A stretch of 32,462 nucleotides of DNA from positions 1 to 32,462 of IMG/VR virus record IMGVR_UViG_3300012096_000016; one strand, given 5' to 3'. Position numbers and translations under genes: made by a program. Numbering within the stretch: the stretch's first letter is position 1; each line of letters begins with the position of its first letter. This document shows positions 1 through 32,462 of the stretch, piece by piece. Under the pieces are notes generated by a model. The model worked only from the letters and a program-made list of their open reading frames with translations, was not told the origin of the DNA and did no database searches. This DNA is from a virus.

Positions 1-495
1 ACCGTCGAGGACGTTGTTGGCATTCTGGGAGTTGGCGACGGTCTTCGTGGAGTAGCGTGGGGCAAAACCAGTGAAGCGTTCGGGGTTAGAGAACTGGGTT
101 CCGTAAACCAGAGTGGAGGCAACTTGCTGCGACATGCCTTCGAGGAAGGCGCGGCTTTCGGAGAGGCGAAATTCAGGAGTGTTGCCGTTCAAGTCAGCGA
201 TGTCCTTGTCGATGACGGAGTAGGTTTCGAGGTTGCCGCAAGCTTCGACCAGTTGGGCCGTAGTGGATTTGGCGTTGGGGACACCTGTGTTCAGGAGGCG
301 CCAAGTGGCTTGGGGCAGGCCAGTGCGGACTGTGGTCTTGTGCACGGTCGGGAGATTGCCTTCGACGACCATCATGTCATCGAGGATTTCGTTTGTTTGA
401 GACAAGAGTTCGATGATTGCGGCTACTTTGTAACCGTCATCCATACGCTTCGCCCAGTCCGCATAGGTGAGTGCGGTGGTGCCTACGATTGCCAT
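1..495 (-). CDS. Major capsid protein, 3' part missing
   Basis: This is the N-terminal 165 residues of the phage major head protein; the frame stays open to the left edge. The start is ATG at 495-493, preceded by AAGGA about 8 bases upstream. The protein begins MAIVGTTALTYADWAKRMDD and continues with a stretch resembling capsid proteins of podoviruses (LSQTNEILDDMMVVEGNLP, then a TGLPQATWRLLNTGVP segment near residues 65-80). It follows the scaffold gene by 86 bases, the usual order in phage head operons. Family assignment rests on remembered similarity and gene order. The C-terminal half, which would carry the rest of the capsid fold, is outside the window. Confidence 0.85.
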   Translation of the reverse strand, partial: MAIVGTTALTYADWAKRMDDGYKVAAIIELLSQTNEILDDMMVVEGNLPTVHKTTVRTGLPQATWRLLNTGVPNAKSTTAQLVEACGNLETYSVIDKDIADLNGNTPEFRLSESRAFLEGMSQQVASTLVYGTQFSNPERFTGFAPRYSTKTVANSQNANNVLDG

Positions 496-581
496 AGGGG
501 AGTATCCTTAGTCAGGGTTAAGATTCATTCTTCATCCTCTGTTCCTCTGGGCTTAACCGTTCTACCGCCATGCGGTGGAAC

Positions 582-1334
582 TCAGGATCGGTTTTGCGCA
601 AGATGCGGATAGATCGCTTCTGCGAGTGAGGGGCGTTCGGGTGCGCCTGGGGCTTTGTTGGCTTCGCCCGAGATCCCACCCGGCTTGATGCTACCGCCTT
701 CGACGAAGGGTTTGAACATGATTGAGAGGGCTTCGACAACGTCTGGGTTGGAGCCGGCTCCAGTTAGGTCGAGGGCTGAGCGGAATGAACGGGCGAGGGA
801 TGGGGGTAAGGCCGAGTCGATAGCCTTGGAGATGTCAGTGCGGACGGCTTCGGATTTGGAGCCGAAGCGATCGGAGATGTCCGAGAGCCATTCCTTTTGG
901 GTATTAGCCCAAGCGCGGTAGGGGGCTTCTACGGCTTCGCGGGTGGATTTGGCGTAAGTGTCGACTAGTTTCTGGGCCTGGTCTTGGGTTAGGCCGAGTT
1001 CTTTGAATGCCGTGGTGGCCTCAGTCAGAGCCTTATCATCGAACTTGAAACCTTCAGGGAGTTTGAAGTCGGCGTACTTTTCAGGGGCTCCACCTTCGCC
1101 TTCTTTGGCTTCAGGCTTCGCTGGATCAATCCCCGGTATCTTAGCATCAGGCTTGGGCTCTTCCTTGGAAGTCTCAGGAATCTTGGTAAGGAAAGAGCTA
1201 CCATCAGGCTTCTTCTCCGGCGTAAGGGTCGTAGTCTCCGGCGGCGGATTCTGATCCTTCAGCGTCCCGCCCGTTTCCCTCGCCTGCGGCTGGTTGCCCT
1301 GTGGAGGTTCGTTGGTCACTGTCACGTCGGTCAT
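582..1334 (-). CDS. Capsid scaffolding protein
   Basis: Scaffolding proteins guide procapsid assembly and are then released or degraded. This 250-residue protein is highly charged. It opens with about 85 residues rich in Pro, Glu and Lys that look disordered. A helical part follows, with the phrase KLPEGFKFDDKALTEATTAF near residues 91-110 and then a GLTQDQAQKLVD segment, both common in podovirus scaffold proteins. It lies between the Bbp19-like gene and the capsid gene, the expected place. Its first 131 bases overlap the end of the upstream gene in another frame. A different frame stays open past its stop (518-581), so a longer frameshifted form is conceivable, but nothing supports it. Confidence 0.8.
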   Translation of the reverse strand: MTDVTVTNEPPQGNQPQARETGGTLKDQNPPPETTTLTPEKKPDGSSFLTKIPETSKEEPKPDAKIPGIDPAKPEAKEGEGGAPEKYADFKLPEGFKFDDKALTEATTAFKELGLTQDQAQKLVDTYAKSTREAVEAPYRAWANTQKEWLSDISDRFGSKSEAVRTDISKAIDSALPPSLARSFRSALDLTGAGSNPDVVEALSIMFKPFVEGGSIKPGGISGEANKAPGAPERPSLAEAIYPHLAQNRS

Positions 1335-1641
1335 TTGCTAGTTCCTTATGCGAAGCTTCTTGCATCATTAGGATGTATTCGGCAGGGCAATTTACGATGA
1401 CGTCGGCAAAGAGTTGCAGGCCAACGTTTTGAGATCCACAGTTGAATGCGGTAATATCCATAGCTCCACGGACAAAGGGGGTGTGAAAGACGTTACATCT
1501 GGCGAGTAGGGAGTGCATCCAAACACGACCAAGGGCTTCTGACATGATACGCCGAGTGTATTCGATTCTGGCGGCTTCGACATGCTTTGCGGCCTTTTCT
1601 GCTTTGCGGACATCTTTGCGGTTACCGAAGTCATTGGTCAT
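1204..1641 (-). CDS. Bbp19-like head morphogenesis protein
   Basis: This 145-residue protein has a basic helical N-terminus (MTNDFGNRKDVRKAEKAAKH), a middle with CNVFHTPFVRG and GSQNVGLQLFADV, and ILMMQEA near residue 91. This is the pattern I recognise from the Bbp19-like family of podoviruses (named after Bordetella phage BPP-1), which sits between portal and scaffold genes. The molecular role is not established; a part in head assembly is inferred from position. The start overlaps the portal stop (ATGA arrangement at 1638-1641). The acidic low-complexity C-terminus (Gly/Ala/Glu/Asp) is read from the same DNA as the first 131 bases of the scaffold gene. Confidence 0.75.
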   Translation of the reverse strand: MTNDFGNRKDVRKAEKAAKHVEAARIEYTRRIMSEALGRVWMHSLLARCNVFHTPFVRGAMDITAFNCGSQNVGLQLFADVIVNCPAEYILMMQEASHKELANDRRDSDQRTSTGQPAAGEGNGRDAEGSESAAGDYDPYAGEEA

Positions 1642-3398
1642 CCTCCAGCTACCATTCGCTGGACTAGGTTCTGGCCACCGCCTACATCGATTTGGGAAGC
1701 GTTAGCGCCAGCTTTGGAAAGGGCTTCCATCTGTGCGGCTTGTTGTTCTTGCACCTGCTGCTGCTCTCGGCGTTGACGGATGGCGGTAAGGGCAGCTGGG
1801 GAGCGGATAATACGTGGGGAGTTGTTCAACAGACTGCTGTAGATATCTAGAGCCATATCGAAGTCGAGGTTGTCGGTTGCGGCTGGGTCGATCCCGGCTA
1901 CCTGTCCAGCGATCTGGAACATGCGTTCGATGGAGCCGGCTTGCGCTGCGTTTTGGGAGATTTCTAAGAGTGAGGAGAATTTGACCTCAATGTTCTTCCC
2001 AGCAACTTCTGGCGGGGGTGGGGGAAGGATGTTGGCGCGGAGCATGATGCCCCAAACGCGGTCGATGATGGGAGTGAAGACTTCGTTGTAGAGGCGTTGG
2101 AAGACCGGGCCAAGCATGATGAGGGATTCTGCTTTACGCATGTCCCATTCAACTGCGGTTATGTTGGAACGGGTTTCGAATTGGGAAGCGACATTAAAGA
2201 GGTTGTTGAAGAAGGTATCGCGGATGCGTTTGCGGACTTCTTCGAGATCGGCAGTGATGGAGGCGATGTCTGGTTTCCAGTTGCCGTAGGCGGGCTTCAT
2301 GCCGTCGTTACCGGTGGACATCATTCCTTGCAGGAAGGTGATGCCGCCTGGGAGCAGGGAAGCGGGTTGGTTTTTGAGTTGGACATCGGCGACAAGGGGA
2401 GGGTTGATTCCCTTATCTATGCCTTGGGCCTTGCGCCTCGTCTCTTGTTGTAACTGCTTAATATCGGGAAGCGCGTCCATTCCAACGGAGCGGCCATATG
2501 GGTCGTTCCCGACGAGGTCCCATCTTCCAATAATGGCGGCCCGCTCGTTGAAGCCACGCTTGCGTAGGAAGCCCCTGGATGAAGTCCCCGACTGAGGATT
2601 AGTGGCCCCGCCCCACTCCCAATAAGTCTCGCGGTATTTGAAGTGTTTTGGAATACTATATTTCTCAGGATCGGTGTTGGGTTCAATGGCATGAGCGATA
2701 ATGACCTCTCGAGTTAGCCCCGCGCCATCTCGGCGATCATAGAATTGTTGGATCATCGAGGAGCAATTCTCCCATCCGAACTCGTCTACGACCTGGGCGA
2801 TGGTGTAGGTGAACTCACGGTAGAAGATGGTGGGACGGTACTTGCCATCGATGTCGACGTAGTATTCACCGAAGCAGGGGTTGATGCAGTTGATGACATT
2901 GTCGAAGTCTTCGTAGATGAGGTTTACGGCGGTACCGAAGACCACGAGGTCGAACATGAAGATCGCCATCGCGGTGTAGAAGTTGGATTCCGCAAAGACA
3001 AGGTACATGAGGCGCTCGCATTCGGCGAGCCAAAGGGAGATTGGAGAGGTTTGGGTAGAGTCGAGATGACCGATCTTAAGCTTGATCCAAGGCCGGGTTG
3101 GAGAGCAGGTTCCGGAGAACACCCCTGCGGCAAGGTTGCGGGCGGCAAGGGTTCCGGTCGAGTCGAGAATGTGTTGGTTTATCGGGGACCCACGGTTCAT
3201 CTGGTTGGGGGTGATTAGCCATTTGTAACGTCGGGGGAGGATATAGTCGGCGAGTTCACGGCCGTGAGTCCACCAGCTGTAGCGGTTATTGCGGAGGCCG
3301 AGGAGGCGGCCTTGCTGGAATGAGCGCAGGCGCTGGTCTTGTTCTGAGGCAAGATCGGTATTGCGTTGGAAGTCTCTCCAATCAACGAGGGCGTTCAT
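1638..3398 (-). CDS. Portal protein (head-to-tail connector family)
   Basis: The portal forms the ring at one capsid vertex through which DNA is packaged and ejected. The product is 586 residues, the usual size for this podovirus connector family. Recognisable parts are RQGRLLGLRNNRYSWW-like N-terminal sequence, DSTGTLAARNLAAGVFSGTCSPTRPW near residues 79-104 (a family hallmark), IGRWDLVGNDPYGRSVGMDALPDIK in the middle, and a C-terminal helical, Gln-rich tail (RQRREQQQVQEQQAAQ) typical of the portal barrel or its extension. It starts at ATG 3398, directly after the stop of a small upstream gene, and its last bases overlap the next gene start. The fold call is made by eye. Confidence 0.9.
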   Translation of the reverse strand: MNALVDWRDFQRNTDLASEQDQRLRSFQQGRLLGLRNNRYSWWTHGRELADYILPRRYKWLITPNQMNRGSPINQHILDSTGTLAARNLAAGVFSGTCSPTRPWIKLKIGHLDSTQTSPISLWLAECERLMYLVFAESNFYTAMAIFMFDLVVFGTAVNLIYEDFDNVINCINPCFGEYYVDIDGKYRPTIFYREFTYTIAQVVDEFGWENCSSMIQQFYDRRDGAGLTREVIIAHAIEPNTDPEKYSIPKHFKYRETYWEWGGATNPQSGTSSRGFLRKRGFNERAAIIGRWDLVGNDPYGRSVGMDALPDIKQLQQETRRKAQGIDKGINPPLVADVQLKNQPASLLPGGITFLQGMMSTGNDGMKPAYGNWKPDIASITADLEEVRKRIRDTFFNNLFNVASQFETRSNITAVEWDMRKAESLIMLGPVFQRLYNEVFTPIIDRVWGIMLRANILPPPPPEVAGKNIEVKFSSLLEISQNAAQAGSIERMFQIAGQVAGIDPAATDNLDFDMALDIYSSLLNNSPRIIRSPAALTAIRQRREQQQVQEQQAAQMEALSKAGANASQIDVGGGQNLVQRMVAGG

Positions 3399-3641
3399 TT
3401 ACGAAGCTCCCCAAACTGGTTGCAGGGAGGCAAAGCAGTCAAAAGGACCGTTATCAATACCTCCCTGCCAGTGGTGCGATTGCGTTTTTGGTTGCGCCAA
3501 GGTCGCAGTGGTGTGGCGTATCAGGCCGCGTGGGGATGGCTGGACCGGAGTGAATACCGGCCGCTGGCTTACCTTTCCTTTGGAGTGGGGCATGGCCCAG
3601 GCGTCGATTGGCGCTCGGTTGGGTTGCTGGATGGCGTTCAT
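3399..3641 (-). CDS. Hypothetical protein, 80 aa
   Basis: I do not recognise this product. It starts in an ATGA overlap with the preceding gene (3638-3641) and ends immediately before the portal ATG, so it fills the space between genes exactly. That spacing is the main reason to believe it is translated. The protein is polar, Pro/Gln/His-containing, with no predicted membrane segment. Small, poorly conserved proteins between large terminase and portal are common in podoviruses of this type. Confidence 0.55.
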   Translation of the reverse strand: MNAIQQPNRAPIDAWAMPHSKGKVSQRPVFTPVQPSPRGLIRHTTATLAQPKTQSHHWQGGIDNGPFDCFASLQPVWGAS

Positions 3642-3856
3642 TTCAGGACCTGGAGTTTGGCTCGGCGACCTTGAGGATGACCGGTCTGGAGCCGCCGGGT
3701 TGGACCGGGCGGCATGGAACGACCCTGCGCGGCATCAGGCAATTGTCCTTGCTTGGCCATATCAGCCGCGGCCATTAGGAAGTTCACGGGTGAAGCAGGT
3801 GCGGCTTGGCCACTTCGCGGCATCATCTCAGGAGGGAGCATCGGAGCTTCAGGCAT
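3638..3856 (-). CDS. Hypothetical Pro/Met-rich protein, 72 aa
   Basis: The start is ATG at 3856, overlapping the stop of the upstream gene (TGATG). It begins MPEAPMLPPEMMPRSG, continues with a helical AAADMAKQGQLPD segment, and ends in a basic tail (RRLQTGHPQGRRAKLQVLK). No family is recognised. Gene-to-gene overlap on both sides supports translation in the packaging operon. Confidence 0.6.
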   Translation of the reverse strand: MPEAPMLPPEMMPRSGQAAPASPVNFLMAAADMAKQGQLPDAAQGRSMPPGPTRRLQTGHPQGRRAKLQVLK

Positions 3857-4053
3857 CACGCAGCCTCCAATGGATCTAGTTTGGTCAGCTCTGCAAGGCC
3901 CCACTCACTTATATGATGACTGAATGACCCTTCAACATGTTCGCGGATGGCTTCATAAGATTTGCCGTCAGCCTTCTCGACATAGACAACAGCGTAGTCA
4001 CCTTCACGTCGAAGCCAAATTCCTTTGATTGGTACTAGCGGTCCGTAAGGCAT
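3856..4053 (-). CDS. Hypothetical protein, 65 aa
   Basis: The chosen start is ATG at 4053, which overlaps the stop of the upstream gene; a longer reading would cover the proline-rich gene in another frame. The product begins MPYGPLVPIKGIWLRREGDY and has a compact look, with beta-strand-like hydrophobic stretches (YAVVYVEKADG) and an amphipathic helix (YEAIREHVEG). It is probably a small folded phage protein. Its family is not recognised. It is co-transcribed between large terminase and portal. Confidence 0.65.
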   Translation of the reverse strand: MPYGPLVPIKGIWLRREGDYAVVYVEKADGKSYEAIREHVEGSFSHHISEWGLAELTKLDPLEAA

Positions 4054-4241
4054 CACATCTTCCCTGTAAGAGCAGCTGGGGCGGAAGAGCCTTTGGCTGG
4101 TAGCGCAGCCGCGCCAAGGAAGGATGGGGTTGTGGATTTCTGGCCTGGCTTTTTGCCGAGCGGTGATTGTCCGAAGACTGGTGGCGGGGGCGGTGCGGCC
4201 GGGAGTTGGGGCAAGGCATGTTGGGGCTGTTCGGGGGTCAT
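4053..4241 (-). CDS. Proline-rich small protein, 62 aa
   Basis: The start at 4241 overlaps the large-terminase stop by four bases (ATGA). The sequence is Pro/Ala-rich (LPQLPAAPPPPPVFGQSP) with a basic middle (GKKPGQK), so it is probably unstructured. No family is recognised. The tight overlap with both neighbours is the evidence for translation. It could be a flexible accessory to packaging or head assembly, but that is only a guess from position. Confidence 0.5.
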   Translation of the reverse strand: MTPEQPQHALPQLPAAPPPPPVFGQSPLGKKPGQKSTTPSFLGAAALPAKGSSAPAALTGKM

Positions 4242-5815
4242 GCTGCTTCGCCTTTATAAGGATCCCATCTGGGACTGTGAGGAGCTTGTACATGATACTC
4301 ATGATTAACTTGCATGTGCTCCTCGGCATATGGGTTGTATTCGGTCTGATGGAGTTGGGAGCGCGGACCTTCGCCACCTGCGGCTATATGAGCGGCAAGA
4401 GGGCCACCGAAGGTTAGGGCTAGTGCGTCCAGATCGTCCAGGACGAGGCCGGGGTTGTCCGCTAAGATGTCTTCCTTCGGGGTGAGGATGATTTGGTCTT
4501 GCTTATTAAACGTATATCGAATAGCAAGCATTGCGCTTCGCAGGTCGGCATCAATGGGCAACAACCCTGTCCGAACCCAACTGCGGAGAGCACCATACAT
4601 AGCCGCTCGTTTGTTAGCGTATTGCTCACCGGCGTTATCGAAGACGATTCCGGTGATGTCATCTTTGCCTCCGAACTGAACCTCTGTGACATAGAGATGC
4701 TTGGCGCGACAGTTGTCTACGACACCACCTCCGACGCCACCCCCGTCGATGAAGATTCCGTCGGGTCGCCATTGCTGCCAAACGTCGAAGACATTGTTGG
4801 CAAGATCAACTGTGGAGATGCCGTTGAAGACCTTCCTAGCAATGGTCCTAGCATCGCGTCCTTTACGTGGGAAGATAACAGAGTTGTTGGCCCCATATCG
4901 GGCGACGTCAACCCCGAGAGCCAGAGGTATTGAGGCATCTATGAAAACCTCTCGATCGGGAGACATTGCGCCATCGATATCGGAAGCGAGGAAGAACTCC
5001 ATGAGGCCTTGGCGCGGGAATTGGCCTAGGATGCGGATGCGAACGTAATCGGAGTCGGGCCCGTAGATGTCGATTAATGCAGAGATACGTTTCTTGTTAG
5101 TGATGGGGACTTCTCGCGAGTCGATTGAAGTGGTGTGCCACATTGAGTGGTGGTGGCCACCTTCGAAGCATTCGCGGAAGCGGCCGGTGTTGCGGGTGGG
5201 GTTGCCGTAGACGAGCCAGAGGAGTTGGGTGTCGGCGTCGGAGAATGCGCCTTCAGCGGTTTCGAAGATGATGTCTTCGATTTCGCTCGCCTCATCAAAC
5301 ACGAGAATGAGCCGGTTACCTTTGTTGTGGAGCCCGGCGAAGGCTTGGGGGTTGGTCTTGGACCACGGGATCATATCGATCCGCCAAGTACGTTCGCGGG
5401 TGGGGTCCTTGGAGAGGAGGGCGGTAGCTTTAAGTTCGAAGTGTTCGCGGATCAAGGGGTTCAGGAGATTGAACCACTTGCCGAGTTCGGCCCAGGTTTT
5501 GGTCTTTAACTGCATCTCAGTGTTTGCAGTTATGACTCCGCGACAGTCCGGGAAGGTGGTAAAGGCCCAAAGGATTAGCTGAGAGACTGTGGTGGATTTG
5601 GCGATGCCGTGACCAGAGGCGACTGCTTCGAGAATGGCTTCTTCGGGGGTAATCAGGCCTAAACGGATGCGTTCCATTTGGGCTTGAGCCCAAGGCATCG
5701 GGCCATCGAACGCTTCGAGTTGGGTACCTGGCTGTTGCCAAGGAAATGCACCCATCACAAAGGCATAGGGGTCGTCCCTTACACTCACTAACCATTCGGC
5801 GAGTTCAGGTTGCAA
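4238..5815 (-). CDS. terL: Terminase large subunit (packaging ATPase-nuclease)
   Basis: This is the motor that pumps DNA into the capsid and cuts the concatemer. The 525-residue product has an N-terminal ATPase domain with a Walker A-like ASGHGIAKST (about residues 66-75) and Walker B LILVFDEASE (about 169-178). The C-terminal nuclease domain has GVDVARYGANNS near residue 298 and a later D pair (LDDLDALALTF). The start is TTG at 5815. An in-frame stop lies six codons upstream, AAAGG sits 8 bases before TTG, and conserved-looking sequence (LAEWLVSVRDDPYAFV) begins at once, so a later ATG would truncate the protein. It follows the small-terminase gene by 80 bases. Confidence 0.92.
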   Translation of the reverse strand: MQPELAEWLVSVRDDPYAFVMGAFPWQQPGTQLEAFDGPMPWAQAQMERIRLGLITPEEAILEAVASGHGIAKSTTVSQLILWAFTTFPDCRGVITANTEMQLKTKTWAELGKWFNLLNPLIREHFELKATALLSKDPTRERTWRIDMIPWSKTNPQAFAGLHNKGNRLILVFDEASEIEDIIFETAEGAFSDADTQLLWLVYGNPTRNTGRFRECFEGGHHHSMWHTTSIDSREVPITNKKRISALIDIYGPDSDYVRIRILGQFPRQGLMEFFLASDIDGAMSPDREVFIDASIPLALGVDVARYGANNSVIFPRKGRDARTIARKVFNGISTVDLANNVFDVWQQWRPDGIFIDGGGVGGGVVDNCRAKHLYVTEVQFGGKDDITGIVFDNAGEQYANKRAAMYGALRSWVRTGLLPIDADLRSAMLAIRYTFNKQDQIILTPKEDILADNPGLVLDDLDALALTFGGPLAAHIAAGGEGPRSQLHQTEYNPYAEEHMQVNHEYHVQAPHSPRWDPYKGEAA

Positions 5816-5895
5816 AGAACGTGCCTTTCATGAAGCCCGTTGGGCGCAATGGAGGCAGGAACGGCGCCAATAGGGAGCCATGCCGGGAACCCATG

Positions 5896-6537
5896 TCACT
5901 CATCCCTGCCTCCATCATTCCCACCGGTCACCAATCGACTGGCAGGAATTTCGACATCCAAGGTCGCTCCACGGGTGCCGAACTTTGCGTCTATGACATT
6001 GCTTCGCCCCGAAGCTCGAGCGATCTGTTCCATCATAGCCGCGAAGTCTAGGTTTTCGTTTCGGTTCACTACCTTCTTGGAGTACCCAAAGCGATCCATC
6101 AAATCCGCTCCCACCGCGACCAAGGTCTTCAACGGGATCAACTCACCGCTTTCATCTGCTTCATCAAAATGGTCCTCAACTTGCCGGAGACTGCGGCGGA
6201 TTAGCTCCGAGGCAGTCTCCTGGACTTCGTCTTGAGAACGCACGAAGGCTTCATCAACCTTGCCCCGATAAGCCGCAATGAGTTCGCAGAACGCGGGGTC
6301 CTTACGAAGTTGCAGGAGACGGTTGTAGCTGTAGCCGGTCAGCTTCAGGATCTCTTCGGTACGGAACCCAGCCGCAACCATCCGCGCCAAGCGATGATGC
6401 GTCTCCCGCATTGCCTTCGGTCGGTTCTGAGGCGGACGCTTCTCTTGCAAAAGCAGCATATCCTCACGCGTGAGCGGGCGCACCGAAAGGACCTTCGGCG
6501 TGCTAGCTAGCTTTCCACGATGAAGAGTTGGGTTCAT
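5896..6537 (-). CDS. terS: Terminase small subunit-like protein
   Basis: Small terminase subunits recognise the viral packaging site and load the large subunit. This 213-residue protein has a helix-turn-helix-like stretch, MVAAGFRTEEILKLTGYSYN (about residues 53-72), followed by RLLQLRKDPAF. A long helical middle (VDEAFVRSQDEVQETASELI) is suited to oligomerisation. Position directly upstream of the large subunit supports the call. Its start overlaps the stop of the GIY-YIG gene (ATGA, 6534-6537). The HTH could also belong to an unrelated DNA-binding protein, so the role is inferred partly from gene order. Confidence 0.75.
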   Translation of the reverse strand: MNPTLHRGKLASTPKVLSVRPLTREDMLLLQEKRPPQNRPKAMRETHHRLARMVAAGFRTEEILKLTGYSYNRLLQLRKDPAFCELIAAYRGKVDEAFVRSQDEVQETASELIRRSLRQVEDHFDEADESGELIPLKTLVAVGADLMDRFGYSKKVVNRNENLDFAAMMEQIARASGRSNVIDAKFGTRGATLDVEIPASRLVTGGNDGGRDE

Positions 6538-6938
6538 AGCATCCTTCGTATGTAAACCTTAGGCCTGTCTTCTATCGGAGGCAGGTCCGGTACGTATGTC
6601 ATCTGCTTCAGTAAGGCCCGAATGTCTTCAGGTAAAGGCATCTGCCCTTTTAACATCTCATTATACTTCGGCCGATACTTCTGAATCATTTCCCTTTCAC
6701 GCCTATCCAATTCCAACTCAGAACAAGGCAAGACACAAATCCCGTCAAACACCGATCCCTTAATCGTCTTCTTCCCCATCGTCACCTTACGTAATCGATA
6801 GCGACTTGAAGCATGCGTGTAAAGCCGCACAAACAATCGCTTCGCTTGCCCCACATACACAACCTCTCCCCGCCAAGTCAGGGCATAAATCCCCGACTGC
6901 AAGATATCCGAAACATCAAAAAACCCGTCTTCTTCCAT
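6534..6938 (-). CDS. GIY-YIG family endonuclease
   Basis: GIY-YIG proteins are single-domain nucleases, often mobile. The product (about 134 residues) has SGIYALTWRGEVVYVGQAKR (near residues 15-34), which holds the GIY and YVG signature strands and the following Arg-containing helix. Next come RLYTHASSRYRL and a C-terminal LDRREREMIQKYRPKYNEML segment, where the catalytic Glu of this family normally lies. AAGGG on the coding strand is only 2 bases from the first ATG (6944) but 8 bases from the second (6938), so the second is preferred. It is the first gene downstream of the leftward promoter. It could be a homing endonuclease or a DNA-processing enzyme linked to packaging. Confidence 0.85.
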   Translation of the reverse strand: MEEDGFFDVSDILQSGIYALTWRGEVVYVGQAKRLFVRLYTHASSRYRLRKVTMGKKTIKGSVFDGICVLPCSELELDRREREMIQKYRPKYNEMLKGQMPLPEDIRALLKQMTYVPDLPPIEDRPKVYIRRML

Positions 6939-6973
6939 TGGCATGGCCCTTCAAAATTCTGATCCTACTCCCT

Positions 6974-7003
6974 ATTATCCCATGGATCGCCCTAACGTGT
7001 CAA
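6974..7003 (-). promoter_or_regulatory. Leftward sigma-70-like promoter of the packaging operon
   Basis: On the minus strand, TTGACA (7003-6998) is followed after 18 bases by GATAAT (6979-6974), which are 6/6 and 5/6 consensus matches. The predicted transcript would start near 6967, about 25-30 bases before the GIY-YIG start codon. It is the only strong promoter match seen upstream of the leftward head genes and implies transcription by the host polymerase. Confidence 0.75.
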
Positions 7004-7167
7004 GTCTTTTTCCCAATTATTTTATATATGCTAAAGGGGGAAACTCAAAAATTATATTTTGCGGCGATGACAGTACTGCGGCCCCACGCAGAGACAAAAT
7101 TTTGGCCCCCCACCCGAAGGATGAGAGGCCTGTGGTAGGCGTGGCCGTGGTATACGGTATGCCTAGA

Positions 7168-7428
7168 TCACTCCTTCTCCTTGAGTAGATGGCCATTGGT
7201 GGCGATGAACGCCTTGATCTGTGCTTCGCAGCCGAAGAGCCTGTCCCACTGTGAGCGGTACAGCGTGACGGGGAAGCGGCCAAGGCCGTACACGGACAGT
7301 CCGCCTTTCTCGCCGACTTTCATCAGGATAGCCTTGGGCTTCGAGGCTGCGGCAAGGGCTTCGGTTTGCTTCGCGATGATTGCCTTGAGGGTATCGATCT
7401 CTTGCTGAAGGTTTGGAAGGACGGTCAT
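7168..7428 (-). CDS. Hypothetical protein with N-terminal helix, 86 aa
   Basis: Role unknown. The preferred start is ATG at 7428, with GGAGA 7 bases upstream; an ATG two codons earlier has almost no spacing. Residues 6-30 (LQQEIDTLKAIIAKQTEALA) form a likely coiled-coil helix. A compact basic domain follows (MKVGEKGGLSVYGLGRFPVT, then LYRSQWDRLFG) that I recall seeing in small proteins of rhizobial phages and prophages. It is the only gene in the control region between the two divergent gene blocks. About 165 bases separate it from the leftward promoter, so it probably has its own upstream promoter, which I could not identify. Confidence 0.65.
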   Translation of the reverse strand: MTVLPNLQQEIDTLKAIIAKQTEALAAASKPKAILMKVGEKGGLSVYGLGRFPVTLYRSQWDRLFGCEAQIKAFIATNGHLLKEKE

Positions 7429-7587
7429 TGGCATGTCTCCATCGGCGTGATTGCCGAGATCGCCATCATGCACCCCGATTGCGGCAACATTGCGGCGCAG
7501 CGATCACGAAATGTTACAAAGCTACGAGTGCAGTGCATCATTGCGCTTCGCATACTTCGAGGGTGGGAGCTAAAACCAAACCTTCGC

Positions 7588-7783
7588 TTACCCTGATTTA
7601 CTCTCGATCTACCTGGTGTAGTGACATAACACTAGTCATAGAGGAGGGGTGCCGTAGGTAGGTCTTACACAACACACACACACACACACACCACAATATA
7701 CCCCCCACCCCCTACGGGGTACCCCCTGTCTACCACTGTTGTTACCTGACTATACTTGGTAGATCGAGAGTAAATCAGGGTAA
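7588..7783. repeat. Perfect 26-bp inverted repeat bounding a 196-bp segment
   Basis: The left arm (7588-7613) begins TTACCCTGATTTACTCTCGA. The right arm (7758-7783) is its exact reverse complement, ending in AAATCAGGGTAA. The arms are 144 bases apart and the match stops sharply at both ends. The segment between holds the CA tract and the C-rich block. Possible meanings are paired regulator-binding sites, a large cruciform at an origin, or the terminal repeats of a small non-autonomous mobile element. No target-site duplication is seen at the edges, which argues against the last. Confidence 0.95.
7672..7691. repeat. (AC)10 dinucleotide tract
   Basis: Ten uninterrupted AC units lie inside the inverted-repeat segment, followed by C-rich sequence (CCCCCCACCCCCTACGGGG). 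Such alternating purine-pyrimidine tracts can adopt Z-DNA and vary in length by slippage. No function is shown. Confidence 0.95.
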
Positions 7784-7800
7784 ACCGGAGTGAGGCAGGG

Positions 7801-7829
7801 TTGACAGCGGACGCGGAATGTGGTATACT
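7801..7829 (+). promoter_or_regulatory. Rightward early promoter P1
   Basis: TTGACA (7801-7806), a 17-base spacer ending in TGG (an extended -10 feature), then TATACT (7824-7829). The predicted start is near 7836, followed by AAAGGAG and the ATG at 7856. The -15 to +6 region (7819-7841) matches P2 at 11450-11472 in 22 of 23 positions. An 11-base element GTAAATCAGGG lies about 20 bases upstream of the -35 box in both. The partial dyad GTATAC-TTGT-GAGTAC over the -10 box may be an operator. Confidence 0.9.
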
Positions 7830-7855
7830 TGTGAGTACAATCAAAGGAGTGTGTC

Positions 7856-8233
7856 ATGGCTACACCCGGACCGAAGAGAGATGATCCGCTGCGCCAAGCT
7901 GCATTGAAGGAGAATGCACGGAGGCAAATGGAAGCGGAGTTTATGGAAGAATGCCGCACCTTGAAGCGGGAGGGGGCAAAGGCTAAGGATATCATGAGGT
8001 GTGTAAGGGCTGGGAGAAGGACTCAGGCTGGGGTTATTGTCGGGGAAAGCCCTGATGGCACGGCATGGGTCTTACGCCTTGCTAATGGCAGGCTCACAGA
8101 ATATCTCAAGGGCTATTGCGAAAGGCAGACCTCACACGAGGCAGGGAAGGCCATACGCAGAGTTAGGAAAGAGCTTAGGCTAGAGCCCTTACCTGAGATT
8201 GATAATGAAGTGTATGGCGATGGGGATGTTTAA
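7856..8233 (+). CDS. Hypothetical early protein, 125 aa
   Basis: This is the first gene read from P1, with a good ribosome-binding site (AAAGGAG, 8 bases before ATG). Function is not recognised. The N-terminal half is basic and helical (MATPGPKRDDPLRQAALKEN, then EECRTLKREGAKAKDIMRCV), and a short beta-like part (AGVIVGESPDGTAWVLRLAN) sits in the middle. The acidic tail ends EPLPEIDNEVYGDGDV. A nucleic-acid- or host-protein-binding early protein would fit the position and charge, but that is inference. Confidence 0.75.
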   Translation: MATPGPKRDDPLRQAALKENARRQMEAEFMEECRTLKREGAKAKDIMRCVRAGRRTQAGVIVGESPDGTAWVLRLANGRLTEYLKGYCERQTSHEAGKAIRRVRKELRLEPLPEIDNEVYGDGDV

Positions 8234-8235
8234 GG

Positions 8236-8280
8236 GCCCTTACGGAGTAGCTCTGACTAAGGGCATCACGAAATCGTGAT
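8236..8280. promoter_or_regulatory. Two adjacent inverted repeats after the first early gene
   Basis: GCCCTTA (8236-8242) pairs with TAAGGGC (8258-8264). Directly after comes the near-perfect palindrome ATCACGA-AA-TCGTGAT (8265-8280), followed by TTT. They start three bases after the stop of the 7856 gene and lie about 60 bases before the Ros/MucR-like gene. They could act as an attenuator/terminator or as an operator; the ATCACGAAAT part also occurs at 7503-7512. Confidence 0.6.
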
Positions 8281-8343
8281 TTCGGCGCCGCAATTCGGCC
8301 GCATTTAGGGCGTAGAATAGGGCACTCACGAAAGGCATATGAC

Positions 8344-8931
8344 ATGAGACTTATCCGCAGACCTCCCAGTGGTAGCTGGAAGCTTGGTAATTCTAGGATG
8401 GCCTCAACCCGGCGTTGGGTTATACAGGGCTATCCTTGGCAGGGGCAATTCGAAACATTAGAAGAAGTGAAGGATTACTTATCTGAGGATAGAATTGATT
8501 GTTTACTCTGTGGTAGAGCGTTAAAATCATTGAGTATGCATCTTGCTAGAATACATGGCATTTCATGTGATAGATATAAGGAACAGTTTGGTATTCCTTA
8601 TACTTGCGGCTTAATATCCGCCGATGTATCTGATCAGATGTCTGAAAGAATGTCTTTAATTGCCAAGCATGAACCGTTACCTGTTCAGGGTATAAACTTG
8701 AACAGGCGTCCGATGTGCAAAGCTATCACTGCTAACAAAAGAGCTTTGGCTAATAAGTATCGCCCTATCGATCGAGCCTTGCTGAGTAAATATGGTAAGA
8801 TGCAAGCTAAGGTTACTGAAGATATAGTTCGGGCTATTAAGGATGATTTAATCCTTGGTATGTCACACCGCAAAGCTGCTACTAAATACGGTCTTAGCAA
8901 GACCACTATAACTAGAGTGATCAAATCTTAA
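8344..8931 (+). CDS. Ros/MucR-type zinc-finger protein with C-terminal HTH
   Basis: Ros/MucR proteins are alphaproteobacterial zinc-finger transcription regulators. This 195-residue protein has IDCLLCGRALKSLSMHLARI (about residues 51-70) followed by HGISCDRYKEQFGIP. The C-x2-C ... H-x3/4-H spacing and the downstream YKEQFGIP-type strand match the Ros/MucR finger. Its C-terminus (about 165-195, LGMSHRKAATKYGLSKTTIT) is a separate helix-turn-helix of the kind found at the end of some phage HNH/homing enzymes. A basic N-terminus (RRPPSGSWK) is extra. Base composition is more AT-rich than the neighbours, suggesting separate acquisition. It is probably a DNA-binding regulator; a nuclease relic that kept only DNA-binding parts is the alternative. 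Confidence 0.75.
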   Translation: MRLIRRPPSGSWKLGNSRMASTRRWVIQGYPWQGQFETLEEVKDYLSEDRIDCLLCGRALKSLSMHLARIHGISCDRYKEQFGIPYTCGLISADVSDQMSERMSLIAKHEPLPVQGINLNRRPMCKAITANKRALANKYRPIDRALLSKYGKMQAKVTEDIVRAIKDDLILGMSHRKAATKYGLSKTTITRVIKS

Positions 8932-8975
8932 AAGGGAGGCTTATCGTAATTCACTCCACTTCAACTGTCCCTTAC

Positions 8976-9002
8976 GGCGGGCTCCTGAAAGGGATACCCG
9001 CC
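8976..9002. promoter_or_regulatory. Hairpin in the leader of the 9109 gene
   Basis: GGCGGG (8976-8981) pairs with CCCGCC (8997-9002) around a 15-base loop. No T-run follows, so it is not a typical rho-independent terminator. It lies in the 177-base gap before the 9109 gene, where I see no other gene. Confidence 0.45.
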
Positions 9003-9108
9003 TTAAGGGCGTGAGAGGACATAGATCACTCACGGTACGGCCCTCGGCCGGTGTGGAAGGTGATAGTTCCTACTCAGCACAAAGACGTCAGATGAAAGGA
9101 CTATAGCA

Positions 9109-9780
9109 ATGACTGACGCAGTTGCAGAAGCCTCCGTTACTCTTAAGATCAAGCTTAAGGGTGGCATTGGCGAGGTTGAGGTGGATACCTCAAAGATTGT
9201 CGACATGGATATCTATCAATACATCTTCCAAGTCGGCCTTGAGACCATCATCAACAAAGTGGGGATGTCCAAAATCGCTGTGGGCATCACCAAAGCCGAA
9301 GGCGAGGATAAGGTTAAGCGCACCGCGGAGATTGTGGAACAGGCCAACCGAACGGTTCAGGCTATGTATGACGGAAATCTCAAAGGAGCGAAAGCCACGT
9401 CCAAGCGCACTGGGGCTACACAAACCGAGGCCATGCGCCTTGCGAAAGCCTTGGTGAAGGATACCTTGCGGAGCAATGGGTATAAGATCAGCGCTTTCGA
9501 CGCGAAGCAATTGACAGCCTTTGCCAAGGAGGTGTTGGCCGGAAACCCGGATCTTTACAAGCGAGCGGAGGAGAACCTCAAGGCCAGAGCGGAGTTGCCG
9601 ATCAAGGGCTTGAACGTCGCAGCTATGCTGGGCGATATGGCTGAAGATGAAAGCTTGAAGGCAAAGCCAAAGGTTCCACCAAAGCCCAAGGCTAAGGGCG
9701 AAGCCAAAGCTACACTTTCCGCTGCGCAAGCAGGGAAGGTTGCGCCACGGCAGAAGCCCGCAGGGGCTACCGCTCACTAA
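9109..9780 (+). CDS. Hypothetical early protein with Lys/Pro/Ala-rich tail, 223 aa
   Basis: Function not recognised. Residues 1-180 look folded: an N-terminal beta-like part (VTLKIKLKGGIGEVEVDTSK), then helices with TGATQTEAMRLAKALVKDTL and KQLTAFAKEVLAGNPDLYKR. Residues about 183-223 are low-complexity and basic (KAKPKVPPKPKAKGEAKA), similar in composition to histone-H1-like tails, which suggests nucleic-acid binding or a flexible tether. The ATG follows AAAGGA at 9096-9101. It has a long leader with a hairpin, which may mean high or controlled expression. Confidence 0.75.
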   Translation: MTDAVAEASVTLKIKLKGGIGEVEVDTSKIVDMDIYQYIFQVGLETIINKVGMSKIAVGITKAEGEDKVKRTAEIVEQANRTVQAMYDGNLKGAKATSKRTGATQTEAMRLAKALVKDTLRSNGYKISAFDAKQLTAFAKEVLAGNPDLYKRAEENLKARAELPIKGLNVAAMLGDMAEDESLKAKPKVPPKPKAKGEAKATLSAAQAGKVAPRQKPAGATAH

Positions 9781-9794
9781 CTCGGAGACATGCC

Positions 9795-9980
9795 ATGTAC
9801 TTCGTAACCGTCTATGTGGCCAAAGGCACACGGAAACACTTCGGTCCCTTCACCAGCATTGAGGAAGGGGATGAGTGGGCTTCGAACTACATCTGCTCAG
9901 ATGAAGCAATCCAGCGCTACGGCTGTGGTAGATGGGATAACGGATACATGGAAAGTCCCTTGCAACTGAGTGAGCAATGA
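9795..9980 (+). CDS. Hypothetical protein, 61 aa
   Basis: A short acidic protein, MYFVTVYVAKGTRKHFGPFT at the start, then SIEEGDEWASNYICSDEA. The FGPF/EEGDEWA pattern resembles small phage and bacterial proteins of unknown role. It starts 14 bases after the 9109 gene, preceded by GGAGA, and is probably in the same transcript. Confidence 0.7.
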   Translation: MYFVTVYVAKGTRKHFGPFTSIEEGDEWASNYICSDEAIQRYGCGRWDNGYMESPLQLSEQ

Positions 9981-10192
9981 GCACGGCTATTGGACAGCCC
10001 CCATAAGCTCAGGATCACTCAGCTTTAGCTTCGCCTCCAGCAGAGGCAACACTACGCAGCAATGACTACCGTTCGCAATGTAACGTCAGCCAAGCTATCG
10101 GCGGTTGTGTTCCTTACCACAAAGTCAGGATGCGTAGTGCCTCTTTTCTCCATCGCGAGGGTATGATAGTCCCATCGCAAAAGGAATGAGCC
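9981..10192. other. Intergenic gap with possible 34-aa ORF
   Basis: These 212 bases hold a small hairpin (GCCTC-CAGCA-GAGGC, 10033-10047). A 34-codon frame at 10062-10166 (MTTVRNVTSAKLSAVVFLTT at its start) has no clear ribosome-binding site. A TATGAT sequence at 10162-10167 has no good -35 partner. I would not annotate a gene here without expression data. Confidence 0.5.
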
Positions 10193-11125
10193 ATGACTAA
10201 TGAAAGCATTTCGGGGTTCTTGAACTCCATAGCTGAGGCGAAGCGGGCGTTTGACGCGGAGCCGGAGTACCAACAGCGCATTCGTAATCTTGAAGATAAC
10301 CATGAAGAGCAGCTCGAGACCATTGCTAAGCGTGAGCTTCACATTCTCGGTTTGAAGCAAGCTAACGAAGAACTCATGCAAAAGCTCCGCTCTGTGGAGG
10401 CAGAGCGGGACGATGCAGGGTTTCGCGCTTTGGAAGCAGATGACAAAGTGCAGGGTTTGCTTACGCTTGTGCATCAGTTTGTCGGAGATGGGCTCAAGGC
10501 TATCAGCGCGGTGGAAGGGAGGGAACTGTTTGTCATAGGCAAGGATGAGCATCAGGGCAATATTGCATCTATCGATCTTCTCGAAGATGCTAATCGAGAG
10601 CTTAACGATGAGCTTCAACGTCTTCAAACGGATATGCGCCTTGCTCAGGAACAGCTAACGCGCCCTTTCGCTCCTTCGGTCGATACGGCATCCTCGCAAG
10701 GCGAAGGCACGGACCATTGGTATAACTCCTTGAGGCAGGATCGTGAAGGGCAGCGTGCAGTGGACCCTACTATTGCTTCCACTCCAAGCTCCATCGCACC
10801 AGAAGAGGTGACCAATGCCTCATCTGTGGTAAGTGGCTCGATTGAGTCCCAAGAGGGTCAGAGTGATGGCCCTTTTGCCAAGACCGAAGACGTTACCCCT
10901 GTTCCAAATGCTGCGTCCGCTGGTGCCGAGAGCGAAACGTCTGCTGTCTCCAACGCTTCGCCGCCTGAACGGAACCGCGACCGTTCCACTTTCTACAAAG
11001 GACGGAAGTATTACGATGTGACTTACTACGTTCCACTTCATCAGTGGCTTGAAGGTGGTGGGACGAGAGAAGATTACGAATGGCGACCCCTGCCTGAAGT
11101 GAATAGGGCTTCGCATCAATCCTAA
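10193..11125 (+). CDS. Coiled-coil protein of unknown function, 310 aa
   Basis: The N-terminal half (about residues 20-155) is rich in heptad-like Leu/Glu/Arg patterns (IRNLEDNHEEQLETIAKREL; LLEDANRELNDELQRLQTD), pointing to a long coiled coil. Residues about 160-265 are Ser/Glu/Pro-rich and probably disordered. The last 45 residues look folded and aromatic (TFYKGRKYYDVTYYVPLHQW). It is preceded by AAAGGA and followed within a few bases by a terminator, so it is probably the last gene of the P1 transcript. A structural or scaffold role during infection is possible; no family is recognised. Confidence 0.75.
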   Translation: MTNESISGFLNSIAEAKRAFDAEPEYQQRIRNLEDNHEEQLETIAKRELHILGLKQANEELMQKLRSVEAERDDAGFRALEADDKVQGLLTLVHQFVGDGLKAISAVEGRELFVIGKDEHQGNIASIDLLEDANRELNDELQRLQTDMRLAQEQLTRPFAPSVDTASSQGEGTDHWYNSLRQDREGQRAVDPTIASTPSSIAPEEVTNASSVVSGSIESQEGQSDGPFAKTEDVTPVPNAASAGAESETSAVSNASPPERNRDRSTFYKGRKYYDVTYYVPLHQWLEGGGTREDYEWRPLPEVNRASHQS

Positions 11126-11130
11126 GCTTG

Positions 11131-11160
11131 AGGCCCTGTGTAAAAGCGGGGCCTTTTCTT
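11131..11160 (+). terminator. Rho-independent terminator ending the P1 operon
   Basis: AGGCCC (11131-11136) pairs with GGGCCT (11149-11154), followed by TTTCTTT. The 12-base loop is somewhat long, but stem and T-run are typical. It lies 6 bases after the stop of the coiled-coil gene. Confidence 0.85.
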
Positions 11161-11179
11161 TAACTTGAAAGGTCAGAAG

Positions 11180-11389
11180 ATGTCTACGGTAAGCAAGACA
11201 ATGGCAGATAAGTTGGTAGCATGCAACGGCTGTTACAAGGACGACATGCCTGTGGTCCGCATCGTTGAATACACAAACGCTTGGGGCGGCACGGCCTATG
11301 GGCTTGAGTGTGAGCATCAAATGGGCCGCTACGCTCCAAGCGAATACGTGATCGACCCTAGGGTCTATTGGGAGGCTAAACACAGCTAA
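11180..11389 (+). CDS. Hypothetical protein with CxxC, 69 aa
   Basis: The start is ATG at 11180, with GAAAGG about 8 bases upstream; a TTG five codons earlier overlaps that site and is less likely. The protein has ACNGCYKDDMPVV (about residues 14-26) and later ECEH, which could hold a metal ion (C-x2-C ... C-x-H). It lies between a terminator and promoter P2, so it depends on read-through or on an unseen promoter. Confidence 0.65.
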   Translation: MSTVSKTMADKLVACNGCYKDDMPVVRIVEYTNAWGGTAYGLECEHQMGRYAPSEYVIDPRVYWEAKHS

Positions 11390-11431
11390 AGGTATCAGGT
11401 AAATCAGGGAGCTTGGTAGCAATCAGGCTCC

Positions 11432-11460
11432 TTGACTTTATGTCAAAACTGTGGTATACT
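11432..11460 (+). promoter_or_regulatory. Rightward promoter P2, sequence twin of P1
   Basis: TTGACT (11432-11437), 17 bases, TATACT (11455-11460), with the same TGTGG before the -10 box and the same TGAGTACAAT after it as P1. GTAAATCAGGG (11399-11409) lies 22 bases upstream of the -35 box. Unlike P1, the -35 box is part of a dyad, TTGAC-TTTAT-GTCAA (11432-11446), a possible operator. Confidence 0.88.
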
Positions 11461-11492
11461 TATGAGTACAATGGGGCATAATGGAGAATTTC

Positions 11493-11636
11493 ATGCCGAT
11501 CATTCTAGCTGCTTTTGTAGGTTCCCTCTGCGGTTCCCTAAGAACGCATCCTTTCCTTCGAAAGATGGAGGGTGTCATGTCTGTGCTACAGGTTCTACGT
11601 CCCGTTGCTTGTTCTTTGGAGGGGTGTCATGACTGA
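11493..11636 (+). CDS. Small hydrophobic protein, 47 aa
   Basis: The start is ATG at 11493, with GGAGAA 5 bases upstream. The first 18 residues (MPIILAAFVGSLCGSLRT) are hydrophobic and could form a membrane helix or signal; the rest is polar. The stop overlaps the next gene's start region by 8 bases. An overlapping frame starting at 11471 (stop 11632) is also open, but its ATG would lie almost at the predicted transcript start. Which frame is used is uncertain. Confidence 0.4.
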   Translation: MPIILAAFVGSLCGSLRTHPFLRKMEGVMSVLQVLRPVACSLEGCHD

Positions 11637-11811
11637 CAGGTATTACATTTCCTATATTAGAATTCCACATGGTTGCTGTTATGACATCTGTATCAGGGAT
11701 AGGCAATTTGCTCACGAGTATAATAGAGGAGAGTTTGAACATATCTGTGAGTGTGTAGACTTGGCAATAGCTGAGAAGATTGTGGAATTACTGAATAGGA
11801 CTGAGCCATGA
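11629..11811 (+). CDS. Hypothetical protein, 60 aa
   Basis: The start is ATG at 11629, with GGAGGGG 5 bases upstream, a strong site. The product (MTDRYYISYIRIPHGCCYDI at the start, then CIRDRQFAHEYNRGEFE) looks like a small alpha/beta domain ending in an amphipathic helix (AIAEKIVELLNR). No family is recognised. It is the first well-supported gene of the P2 transcript. Confidence 0.7.
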   Translation: MTDRYYISYIRIPHGCCYDICIRDRQFAHEYNRGEFEHICECVDLAIAEKIVELLNRTEP

Positions 11812-11960
11812 ACTATGGCTATCAGCACGCTTTGCATGTCATTGACTGGCGCCTTTGGCTTGCCATTGTTTTGCATGTTGAACCACGCTTCGTTTACTCA
11901 CGTAAGGGAACCTTCGCGGATTTGGACGGAGAAGAAGAACAAGATGGGAGGTGGAGATGA
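11808..11960 (+). CDS. Hypothetical protein, 50 aa
   Basis: It starts inside the previous stop (ATGA at 11808) and its own stop overlaps the next start (ATGA at 11957), an arrangement typical of coupled phage genes. The product has a hydrophobic, Trp-containing middle (VIDWRLWLAIVLHVEP) and an acidic end (DLDGEEEQDG). An alternative frame at 11815-12033 overlaps three genes and was rejected. Confidence 0.6.
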   Translation: MNYGYQHALHVIDWRLWLAIVLHVEPRFVYSRKGTFADLDGEEEQDGRWR

Positions 11961-12121
11961 GCAACGAAGATGTAGATGTAAGAGGAAAGATATTCGCCAT
12001 CTTAAGCAGCAATATGAAGGACAAAGAAGCTAGGCATATCATCCTTGCTTTGAACGATCTCAGCGACGATGATTTCGACGAGCTTGTTAGTTTAATGCAA
12101 GAATGGAAGGCATACCGATGA
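11957..12121 (+). CDS. Small acidic helical protein, 54 aa
   Basis: It is coupled to both neighbours by ATGA overlaps (11957 and 12118), with GGAGGTGGAG just upstream. The sequence (MSNEDVDVRGKIFAILSSNM, then LNDLSDDDFDELVSLMQEW) is helical and acidic. No family is recognised. Confidence 0.7.
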   Translation: MSNEDVDVRGKIFAILSSNMKDKEARHIILALNDLSDDDFDELVSLMQEWKAYR

Positions 12122-12612
12122 CCATTCTCTACAACTGCCGCCACGCCGGGGATCAATACCGCATTACGAAGTTCAACCCCGAGATGAACGTGGAGAGTTC
12201 CTACCTATGCACCCTTGAAGAATGTGACTGTCCTCGCGGGCCACACCCTACCTGCCGTCACCGCCAAATGTTGCCAAAGTTCATTGCAAGGCAACATGTT
12301 GGAGATGAGTGGTTTTTGGACTTCGACCGAGGTGGATGGGTGCAGATGGACCCGAGAATTATATTGATTGAGGACATTGATCTCTTCGGACCTAGTACAA
12401 CCTACTACGAAAAGCCAAACGAATCTATGCCACCCCTCCCTGAAGGCGTCACCATGATTTCTTTAGAAAACCCTGTGGCTGTACACAATGCTATCGCTGA
12501 AGCTGTAGGGGAGCCTGGGTGGGGAGAGATAAAAGCGGAGGATATTGGAAAGCCCGTTAGAATCAATCTCCCCCCTGACGCTTCGCCAACTCACATCAAG
12601 AGGAGGTTTTGA
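12118..12612 (+). CDS. Protein with SWIM-like zinc-binding motif, 164 aa
   Basis: The start is ATG at 12118, inside the previous stop. Residues about 30-50 read YLCTLEECDCPRGPHPTCRH. The C-x-C-P ... C-x-H arrangement resembles a SWIM zinc-binding motif, a small module for DNA or protein contacts. The remaining sequence is acidic and Pro-rich (ESMPPLPEGVTMISLENPVA), with an AIAEAVGEPGWGEIKAEDIG helix. The role is unknown. SWIM motifs occur in nucleic-acid-associated proteins, which would suit the surrounding replication genes. Confidence 0.65.
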   Translation: MTILYNCRHAGDQYRITKFNPEMNVESSYLCTLEECDCPRGPHPTCRHRQMLPKFIARQHVGDEWFLDFDRGGWVQMDPRIILIEDIDLFGPSTTYYEKPNESMPPLPEGVTMISLENPVAVHNAIAEAVGEPGWGEIKAEDIGKPVRINLPPDASPTHIKRRF

Positions 12613-12686
12613 TGCTAATCCCCTACACCTTGGCCACAGCAAGCTTGGCTCAGTTTGGCTTCTTGATTTATTGGGTGCTAAGATGA
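12612..12686 (+). CDS. 24-aa membrane micropeptide
   Basis: A 24-codon gene held between two overlaps: its ATG uses the last base of the previous stop (TGATG) and its TGA overlaps the next ATG (12683). It has the best ribosome-binding site in the area (AGAGGAGG, 5 bases before ATG). The peptide starts MLIPYTLATASLAQ and continues FGFLIYWVLR, almost wholly hydrophobic with one C-terminal Arg, so it is probably a single membrane helix. Such peptides can inhibit or tune host membrane proteins. It may also serve mainly to couple translation. Confidence 0.55.
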   Translation: MLIPYTLATASLAQFGFLIYWVLR

Positions 12687-12898
12687 CCTCCTTCGTTTAC
12701 GATTTCAAAGACATCGCCACGCGAATGAAAGGGGAATTGAAGGCCTTCAAGACTGAGGAAGAGGTATTAGTCAAGGCTGCTTCACCACAGGCCCGTTGGC
12801 GCTTGCTAAATACAATAATCTGCAAGTATTGTCATGGTTACGGACGCGATACTTTTAATGATTGTTGTATAGTCTGCAATGGAAAGGGAACGGTATGA
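12683..12898 (+). CDS. Small protein with DnaJ-like double CxxC motif, 71 aa
   Basis: The start is ATG at 12683, coupled to the micropeptide stop. An N-terminal helix is followed by CKYCHGYGRDTFNDCCIVCN and then GKGTV (about residues 48-71). This contains two C-x2-C-x-G-x-G-like units, as in DnaJ-type zinc domains and in some phage small proteins. It probably binds one zinc ion. The function is unknown. Confidence 0.7.
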   Translation: MTSFVYDFKDIATRMKGELKAFKTEEEVLVKAASPQARWRLLNTIICKYCHGYGRDTFNDCCIVCNGKGTV

Positions 12899-13194
12899 CC
12901 GCCTCTTCCGCCAAATCCGCCGCGCCACCCTATGCCGTCCTAACGTGGGCAGATGAGATGAATATCTACATGCAACTCCCTTCGGTAAACGGCCCCTATG
13001 TGGCGCGATTCGCTCGAAGCGAAGGAGGTCTAAGCACCGGGTTGCATCACATGGGTGCGTTGCATATAGAGCACAGTGGGGAGCCTTTCCATCGCGCCGA
13101 GATACCTTCAAAGGCACTTGCAAAGCTGGCTATCACACAAAACGACCGCGAAGCTGCAAGGGACGTGTTGAAGAAACTGGGAGTTATATCATGA
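12895..13194 (+). CDS. Hypothetical protein, 99 aa
   Basis: The start is ATG at 12895, inside the previous stop (GTATGA). The sequence has an Ala/Ser-rich beginning, a beta-like middle (PYVARFARSEGGLSTGLHHM) and a C-terminal helix (NDREAARDVLKKLGVIS). No family is recognised. It is coupled to both neighbours. Confidence 0.65.
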   Translation: MTASSAKSAAPPYAVLTWADEMNIYMQLPSVNGPYVARFARSEGGLSTGLHHMGALHIEHSGEPFHRAEIPSKALAKLAITQNDREAARDVLKKLGVIS

Positions 13195-13394
13195 CCGATC
13201 AAGTTTGTGCTTATGAAGATTGTAACAGACCAGCAACTATCCTAGCCTGTGGTAGAAGCGGTTATAATGATGACAAAGGACACCCAAAACCTGCCTACTA
13301 TTGTGATGAACATGCTAATCTTGTGGCAGACGAACATGACCCTGAGTATGTAGTATACTGTCCTAGCTGTGAATGCAGGTTTGGAGTGAACTGA
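13191..13394 (+). CDS. Small zinc-finger-like protein, 67 aa
   Basis: It starts in an ATGA overlap. Cysteines and histidines occur as CAYEDCNRPA (C-x4-C), YYCDEH (C-x2-H) and YCPSCECRFG (C-x2-C-x-C), a pattern able to bind one or two zinc ions. It is acidic overall. No named family is recognised. Confidence 0.7.
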   Translation: MTDQVCAYEDCNRPATILACGRSGYNDDKGHPKPAYYCDEHANLVADEHDPEYVVYCPSCECRFGVN

Positions 13395-13654
13395 TGAACA
13401 AGAACGAAGACCCGATCTCACAAGAACGCATCAAGGAGCTTAAGATGATGGCTGTGGGCTACTACGGCTCTATCTGCGATATAACTGAGAACCCTTTTGA
13501 GGTTGCTACTCTTGTAGTGATGATTCATCTAATGCTTTGGCTGGACGCTCGCCAACCTAATGCGGATACGAGGATGATGTTGGAGGATTATTGTAAGAAC
13601 TTCATGGAGAACTTCGAGATGAATGAGACTCATGATAAGGGACAGATGCAGTGA
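13394..13654 (+). CDS. Hypothetical protein, 86 aa
   Basis: The start is ATG at 13394, overlapping the last base of the previous stop. A hydrophobic stretch (EVATLVVMIHLMLWLDA, about residues 37-53) could be a buried helix or a short membrane segment; the rest is polar and acidic. Family unknown. Its stop lies inside the hairpin at 13652-13680. Confidence 0.65.
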   Translation: MNKNEDPISQERIKELKMMAVGYYGSICDITENPFEVATLVVMIHLMLWLDARQPNADTRMMLEDYCKNFMENFEMNETHDKGQMQ

Positions 13655-14004
13655 GTGGGCTATTTCTTATAGCCCACTCAGTGAGGGGTGAAGCTGCATT
13701 CGATGTAGCTACGAAGATGGAGTGTCCACACTGCACAGGTCGTGATCTGAACGATGCCCATGCCTGCTTTGACTGTGACAGCCTTGGCTATTGGTGGATC
13801 ATCCCTACGTCAGGGCATCGAGCCTTTCCCTACGATATCGTCGAGATAACCAACCTTCGCGATCTTAGTGGGAATGGCATTCTGGATATGCTTGAGACGA
13901 TGCCCTCCGCTTGGCCCAACCATTATAAAGTAAACGCAGCCCCGAAGCTCGACATCACTTCTCTCTTTAAGGCCAATAGGCCACACATAGCGAGGCGCTT
14001 ATGA
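13651..14004 (+). CDS. CxxC-containing hypothetical protein, 117 aa
   Basis: The frame opens with GTG at 13651 (GTGA overlap with the previous stop), but the first 10 codons are the arms of a strong hairpin; an ATG at 13717 is an alternative start. After residue 23 comes MECPHCTGRDLNDAHACFDC with DSLGYWW, a DnaJ-like C-x2-C ... C-x2-C zinc motif similar to that in the 12683 gene. The rest is unrecognised. It is coupled to the next gene by ATGA. Confidence 0.65.
   Translation: MSGLFLIAHSVRGEAAFDVATKMECPHCTGRDLNDAHACFDCDSLGYWWIIPTSGHRAFPYDIVEITNLRDLSGNGILDMLETMPSAWPNHYKVNAAPKLDITSLFKANRPHIARRL
13652..13680 (+). promoter_or_regulatory. 12-bp perfect hairpin at a gene junction
   Basis: TGAGTGGGCTAT (13652-13663) pairs perfectly with ATAGCCCACTCA (13669-13680) around TTCTT. 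No T-run follows, so it is not a standard terminator. It covers the stop of one gene and the first codons of the next, so it could block or time translation of the 13651 gene, or be an RNase processing site. Confidence 0.8.
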
Positions 14005-14420
14005 CCACTCCAGATCCTTCTTCAAACGAAGTCCTACGCCTTGTCGCTTTGCTACGCCAGCAGGATCAGCTTCTCTACAAGGTCAGCCAATGCACTACAT
14101 GGGAGCAGATGCGGCCTTATCTCCGTGAATTGTGTGATGACATGTATGTGCGTATGAATGCTGAAAGCGATCGCATCCGCATCCTTATGATCCCTCAAAT
14201 CCGGGAGGTTTATCTTGAAGCAGCACCGCAGGCGAATCCGGCTCAGGACAGACATCCCCAACCGGCCTCCCCATTGCAAAGGGCGCTTCAGGAAGCAATC
14301 GATGTTTTCGAAGGCATGAACGACGACGAGATCAATGTTGAGCTATTGCCTCGACTGCGAGCTTCCCTCTCCGAATCACCCCTGGAACAGCCCGCCATTT
14401 CAAAGAAGGAAATTCTATGA
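14001..14420 (+). CDS. Hypothetical protein, 139 aa
   Basis: It starts in an ATGA overlap and ends in another. The N-terminal 75 residues look helical (VLRLVALLRQQDQLLYKVSQ, WEQMRPYLRELCDDMYVRMN). A Pro/Ala linker follows, then an acidic helix (LQRALQEAIDVFEGMNDDEI). No family is recognised. Confidence 0.65.
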   Translation: MTTPDPSSNEVLRLVALLRQQDQLLYKVSQCTTWEQMRPYLRELCDDMYVRMNAESDRIRILMIPQIREVYLEAAPQANPAQDRHPQPASPLQRALQEAIDVFEGMNDDEINVELLPRLRASLSESPLEQPAISKKEIL

Positions 14421-14650
14421 CCAACTTCTCAACAAAGGGCGGTGTCGTCACCCGCTCTGACACCTACATCAAACTCCTCCACCACCTAGACGAAGCCCGA
14501 GACTGCTGTGCCGTCATCGCGCATTTGCATCAAACTGAAGACACGGATAAGGACCGGGTCATGGCAATGGGGTGGCTCGCGGTAGCAGAGTTGCAGAAGA
14601 GGATGCGGGAGAAGGTTACTGACCTTGCAATGGGCAAGCTTTTGTGTTGA
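14417..14650 (+). CDS. Hypothetical helical protein, 77 aa
   Basis: It starts in an ATGA overlap. The product is mainly helical (YIKLLHHLDEARDCCAVIAH; MGWLAVAELQKRMREKVTDL) with no motif I can name. It is part of the coupled small-gene array. Confidence 0.65.
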   Translation: MTNFSTKGGVVTRSDTYIKLLHHLDEARDCCAVIAHLHQTEDTDKDRVMAMGWLAVAELQKRMREKVTDLAMGKLLC

Positions 14651-14664
14651 AAAGGAGATGAGCC

Positions 14665-14856
14665 GTGCCAAAGATTACATACCTGAAAGAGTTTGATGGA
14701 GCCTTATGGGCTCGATTGGAACTGGATCTTGCCTCAAAAGACATGCCTGTTCATGTCCTTACTGATAGTGAGATCATGGAGATCAAACGTAAGGAACGCC
14801 AAGCATGTTGGGATGAAATTCAAGCTGCAACGTGTACGGATCGCGATTATGACTAA
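14665..14856 (+). CDS. Hypothetical protein, 63 aa
   Basis: The start is GTG at 14665, with AAAGGAG 8 bases upstream. The product begins MPKITYLKEFDGALWARLEL and ends in a charged helix (EIKRKERQACWDEIQAATC). The stop overlaps the helicase start (ATGACTAA), so it is probably translationally coupled to it. No family is recognised. Confidence 0.65.
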   Translation: MPKITYLKEFDGALWARLELDLASKDMPVHVLTDSEIMEIKRKERQACWDEIQAATCTDRDYD

Positions 14857-16324
14857 CACCGAAGAGCAAGATGCCATCCTTGCTGCCACAAAGGCCTCCA
14901 AAGCCAACTTGATGATATCAGCCCTTGCCGGCACCGGAAAGACCTCAACTCTCTTACATGTTGAACGCGCCGTGCCACGTGGTGCCATTCTCTACCTTGT
15001 CTTCAATACTGACAATGCACTAAAGGCCATGTCCCTTGACCAGCTTAAAGATGAACGTAAGAAGGCTAAGCCCGGACATTCTTTAAACCCAGCGGACCGT
15101 ATGCTGTCTACGACAAAGGTACGAACCTTTAACTCCTTGGGACATCGTATATGGGCCAATGGAAAGGGCCTGAACGTTAATGGGAAGAAGTGCAATCTTA
15201 TCATGCAGGACATCATTACTGAATCTCCAAGGGATTACAAGGATACACTTTGGAGTGTCTATCATGAGGTCTTGCAGGGCGTAAGTATGGCTAAAGCCCT
15301 CGGCTACATCCCTTCAGACAACGTCAGGGGAGCCAAAGGGCTCATATCCCGCGCCGCCTTTCATCAAAGCTTAGAGGAACTCCCTGATGACCTCACCGCC
15401 GACCTCATCGACACTGTCCTCTCGCGTAGTATCAAGCAATCCTACAAAGGGCTCATTGACTACAACGATCAGATTTACATGCCCGCACTGTTCGGTGGTG
15501 CATACCCTCAGTTTCCACTTGTTCTCGTTGACGAATACCAAGACCTGTCACCAGTCAATCATACCCTTCTTAGGAAGCTTGTTCGAGGAAGGCTTATTGG
15601 CGTTGGGGACCCTTGGCAGAACATCTACGGATTTAGAGGAGCTAAAGCAGGGGGAATTGAAGAAGCGACGGAGGCGTACAAGTGCGAGGGATTGCCTTTG
15701 AGCATTAGCTTTAGATGCCCCTCAAGGATAGTGCAGAACGTGCATTGGCATGTGCCACATTTCAAATGGTTTACCGAAGGAGGCAGAGTTGATAAACCAC
15801 TTCGCATTCATGTTAGCGATATTGTGGACGATACTACTATTATTTGCCGTAACAATGCCCCACTCCTAGCCATGGCCTTTAGACTTCTTGCTGCCAGTAG
15901 GTCTATTATCATTGCTGGGAGTGATATTGGCCCAAGGTTGATAGGTATCATGAAGAAGCTCGGTCCCGAAACCCTCCAGCGGGCCGGCGTTCTTACCTCA
16001 ATCAAAGAATGGGAAGAGGACCGTCTGGAAAAGGAGTCGAAGACAGCTTCAGACATGGCTGCTTGCATGAAGATCTTTGCCCTTCAAGGCCGAGACCTCC
16101 GTGCCGCTATTGCCTACGCCGAGCATATCTTCAAGCAAACAGGTAGCATCCTCCTCACCACAGGACATAAGGCCAAAGGCCTGGAGTGGCCCAACGTCAT
16201 CCATCTCGACCCTTGGTTGGTGCGGAAGGATCCTTCTGCTCAAAACAAGAATCTTGATTATGTCATCTCCACCCGCTCAAGTGACCGGCTAACAGAGATC
16301 GACTCTGAACAGATAGAATGGTGA
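14849..16324 (+). CDS. UvrD/Rep-like superfamily 1 helicase
   Basis: An ATP-driven 3'-5' DNA helicase, acting in phage replication or recombination. The start is ATG 14849 (MTNTEEQDAIL), because motifs begin at once; upstream in-frame codons belong to the previous gene's DNA. The 491 residues show motif I ALAGTGKTSTL (25-35), motif II LVDEYQDLSP, motif III GVGDPWQNIYGFRGA, the SFRCP motif, and motif V/VI TGHKAKGLEWPNVIHLD followed by YVISTRSSDRL. It is smaller than cellular UvrD (about 720 residues), with reduced 2B-like insertions, as usual for phage versions. It lies upstream of the Cas4-like nuclease. Confidence 0.92.
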   Translation: MTNTEEQDAILAATKASKANLMISALAGTGKTSTLLHVERAVPRGAILYLVFNTDNALKAMSLDQLKDERKKAKPGHSLNPADRMLSTTKVRTFNSLGHRIWANGKGLNVNGKKCNLIMQDIITESPRDYKDTLWSVYHEVLQGVSMAKALGYIPSDNVRGAKGLISRAAFHQSLEELPDDLTADLIDTVLSRSIKQSYKGLIDYNDQIYMPALFGGAYPQFPLVLVDEYQDLSPVNHTLLRKLVRGRLIGVGDPWQNIYGFRGAKAGGIEEATEAYKCEGLPLSISFRCPSRIVQNVHWHVPHFKWFTEGGRVDKPLRIHVSDIVDDTTIICRNNAPLLAMAFRLLAASRSIIIAGSDIGPRLIGIMKKLGPETLQRAGVLTSIKEWEEDRLEKESKTASDMAACMKIFALQGRDLRAAIAYAEHIFKQTGSILLTTGHKAKGLEWPNVIHLDPWLVRKDPSAQNKNLDYVISTRSSDRLTEIDSEQIEW

Positions 16325-16330
16325 ACGAAG

Positions 16331-16654
16331 ATGTCCCTCCCTACCTCACTACAGTCGTATCAAGACTGCCTCGATTTCTTCGAAAGGGTCGTTGATGACC
16401 CTAAGGGGGGTCGGGTTTGTCTTGGGGCGTATGCGGATGCGCATTACTTCCGTCTGCGGTGCAACAAGGCCAGGGTCTTGCACCGGGAAGAGAACAAGAA
16501 GGTGCACGAACCGAACATGCCTCTTTGGGGTTCAAGCGAATATGACCCTTTGCAGCTAAAGCTCAAGGAGGACACGGATGGGGCGTGGTGGGTTTATGCA
16601 GAACGGACAAGTCTGGATCCAAGCTCAGTTGAGCTTTTGAGCGAGTTGGATTGA
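16331..16654 (+). CDS. Hypothetical protein, 107 aa
   Basis: It starts 7 bases after the helicase stop. The sequence has a helical start (YQDCLDFFERVVDDPKGGRV), a short basic segment (YFRLRCNKARVLHREENKK) and a beta-like end (DGAWWVYAERTSLDPSSVEL). No family is recognised. It is probably in the same transcript as the helicase. Confidence 0.65.
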   Translation: MSLPTSLQSYQDCLDFFERVVDDPKGGRVCLGAYADAHYFRLRCNKARVLHREENKKVHEPNMPLWGSSEYDPLQLKLKEDTDGAWWVYAERTSLDPSSVELLSELD

Positions 16655-16815
16655 TGACAATAGATGAAATCGTTATAATAGCTCTCAAATCCACCTCATT
16701 CAAGAACTTTCAAGAACAGTTGGAGTGGATGTCTAAATACGAAGCTGAAATGGCAGAGGCCCAAGAGAAGTTTGAGGCTGTAGCATGGAGACATTTCGAT
16801 GAGCACAAAGGTTAA
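16654..16815 (+). CDS. Small helical protein, 53 aa
   Basis: Its ATG overlaps the previous stop (TGATG) and its end overlaps the next gene by 17 bases. The product is helical and charged (MTIDEIVIIALKSTSFKNFQ, then EAEMAEAQEKFEAVAW). No family is recognised. Confidence 0.6.
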   Translation: MTIDEIVIIALKSTSFKNFQEQLEWMSKYEAEMAEAQEKFEAVAWRHFDEHKG

Positions 16816-17029
16816 TCCCCTCTCTTATCTGAACTTCTGGGAAGAAGCCGCGGCGCTAGAGTTCGGGCTTCTTGTAGAATGCGCCAGCGAGGATGACAAG
16901 AGTGCTTTAGCTAAGGCCCTTTGGGAATGCCGGAAGCAAAGTGGGGGGTTCGTCAACTTGATGATCTTCCAACCCAATCCGCCGAATGTGCTTTTCATCG
17001 CGAAGAAAACAACGGAGTTACCGGAATGA
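16799..17029 (+). CDS. Hypothetical protein, 76 aa
   Basis: The start is ATG at 16799, inside the end of the previous gene. The product reads MSTKVNPLSYLNFWEEAAAL, then a helix (SEDDKSALAKALWECRKQSG) and a beta-like end (FVNLMIFQPNPPNVLFIAKK). It looks like a small folded alpha/beta protein. Family unknown. Confidence 0.65.
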   Translation: MSTKVNPLSYLNFWEEAAALEFGLLVECASEDDKSALAKALWECRKQSGGFVNLMIFQPNPPNVLFIAKKTTELPE

Positions 17030-17178
17030 ACAAGACCATACTCGAACAACACTTAGAGGATGAACTGCAACGTGATCGGATACGTAGCATAGGTAATGCT
17101 ATTGGTACCTTTATCGTTATATTGGGGAAGCTGACTGTCTTCTACATCATCTTTCATTTTGCCCTCAAATATTGGTGA
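17026..17178 (+). CDS. Small membrane protein, 50 aa
   Basis: The start is ATG 17026 in an ATGA overlap. The N-terminal 25 residues are charged (TILEQHLEDELQRDRIRSIG). Residues about 25-47 are hydrophobic (AIGTFIVILGKLTVFYIIFH), a probable transmembrane helix, so it is likely an inner-membrane protein with a cytoplasmic N-terminus. No family is recognised. Confidence 0.65.
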   Translation: MNKTILEQHLEDELQRDRIRSIGNAIGTFIVILGKLTVFYIIFHFALKYW

Positions 17179-17182
17179 GATC

Positions 17183-17377
17183 ATGACAAATGAACAACTA
17201 AAGAATGCCTATACAAAAGTCATCAACAAACACTTCAGTGCAGTTCAGACTGATACAGATTTAGGGCGCACTGATAACTGGAAGCTTGAAAAGAAAGCAA
17301 AGCAGTTCTGGGAAGACTTCTATAATGCTGATGCAGAGTTCAAAGTCCTACTTGCAAGGTGCACACTCAATGACTGA
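17183..17377 (+). CDS. Hypothetical protein, 64 aa
   Basis: The start is ATG 17183, four bases after the previous stop. It is helical and charged (MTNEQLKNAYTKVINKHFSA; WKLEKKAKQFWEDFYNADAE). Its end overlaps the next start by 8 bases. No family is recognised. Confidence 0.65.
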   Translation: MTNEQLKNAYTKVINKHFSAVQTDTDLGRTDNWKLEKKAKQFWEDFYNADAEFKVLLARCTLND

Positions 17378-17642
17378 AGAACCAACCGACCTTACCGCCC
17401 TAATATCTCACGACCCCCTCAATCTCACGAAGCAAGACCTAGACAAGATCATTGCTTATCAACGCAAGCAACGGCTCACGCGAGAAGCCGGAGGCCGAAC
17501 GAAGAAGGCCACGGGCGAAGTGCCAGCAGTAGATATTAAAGCGTTGCTTGGAAAGATACAGAAGCCCTCAGTGGCTCCCACCAAGAGTGCTATTGGGCCT
17601 ACTACAACAACGCCCGGTAAGGGCTTCATTAGGAGGCTTTAA
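17370..17642 (+). CDS. Hypothetical protein, 90 aa
   Basis: The start is ATG 17370, overlapping the previous gene. The product has an N-terminal helical region (LTKQDLDKIIAYQRKQRLTR), a basic Gly/Lys patch (EAGGRTKKATG) and a Thr/Pro-rich tail ending GKGFIRRL. Such basic tails suggest a nucleic-acid or protein partner. Its stop abuts the Cas4-like gene ATG, so the two are probably co-translated. Confidence 0.65.
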   Translation: MTEEPTDLTALISHDPLNLTKQDLDKIIAYQRKQRLTREAGGRTKKATGEVPAVDIKALLGKIQKPSVAPTKSAIGPTTTTPGKGFIRRL

Positions 17643-18602
17643 ATGAACGTAGTAGCCATGCCATCTTCCCAATACATGCCCGGAACCCACCTTCGCATTG
17701 CGTGGGACAGCACCTGCCTCGGTGCACTTAAGCAATGCCCTCAATACTATAAATACACCATGATCGATGGCTACGTCTCGAAGGATGAAAACATCCACCT
17801 TCGCTTCGGAGGGGAGTATCACAGTGCCATTCAAGATTTCGAAAACTTTCGCGCCAACGGCCTTCAGTTCGAGGATGCTCTAAGGGAAACCATCAGGCAG
17901 TTACTTGTCCGTATCAAAGATTGGGACCCAGACACCGGGACTAAGGCTGGGTCGTATAAGAATCCGCGTACGCTTGTTCAACTCGTGGTGGATTATTTCG
18001 ATAACTATCGTGAGGACGCCGCGAAGACTATCATCTTAGAGAATGGCCGGCCGGCCGTGGAGTTAAGCTTTAAGTTCGAACTGGACTTCGGCCCTACCGC
18101 GCACCCTGACGTTCAGTACCTCCTCTGTGGCCATCTCGATCGGGTTGTCACCATCAACGACAACATCTTTGTTGTTGACCACAAGACTTCTCAGTCCACA
18201 ATCGGGGATTACTGGTTCAAAGGCTTCGCGCCTAACAACCAAATGACCCTCTACACCTTCGCTGGGAAGGTTGTGATGGATATGGAAGTGAAGGGGATTG
18301 TTATAGAGGGGGCTCAGATTGGGTTGCAGGATTTTACCACTAGATTCGCAAGAGGGTTCACGTATCGAAGTGATGATTTAATCGACGAGTGGCTTGCCGA
18401 TTTGGAGTATTGGCTAAACGCGGCTGAGGCATTCGCGGAAGCGGATCACTGGCCTCATAATGATCAATCTTGCGGGATGTATGGGGGGTGTAGGTTTAGG
18501 GATATCTGTTCTAAGAACCCTTCTGTGCGAAAGCATTATCTAAAGTCAGATTTCATACAACTACCAGAGGATAAGAGATGGAACCCCCTAGAGAGCAGAT
18601 GA
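17643..18602 (+). CDS. Cas4/AddB-like PD-(D/E)XK nuclease with Fe-S cluster
   Basis: RecB-family nuclease probably acting on DNA ends in replication or recombination. In the 319 residues, C32 (ALKQCPQYY) and C277, C283, C289 (CGMYGGCRFRDIC) give the one-plus-three cysteine layout of 4Fe-4S nucleases such as Cas4 and AddB. H60 (GGEYH), D166 (CGHLDRV), D179 and K181 (VVDHKTS) and Q200 (NNQMTLY) form the catalytic set. A strong AGGAGG lies just before ATG 17643. It lies near a helicase and a RecA-fold ATPase, so a joint end-processing role is plausible. There is no CRISPR array or Cas1 nearby, so this is not a CRISPR gene. Confidence 0.88.
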   Translation: MNVVAMPSSQYMPGTHLRIAWDSTCLGALKQCPQYYKYTMIDGYVSKDENIHLRFGGEYHSAIQDFENFRANGLQFEDALRETIRQLLVRIKDWDPDTGTKAGSYKNPRTLVQLVVDYFDNYREDAAKTIILENGRPAVELSFKFELDFGPTAHPDVQYLLCGHLDRVVTINDNIFVVDHKTSQSTIGDYWFKGFAPNNQMTLYTFAGKVVMDMEVKGIVIEGAQIGLQDFTTRFARGFTYRSDDLIDEWLADLEYWLNAAEAFAEADHWPHNDQSCGMYGGCRFRDICSKNPSVRKHYLKSDFIQLPEDKRWNPLESR

Positions 18603-18754
18603 TATTTCACGCACTAAAGAACGAAGAACTCTGCACTGATGGTAAGCCCCATGATTGGCAGGGCTGGGTTGAACTGGAAGGTGGTGGCGGTACCACTGTC
18701 TGTAGCCGATGTGGCCTAGATGCAATGCCCCATTCACTGAGGTACGGGTCATGA
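18578..18754 (+). CDS. Small CxxC protein, 58 aa
   Basis: The start is ATG 18578, inside the end of the nuclease gene, with AGAGGA about 6 bases upstream; ATG 18599 is an alternative. The product has CSRCGLDAMPH near its end (about residues 42-52) and an earlier Cys, possibly a small zinc site. A Gly-rich GGGG stretch precedes it. The stop overlaps the next ATG (18751). Confidence 0.6.
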   Translation: MEPPREQMIFHALKNEELCTDGKPHDWQGWVELEGGGGTTVCSRCGLDAMPHSLRYGS

Positions 18755-18960
18755 GTGAAAAGCAGATGAGGGCCATTCTTCCCTTAGGGAAGTTCCGCGT
18801 CGTCGAACGCGGACCTGATTACATCAAGGTTGGAATGGGTGGGTCTACAACCATGACCATCATGATAAACCATATGCATCTTTACGATATCAAAGATGGC
18901 GATCTTTTAACCTACTACACGGAGGTGCTCTTTGCCAAGCCTAGCTCAACACCAGTCTAA
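18751..18960 (+). CDS. Hypothetical beta-rich protein, 69 aa
   Basis: The start is ATG 18751 (ATGA overlap with the previous gene). The sequence (ILPLGKFRVVERGPDYIKVG, GGSTTMTIMINHMHLYDIKD) looks like a small beta-barrel domain of unknown role. Its last 29 bases overlap the RecA-fold gene and contain that gene's ribosome-binding site. Confidence 0.65.
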   Translation: MSEKQMRAILPLGKFRVVERGPDYIKVGMGGSTTMTIMINHMHLYDIKDGDLLTYYTEVLFAKPSSTPV

Positions 18961-19798
18961 TCAATTCACCAAGGTTTTGTTCCTTGGTGACTCTAAGTCA
19001 GGAAAGACCACCGCGCTTTGGTCCCTTGTTAAGGCAGGATACAAACTCCGTATCCTCGACCTAGACAATCTCCTAGACCCTTTTAAAGAACGGCTCTTGG
19101 CTGAATGCCCAAAGGAGATCGCGGGGGTGGAGTACCGCACCCTTCGAGATAAGTACAAGACTGGACCACTTGGAGTCACCTTAGATGGCCCAGCTAAGGC
19201 CTTCGTTGATGCTATGAAGATGCTCGATAACTGGAAATACGATGACACGGATCTAGGAAAGCCTAAGGAGTGGGGACCAGATTGTATCCTTGTGGTCGAC
19301 TCCCTGTCGCGTCTCTGTGACGCGGCCTATGACTTCCACGATATGATTATCAAGCCCGGGAAGTCTGGGGAGAAGGATGGCCGCGCTGTCTATGGTCTGG
19401 CACAGGATGCAGTGGAGATGGTTCTAGCGAACCTCACCTCTGCCACCTTTGAAACCAACGTTATCGTGATCTGCCACGGGCAGTATATGGAACAGCCAGA
19501 TGGGATTTCAAAAATATTCCCGCAAGGAGTGGGGCAGAAGCTCTCACCGAAGATCCCGCAGTACTTTCCTGTTTATATTAGGCTGAAGAAAAGTGGTGAG
19601 AAGCGTGTGCTTCAACTTGAGTCTGATGTGATGATTGATCTAGCCATGCCGAAGCTTAAGGCCTTTGAGACAAAGACCCTTGATGTTGATACCGGCTTGG
19701 CCCAGATCTTCCAAACCCTACACGGCAAGCCCGCCATGCCTGTGCCTGCCGCAACACAGGTGAGACCGAAGGCGGTAACGTTGCAGAGGAGAGTTTGA
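18932..19798 (+). CDS. RecA-fold ATPase, Sak4/AAA_24-like
   Basis: Sak4-like proteins are short phage RecA relatives that help single-strand annealing or strand exchange. The start is TTG 18932, with GGAGG 6 bases upstream. No ATG lies between it and the first conserved strand. The 288 residues show Walker A LFLGDSKSGKTTAL (16-29), an acidic DLDNLLDPF strand end, and Walker B CILVVDSLSRL (118-128). A later FETNVIVICHGQYMEQ segment carries the motif that usually senses ATP state. It is followed by the putative ssDNA-binding gene, the usual partnership for this family. The exact family needs a profile search. Confidence 0.85.
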   Translation: MPSLAQHQSNQFTKVLFLGDSKSGKTTALWSLVKAGYKLRILDLDNLLDPFKERLLAECPKEIAGVEYRTLRDKYKTGPLGVTLDGPAKAFVDAMKMLDNWKYDDTDLGKPKEWGPDCILVVDSLSRLCDAAYDFHDMIIKPGKSGEKDGRAVYGLAQDAVEMVLANLTSATFETNVIVICHGQYMEQPDGISKIFPQGVGQKLSPKIPQYFPVYIRLKKSGEKRVLQLESDVMIDLAMPKLKAFETKTLDVDTGLAQIFQTLHGKPAMPVPAATQVRPKAVTLQRRV

Positions 19799-19905
19799 TG
19801 ATTACGCCAACTATTGGAAGTCCTCACACTATCGGAGATAGCCCTTACGTTGAATGGATGCCCTACCAAATCGGTCAGGCGAGGGAGAAGCTGAGCCGTG
19901 AGTGA
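19798..19905 (+). CDS. Tiny hypothetical protein, 35 aa
   Basis: Its ATG shares a base with the previous stop (TGATG) and its stop overlaps the next GTG start by 8 bases. The product is MITPTIGSPHTIGDSPYVEW plus a short charged helix. Translation is inferred only from the gene-to-gene overlaps. Confidence 0.45.
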   Translation: MITPTIGSPHTIGDSPYVEWMPYQIGQAREKLSRE

Positions 19906-20122
19906 TGCAACCCTTAGGATCAAGAACCTATCCATCGCCCTTGAGGCGTTATCTCGAATCAATCGAGAGGGATCACATGATCTCTTCGATACCATCGAGG
20001 CATTGCTTCAAGACACGATCCGAGCCTTCCGTAAAGAAAAAGAAAAGGAGACCCAATGGCCACAACGGCCAGCTAAGCCTACCCCTAACTTCGTCAATCC
20101 AGACGATGTCGACGAACTATAA
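19898..20122 (+). CDS. Hypothetical protein, 74 aa
   Basis: The start is GTG 19898, with GAGGGAGAAG upstream. An N-terminal helical part (LRIKNLSIALEALSRINREG; LFDTIEALLQDTIRAF) is followed by a basic stretch (RKEKEKE) and a Pro-rich end. No family is recognised. It is located between the RecA-fold ATPase and the putative ssDNA-binding protein. Confidence 0.65.
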   Translation: MSDATLRIKNLSIALEALSRINREGSHDLFDTIEALLQDTIRAFRKEKEKETQWPQRPAKPTPNFVNPDDVDEL

Positions 20123-20144
20123 CCCCTTACGAAAGCGTGACCAA

Positions 20145-20591
20145 ATGGCTAATTTCCAAGACATTCTGAACAAGAATTCTGATGATATCAAGCCGCCTCC
20201 GACCCTTCCTATGGGTTCCTATCACACTATCGTGATGGGGCTCCCTGAGCAGGGAGAATCATCTGTGAAGAAGACACCACAGCTGAAGTTCATTCATAAG
20301 ATCATTGCTCCGCTTGATGACGTGGACCCCGATGCCATCGTCGAGTTCGAGGCCGATGGTGAGAAGATCGCGGGACAAGAGGTCGAGAACATCCTCTATA
20401 TCTCAGATAAGGCCGCAAACATGCTGAAGGAGTTTCTTATCAATTGCGGTGTGGAAATGGCTGGAAGGTCCATTGCTGAAGGCCTCGACGACGTGCCGAA
20501 CTCGGAGGTCATCGTCAACATCAAGCATGAAGCTTCCAGGGACGGCAAGCGAGTGTTCTCGAAGGTCGGTTCTACGGCAAGGGTAAGCTGA
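20145..20591 (+). CDS. Putative ssDNA-binding protein (DUF669-like)
   Basis: The start is ATG 20145. The 148 residues begin MANFQDILNKNSDDIKPPPT, then LPMGSYHTIVMGLPEQGESS, followed by alternating beta strands (PQLKFIHKIIAPLDD, NILYISDKAANMLKEFL, EVIVNIKHEASRDGK). Small beta proteins of this layout, adjacent to Sak4-like ATPases, usually belong to DUF669-type families and act as phage single-stranded DNA-binding proteins. The assignment depends on layout and neighbourhood rather than on a diagnostic residue. It lacks the acidic C-terminal tip of E. coli SSB. Confidence 0.55.
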   Translation: MANFQDILNKNSDDIKPPPTLPMGSYHTIVMGLPEQGESSVKKTPQLKFIHKIIAPLDDVDPDAIVEFEADGEKIAGQEVENILYISDKAANMLKEFLINCGVEMAGRSIAEGLDDVPNSEVIVNIKHEASRDGKRVFSKVGSTARVS

Positions 20592-20593
20592 CA

Positions 20594-20773
20594 ATGGAAC
20601 AAGATACCACAAACCCAATGCCTGATGATACTTACCATCTCATCGAATTGATCCACATCCATAGCCGACTGGCTAAGGCCTGTTTGGATGGTAGAGCTAA
20701 GAAACTACTCGATGCCAAAGACAAGATCGAAGACCTTATCTTAAAGATGGTCGCTGATATGTCTTATGAGTAA
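20594..20773 (+). CDS. Small helical protein, 59 aa
   Basis: It starts 3 bases after the previous stop. The product is helical with alternating charges (YHLIELIHIHSRLAKACLDG, LLDAKDKIEDLILKMVADMS). No family is recognised. It is the last gene before the terminator cluster at 20781-20882. Confidence 0.65.
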   Translation: MEQDTTNPMPDDTYHLIELIHIHSRLAKACLDGRAKKLLDAKDKIEDLILKMVADMSYE

Positions 20774-20780
20774 TTAGCTT

Positions 20781-20882
20781 CCTCAGCAAGGTACGCCAAC
20801 TTGCCTTGCTGAGGGCCTCCTGCGGGGCACCTTAACCCCGCCAACTGCGGCCGGAGACGCAAATGTTCCGGCCGCTCTTTAT
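20781..20882 (+). terminator. Three tandem hairpins with terminal T-rich tail
   Basis: Hairpin 1: CCTCAGCAAGG (20781-20791) with CCTTGCTGAGG (20804-20814). Hairpin 2: GCGGGG (20822-20827) with CCCCGC (20836-20841). Hairpin 3: GCGGCCGGA (20847-20855) with TCCGGCCGC (20867-20875), followed by TCTTTAT. The third is a convincing rho-independent terminator. The first two are perfect stems without T-runs. Together they probably end or reduce transcription ahead of the 20904 gene. Confidence 0.85.
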
Positions 20883-20903
20883 CCATAATGATAAGGATGT
20901 GCG

Positions 20904-21266
20904 ATGACAGAAGAAGAGGCCTTAATAAAGTTAGTACAGCTTGGCTGTAAGGGCGATCCTAATCTATATATCAGTATAAAGGGAAAAAATCCTCCGAGAC
21001 CAACTATAAATATACGGATTGATCCTGAAGTTACTGAAGAGCTTTTAATAGAATTACAAGAAGCTTTGGGAGGCTTCATCGGTCGAGGATACAATGGTGT
21101 TAAGGCAACTACAGGCTGGATACTGTACGAAGAAGATGGAGCAGTACAAATCCTAAAGAAATTGATATGGCCTCTTGAAAGGACGAAAACTAAAAACGGT
21201 ATTATGAAAGCAGGATATGCGCGTGAAGTATTAATCATCTGGCAGCAGAAAAGAATCATCCAGTAA
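20904..21266 (+). CDS. LAGLIDADG-like endonuclease remnant or relative, 120 aa
   Basis: The middle and end resemble the second half of a LAGLIDADG homing-endonuclease domain. A helix (ELLIELQEALGGFIGRGYNG) ending in the typical LxxxxGG is followed by a strand with Trp (VKATTGWILYEEDG) and a helix (AVQILKKLIWPLERTKTKNG) with the usual lysine. The N-terminal LAGLIDADG helix itself is not visible, so the protein is either degenerate or a diverged binding domain. The gene is more AT-rich than its neighbours and sits alone between a terminator cluster and the DUF3310 gene, as expected of a mobile insertion. This is family recognition by eye only. Confidence 0.45.
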   Translation: MTEEEALIKLVQLGCKGDPNLYISIKGKNPPRPTINIRIDPEVTEELLIELQEALGGFIGRGYNGVKATTGWILYEEDGAVQILKKLIWPLERTKTKNGIMKAGYAREVLIIWQQKRIIQ

Positions 21267-21287
21267 AATCAGACATATGGAGTGAAG

Positions 21288-21716
21288 ATGAAACCCTTCC
21301 AAATTAGCGAAGAGATGCAAACGGAGATGATGGATGGCCTCGCCACGCTTGCACCAAACACGGACACAAATGACCCCACTGGAGAAATGTTTGGTGCGCC
21401 GCGCCTACGTCGAAGGACGATCCATAGGTTATCTAGTGAAGGCGATGCACCGCTGCCACAGAACGATACAGCGGTGTCTCACAAAGGAACCGACAGTGCT
21501 GAGGCCTTGGCGGAAGACTCGATCAATCCCTCCCATTACCGACGCCATCCAAGCGGTATCGAATGTATTGAAGTCACTCGGCACATGAATTTCAATATGG
21601 GGAATGCCATTAAGTATATCTGGAGATATATGGATAAGGGAGATCCTATTGAGCAGTTGAAGAAGGCTCAGTGGTATTTGGATGATGAGATCAGACGGTT
21701 GCAGGGGCAAAGATGA
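21288..21716 (+). CDS. DUF3310 family protein
   Basis: DUF3310 is a short domain common in phages, of unsettled function; some entries are labelled nucleotide-kinase-like. The domain is at the C-terminus (about residues 78-142): NPSHYRRHPSGIECIEVTRH, then MNFNMGNAIKYIWRYMDKGD and LKKAQWYLDDEI, which are its hallmark phrases. The N-terminal 75 residues are polar and unrelated. ATG 21288 has GGAG 5 bases upstream and is preferred over GTG 21282. It is coupled to the next gene by an ATGATG overlap. Confidence 0.85.
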   Translation: MKPFQISEEMQTEMMDGLATLAPNTDTNDPTGEMFGAPRLRRRTIHRLSSEGDAPLPQNDTAVSHKGTDSAEALAEDSINPSHYRRHPSGIECIEVTRHMNFNMGNAIKYIWRYMDKGDPIEQLKKAQWYLDDEIRRLQGQR

Positions 21717-21862
21717 TGAACAAGATCGTATCCACAACCTACTACCACGATTACATCCTCATCTTTTGTGAGAACGGAGACATCTATAGGTTGATTGTGG
21801 AAGATATCACCCTTTGGAAATGCACCTTTCAACGTATTGCTGAATTCCGACCACAACCATGA
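21713..21862 (+). CDS. Small hypothetical protein, 49 aa
   Basis: Overlaps on both sides (ATGA at 21713 and 21859) place it between DUF3310 and the polymerase N-part. The product begins MMNKIVSTTYYHDYILIFCE and continues NGDIYRLIVEDITLWKC, a beta-rich small domain. No family is recognised. Confidence 0.6.
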   Translation: MMNKIVSTTYYHDYILIFCENGDIYRLIVEDITLWKCTFQRIAEFRPQP

Positions 21863-22959
21863 AACCCATCTTCTTAATCGGCGAAGCCCAAGGGGAAAAC
21901 GAGGCCAAGATCGGCAAGGGCTTCGTCGGAGCTACAGGAGCCGAGTTGCTTCGGATGCTTAACGACTCCGGCGTCATCACCCTTACCTCCGAAGACCGCT
22001 CCTACCTCTCCAAGTGGTACCGCACAAAGGACCCATGGACCCTTGCCACCATCTGGGACCTTCATCCCGAGTTGTACCGAACTAACGTCTTTCAACAACA
22101 TCCGCCCGGCAATGACCTTCTATACTTCTGTGGTGGGAAGGCCGAAGGCATCGCCGGATACCCTATCCTGCAGAAATCCAAATACGTCCGAAAGGAGTTC
22201 CAACATGAGCTTGATCGGCTGGGTGACGAAGTGCTTGCTTGTGACCCTAACCTCATTGTCTGCTTGGGTAATTCTGCTTTGTGGGCTATGGCTGGCCGGA
22301 CTGGTATCACTAAGCTTCGTGGAACGACTTGCGTCAGCACTCACACTGTTAGCGGCTATAAGCTTCTACTTACTTATCACCCATCCGCCGTCACAAGGCA
22401 GTGGGAACTCAGACCAACAACCGTAGCTGATCTAAGCAAAATTCTGAAAGAAAAGGACACCGACGATGTCAAACGGCCAAAATGCACAATCTGGATCGAC
22501 CCGTCCCTGGCCGAAATACGCATCTTCATCCGCCGGTACATCCGTGGCTGCAAGATACTTTCGGTCGATATTGAAACAAGCGGCAACCAGATTACGAGAA
22601 TTGGATTCGCACCCCGACCGGATCTTGCTCTCGTGGTTCCGTTCCATGACTCCCGAGCAAAGAGCGGTAGCTATTGGCCGACTGCAAAAGCTGAACGATC
22701 ATGTTGGGAGCTTATACGTCAGGTGCTTGAGGATCAATCAATCCTTAAGCTATTCCAAAATGGATTATACGACATCCCGTTTATCCTCAGAACTACTGGC
22801 ATTGCAACCCGGGGCGCTACTCACGACACCATGCTCCTCCATCACGCCCTTCAACCAGAAAGCCTTAAGGGACTAGCGTATCTGGGATCAATCTACACCG
22901 ACCACCACGCCTGGAAGACAGAATACCGTAACAGTAAGACTATCAAGAGGAATGCATAA
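21859..22959 (+). CDS. DNA polymerase N-part: uracil-DNA-glycosylase-like domain plus split 3'-5' exonuclease
   Basis: 366 residues. Residues 1-195 resemble a family-4-type uracil-DNA glycosylase: IGEAQGENEAKIGKGFVGAT (7-26), YRTNVFQQHPPGN (73-85), DPNLIVCLGNSALW (129-142) and LTYHPSAVTR (171-180). The N-terminal C-x2-C of Fe-S glycosylases is missing. Residues 230-366 are the first part of a DnaQ-type proofreading domain: Exo I SVDIETSG (D237, E239) and Exo II FQNGLYDIPF (D305), then HDTMLLHHALQPESLKGLAY. The third exonuclease motif is absent here and appears at the start of the 23116 gene. Glycosylase-like domains fused to family-A polymerases are known in phages, for example SPO1. Whether the glycosylase part is active is unknown. 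Confidence 0.85.
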   Translation: MKPIFLIGEAQGENEAKIGKGFVGATGAELLRMLNDSGVITLTSEDRSYLSKWYRTKDPWTLATIWDLHPELYRTNVFQQHPPGNDLLYFCGGKAEGIAGYPILQKSKYVRKEFQHELDRLGDEVLACDPNLIVCLGNSALWAMAGRTGITKLRGTTCVSTHTVSGYKLLLTYHPSAVTRQWELRPTTVADLSKILKEKDTDDVKRPKCTIWIDPSLAEIRIFIRRYIRGCKILSVDIETSGNQITRIGFAPRPDLALVVPFHDSRAKSGSYWPTAKAERSCWELIRQVLEDQSILKLFQNGLYDIPFILRTTGIATRGATHDTMLLHHALQPESLKGLAYLGSIYTDHHAWKTEYRNSKTIKRNA

Positions 22960-22960
22960 G

Positions 22961-23116
22961 ATGGAACTAGACCCATTATTGGAATTGATCGTTTGTGCAC
23001 TTAAGAATACTGAACTGGATTGTAATAGGTGGGATGATTCAGTTCAGCGTGAGTTAGCAACTGACATAGCAGAGAGGTTAGAGGCTAAATTTAATATCAC
23101 CATCAAGGATGAGTGA
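22961..23116 (+). CDS. 51-aa ORF separating the two polymerase genes
   Basis: It starts one base after the stop of the N-part gene and its TGA overlaps the polymerase ATG (TGATG at 23114-23118). The product is acidic and helical (MELDPLLELIVCALKNTELD, then ELATDIAERLEAKFNITI). It is in a different frame from the two polymerase genes, which share one frame. It is AT-rich compared with both. It is too short for a group I intron or a homing enzyme. It could be a bridging or regulatory peptide, or the remains of an insertion. Confidence 0.6.
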   Translation: MELDPLLELIVCALKNTELDCNRWDDSVQRELATDIAERLEAKFNITIKDE

Positions 23117-24615
23117 TGAGGATAGTTAACACTCATGAATGTGAACCAGAGGATCTCCACAACCATGATGAAAGAGAGAGCACATACTGCGGACTTGATT
23201 GTTGTGTCACTTCTGAAATCTTGGAAGTGCTCCTCCCTCAGTTGGACGATCATACCAGAAGAACGTATAGCTTCTCTCGGGCCTTGCAGGGCCCTGTACT
23301 CGAAATGCAACTGCGGGGTATATTGGTTGATCAGGCCCGAAGACAAGAGGCCATCGACCTCTATACCGACAAGATCGACCAGCTTGAACAACAACTAGAG
23401 CAGATCGTTCTCGACGGAGTCGGGATGCCTACCTTTTCTTGGCGCTCTAACCCCGACCTGCAAAAGCTCTTCTTCGGCTATCTCGGGATCCCTGTGATCC
23501 GCAAGCAAGGCCGCCCCACCACTGATCACAAGGCCTTGGAGAAGATGCAGATCTTCCTCGTGGCCCGACCGATCGTTAACCATCTCCTCACCATGAGAGA
23601 GCTTCAAAAGAAGATAGATTTCCTCAGAACCGGAGTTGACCCCGATGGACGAATTCGAACCAGCTACAATATCTCAGGAACAAATACTGGTCGCTTTAGC
23701 TCTAGCTACTCGGAATTTGGCACAGGCGGAAATCTACAGAACGTGGAGGAAAGCCTTAGAGGCGTTTTCATCAGTGATTGGGGATGGAAGTTTGCCAAGT
23801 TCGACGCCAAGGCAGGAGAGTCTTACGTAGTAGGTGCCATCGAGGGAAACCTCTTCAACGATTGGAGATATTTAGATGCTGTCGAATCTGGCGATGTGCA
23901 TACAGCGGTTGCTCGAATCTGTTGGCCCAATCTTGGATGGACCGGTGATCTCAAGCGAGATAAAGCTATCGCTGAACGACCATTCTATCGTCACTATTCA
24001 TATCGATTCATGTGCAAAAAGCTTGGACATGGAAGCAACTACGGAGGCCAGCCCGAAACCCTCGCCATGCAAACCAACCTCCCAGAGCCAGTCGTCATTG
24101 GATTTCAGCCAAAATACTTTCACGCCTTTCCTGCTCATCTACGTTGGCACGGATGGACTGCAAGTACCCTCCAGCAGCTTGGATATCTTATTACAATTAC
24201 TGGCCGAAAGCGATGGTTTTTTGGAAGGCGAAATGATCCTGCAACCCTCAGGGAAGCCATTGCATACAATCCTCAGGGCTCGCTAGCTGACATTGTGAAC
24301 AGAGCCATGCTCCGCATCTGGCGCAAGCGCCCTTGTTTCATAATGATGCAAGATCATGACGCCCTTACTTTCATGTATAAGGAACAAGATGAAGATAAAA
24401 TCGTTCCAAAGCTTCAAGAAATGCTCGTGGAGGAACTCCCGCTTCAGCATGGCCGTTCGTTAAGCATCCCTTATGATTGCAAAACCGGGTGGAACAAAGG
24501 TAACTGGAATGCTGAAGCGAACCCTGACGGCCTCAAAGACTACGAAGGCCATGACGAACGGCGACGCCAGCCGAAAGTGTCGGTCATGGATCGATTGCTT
24601 CATAGAAAGTACTGA
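23116..24615 (+). CDS. Family-A DNA polymerase, polymerase part
   Basis: 499 residues. It opens with the missing Exo III motif YCGLD (Y24, D28), then carries the polymerase domain. Visible are TSYNISGTNTGRFSS (about 182-196), LQNVEESLRGVFISD, and motif A KFDAKAGES (D230, E235). Motif B is R297-x3-K301-x3-H305-x3-Y309-G310, and motif C is QDHDALTF (H414, D415). Position 305 is His where E. coli Pol I has Phe762, and residue 416 is Ala where Pol I has Glu883. The catalytic aspartates D230 and D415 are kept, so synthesis should be possible. ATG 23116 overlaps the 51-aa ORF stop; GTG 23113 is an alternative. It is the replicative polymerase of this phage. Confidence 0.92.
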   Translation: MRIVNTHECEPEDLHNHDERESTYCGLDCCVTSEILEVLLPQLDDHTRRTYSFSRALQGPVLEMQLRGILVDQARRQEAIDLYTDKIDQLEQQLEQIVLDGVGMPTFSWRSNPDLQKLFFGYLGIPVIRKQGRPTTDHKALEKMQIFLVARPIVNHLLTMRELQKKIDFLRTGVDPDGRIRTSYNISGTNTGRFSSSYSEFGTGGNLQNVEESLRGVFISDWGWKFAKFDAKAGESYVVGAIEGNLFNDWRYLDAVESGDVHTAVARICWPNLGWTGDLKRDKAIAERPFYRHYSYRFMCKKLGHGSNYGGQPETLAMQTNLPEPVVIGFQPKYFHAFPAHLRWHGWTASTLQQLGYLITITGRKRWFFGRRNDPATLREAIAYNPQGSLADIVNRAMLRIWRKRPCFIMMQDHDALTFMYKEQDEDKIVPKLQEMLVEELPLQHGRSLSIPYDCKTGWNKGNWNAEANPDGLKDYEGHDERRRQPKVSVMDRLLHRKY

Positions 24616-25777
24616 GGCTTTGGGAAGCCCCTGCATTTTCCGGAAGTGGTCGGCGATTTCTATGCTGGCCGCGGCGGTGGAGCAGCGGGTTTATGTTATA
24701 TCTGGAGGGGATAAGCTTCACGCCAATATCTACTGTGCCTTGATAGGGCATCCAGGCACCGGCAAAACGCGAAGCATTTACCGCGCCCGCGACTACTACA
24801 TGACAATGGAAGGGGCACCTATAGCCCCAACCTCAATGACAGATGCTTCAATGATTGATGCGCTAACGCATTATAAACGAACCGCGATGTTGCCGGAACC
24901 GGACGGGCCTATTGAATATAACTCAATGTACATCACAGCGGATGAACTCTCGGCGTTTATGAAAGCCTATGATGAAGGTGCTATTGGGACAATGTCTGCG
25001 TTTTATGATCCTAAGGCCTACGGGCAATGGCGGCGGGGGAATGATCTTAAGATTAAGATAAAGCGGCCACAACTAAATCTCATCGTGGGCACAACCCCCT
25101 CGAACCTTCTCCACTACATGCCTGAGACAGCATGGGAGCAGGGGTTTACGTCGAGGATAATAATGGTTTTCTCAGATGAAAGGACGATTGGAGATGACTT
25201 CGCACCTGACGTTGATACGAATCTTAACGATAATCTTATTCATGATCTACATAGTATTGCAGGTCTTGTCGGTAAGTTTACGGTTACCGAAGACTACCGA
25301 AGCTGCGTCAATCAATGGCGGAAGCTCGGAGAGCCCCCAGTTGTGTCACACCCCAAACTTATCCATTATGGGACCCGACGGCGTGTCCACCTTTATAAGC
25401 TCAGCATGGTGTCAGCCATTGAACGATCTGACTTGCTTGTGCTCACTCGTGACGACTTCAACCGAGCGATGAATTGGATGACAGAGGCGGAAGCGGCCAT
25501 GCCGGATATCTTCAAGGCTGGAGCTGGCAACGCCGATGCGAAAGCAATGGATGAGATCTTCCATCATGTCCTGACGATGCAGATACGGGGCCCTGTGATA
25601 GAAAGGAAGATTATCAACTTCGCCAAGGACAGGGTGCCGCTACACTCTATAGAGAGAGTGGTCCAGATCATGATCATGGGGGGAAGGCTTAAGGTGGTGA
25701 AACAGGACTTCCGCACTGGGCAGAGGTTCTTCAAGGCGGAAGTCCCGGATGTGGATGAGGATGGGAGTCTTATTTAG
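24551..25777 (+). CDS. AAA-type helicase/primase-like protein (DUF3987-like)
   Basis: The chosen start is ATG 24551 (MTNGDASRKCRSWIDCFIES), which has GAAGG just upstream and overlaps the polymerase end by 65 bases; an earlier TTG would lengthen the overlap. The product is about 408 residues. It has Walker A ALIGHPGTGKTRS (about 63-75) and Walker B SMYITADELSAF. A GTTPSNLLHYM stretch typical of sensor 1 is followed by an arginine in EQGFTSRIIMVF. The N-terminal EALGSPCIFRKWSAISMLAA resembles DUF3987-type phage helicases, which unwind DNA ahead of the polymerase. No primase domain is seen, so priming is unexplained. Its stop overlaps the convergent gene stop. Confidence 0.75.
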   Translation: MTNGDASRKCRSWIDCFIESTEALGSPCIFRKWSAISMLAAAVEQRVYVISGGDKLHANIYCALIGHPGTGKTRSIYRARDYYMTMEGAPIAPTSMTDASMIDALTHYKRTAMLPEPDGPIEYNSMYITADELSAFMKAYDEGAIGTMSAFYDPKAYGQWRRGNDLKIKIKRPQLNLIVGTTPSNLLHYMPETAWEQGFTSRIIMVFSDERTIGDDFAPDVDTNLNDNLIHDLHSIAGLVGKFTVTEDYRSCVNQWRKLGEPPVVSHPKLIHYGTRRRVHLYKLSMVSAIERSDLLVLTRDDFNRAMNWMTEAEAAMPDIFKAGAGNADAKAMDEIFHHVLTMQIRGPVIERKIINFAKDRVPLHSIERVVQIMIMGGRLKVVKQDFRTGQRFFKAEVPDVDEDGSLI

Positions 25778-26049
25778 CGTTGCTTATGCTCAATCCACCC
25801 ATCCCCACGGCGCAGATCACTTAGTTCATGTTGTAGATTAATTACAAGACTAGTCAGATTATCAATACGAATATCCTGCACCGCAATCTGAGTGATAATC
25901 TGTGCGAGCTTCTTTAGCTCTTCTTCCATCGATTCCAACTCTTCCTTGAGATCTTTCGTACTCCAATCATTGCGAAGAACCATTGCATAGCCTCCTGAGA
26001 GGAAGAGGACTGTCTGCATGCCAATACCTGCTATTATTTCCCACGCCAT
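25774..26049 (-). CDS. Membrane-anchored coiled-coil protein, spanin-like, 91 aa
   Basis: Residues 4-24 (EIIAGIGMQTVLFLSGGYAM) form one membrane helix. Residues about 30-80 are heptad-rich (DLKEELESMEEELKKLAQII; NLTSLVINLQHELSDLRRGD), a long coiled coil. This layout matches inner-membrane spanin subunits, which help break the outer membrane at lysis. No lipobox partner gene was found overlapping it. A small holin or a virion membrane protein are alternatives. It is the last gene of the lysis block. Confidence 0.55.
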   Translation of the reverse strand: MAWEIIAGIGMQTVLFLSGGYAMVLRNDWSTKDLKEELESMEEELKKLAQIITQIAVQDIRIDNLTSLVINLQHELSDLRRGDGWIEHKQR

Positions 26050-26068
26050 GAGACAGCCCTCTTTGAGT

Positions 26069-26755
26069 TTAATACTTGAACGACACGCCTACGCGGCCGC
26101 CATTGCCCATCTTCCCACAGGAACCGCCAGCGCAGAAGCTTTGGGAATTGAGTTGCCATCCAGCCCAGGTGTCGACGACGACTCCATCGCTAAAGCGAGA
26201 CAAGAGTCCCACGCCGAGCAGCGGGGCGACCAGCCACACCTTGTTATGTTGGTCGAGGCCGACTTGGACTGAGATGTCTTGCTCTACGAGACCCGCGAAG
26301 AAGTAGCCGTTGGCAGGACCTGCGGTTACCCCATTCGGCAATGCCGGCAGTGAGGGTAAGGCCAGTTGGTTCCCGAAGGGGTTGAACCAATTGTTCACTG
26401 GAGAGCCAGCGCCAACACGTTGGATAAAGACAAGTGGGCCGGAGAGGGCCAAGCCATTCACCGCCCCATTGATATTGTCGAAGCCAACCGAGCCTTCAAC
26501 GAACCAGAACCCGGCTTGTCCGAAGGGACAGGTATAGCCGATCAAGGCATCGAGTTCGCCTTGGACGATCCGATCTCCGACCACGCCTCCATTCACGGCT
26601 ACGGCTGAACCGCCTGTGCCAACACCGTAGTAGAGCCCGCACCGAGTGGTGGGGTAGGCTCCTAAGAGAGGGGCCTTGGTTGGGAGATCGGCAGCAAGAG
26701 TAGCACTCCCCAGTGCTACAGATAGAGATAATGTAAGAAGACCTTTACGCATCAT
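26069..26755 (-). CDS. Outer-membrane beta-barrel protein of rhizobial type
   Basis: 228 residues. A signal peptide (MMRKGLLTLSLSVALGSATL) has a probable cleavage after TLA, giving a mature start ADLPTKAP like rhizobial Omp25/Omp31-type proteins (which often start AADLP.KAP). The rest is rich in Gly and alternating hydrophobic strands (GYFFAGLVEQDISVQVGLDQ, LVAPLLGVGLLSRFSDG). It ends in VGVSFKY, where the last aromatic residue is the signal used by the BAM complex. The ribosome-binding site is AAAGGAG. It lies between the holin candidate and the spanin-like gene. A phage-borne host-type porin could mask receptors, block re-infection or aid lysis; none of these is proven. Confidence 0.8.
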   Translation of the reverse strand: MMRKGLLTLSLSVALGSATLAADLPTKAPLLGAYPTTRCGLYYGVGTGGSAVAVNGGVVGDRIVQGELDALIGYTCPFGQAGFWFVEGSVGFDNINGAVNGLALSGPLVFIQRVGAGSPVNNWFNPFGNQLALPSLPALPNGVTAGPANGYFFAGLVEQDISVQVGLDQHNKVWLVAPLLGVGLLSRFSDGVVVDTWAGWQLNSQSFCAGGSCGKMGNGGRVGVSFKY

Positions 26756-26768
26756 ACTTCTCCTTTGG

Positions 26769-27125
26769 TTAGCCCGACTTAGCAGTCGCAGCTACCTGGG
26801 CCTGAGCAGCTGGTATTGGTGCAATCTTATCTTCATTTGGATCCATAGCGATCTTGGCAAGGACTGGATTGGCCTGGGCATTAACGTCGATCTTCTCAAT
26901 CCCAGGCATTGCTTTGACGTTTTGGATTTGGGTTCCCTGTCCAGAGAACATGGTGACAATGCCACCAAGGACGGAGTTACCCAGGCTACACACCGAGACA
27001 ATGATATGAGCCCAATGAGCACCCATTAGATCGGTCAGTTGTGCAGTGCTACCGATCAAGGCACCGTTGATAACAAGGGTAACCCCGAGCCATTGCAGCG
27101 TCGTTAGACTTTTGATGGAGTTCAT
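26769..27125 (-). CDS. Holin candidate, two membrane helices, 118 aa
   Basis: Hydrophobic segments at about residues 9-30 (LQWLGVTLVINGALIGSTAQ) and 38-60 (WAHIIVSVCSLGNSVLGGIV) give a two-helix topology with a hydrophilic Ala/Pro/Lys tail. It lies directly downstream of the endolysin gene, with a 4-base overlap (27122-27125). Small membrane proteins at this place are usually holins that time lysis. There is no sequence signature for holins, so this is inferred from topology and position. Confidence 0.65.
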   Translation of the reverse strand: MNSIKSLTTLQWLGVTLVINGALIGSTAQLTDLMGAHWAHIIVSVCSLGNSVLGGIVTMFSGQGTQIQNVKAMPGIEKIDVNAQANPVLAKIAMDPNEDKIAPIPAAQAQVAATAKSG

Positions 27126-27640
27126 TTTGTTCCTTTCAACATCACGAGTGCGGTGCCGTAGACTTCCTTGTTACGGTTCAACCAGCCCTTGATGAACTTA
27201 GGCTGGTGCAGGCCTCGGTAGAACTGTTCCTTTGCCTGGGTGTAACGAGAAAGGAGGGATCGGGGATCTGCGAGACGGATAGCCTGTCGGGTGAGAGGAC
27301 CTACACGACCATCGGCGGTTACCCCAAGGGCTCGTTGGCCCAACACAATTGCCTCATGTGGGCCTGAGTTCACGCACATGTCGAAGAACATGTAATCAGT
27401 ACCGAGTGGGAGCAGGTCACACCATGGGTTCCAATACTCCATGTGGTAGATGGCCTCGATGTCCTCCTGTGGCGCCTGCCATACATCCAGATGTCCCAAA
27501 TGCTGCTCCACCCGCCAAGCGTCGTACTCTCGTTGAGTCACCCCCCGGGACGTACGGCCGCCGTGGTCTTGCGGATCGTCATCGTTACCGCCTTCGCTAT
27601 GAAGAAGGGCCTCTAGCGAAGCTTTGAAGTTCTCTATCAT
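27122..27640 (-). CDS. Endolysin, GH108 family muramidase
   Basis: It cleaves peptidoglycan to release progeny. The 172 residues begin with FKASLEALLHSEGGNDDDPQ, in which E16 of the SEGG motif is the family's catalytic Glu, then DHGGRTSRGVTQREYDAW. The C-terminal part (GVTADGRVGPLTRQAI ... FIKGWLNR) is the peptidoglycan-binding half usual for GH108 proteins. No signal peptide or membrane arrest sequence is visible, so export probably needs a holin. The start overlaps the stop of the giant virion gene (27637-27640), so it is a late gene. Confidence 0.92.
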   Translation of the reverse strand: MIENFKASLEALLHSEGGNDDDPQDHGGRTSRGVTQREYDAWRVEQHLGHLDVWQAPQEDIEAIYHMEYWNPWCDLLPLGTDYMFFDMCVNSGPHEAIVLGQRALGVTADGRVGPLTRQAIRLADPRSLLSRYTQAKEQFYRGLHQPKFIKGWLNRNKEVYGTALVMLKGTK

Positions 27641-30600
27641 TTCTCTACCCTCAGTTTGGTGGTGCCTCGGGTGACACCACGGAAGACTTCTGAAGCCGAG
27701 CGAGGATGGGTTTGTTTGTTCACAAGGTCGATGCCGAAGCGAGCTGCGTTGCCAACGACCTTCGGGGAGACGCCTTTAGTTTCACCCAGCAGCGTTAGGA
27801 TATCCCCGACGGTCTTACCCGCATGTTGTTTGCTAAAGGCTTCTTTGCCCTTCAGTAGGTCCTTAACGGCAGTTGCGGTGTCATGTCCTGCGGAGGATAA
27901 CAGCCCAACTCCGGGCTCGTGACCAGCAGTAAGACCATGAACTAAATCCCTGAGATAAAGCACAGAACTAGACATCCCTAGAGTGAGGCCACTAGCTAAT
28001 CGCTGAAGCGCTGTTCGGCGATCTTCTGTACCAAGCCCTACCACGGCCTCTTCCACAATGATCGGCCACACGGCGAAGGTCATCAGGTCTCCGAGAAGCT
28101 TCGGCGCTCGCTTGAAGGCCTCGTTGAGTTCCTTCTCTTTCCTAAGCTGATGAATATCATTCAGCTGATGCCCGATCTCGATCATGCGTTGCATTCGGGT
28201 GCCCATGAAGCCGTAGACTGAGGTGAGCCAACCATGAGCCGGGCCACCTCCAGCGACTAATTCCGGTATATCAGCGCGCCCAGTTGTGCCATGGGCGCGA
28301 GTGACTGCGTCATCGGCAAGGTTCACGGATTCACCAAAGCTCAGGCCTTCTCTTTGACGTTTGTTGAACTCCGCTATCCATGTGGGCTTAGCTGAGAGCA
28401 TATCTGATTGAGCCACAAGCCAAGAGCCCTTCTGGATGATCTTCTCCCGGAGGGTGCTTTCACCTTTCAGTTCTTTGGTCTCCCCGGCGATTGTGTCTTG
28501 CCAATGGCGCTCACGACGCTGGAGGGCTTCGCTATGTTTCATTGCAAACTCGGACATTGAAAGGCCAAGCTCAGGGCTTTGGGCGTAGAGGCCTTTGACG
28601 GCTTCGGCGTAGTTGTCTGCCCCTACCAATTCCATCGCTTTCCGTAAGGGGTCCCCGGCTAGGCGCTCAACTAGTTGCTTGCCGAACTGAGGCAGGAACT
28701 CCCTTGCCCCAACCACCCGCGATGACATCACCAACGCAGTTGGACCGTGCTTTAGGGCGGTGTAAATGTTACCTCCAATGTATGTGGAGATCACATTTTG
28801 CCTCAGGTACTCACTCCACTCTCCAGCCCATTTCCAGGTAGCGCTTGGGATGGATGCTTGACCGGCCATGCGCTGGAGCCACGGGTCAAGGAGGTCTTTG
28901 TAGTGAACCCCATAGTGGTTATCGATTTCATTCCGGAAGGCTTCGTTCTTGAAGATCTTTTGGATCTCTAGTAGGGGCTCCCGATAGGCGATATCTTGGA
29001 TCATCTGGTTGATCGTGCCGTTCATCGCGGTGATGTCGAGGTCTAAGGGGTACACCGCGCCTGAGCGTTTCTTGGTGTAGCCGTTGGCAGTGGTGGCGTA
29101 GGACTTGCCGTATTTATCCAAGACACTATCTCGTCTGCCTACTGTGTTGCGGGACCACTGGCCATTTTCGTACTTGGTCCAAACTTCCTTCCGGATCGGA
29201 TCGGCATCGAGTGGATGGTACCATCCTTCAAAGGTTCCATGGACATTGGTGATTGGCTCAAGGGGAATCTTCTCCACCGGTACCCCTTCGGTTCGCTCGT
29301 AGACCCCGTCGGATTTCTTGATCAATTGTTTGAAGATTAGGTCTCCACGCTTCTGCGCCTGGGCCCAATCCTCTTTGGTGGTATGTGCCTCTAGCCATTT
29401 CATCAACGCTATGGGATCCGCCCCATAGCCCTGCGCCAGCACCCGCCAGTTGCTGGCGTTACCGGCATGAGCAAGGATCCCAAGCACGTGCTTTCGCATG
29501 AAGCCGTTCCATGGAGTGCCGTCTGGGTTCTCTTCGGTTCGAGTCTTGGGGTCGTTGAAGGGGGAGTCGACTAGTTTCTCGGAGTCCTTTATTGGGCCTA
29601 CTTCCTTTAGGGACTTGGATACTTCCCGTTGAAGGCTACTATGAGTGTTGTCTGCTTCACGCATTGGATAGGTGATGTACCGGCTGAATATCCCTCGCGG
29701 GTCGTAGCGTTCCCAACGCCGAAGTAGGGTTGGAATGGCAGTCAGACCGGCAACGAACTTCTTCGGCTGCTGCGCCTTTTCCTGAAGCCAGTTCCGCTCA
29801 TCAGGAAGCAATTGTTGAGGGAAGGTCTTTAGCTTAGTTCGCATCTCGGCGATGGTTTGGGCTCGGTCGGCGGCGCCACCTTCGCTATAGATCTTCTTCT
29901 CGTCCCGGCCGGCCTTTACAAGAAGGTCGATGGCGTTCTTGAACTCTTTGAAATCGGCGTAGGGAAGGTCCTTAAGCTTAGTTTGGAAGCTGGGATCAGT
30001 GAAGGTATCGGCGATCGGAAGGGTCCGGTTCCCCATCCATTCAGCCTCCTTGGCTGCGACGAAGTCCTTTAGATTGTCCTGGGGCTGAAGGCCGATACGT
30101 TCCACAAGATCTCCTTGAAGGAACTTGACTTTACCAAACCCTGCACGGCCTAAGAGATCGTGCACCCAATTTGTGTATTCCTGTTCGACACTCCCAACCT
30201 CCCTGTTGCGGAAGGTCTTGGCGGTACGGTCGAGTTGGGCCTGCTGGCGCTCATACTCTCGTGCCATCTTCGCGGCGATGATAGCAAACTCCCGTTGTTG
30301 GGAGATGCGGTAGGCCTCAGCCCAGTTTCCCTTTGACCCGGCCTCTTCGATCTTACGCCCATGCTTCCCTGCGGTTTGGATGATACGGTCAGAGGAGATC
30401 TGCCCTACAGGGGTGAGATCGAACTGACCCTTCACCATCTCCCGGACTTGTTCCTTGGTGAACTTCGGTTCTTGCCCAGACGCGAGGGCATAAGCGAGGG
30501 TCTCTTCATGGATCAAATCAAGTTGGGTCTCAGAGAGGGCTTGGTCCTTTGCCGCATCCATTATGCTCTGTCCAAGATCCCCAAACTCCGCGTTGAGTCG

Positions 30601-32462
30601 TCGATCTGTTTCAACGTCCACAAGCCGATTAAAGTAATCCCGTTGGGACATGCCGGCTGACTTTCGATCGAACGTGAGCATTCCCAACCTTTCAACCAGG
30701 GCGTCACCTGACGTGTAACCAAAATAGGGGGCGAGGTCATCTGGGTTAACTCCATCTTTCTTTTGGACATAGTCTTTGGGGAGGGAGGCCTTTTGTTCCT
30801 CTGAGAGGAAGTCAGGGTGAAGCTTGATCCCGCCTTTGGCGAACAACTCGTCAGTAGCGAGATCGGGGCGCGAAGCCAGTTGCTCACGGACTTCATCCCG
30901 AAGATCAGTCCGGCGCTGTTTCCACTCCGCGGTTTGAGAACGCTTCTGCTGCTTCTCCGCACGGGTGGTAGCCTTCGTGAGGTCTTCGGCATTGCGCTTC
31001 GCTATGAGATTGAGCATCCGATCCATATGGGCCTGGGTCACCCCCATGGCTTTGGCCTTTTCGAAGATCCCTTCGCTGGGCTCCTGAGAGGCTTGAGGCT
31101 CAAAGCCATCAGGCTCCTTATCTATAACGTCTTGAATATCCTTCAATATCTTCGCATTACGTGCATCGTTCTCCACGTCAGTTAGTTTTGCTATACCTTC
31201 CTTTATCCGTTCAGCTGAGGATGTAGCCATACGGGCATCTTCTAGCTCTTCATTAAACCCTTCAACATTATCATTAGCTGCTCGACGGAATTGAGTGGGC
31301 TCTTTAGAGGCTTGGGGCCGGAACGCACCTTCCTTTAGCGGTGCGTTGCCCTCCCTGCCACCGACCTCTCCGGTGTCAACCTTCTGGAAGATCTCATCCC
31401 AGGAGAGATCCTTCCCTGTGATCTCCTTCACACGTGCGCGAAGGGCATCGAAGAACTCTTGAAGCCTTTGGAAGATCCTCGCGATCCCGGGCGGGGTCAT
31501 GTTCTTATCTTTAGCATCTCTCCAAGTACGGTAGGCCTCAGCGATAGACTCCTCCATCTTAGCTTCTTCAGAGAATTCCTTGTACCGTCCTCCGATGTTA
31601 TGAAGAGTCTGCCAATCGTTTTGTCGCGAAGCTCGTTCAAGGGTCTCCCACTCACCAGAACGAAAGAAGCCTTGCTGACGCAGGTAATGCACACTCTCAT
31701 GTCTAGCCACACCCATAGCATTCGGATTGTCCAAAGCCACAACGATCCAAGGATTCTGATCTTTGAACTGTTGTGCAAATCCTCCAATACGACCGGCGCC
31801 ACCTCCAGGGAGACTAATCTGACTTGGAGTAAAGACCTGGGCCTGCTTTGGAACGATACGGCCAAGCTCATCGCGGATAGCCACATCGAGTGCAGCCTTG
31901 TGCGGCTCAAGCTCTGGGTTGTAGTGAAGTTCATAATGTGAAGATTCGACAGTACTGCCGCCGGCTTCCTGAAAGAGATCGCGTAGAGTGGGTCCAGCAT
32001 CCACATACCCCCAGCCTTCAGCCTCTTGTGAGAACTTGATGACAGGCATCGCCGACTTGGCTTCCCAAGTCCCGGCCTTCTCTCGTGCACCAGTTACACG
32101 ATGGCCAGTTATGCCAAGTCCATCAGGCCCAAAGGCCCTTGGAAACTCTGCTTTGATTTGTCGACCAAGATCACGGATGACGGCCGGACCGAGGAAGTTC
32201 GGATCGTACATCTTCGGGGTGCCACCGGCTTGGATCATCTCCACGTAGATCTGCTTCCCGCCTTTCTGCTCGGAGAGGTTTAGGACACCAATCTTCTTCC
32301 CGGTCTCGTCGAGAAGGTCGAAGTCATGCATGCCTACTAAGGTCATGCTTTTCTGTGTTGGCTCGTCGTGAGCCACCTGCCGCTGAAGGGTGACCTTGCG
32401 ATCCCCAAGGGAGAATTGAGGCTCAAAGCCACCAGAGCCACGGACCAGTTGGAGGGGATCGG
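27637..32462 (-). CDS. Giant virion (ejection-type) protein with HExxH motif, 5' end missing
   Basis: The frame is open to the right edge: 1,607 codons are visible and the first lie outside the window. The GTG at 32376 is not the start, since clearly related sequence (GSGGFEPQFSLGDRKVTLQR) continues upstream of it. The N-terminal third holds VARHESVHYLRQQG, where HESVH is a zinc-metalloprotease signature (codons at 31687-31701), with a later ESIAEAY that could give the third ligand. A long charged, helical middle (ATTRAEKQQKRSQTAEWKQR) and a C-terminal part with SVYGFMGTRMQRM and a hydrophobic FAVWPIIVEEAVVGL follow. Size and position resemble internal virion or large polyvalent proteins injected with phage DNA. 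Confidence 0.8.
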   Translation of the reverse strand, partial: DPLQLVRGSGGFEPQFSLGDRKVTLQRQVAHDEPTQKSMTLVGMHDFDLLDETGKKIGVLNLSEQKGGKQIYVEMIQAGGTPKMYDPNFLGPAVIRDLGRQIKAEFPRAFGPDGLGITGHRVTGAREKAGTWEAKSAMPVIKFSQEAEGWGYVDAGPTLRDLFQEAGGSTVESSHYELHYNPELEPHKAALDVAIRDELGRIVPKQAQVFTPSQISLPGGGAGRIGGFAQQFKDQNPWIVVALDNPNAMGVARHESVHYLRQQGFFRSGEWETLERASRQNDWQTLHNIGGRYKEFSEEAKMEESIAEAYRTWRDAKDKNMTPPGIARIFQRLQEFFDALRARVKEITGKDLSWDEIFQKVDTGEVGGREGNAPLKEGAFRPQASKEPTQFRRAANDNVEGFNEELEDARMATSSAERIKEGIAKLTDVENDARNAKILKDIQDVIDKEPDGFEPQASQEPSEGIFEKAKAMGVTQAHMDRMLNLIAKRNAEDLTKATTRAEKQQKRSQTAEWKQRRTDLRDEVREQLASRPDLATDELFAKGGIKLHPDFLSEEQKASLPKDYVQKKDGVNPDDLAPYFGYTSGDALVERLGMLTFDRKSAGMSQRDYFNRLVDVETDRRLNAEFGDLGQSIMDAAKDQALSETQLDLIHEETLAYALASGQEPKFTKEQVREMVKGQFDLTPVGQISSDRIIQTAGKHGRKIEEAGSKGNWAEAYRISQQREFAIIAAKMAREYERQQAQLDRTAKTFRNREVGSVEQEYTNWVHDLLGRAGFGKVKFLQGDLVERIGLQPQDNLKDFVAAKEAEWMGNRTLPIADTFTDPSFQTKLKDLPYADFKEFKNAIDLLVKAGRDEKKIYSEGGAADRAQTIAEMRTKLKTFPQQLLPDERNWLQEKAQQPKKFVAGLTAIPTLLRRWERYDPRGIFSRYITYPMREADNTHSSLQREVSKSLKEVGPIKDSEKLVDSPFNDPKTRTEENPDGTPWNGFMRKHVLGILAHAGNASNWRVLAQGYGADPIALMKWLEAHTTKEDWAQAQKRGDLIFKQLIKKSDGVYERTEGVPVEKIPLEPITNVHGTFEGWYHPLDADPIRKEVWTKYENGQWSRNTVGRRDSVLDKYGKSYATTANGYTKKRSGAVYPLDLDITAMNGTINQMIQDIAYREPLLEIQKIFKNEAFRNEIDNHYGVHYKDLLDPWLQRMAGQASIPSATWKWAGEWSEYLRQNVISTYIGGNIYTALKHGPTALVMSSRVVGAREFLPQFGKQLVERLAGDPLRKAMELVGADNYAEAVKGLYAQSPELGLSMSEFAMKHSEALQRRERHWQDTIAGETKELKGESTLREKIIQKGSWLVAQSDMLSAKPTWIAEFNKRQREGLSFGESVNLADDAVTRAHGTTGRADIPELVAGGGPAHGWLTSVYGFMGTRMQRMIEIGHQLNDIHQLRKEKELNEAFKRAPKLLGDLMTFAVWPIIVEEAVVGLGTEDRRTALQRLASGLTLGMSSSVLYLRDLVHGLTAGHEPGVGLLSSAGHDTATAVKDLLKGKEAFSKQHAGKTVGDILTLLGETKGVSPKVVGNAARFGIDLVNKQTHPRSASEVFRGVTRGTTKLRVEK

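Follow-up and report, generated by a model that had tools for sequence, protein, structure and literature searches.

A phage family-A DNA polymerase gene split inside its proofreading site throughout a large clade, and a putative two-subunit proofreading enzyme

Results

The stretch of DNA analysed here (the window) comprises the 32,462 nucleotides of the viral record IMGVR_UViG_3300012096_000016 from IMG/VR, and all features described below lie on its plus strand. ORF A (21859 to 22959, frame 1, 366 amino acids) encodes a uracil-DNA glycosylase (UDG)-like domain followed by the N-terminal part of a 3'-5' exonuclease; Pfam assigns residues 3-186 to UDG (E 1.7e-12) and residues 230-348 to DNA_pol_A_exo1 (E 1.8e-6), and the PHROGs match is phrog_17, DNA polymerase. 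The exonuclease part holds Exo I (D237-I-E239, 22567 to 22575) and Exo II (N301-G-L-Y304-D305, 22759 to 22773). Exo III (Y24-C-G-L-D28, 23185 to 23199) and the whole family-A polymerase domain are encoded by ORF C (23116 to 24615, also frame 1; 499 amino acids from the ATG, 500 from the GTG at 23113), which matches DNA_pol_A in Pfam (E 2.5e-32) and the Taq and Klenow polymerases in phmmer (E 7e-20 and 4e-17, respectively). The two genes are separated by ORF B, a 51-amino-acid spacer ORF in frame 2 (22961 to 23116), the TGA stop of which overlaps the ATG of ORF C by one base (TGATG). ORF B has no Pfam family in a Pfam search; homologues occupy the equivalent place in two related loci, L005 (80% identity) and L018 (69%), and comparison with L005 gave dN of 0.11 and dS of 0.39. 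Read in frame from A to C, the spacer contains 11 stop codons, that of ORF A included, and a fused A-C product is thus impossible in the window. Downstream, a DUF3987 or primase-helicase-like ORF (24473 to 25777; Pfam DUF3987 E 4.1e-12, phrog_14296 DNA primase E 2.7e-34) overlaps the end of ORF C. The original prediction, which had assigned Exo I and Exo II to the first gene, YCGLD and the entire polymerase domain to the second, both to one frame with the small ORF in another, and a UDG-like domain to the first product, was accurate in all of these respects.

Residue conservation was determined on 136 parsed sequences, the window included; reduced at 90% and 70% identity, this set comprises 96 and 45 sequences, respectively. 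The UDG-like domain (21865 to 22416; Pfam PF03167) has a GEAQG..E motif and HPS at residues 174-176, with E9 kept in 130/136 sequences, G24 in 135/136, H174 in 129/136 and P175 in 136/136; both the match to the UDG superfamily (family 4-like) and the GE.xG and HP[SA] motifs are present. Family 4 UDGs carry a four-cysteine iron-sulphur cluster. ORF A, which begins MKPIFLIGEA, opens directly with the strand that carries the GE motif; it therefore lacks the N-terminal pair of cysteines and, with them, the family 4 cluster. In the polymerase domain, DNA_pol_A occurs together with motifs A, B and C, placing the enzyme in family A: the motif A aspartate D230 (23803 to 23805) and motif C H414-D415 (24355 to 24360) are both invariant in 136/136 sequences, as are the R, K, H and G of motif B (R297-x3-K301-x3-H305-G-x2-Y309, 24004 to 24042), which aligns to the Taq O helix. 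The position of E. coli F762, located by alignment to Taq, is occupied by histidine in 136/136. One PolA survey retained only F, L or Y at this position (PMC9069017), a filter that would have dropped the split clade.

Viral contigs were surveyed twice for relatives. A tblastn-confirmed scan with ORF C yielded 80 loci and an alignment-seeded scan, used in place of a scan with the single Kuura sequence that gave only 1 locus, yielded 80 further loci. The break was at the same residue in 74/74 and 76/76 loci holding both genes in the first and second scan, respectively, and Caulobacter phage Kuura, an isolate, and locus L089 are also split there. After removal of contigs seen twice, 149/149 distinct loci with both genes were split and 0 fused, in scans that rely on short conserved patterns and may have let some fused members escape. 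The split relatives reach down to 33% identity, and in the first set gene lengths are uniform (ORF A 365-376 and ORF C 493-517 amino acids). A scan of GTDB genomes with ORF C found 0 relatives. At the junction, alignment with intact homologues showed that ORF A extends to the point where those proteins read '..WKDEGKEW-..GED' and that the fission entailed no loss of essential residues. The earlier suggestion that residues missing at the break would be dispensable was therefore mistaken: none are missing, and ORF C has gained an N-terminal stretch. This extension (MRIVNTHECEPEDLHNHDER in the window, 23116 to 23175; M[KR]IIxT..P.. in general) is conserved in the split clade and absent from the intact homologues.

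The full set of Exo I, II and III is present and spread over two proteins. D237, E239 and D305 of ORF A and Y24 and D28 of ORF C are invariant in 136/136 sequences, and the same five residues are present in the intact homologues; in Exo II, N301 is likewise invariant (136/136) and Y304 is tyrosine in 125 sequences and phenylalanine in 11. Only 13 of 137 columns in the exonuclease region of ORF A are invariant, all three Exo I/II carboxylates among them, and the first 60 columns of ORF C include 6 invariant ones, with the Exo III tyrosine and aspartate among these. Sequence comparison thus confirms a conservation match of the exonuclease residues far beyond chance. Against close relatives, dN/dS was 0.06-0.13 for the exonuclease part of ORF A and 0.05-0.12 for ORF C, values that indicate purifying selection on both parts. 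Exonuclease and polymerase do not share one polypeptide, being encoded by two ORFs in 149/149 loci. Without ORF A, the Exo III of ORF C could have no exonuclease role, and the retention of catalytic residues in both halves implies that the two proteins most likely must join to form one proofreading site.

A tree of 73 sequences, calculated from both halves concatenated, placed the split group on one side of a single branch with support of 100, as sister to a group with intact UDG-exonuclease-polymerase genes, made up of Microcystis phage Mel-JY34 together with roughly 15-20 contigs. These sequence data strongly support a fission that was single and ancient. Other fissions were found in the surroundings of the clade. 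Within the sister group, independent fissions inside the polymerase domain occur in Vibrio phage ABTNL-3 L085, L109 and L115, and a separate fission between UDG and exonuclease occurs in L107/L113; outside the sister group, L087 is split between exonuclease and polymerase and sits on a long branch. The break in L113 is occupied by an HNH_3 gene (Pfam E 2.8e-10; phrog_1872 E 7e-23) and an intact gene is present in L092, to which L107 is most closely related, so this case looks like a fresh fission by a mobile endonuclease.

The contents of the junction vary widely in the split clade. A and C overlap or abut in 37/135 loci, 24 of them by ATGA, and a spacer of up to 1178 nucleotides is present in the other 98/135; TAATG junctions also occur. 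The 142 spacer ORFs fall into 70 groups, mostly unrelated to one another. Endonuclease genes of three types lie at the junction in at least 16 relatives, the spacer of the window having none: HNH_3 above the Pfam cut-off (L130, L143, L182, L025) or through weaker matches in Pfam, PHROGs or BLAST (L005, L010, L011, L144, L146, L151, L152), Endonuclease_7 (L008, L024, L030) and LAGLIDADG_3 (L047 above the cut-off, L022 below). Along the tree, the junction switched between occupied and empty no fewer than 14 times, which is best explained by a site where small genes and endonucleases continue to land. Genes for RNase H, an NrdR-like zinc ribbon protein and a deoxyribosyltransferase-like protein were also seen at junctions. 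In L026/L028, L070, L071 and L015, A is followed directly by C in the same frame, a single stop separating them; recoding of TAG in such loci was considered and rejected, as TAG is an ordinary stop of other genes there.

ORF A ends in a conserved tail, T[IV]KRD[EAK] in the clade and T-I-K-R-N-A in the window (22939 to 22956), in which a Shine-Dalgarno sequence AAGAGG (22945-22950) is embedded. The arginine codons of the tail are AGG or AGA in 46/58 cases compared with 331/1561 elsewhere in ORF A; after thinning at 75% identity the figures are 29/48 and 298/1623 (Fisher p 3e-10, for related sequences that are not fully independent). The conserved tail and its codon preference suggest that it doubles as the ribosome-binding site of the next gene and that translation of the two genes is coupled.

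We modelled the A+C read-through as a single chain in AlphaFold2, with the stops set to Gly/Ser and the spacer as a linker. The model (pLDDT 80, pTM 0.77) has a disordered 52-residue spacer and is predicted to keep the Klenow-like order of exonuclease, thumb, palm and fingers; in Foldseek it matched Klenow from end to end over 725 columns (8oo6, E 1e-22, TM 0.72 by target; 1kln, 0.74). Residues 2-41 of ORF C had pLDDT of 85/82/93/94 in the presence of ORF A and about 54/64/43/59 alone. A model of ORF C alone, calculated with a larger alignment, gave the same polymerase core, with the Exo III segment (residues 22-32) below pLDDT 50. A strand at ORF C residues 2-5 (421-424 in the A+C model) is absent from the C-only model; as a DSSP strand requires a partner, this new N-terminal strand probably pairs with ORF A. 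Joint folding of A and C is thus supported by prediction, and since the chain was tethered and 13 naturally intact homologues were in the alignment, the model speaks to compatibility with joint folding, not to independent docking.

Discussion

Our data indicate, with high probability, a fission associated with a mobile endonuclease that became fixed in a large phage clade and gave rise to a two-subunit proofreading polymerase, where assembly, activity and the endonuclease as the first cause are the inferred parts. In this view, a single ancient event divided the gene for a UDG-exonuclease-polymerase replicase between Exo II and Exo III, the most likely agent being an inserted mobile endonuclease gene, and the split would then have been fixed throughout the clade. 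Since ORF B of the window belongs to no endonuclease family, the founding insertion is deduced from the relatives. A, with the UDG and the Exo I/II half, and C, with Exo III and the polymerase, would be translated as two coupled proteins that associate into one Klenow-like enzyme. Its composite 3'-5' exonuclease site would take D237, E239 and D305 from A and Y24 and D28 from C; C would also complete the nuclease fold with its final helix, and its new N-terminal strand probably helps to clip the chains together. Of the origins that had been proposed for the split, a stable natural fission agrees with the single origin, the 149/149 split loci, the purifying selection on both parts and the catalytic residues invariant over two chains. 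The proposal of a post-insertion relic holds in half: the junction endonucleases in at least 16 relatives and the HNH insertion in the sister gene favour an origin by insertion, and a relic in the sense of a dead exonuclease finds no support. Regulation of proofreading through subunit assembly, the third proposal, is a hypothesis.

The window is a metagenome contig, and a split in such a sequence might be an artefact of sequencing or assembly, or mark a gene that broke recently and is being lost. The probability of this is negligible: 149 independent loci and the isolated phage Kuura all break at this position, which excludes an error at the junction, and dN/dS far below 1 and the embedded start signals speak against decay. 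It is also very improbable that, as a general rule, A and C still end up in one polypeptide by way of stop read-through, a -1 frameshift, or intron or protein splicing. The few loci with A and C abutting in frame would suit read-through, and the ATGA overlap in other loci would permit a -1 shift; however, the relative frame of A and C takes all three values, spacers can exceed a thousand nucleotides, the window spacer holds its 11 in-frame stops, no intron family was found in Rfam in 13 sources, and the ends of A and C have no room for split inteins. Somewhat less remote, yet still improbable, is that A and C stay apart, C being a polymerase that does not proofread and A a separate UDG or DNA-binding protein with a leftover exonuclease half. 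Many polymerases do function without proofreading, but here the residues of Exo I, II and III do not vary in either protein, the exonuclease part of A is as constrained as C, the Exo III segment is predicted to be disordered in C alone, and the two genes are always adjacent or coupled.

The order of events is less certain. A point or indel mutation may have split the gene, with endonucleases invading the junction later, and the two-subunit enzyme would be unchanged by this. The 37/135 loci that have no spacer, the mostly unrelated spacer contents and the fact that ORF B of the window is not an endonuclease lend this order some weight. Against it, HNH_3 exactly at the fresh break of the sister clade, next to an intact relative, demonstrates the route by insertion, and spacers are present in almost all of the sampled lineages that branch early in the split clade. 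We regard mutation first as a tenable but distinctly less likely beginning than an endonuclease. More speculative, and in our view rather unlikely, is that the two-chain form was kept because it is useful: C would copy without proofreading when A is scarce, the docking of A would add proofreading and uracil sensing, fidelity would be set by subunit supply via translational coupling, and the C strand would be a docking element evolved for the purpose.

Several known systems resemble parts of this arrangement. Phage Kuura (OQ067476) has the same break and domain content as the window, encoded by Kuura_029 and Kuura_026 with the small genes 028 and 027 between them, although its proteins are only 34-37% identical and its halves are annotated as 'hypothetical protein' and 'DNA polymerase'; the split is not mentioned in the Kuura paper (PMC9959647). 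The replicase of Mel-JY34 (PP438425, 810 amino acids), of the nearest unsplit group, shares the domain order and catalytic residues of A+C; unlike the split clade, this group has one polypeptide and lacks both the ORF C extension and the TIKRD tail of A. In Aeromonas phage Aeh1, the homing endonuclease mobE splits the reductase into NrdA-a and NrdA-b (PMC2988022, PMC3267527); here too an essential phage enzyme is cut in a functionally critical region, and the two Aeh1 chains rebuild an active enzyme, but that enzyme is a ribonucleotide reductase and the split has been reported for a single phage that retains the endonuclease, and not as a fixed feature of a large clade. The replicative DNA polymerase of Aeromonas phages 25 and 44RR is likewise encoded by two genes, 43A and 43B, whose products co-purify with polymerase activity (PMC2988022). 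It belongs, however, to family B, its break is occupied by a seg endonuclease or an untranslated insert, and for phage 25 gene 43 the choice between endonuclease first and later invasion was left undecided (PMC2988022). In the OM43 phages MEP401 and MEP402 and their relatives, a family-A polymerase is split inside the polymerase domain (PMC10580990). As in the window, there are two ORFs with a small ORF of no assigned function between them, in most members of the group, but the lineage is another one and, the break being inside the polymerase domain, the exonuclease is whole on one chain; the palm splits L085, L109 and L115 of the sister clade are of this type. Endonuclease-split phage enzymes that work, and family-A splits inside the polymerase domain, are therefore already established or reported (PMC2988022, PMC10580990). 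In the literature covered, which lay largely outside subscription journals, we found no family-A polymerase with a break separating Exo II from Exo III, and no polymerase fission that has become fixed over a clade this large.

The split has practical consequences for annotation. It explains why half of a replicase can be named 'hypothetical', and a search for exonucleases restricted to the polymerase gene would wrongly label these phages as deficient in proofreading. To our knowledge, the exonuclease catalytic residues of proofreading polymerases lie on one chain, be it fused to the polymerase (Klenow, T7) or separate (DnaQ). In the split clade, which includes a cultivable isolate (Kuura), these residues seem to be divided between two chains. 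This offers a testable natural split polymerase in which addition of the second chain might switch the activity, and the approximately 150 natural variants provide material to address why gene fissions persist.

Results and discussion

In the polymerase-encoding product C (23116-24615, plus strand), the O-helix position equivalent to E. coli Phe762 is occupied by histidine (H305, window positions 24028-24030, plus strand). Alignment showed histidine at this position in all 136 split sequences, and an alignment including intact homologues revealed it also in the sister group of phages with an unsplit UDG-exonuclease-polymerase gene. Published polymerase surveys recognize types with Phe, Tyr or Leu at position 762, and one survey kept only these three (PMC9069017). 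A "His762" polymerase type seems to be undescribed so far. In the upstream product A (21859-22959), the UDG-like domain (21859-22416) retains its motif residues. By sequence, its N-terminus lacks the iron-sulphur cysteine pair, a feature of family-4 UDG.

At the related viral loci L026, L028, L070, L071, L178-L180 and L185, C adjoins A directly in one shared frame. The lone stop separating them is TAG in L026/L028, L070 and L071; a fused A-C protein made by occasional read-through is possible there. Genes for RNase H, an NrdR-like zinc ribbon and a deoxyribosyltransferase-like product were observed between the polymerase halves elsewhere (L089, 3157-3678; L122, 2299-2604; the spacer of L164-L167), and this replication or nucleotide-metabolism cargo may be non-random. 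Downstream, the 3' end of C overlaps the longest DUF3987 (primase-helicase-like) ORF by 143 nt (24473-24615), with comparable overlaps in L001, L002, L026 and L071; either the long overlap is genuine or the DUF3987 start codon lies further downstream.

The same replicase gene family is also broken between UDG and exonuclease, with an HNH_3 endonuclease at the break (L107, L113), upstream of polymerase motif A (L085, L109, L110, L115) and downstream of Exo III (L087). These are independent fissions at other domain borders; the gene appears to be a hot spot for fission.
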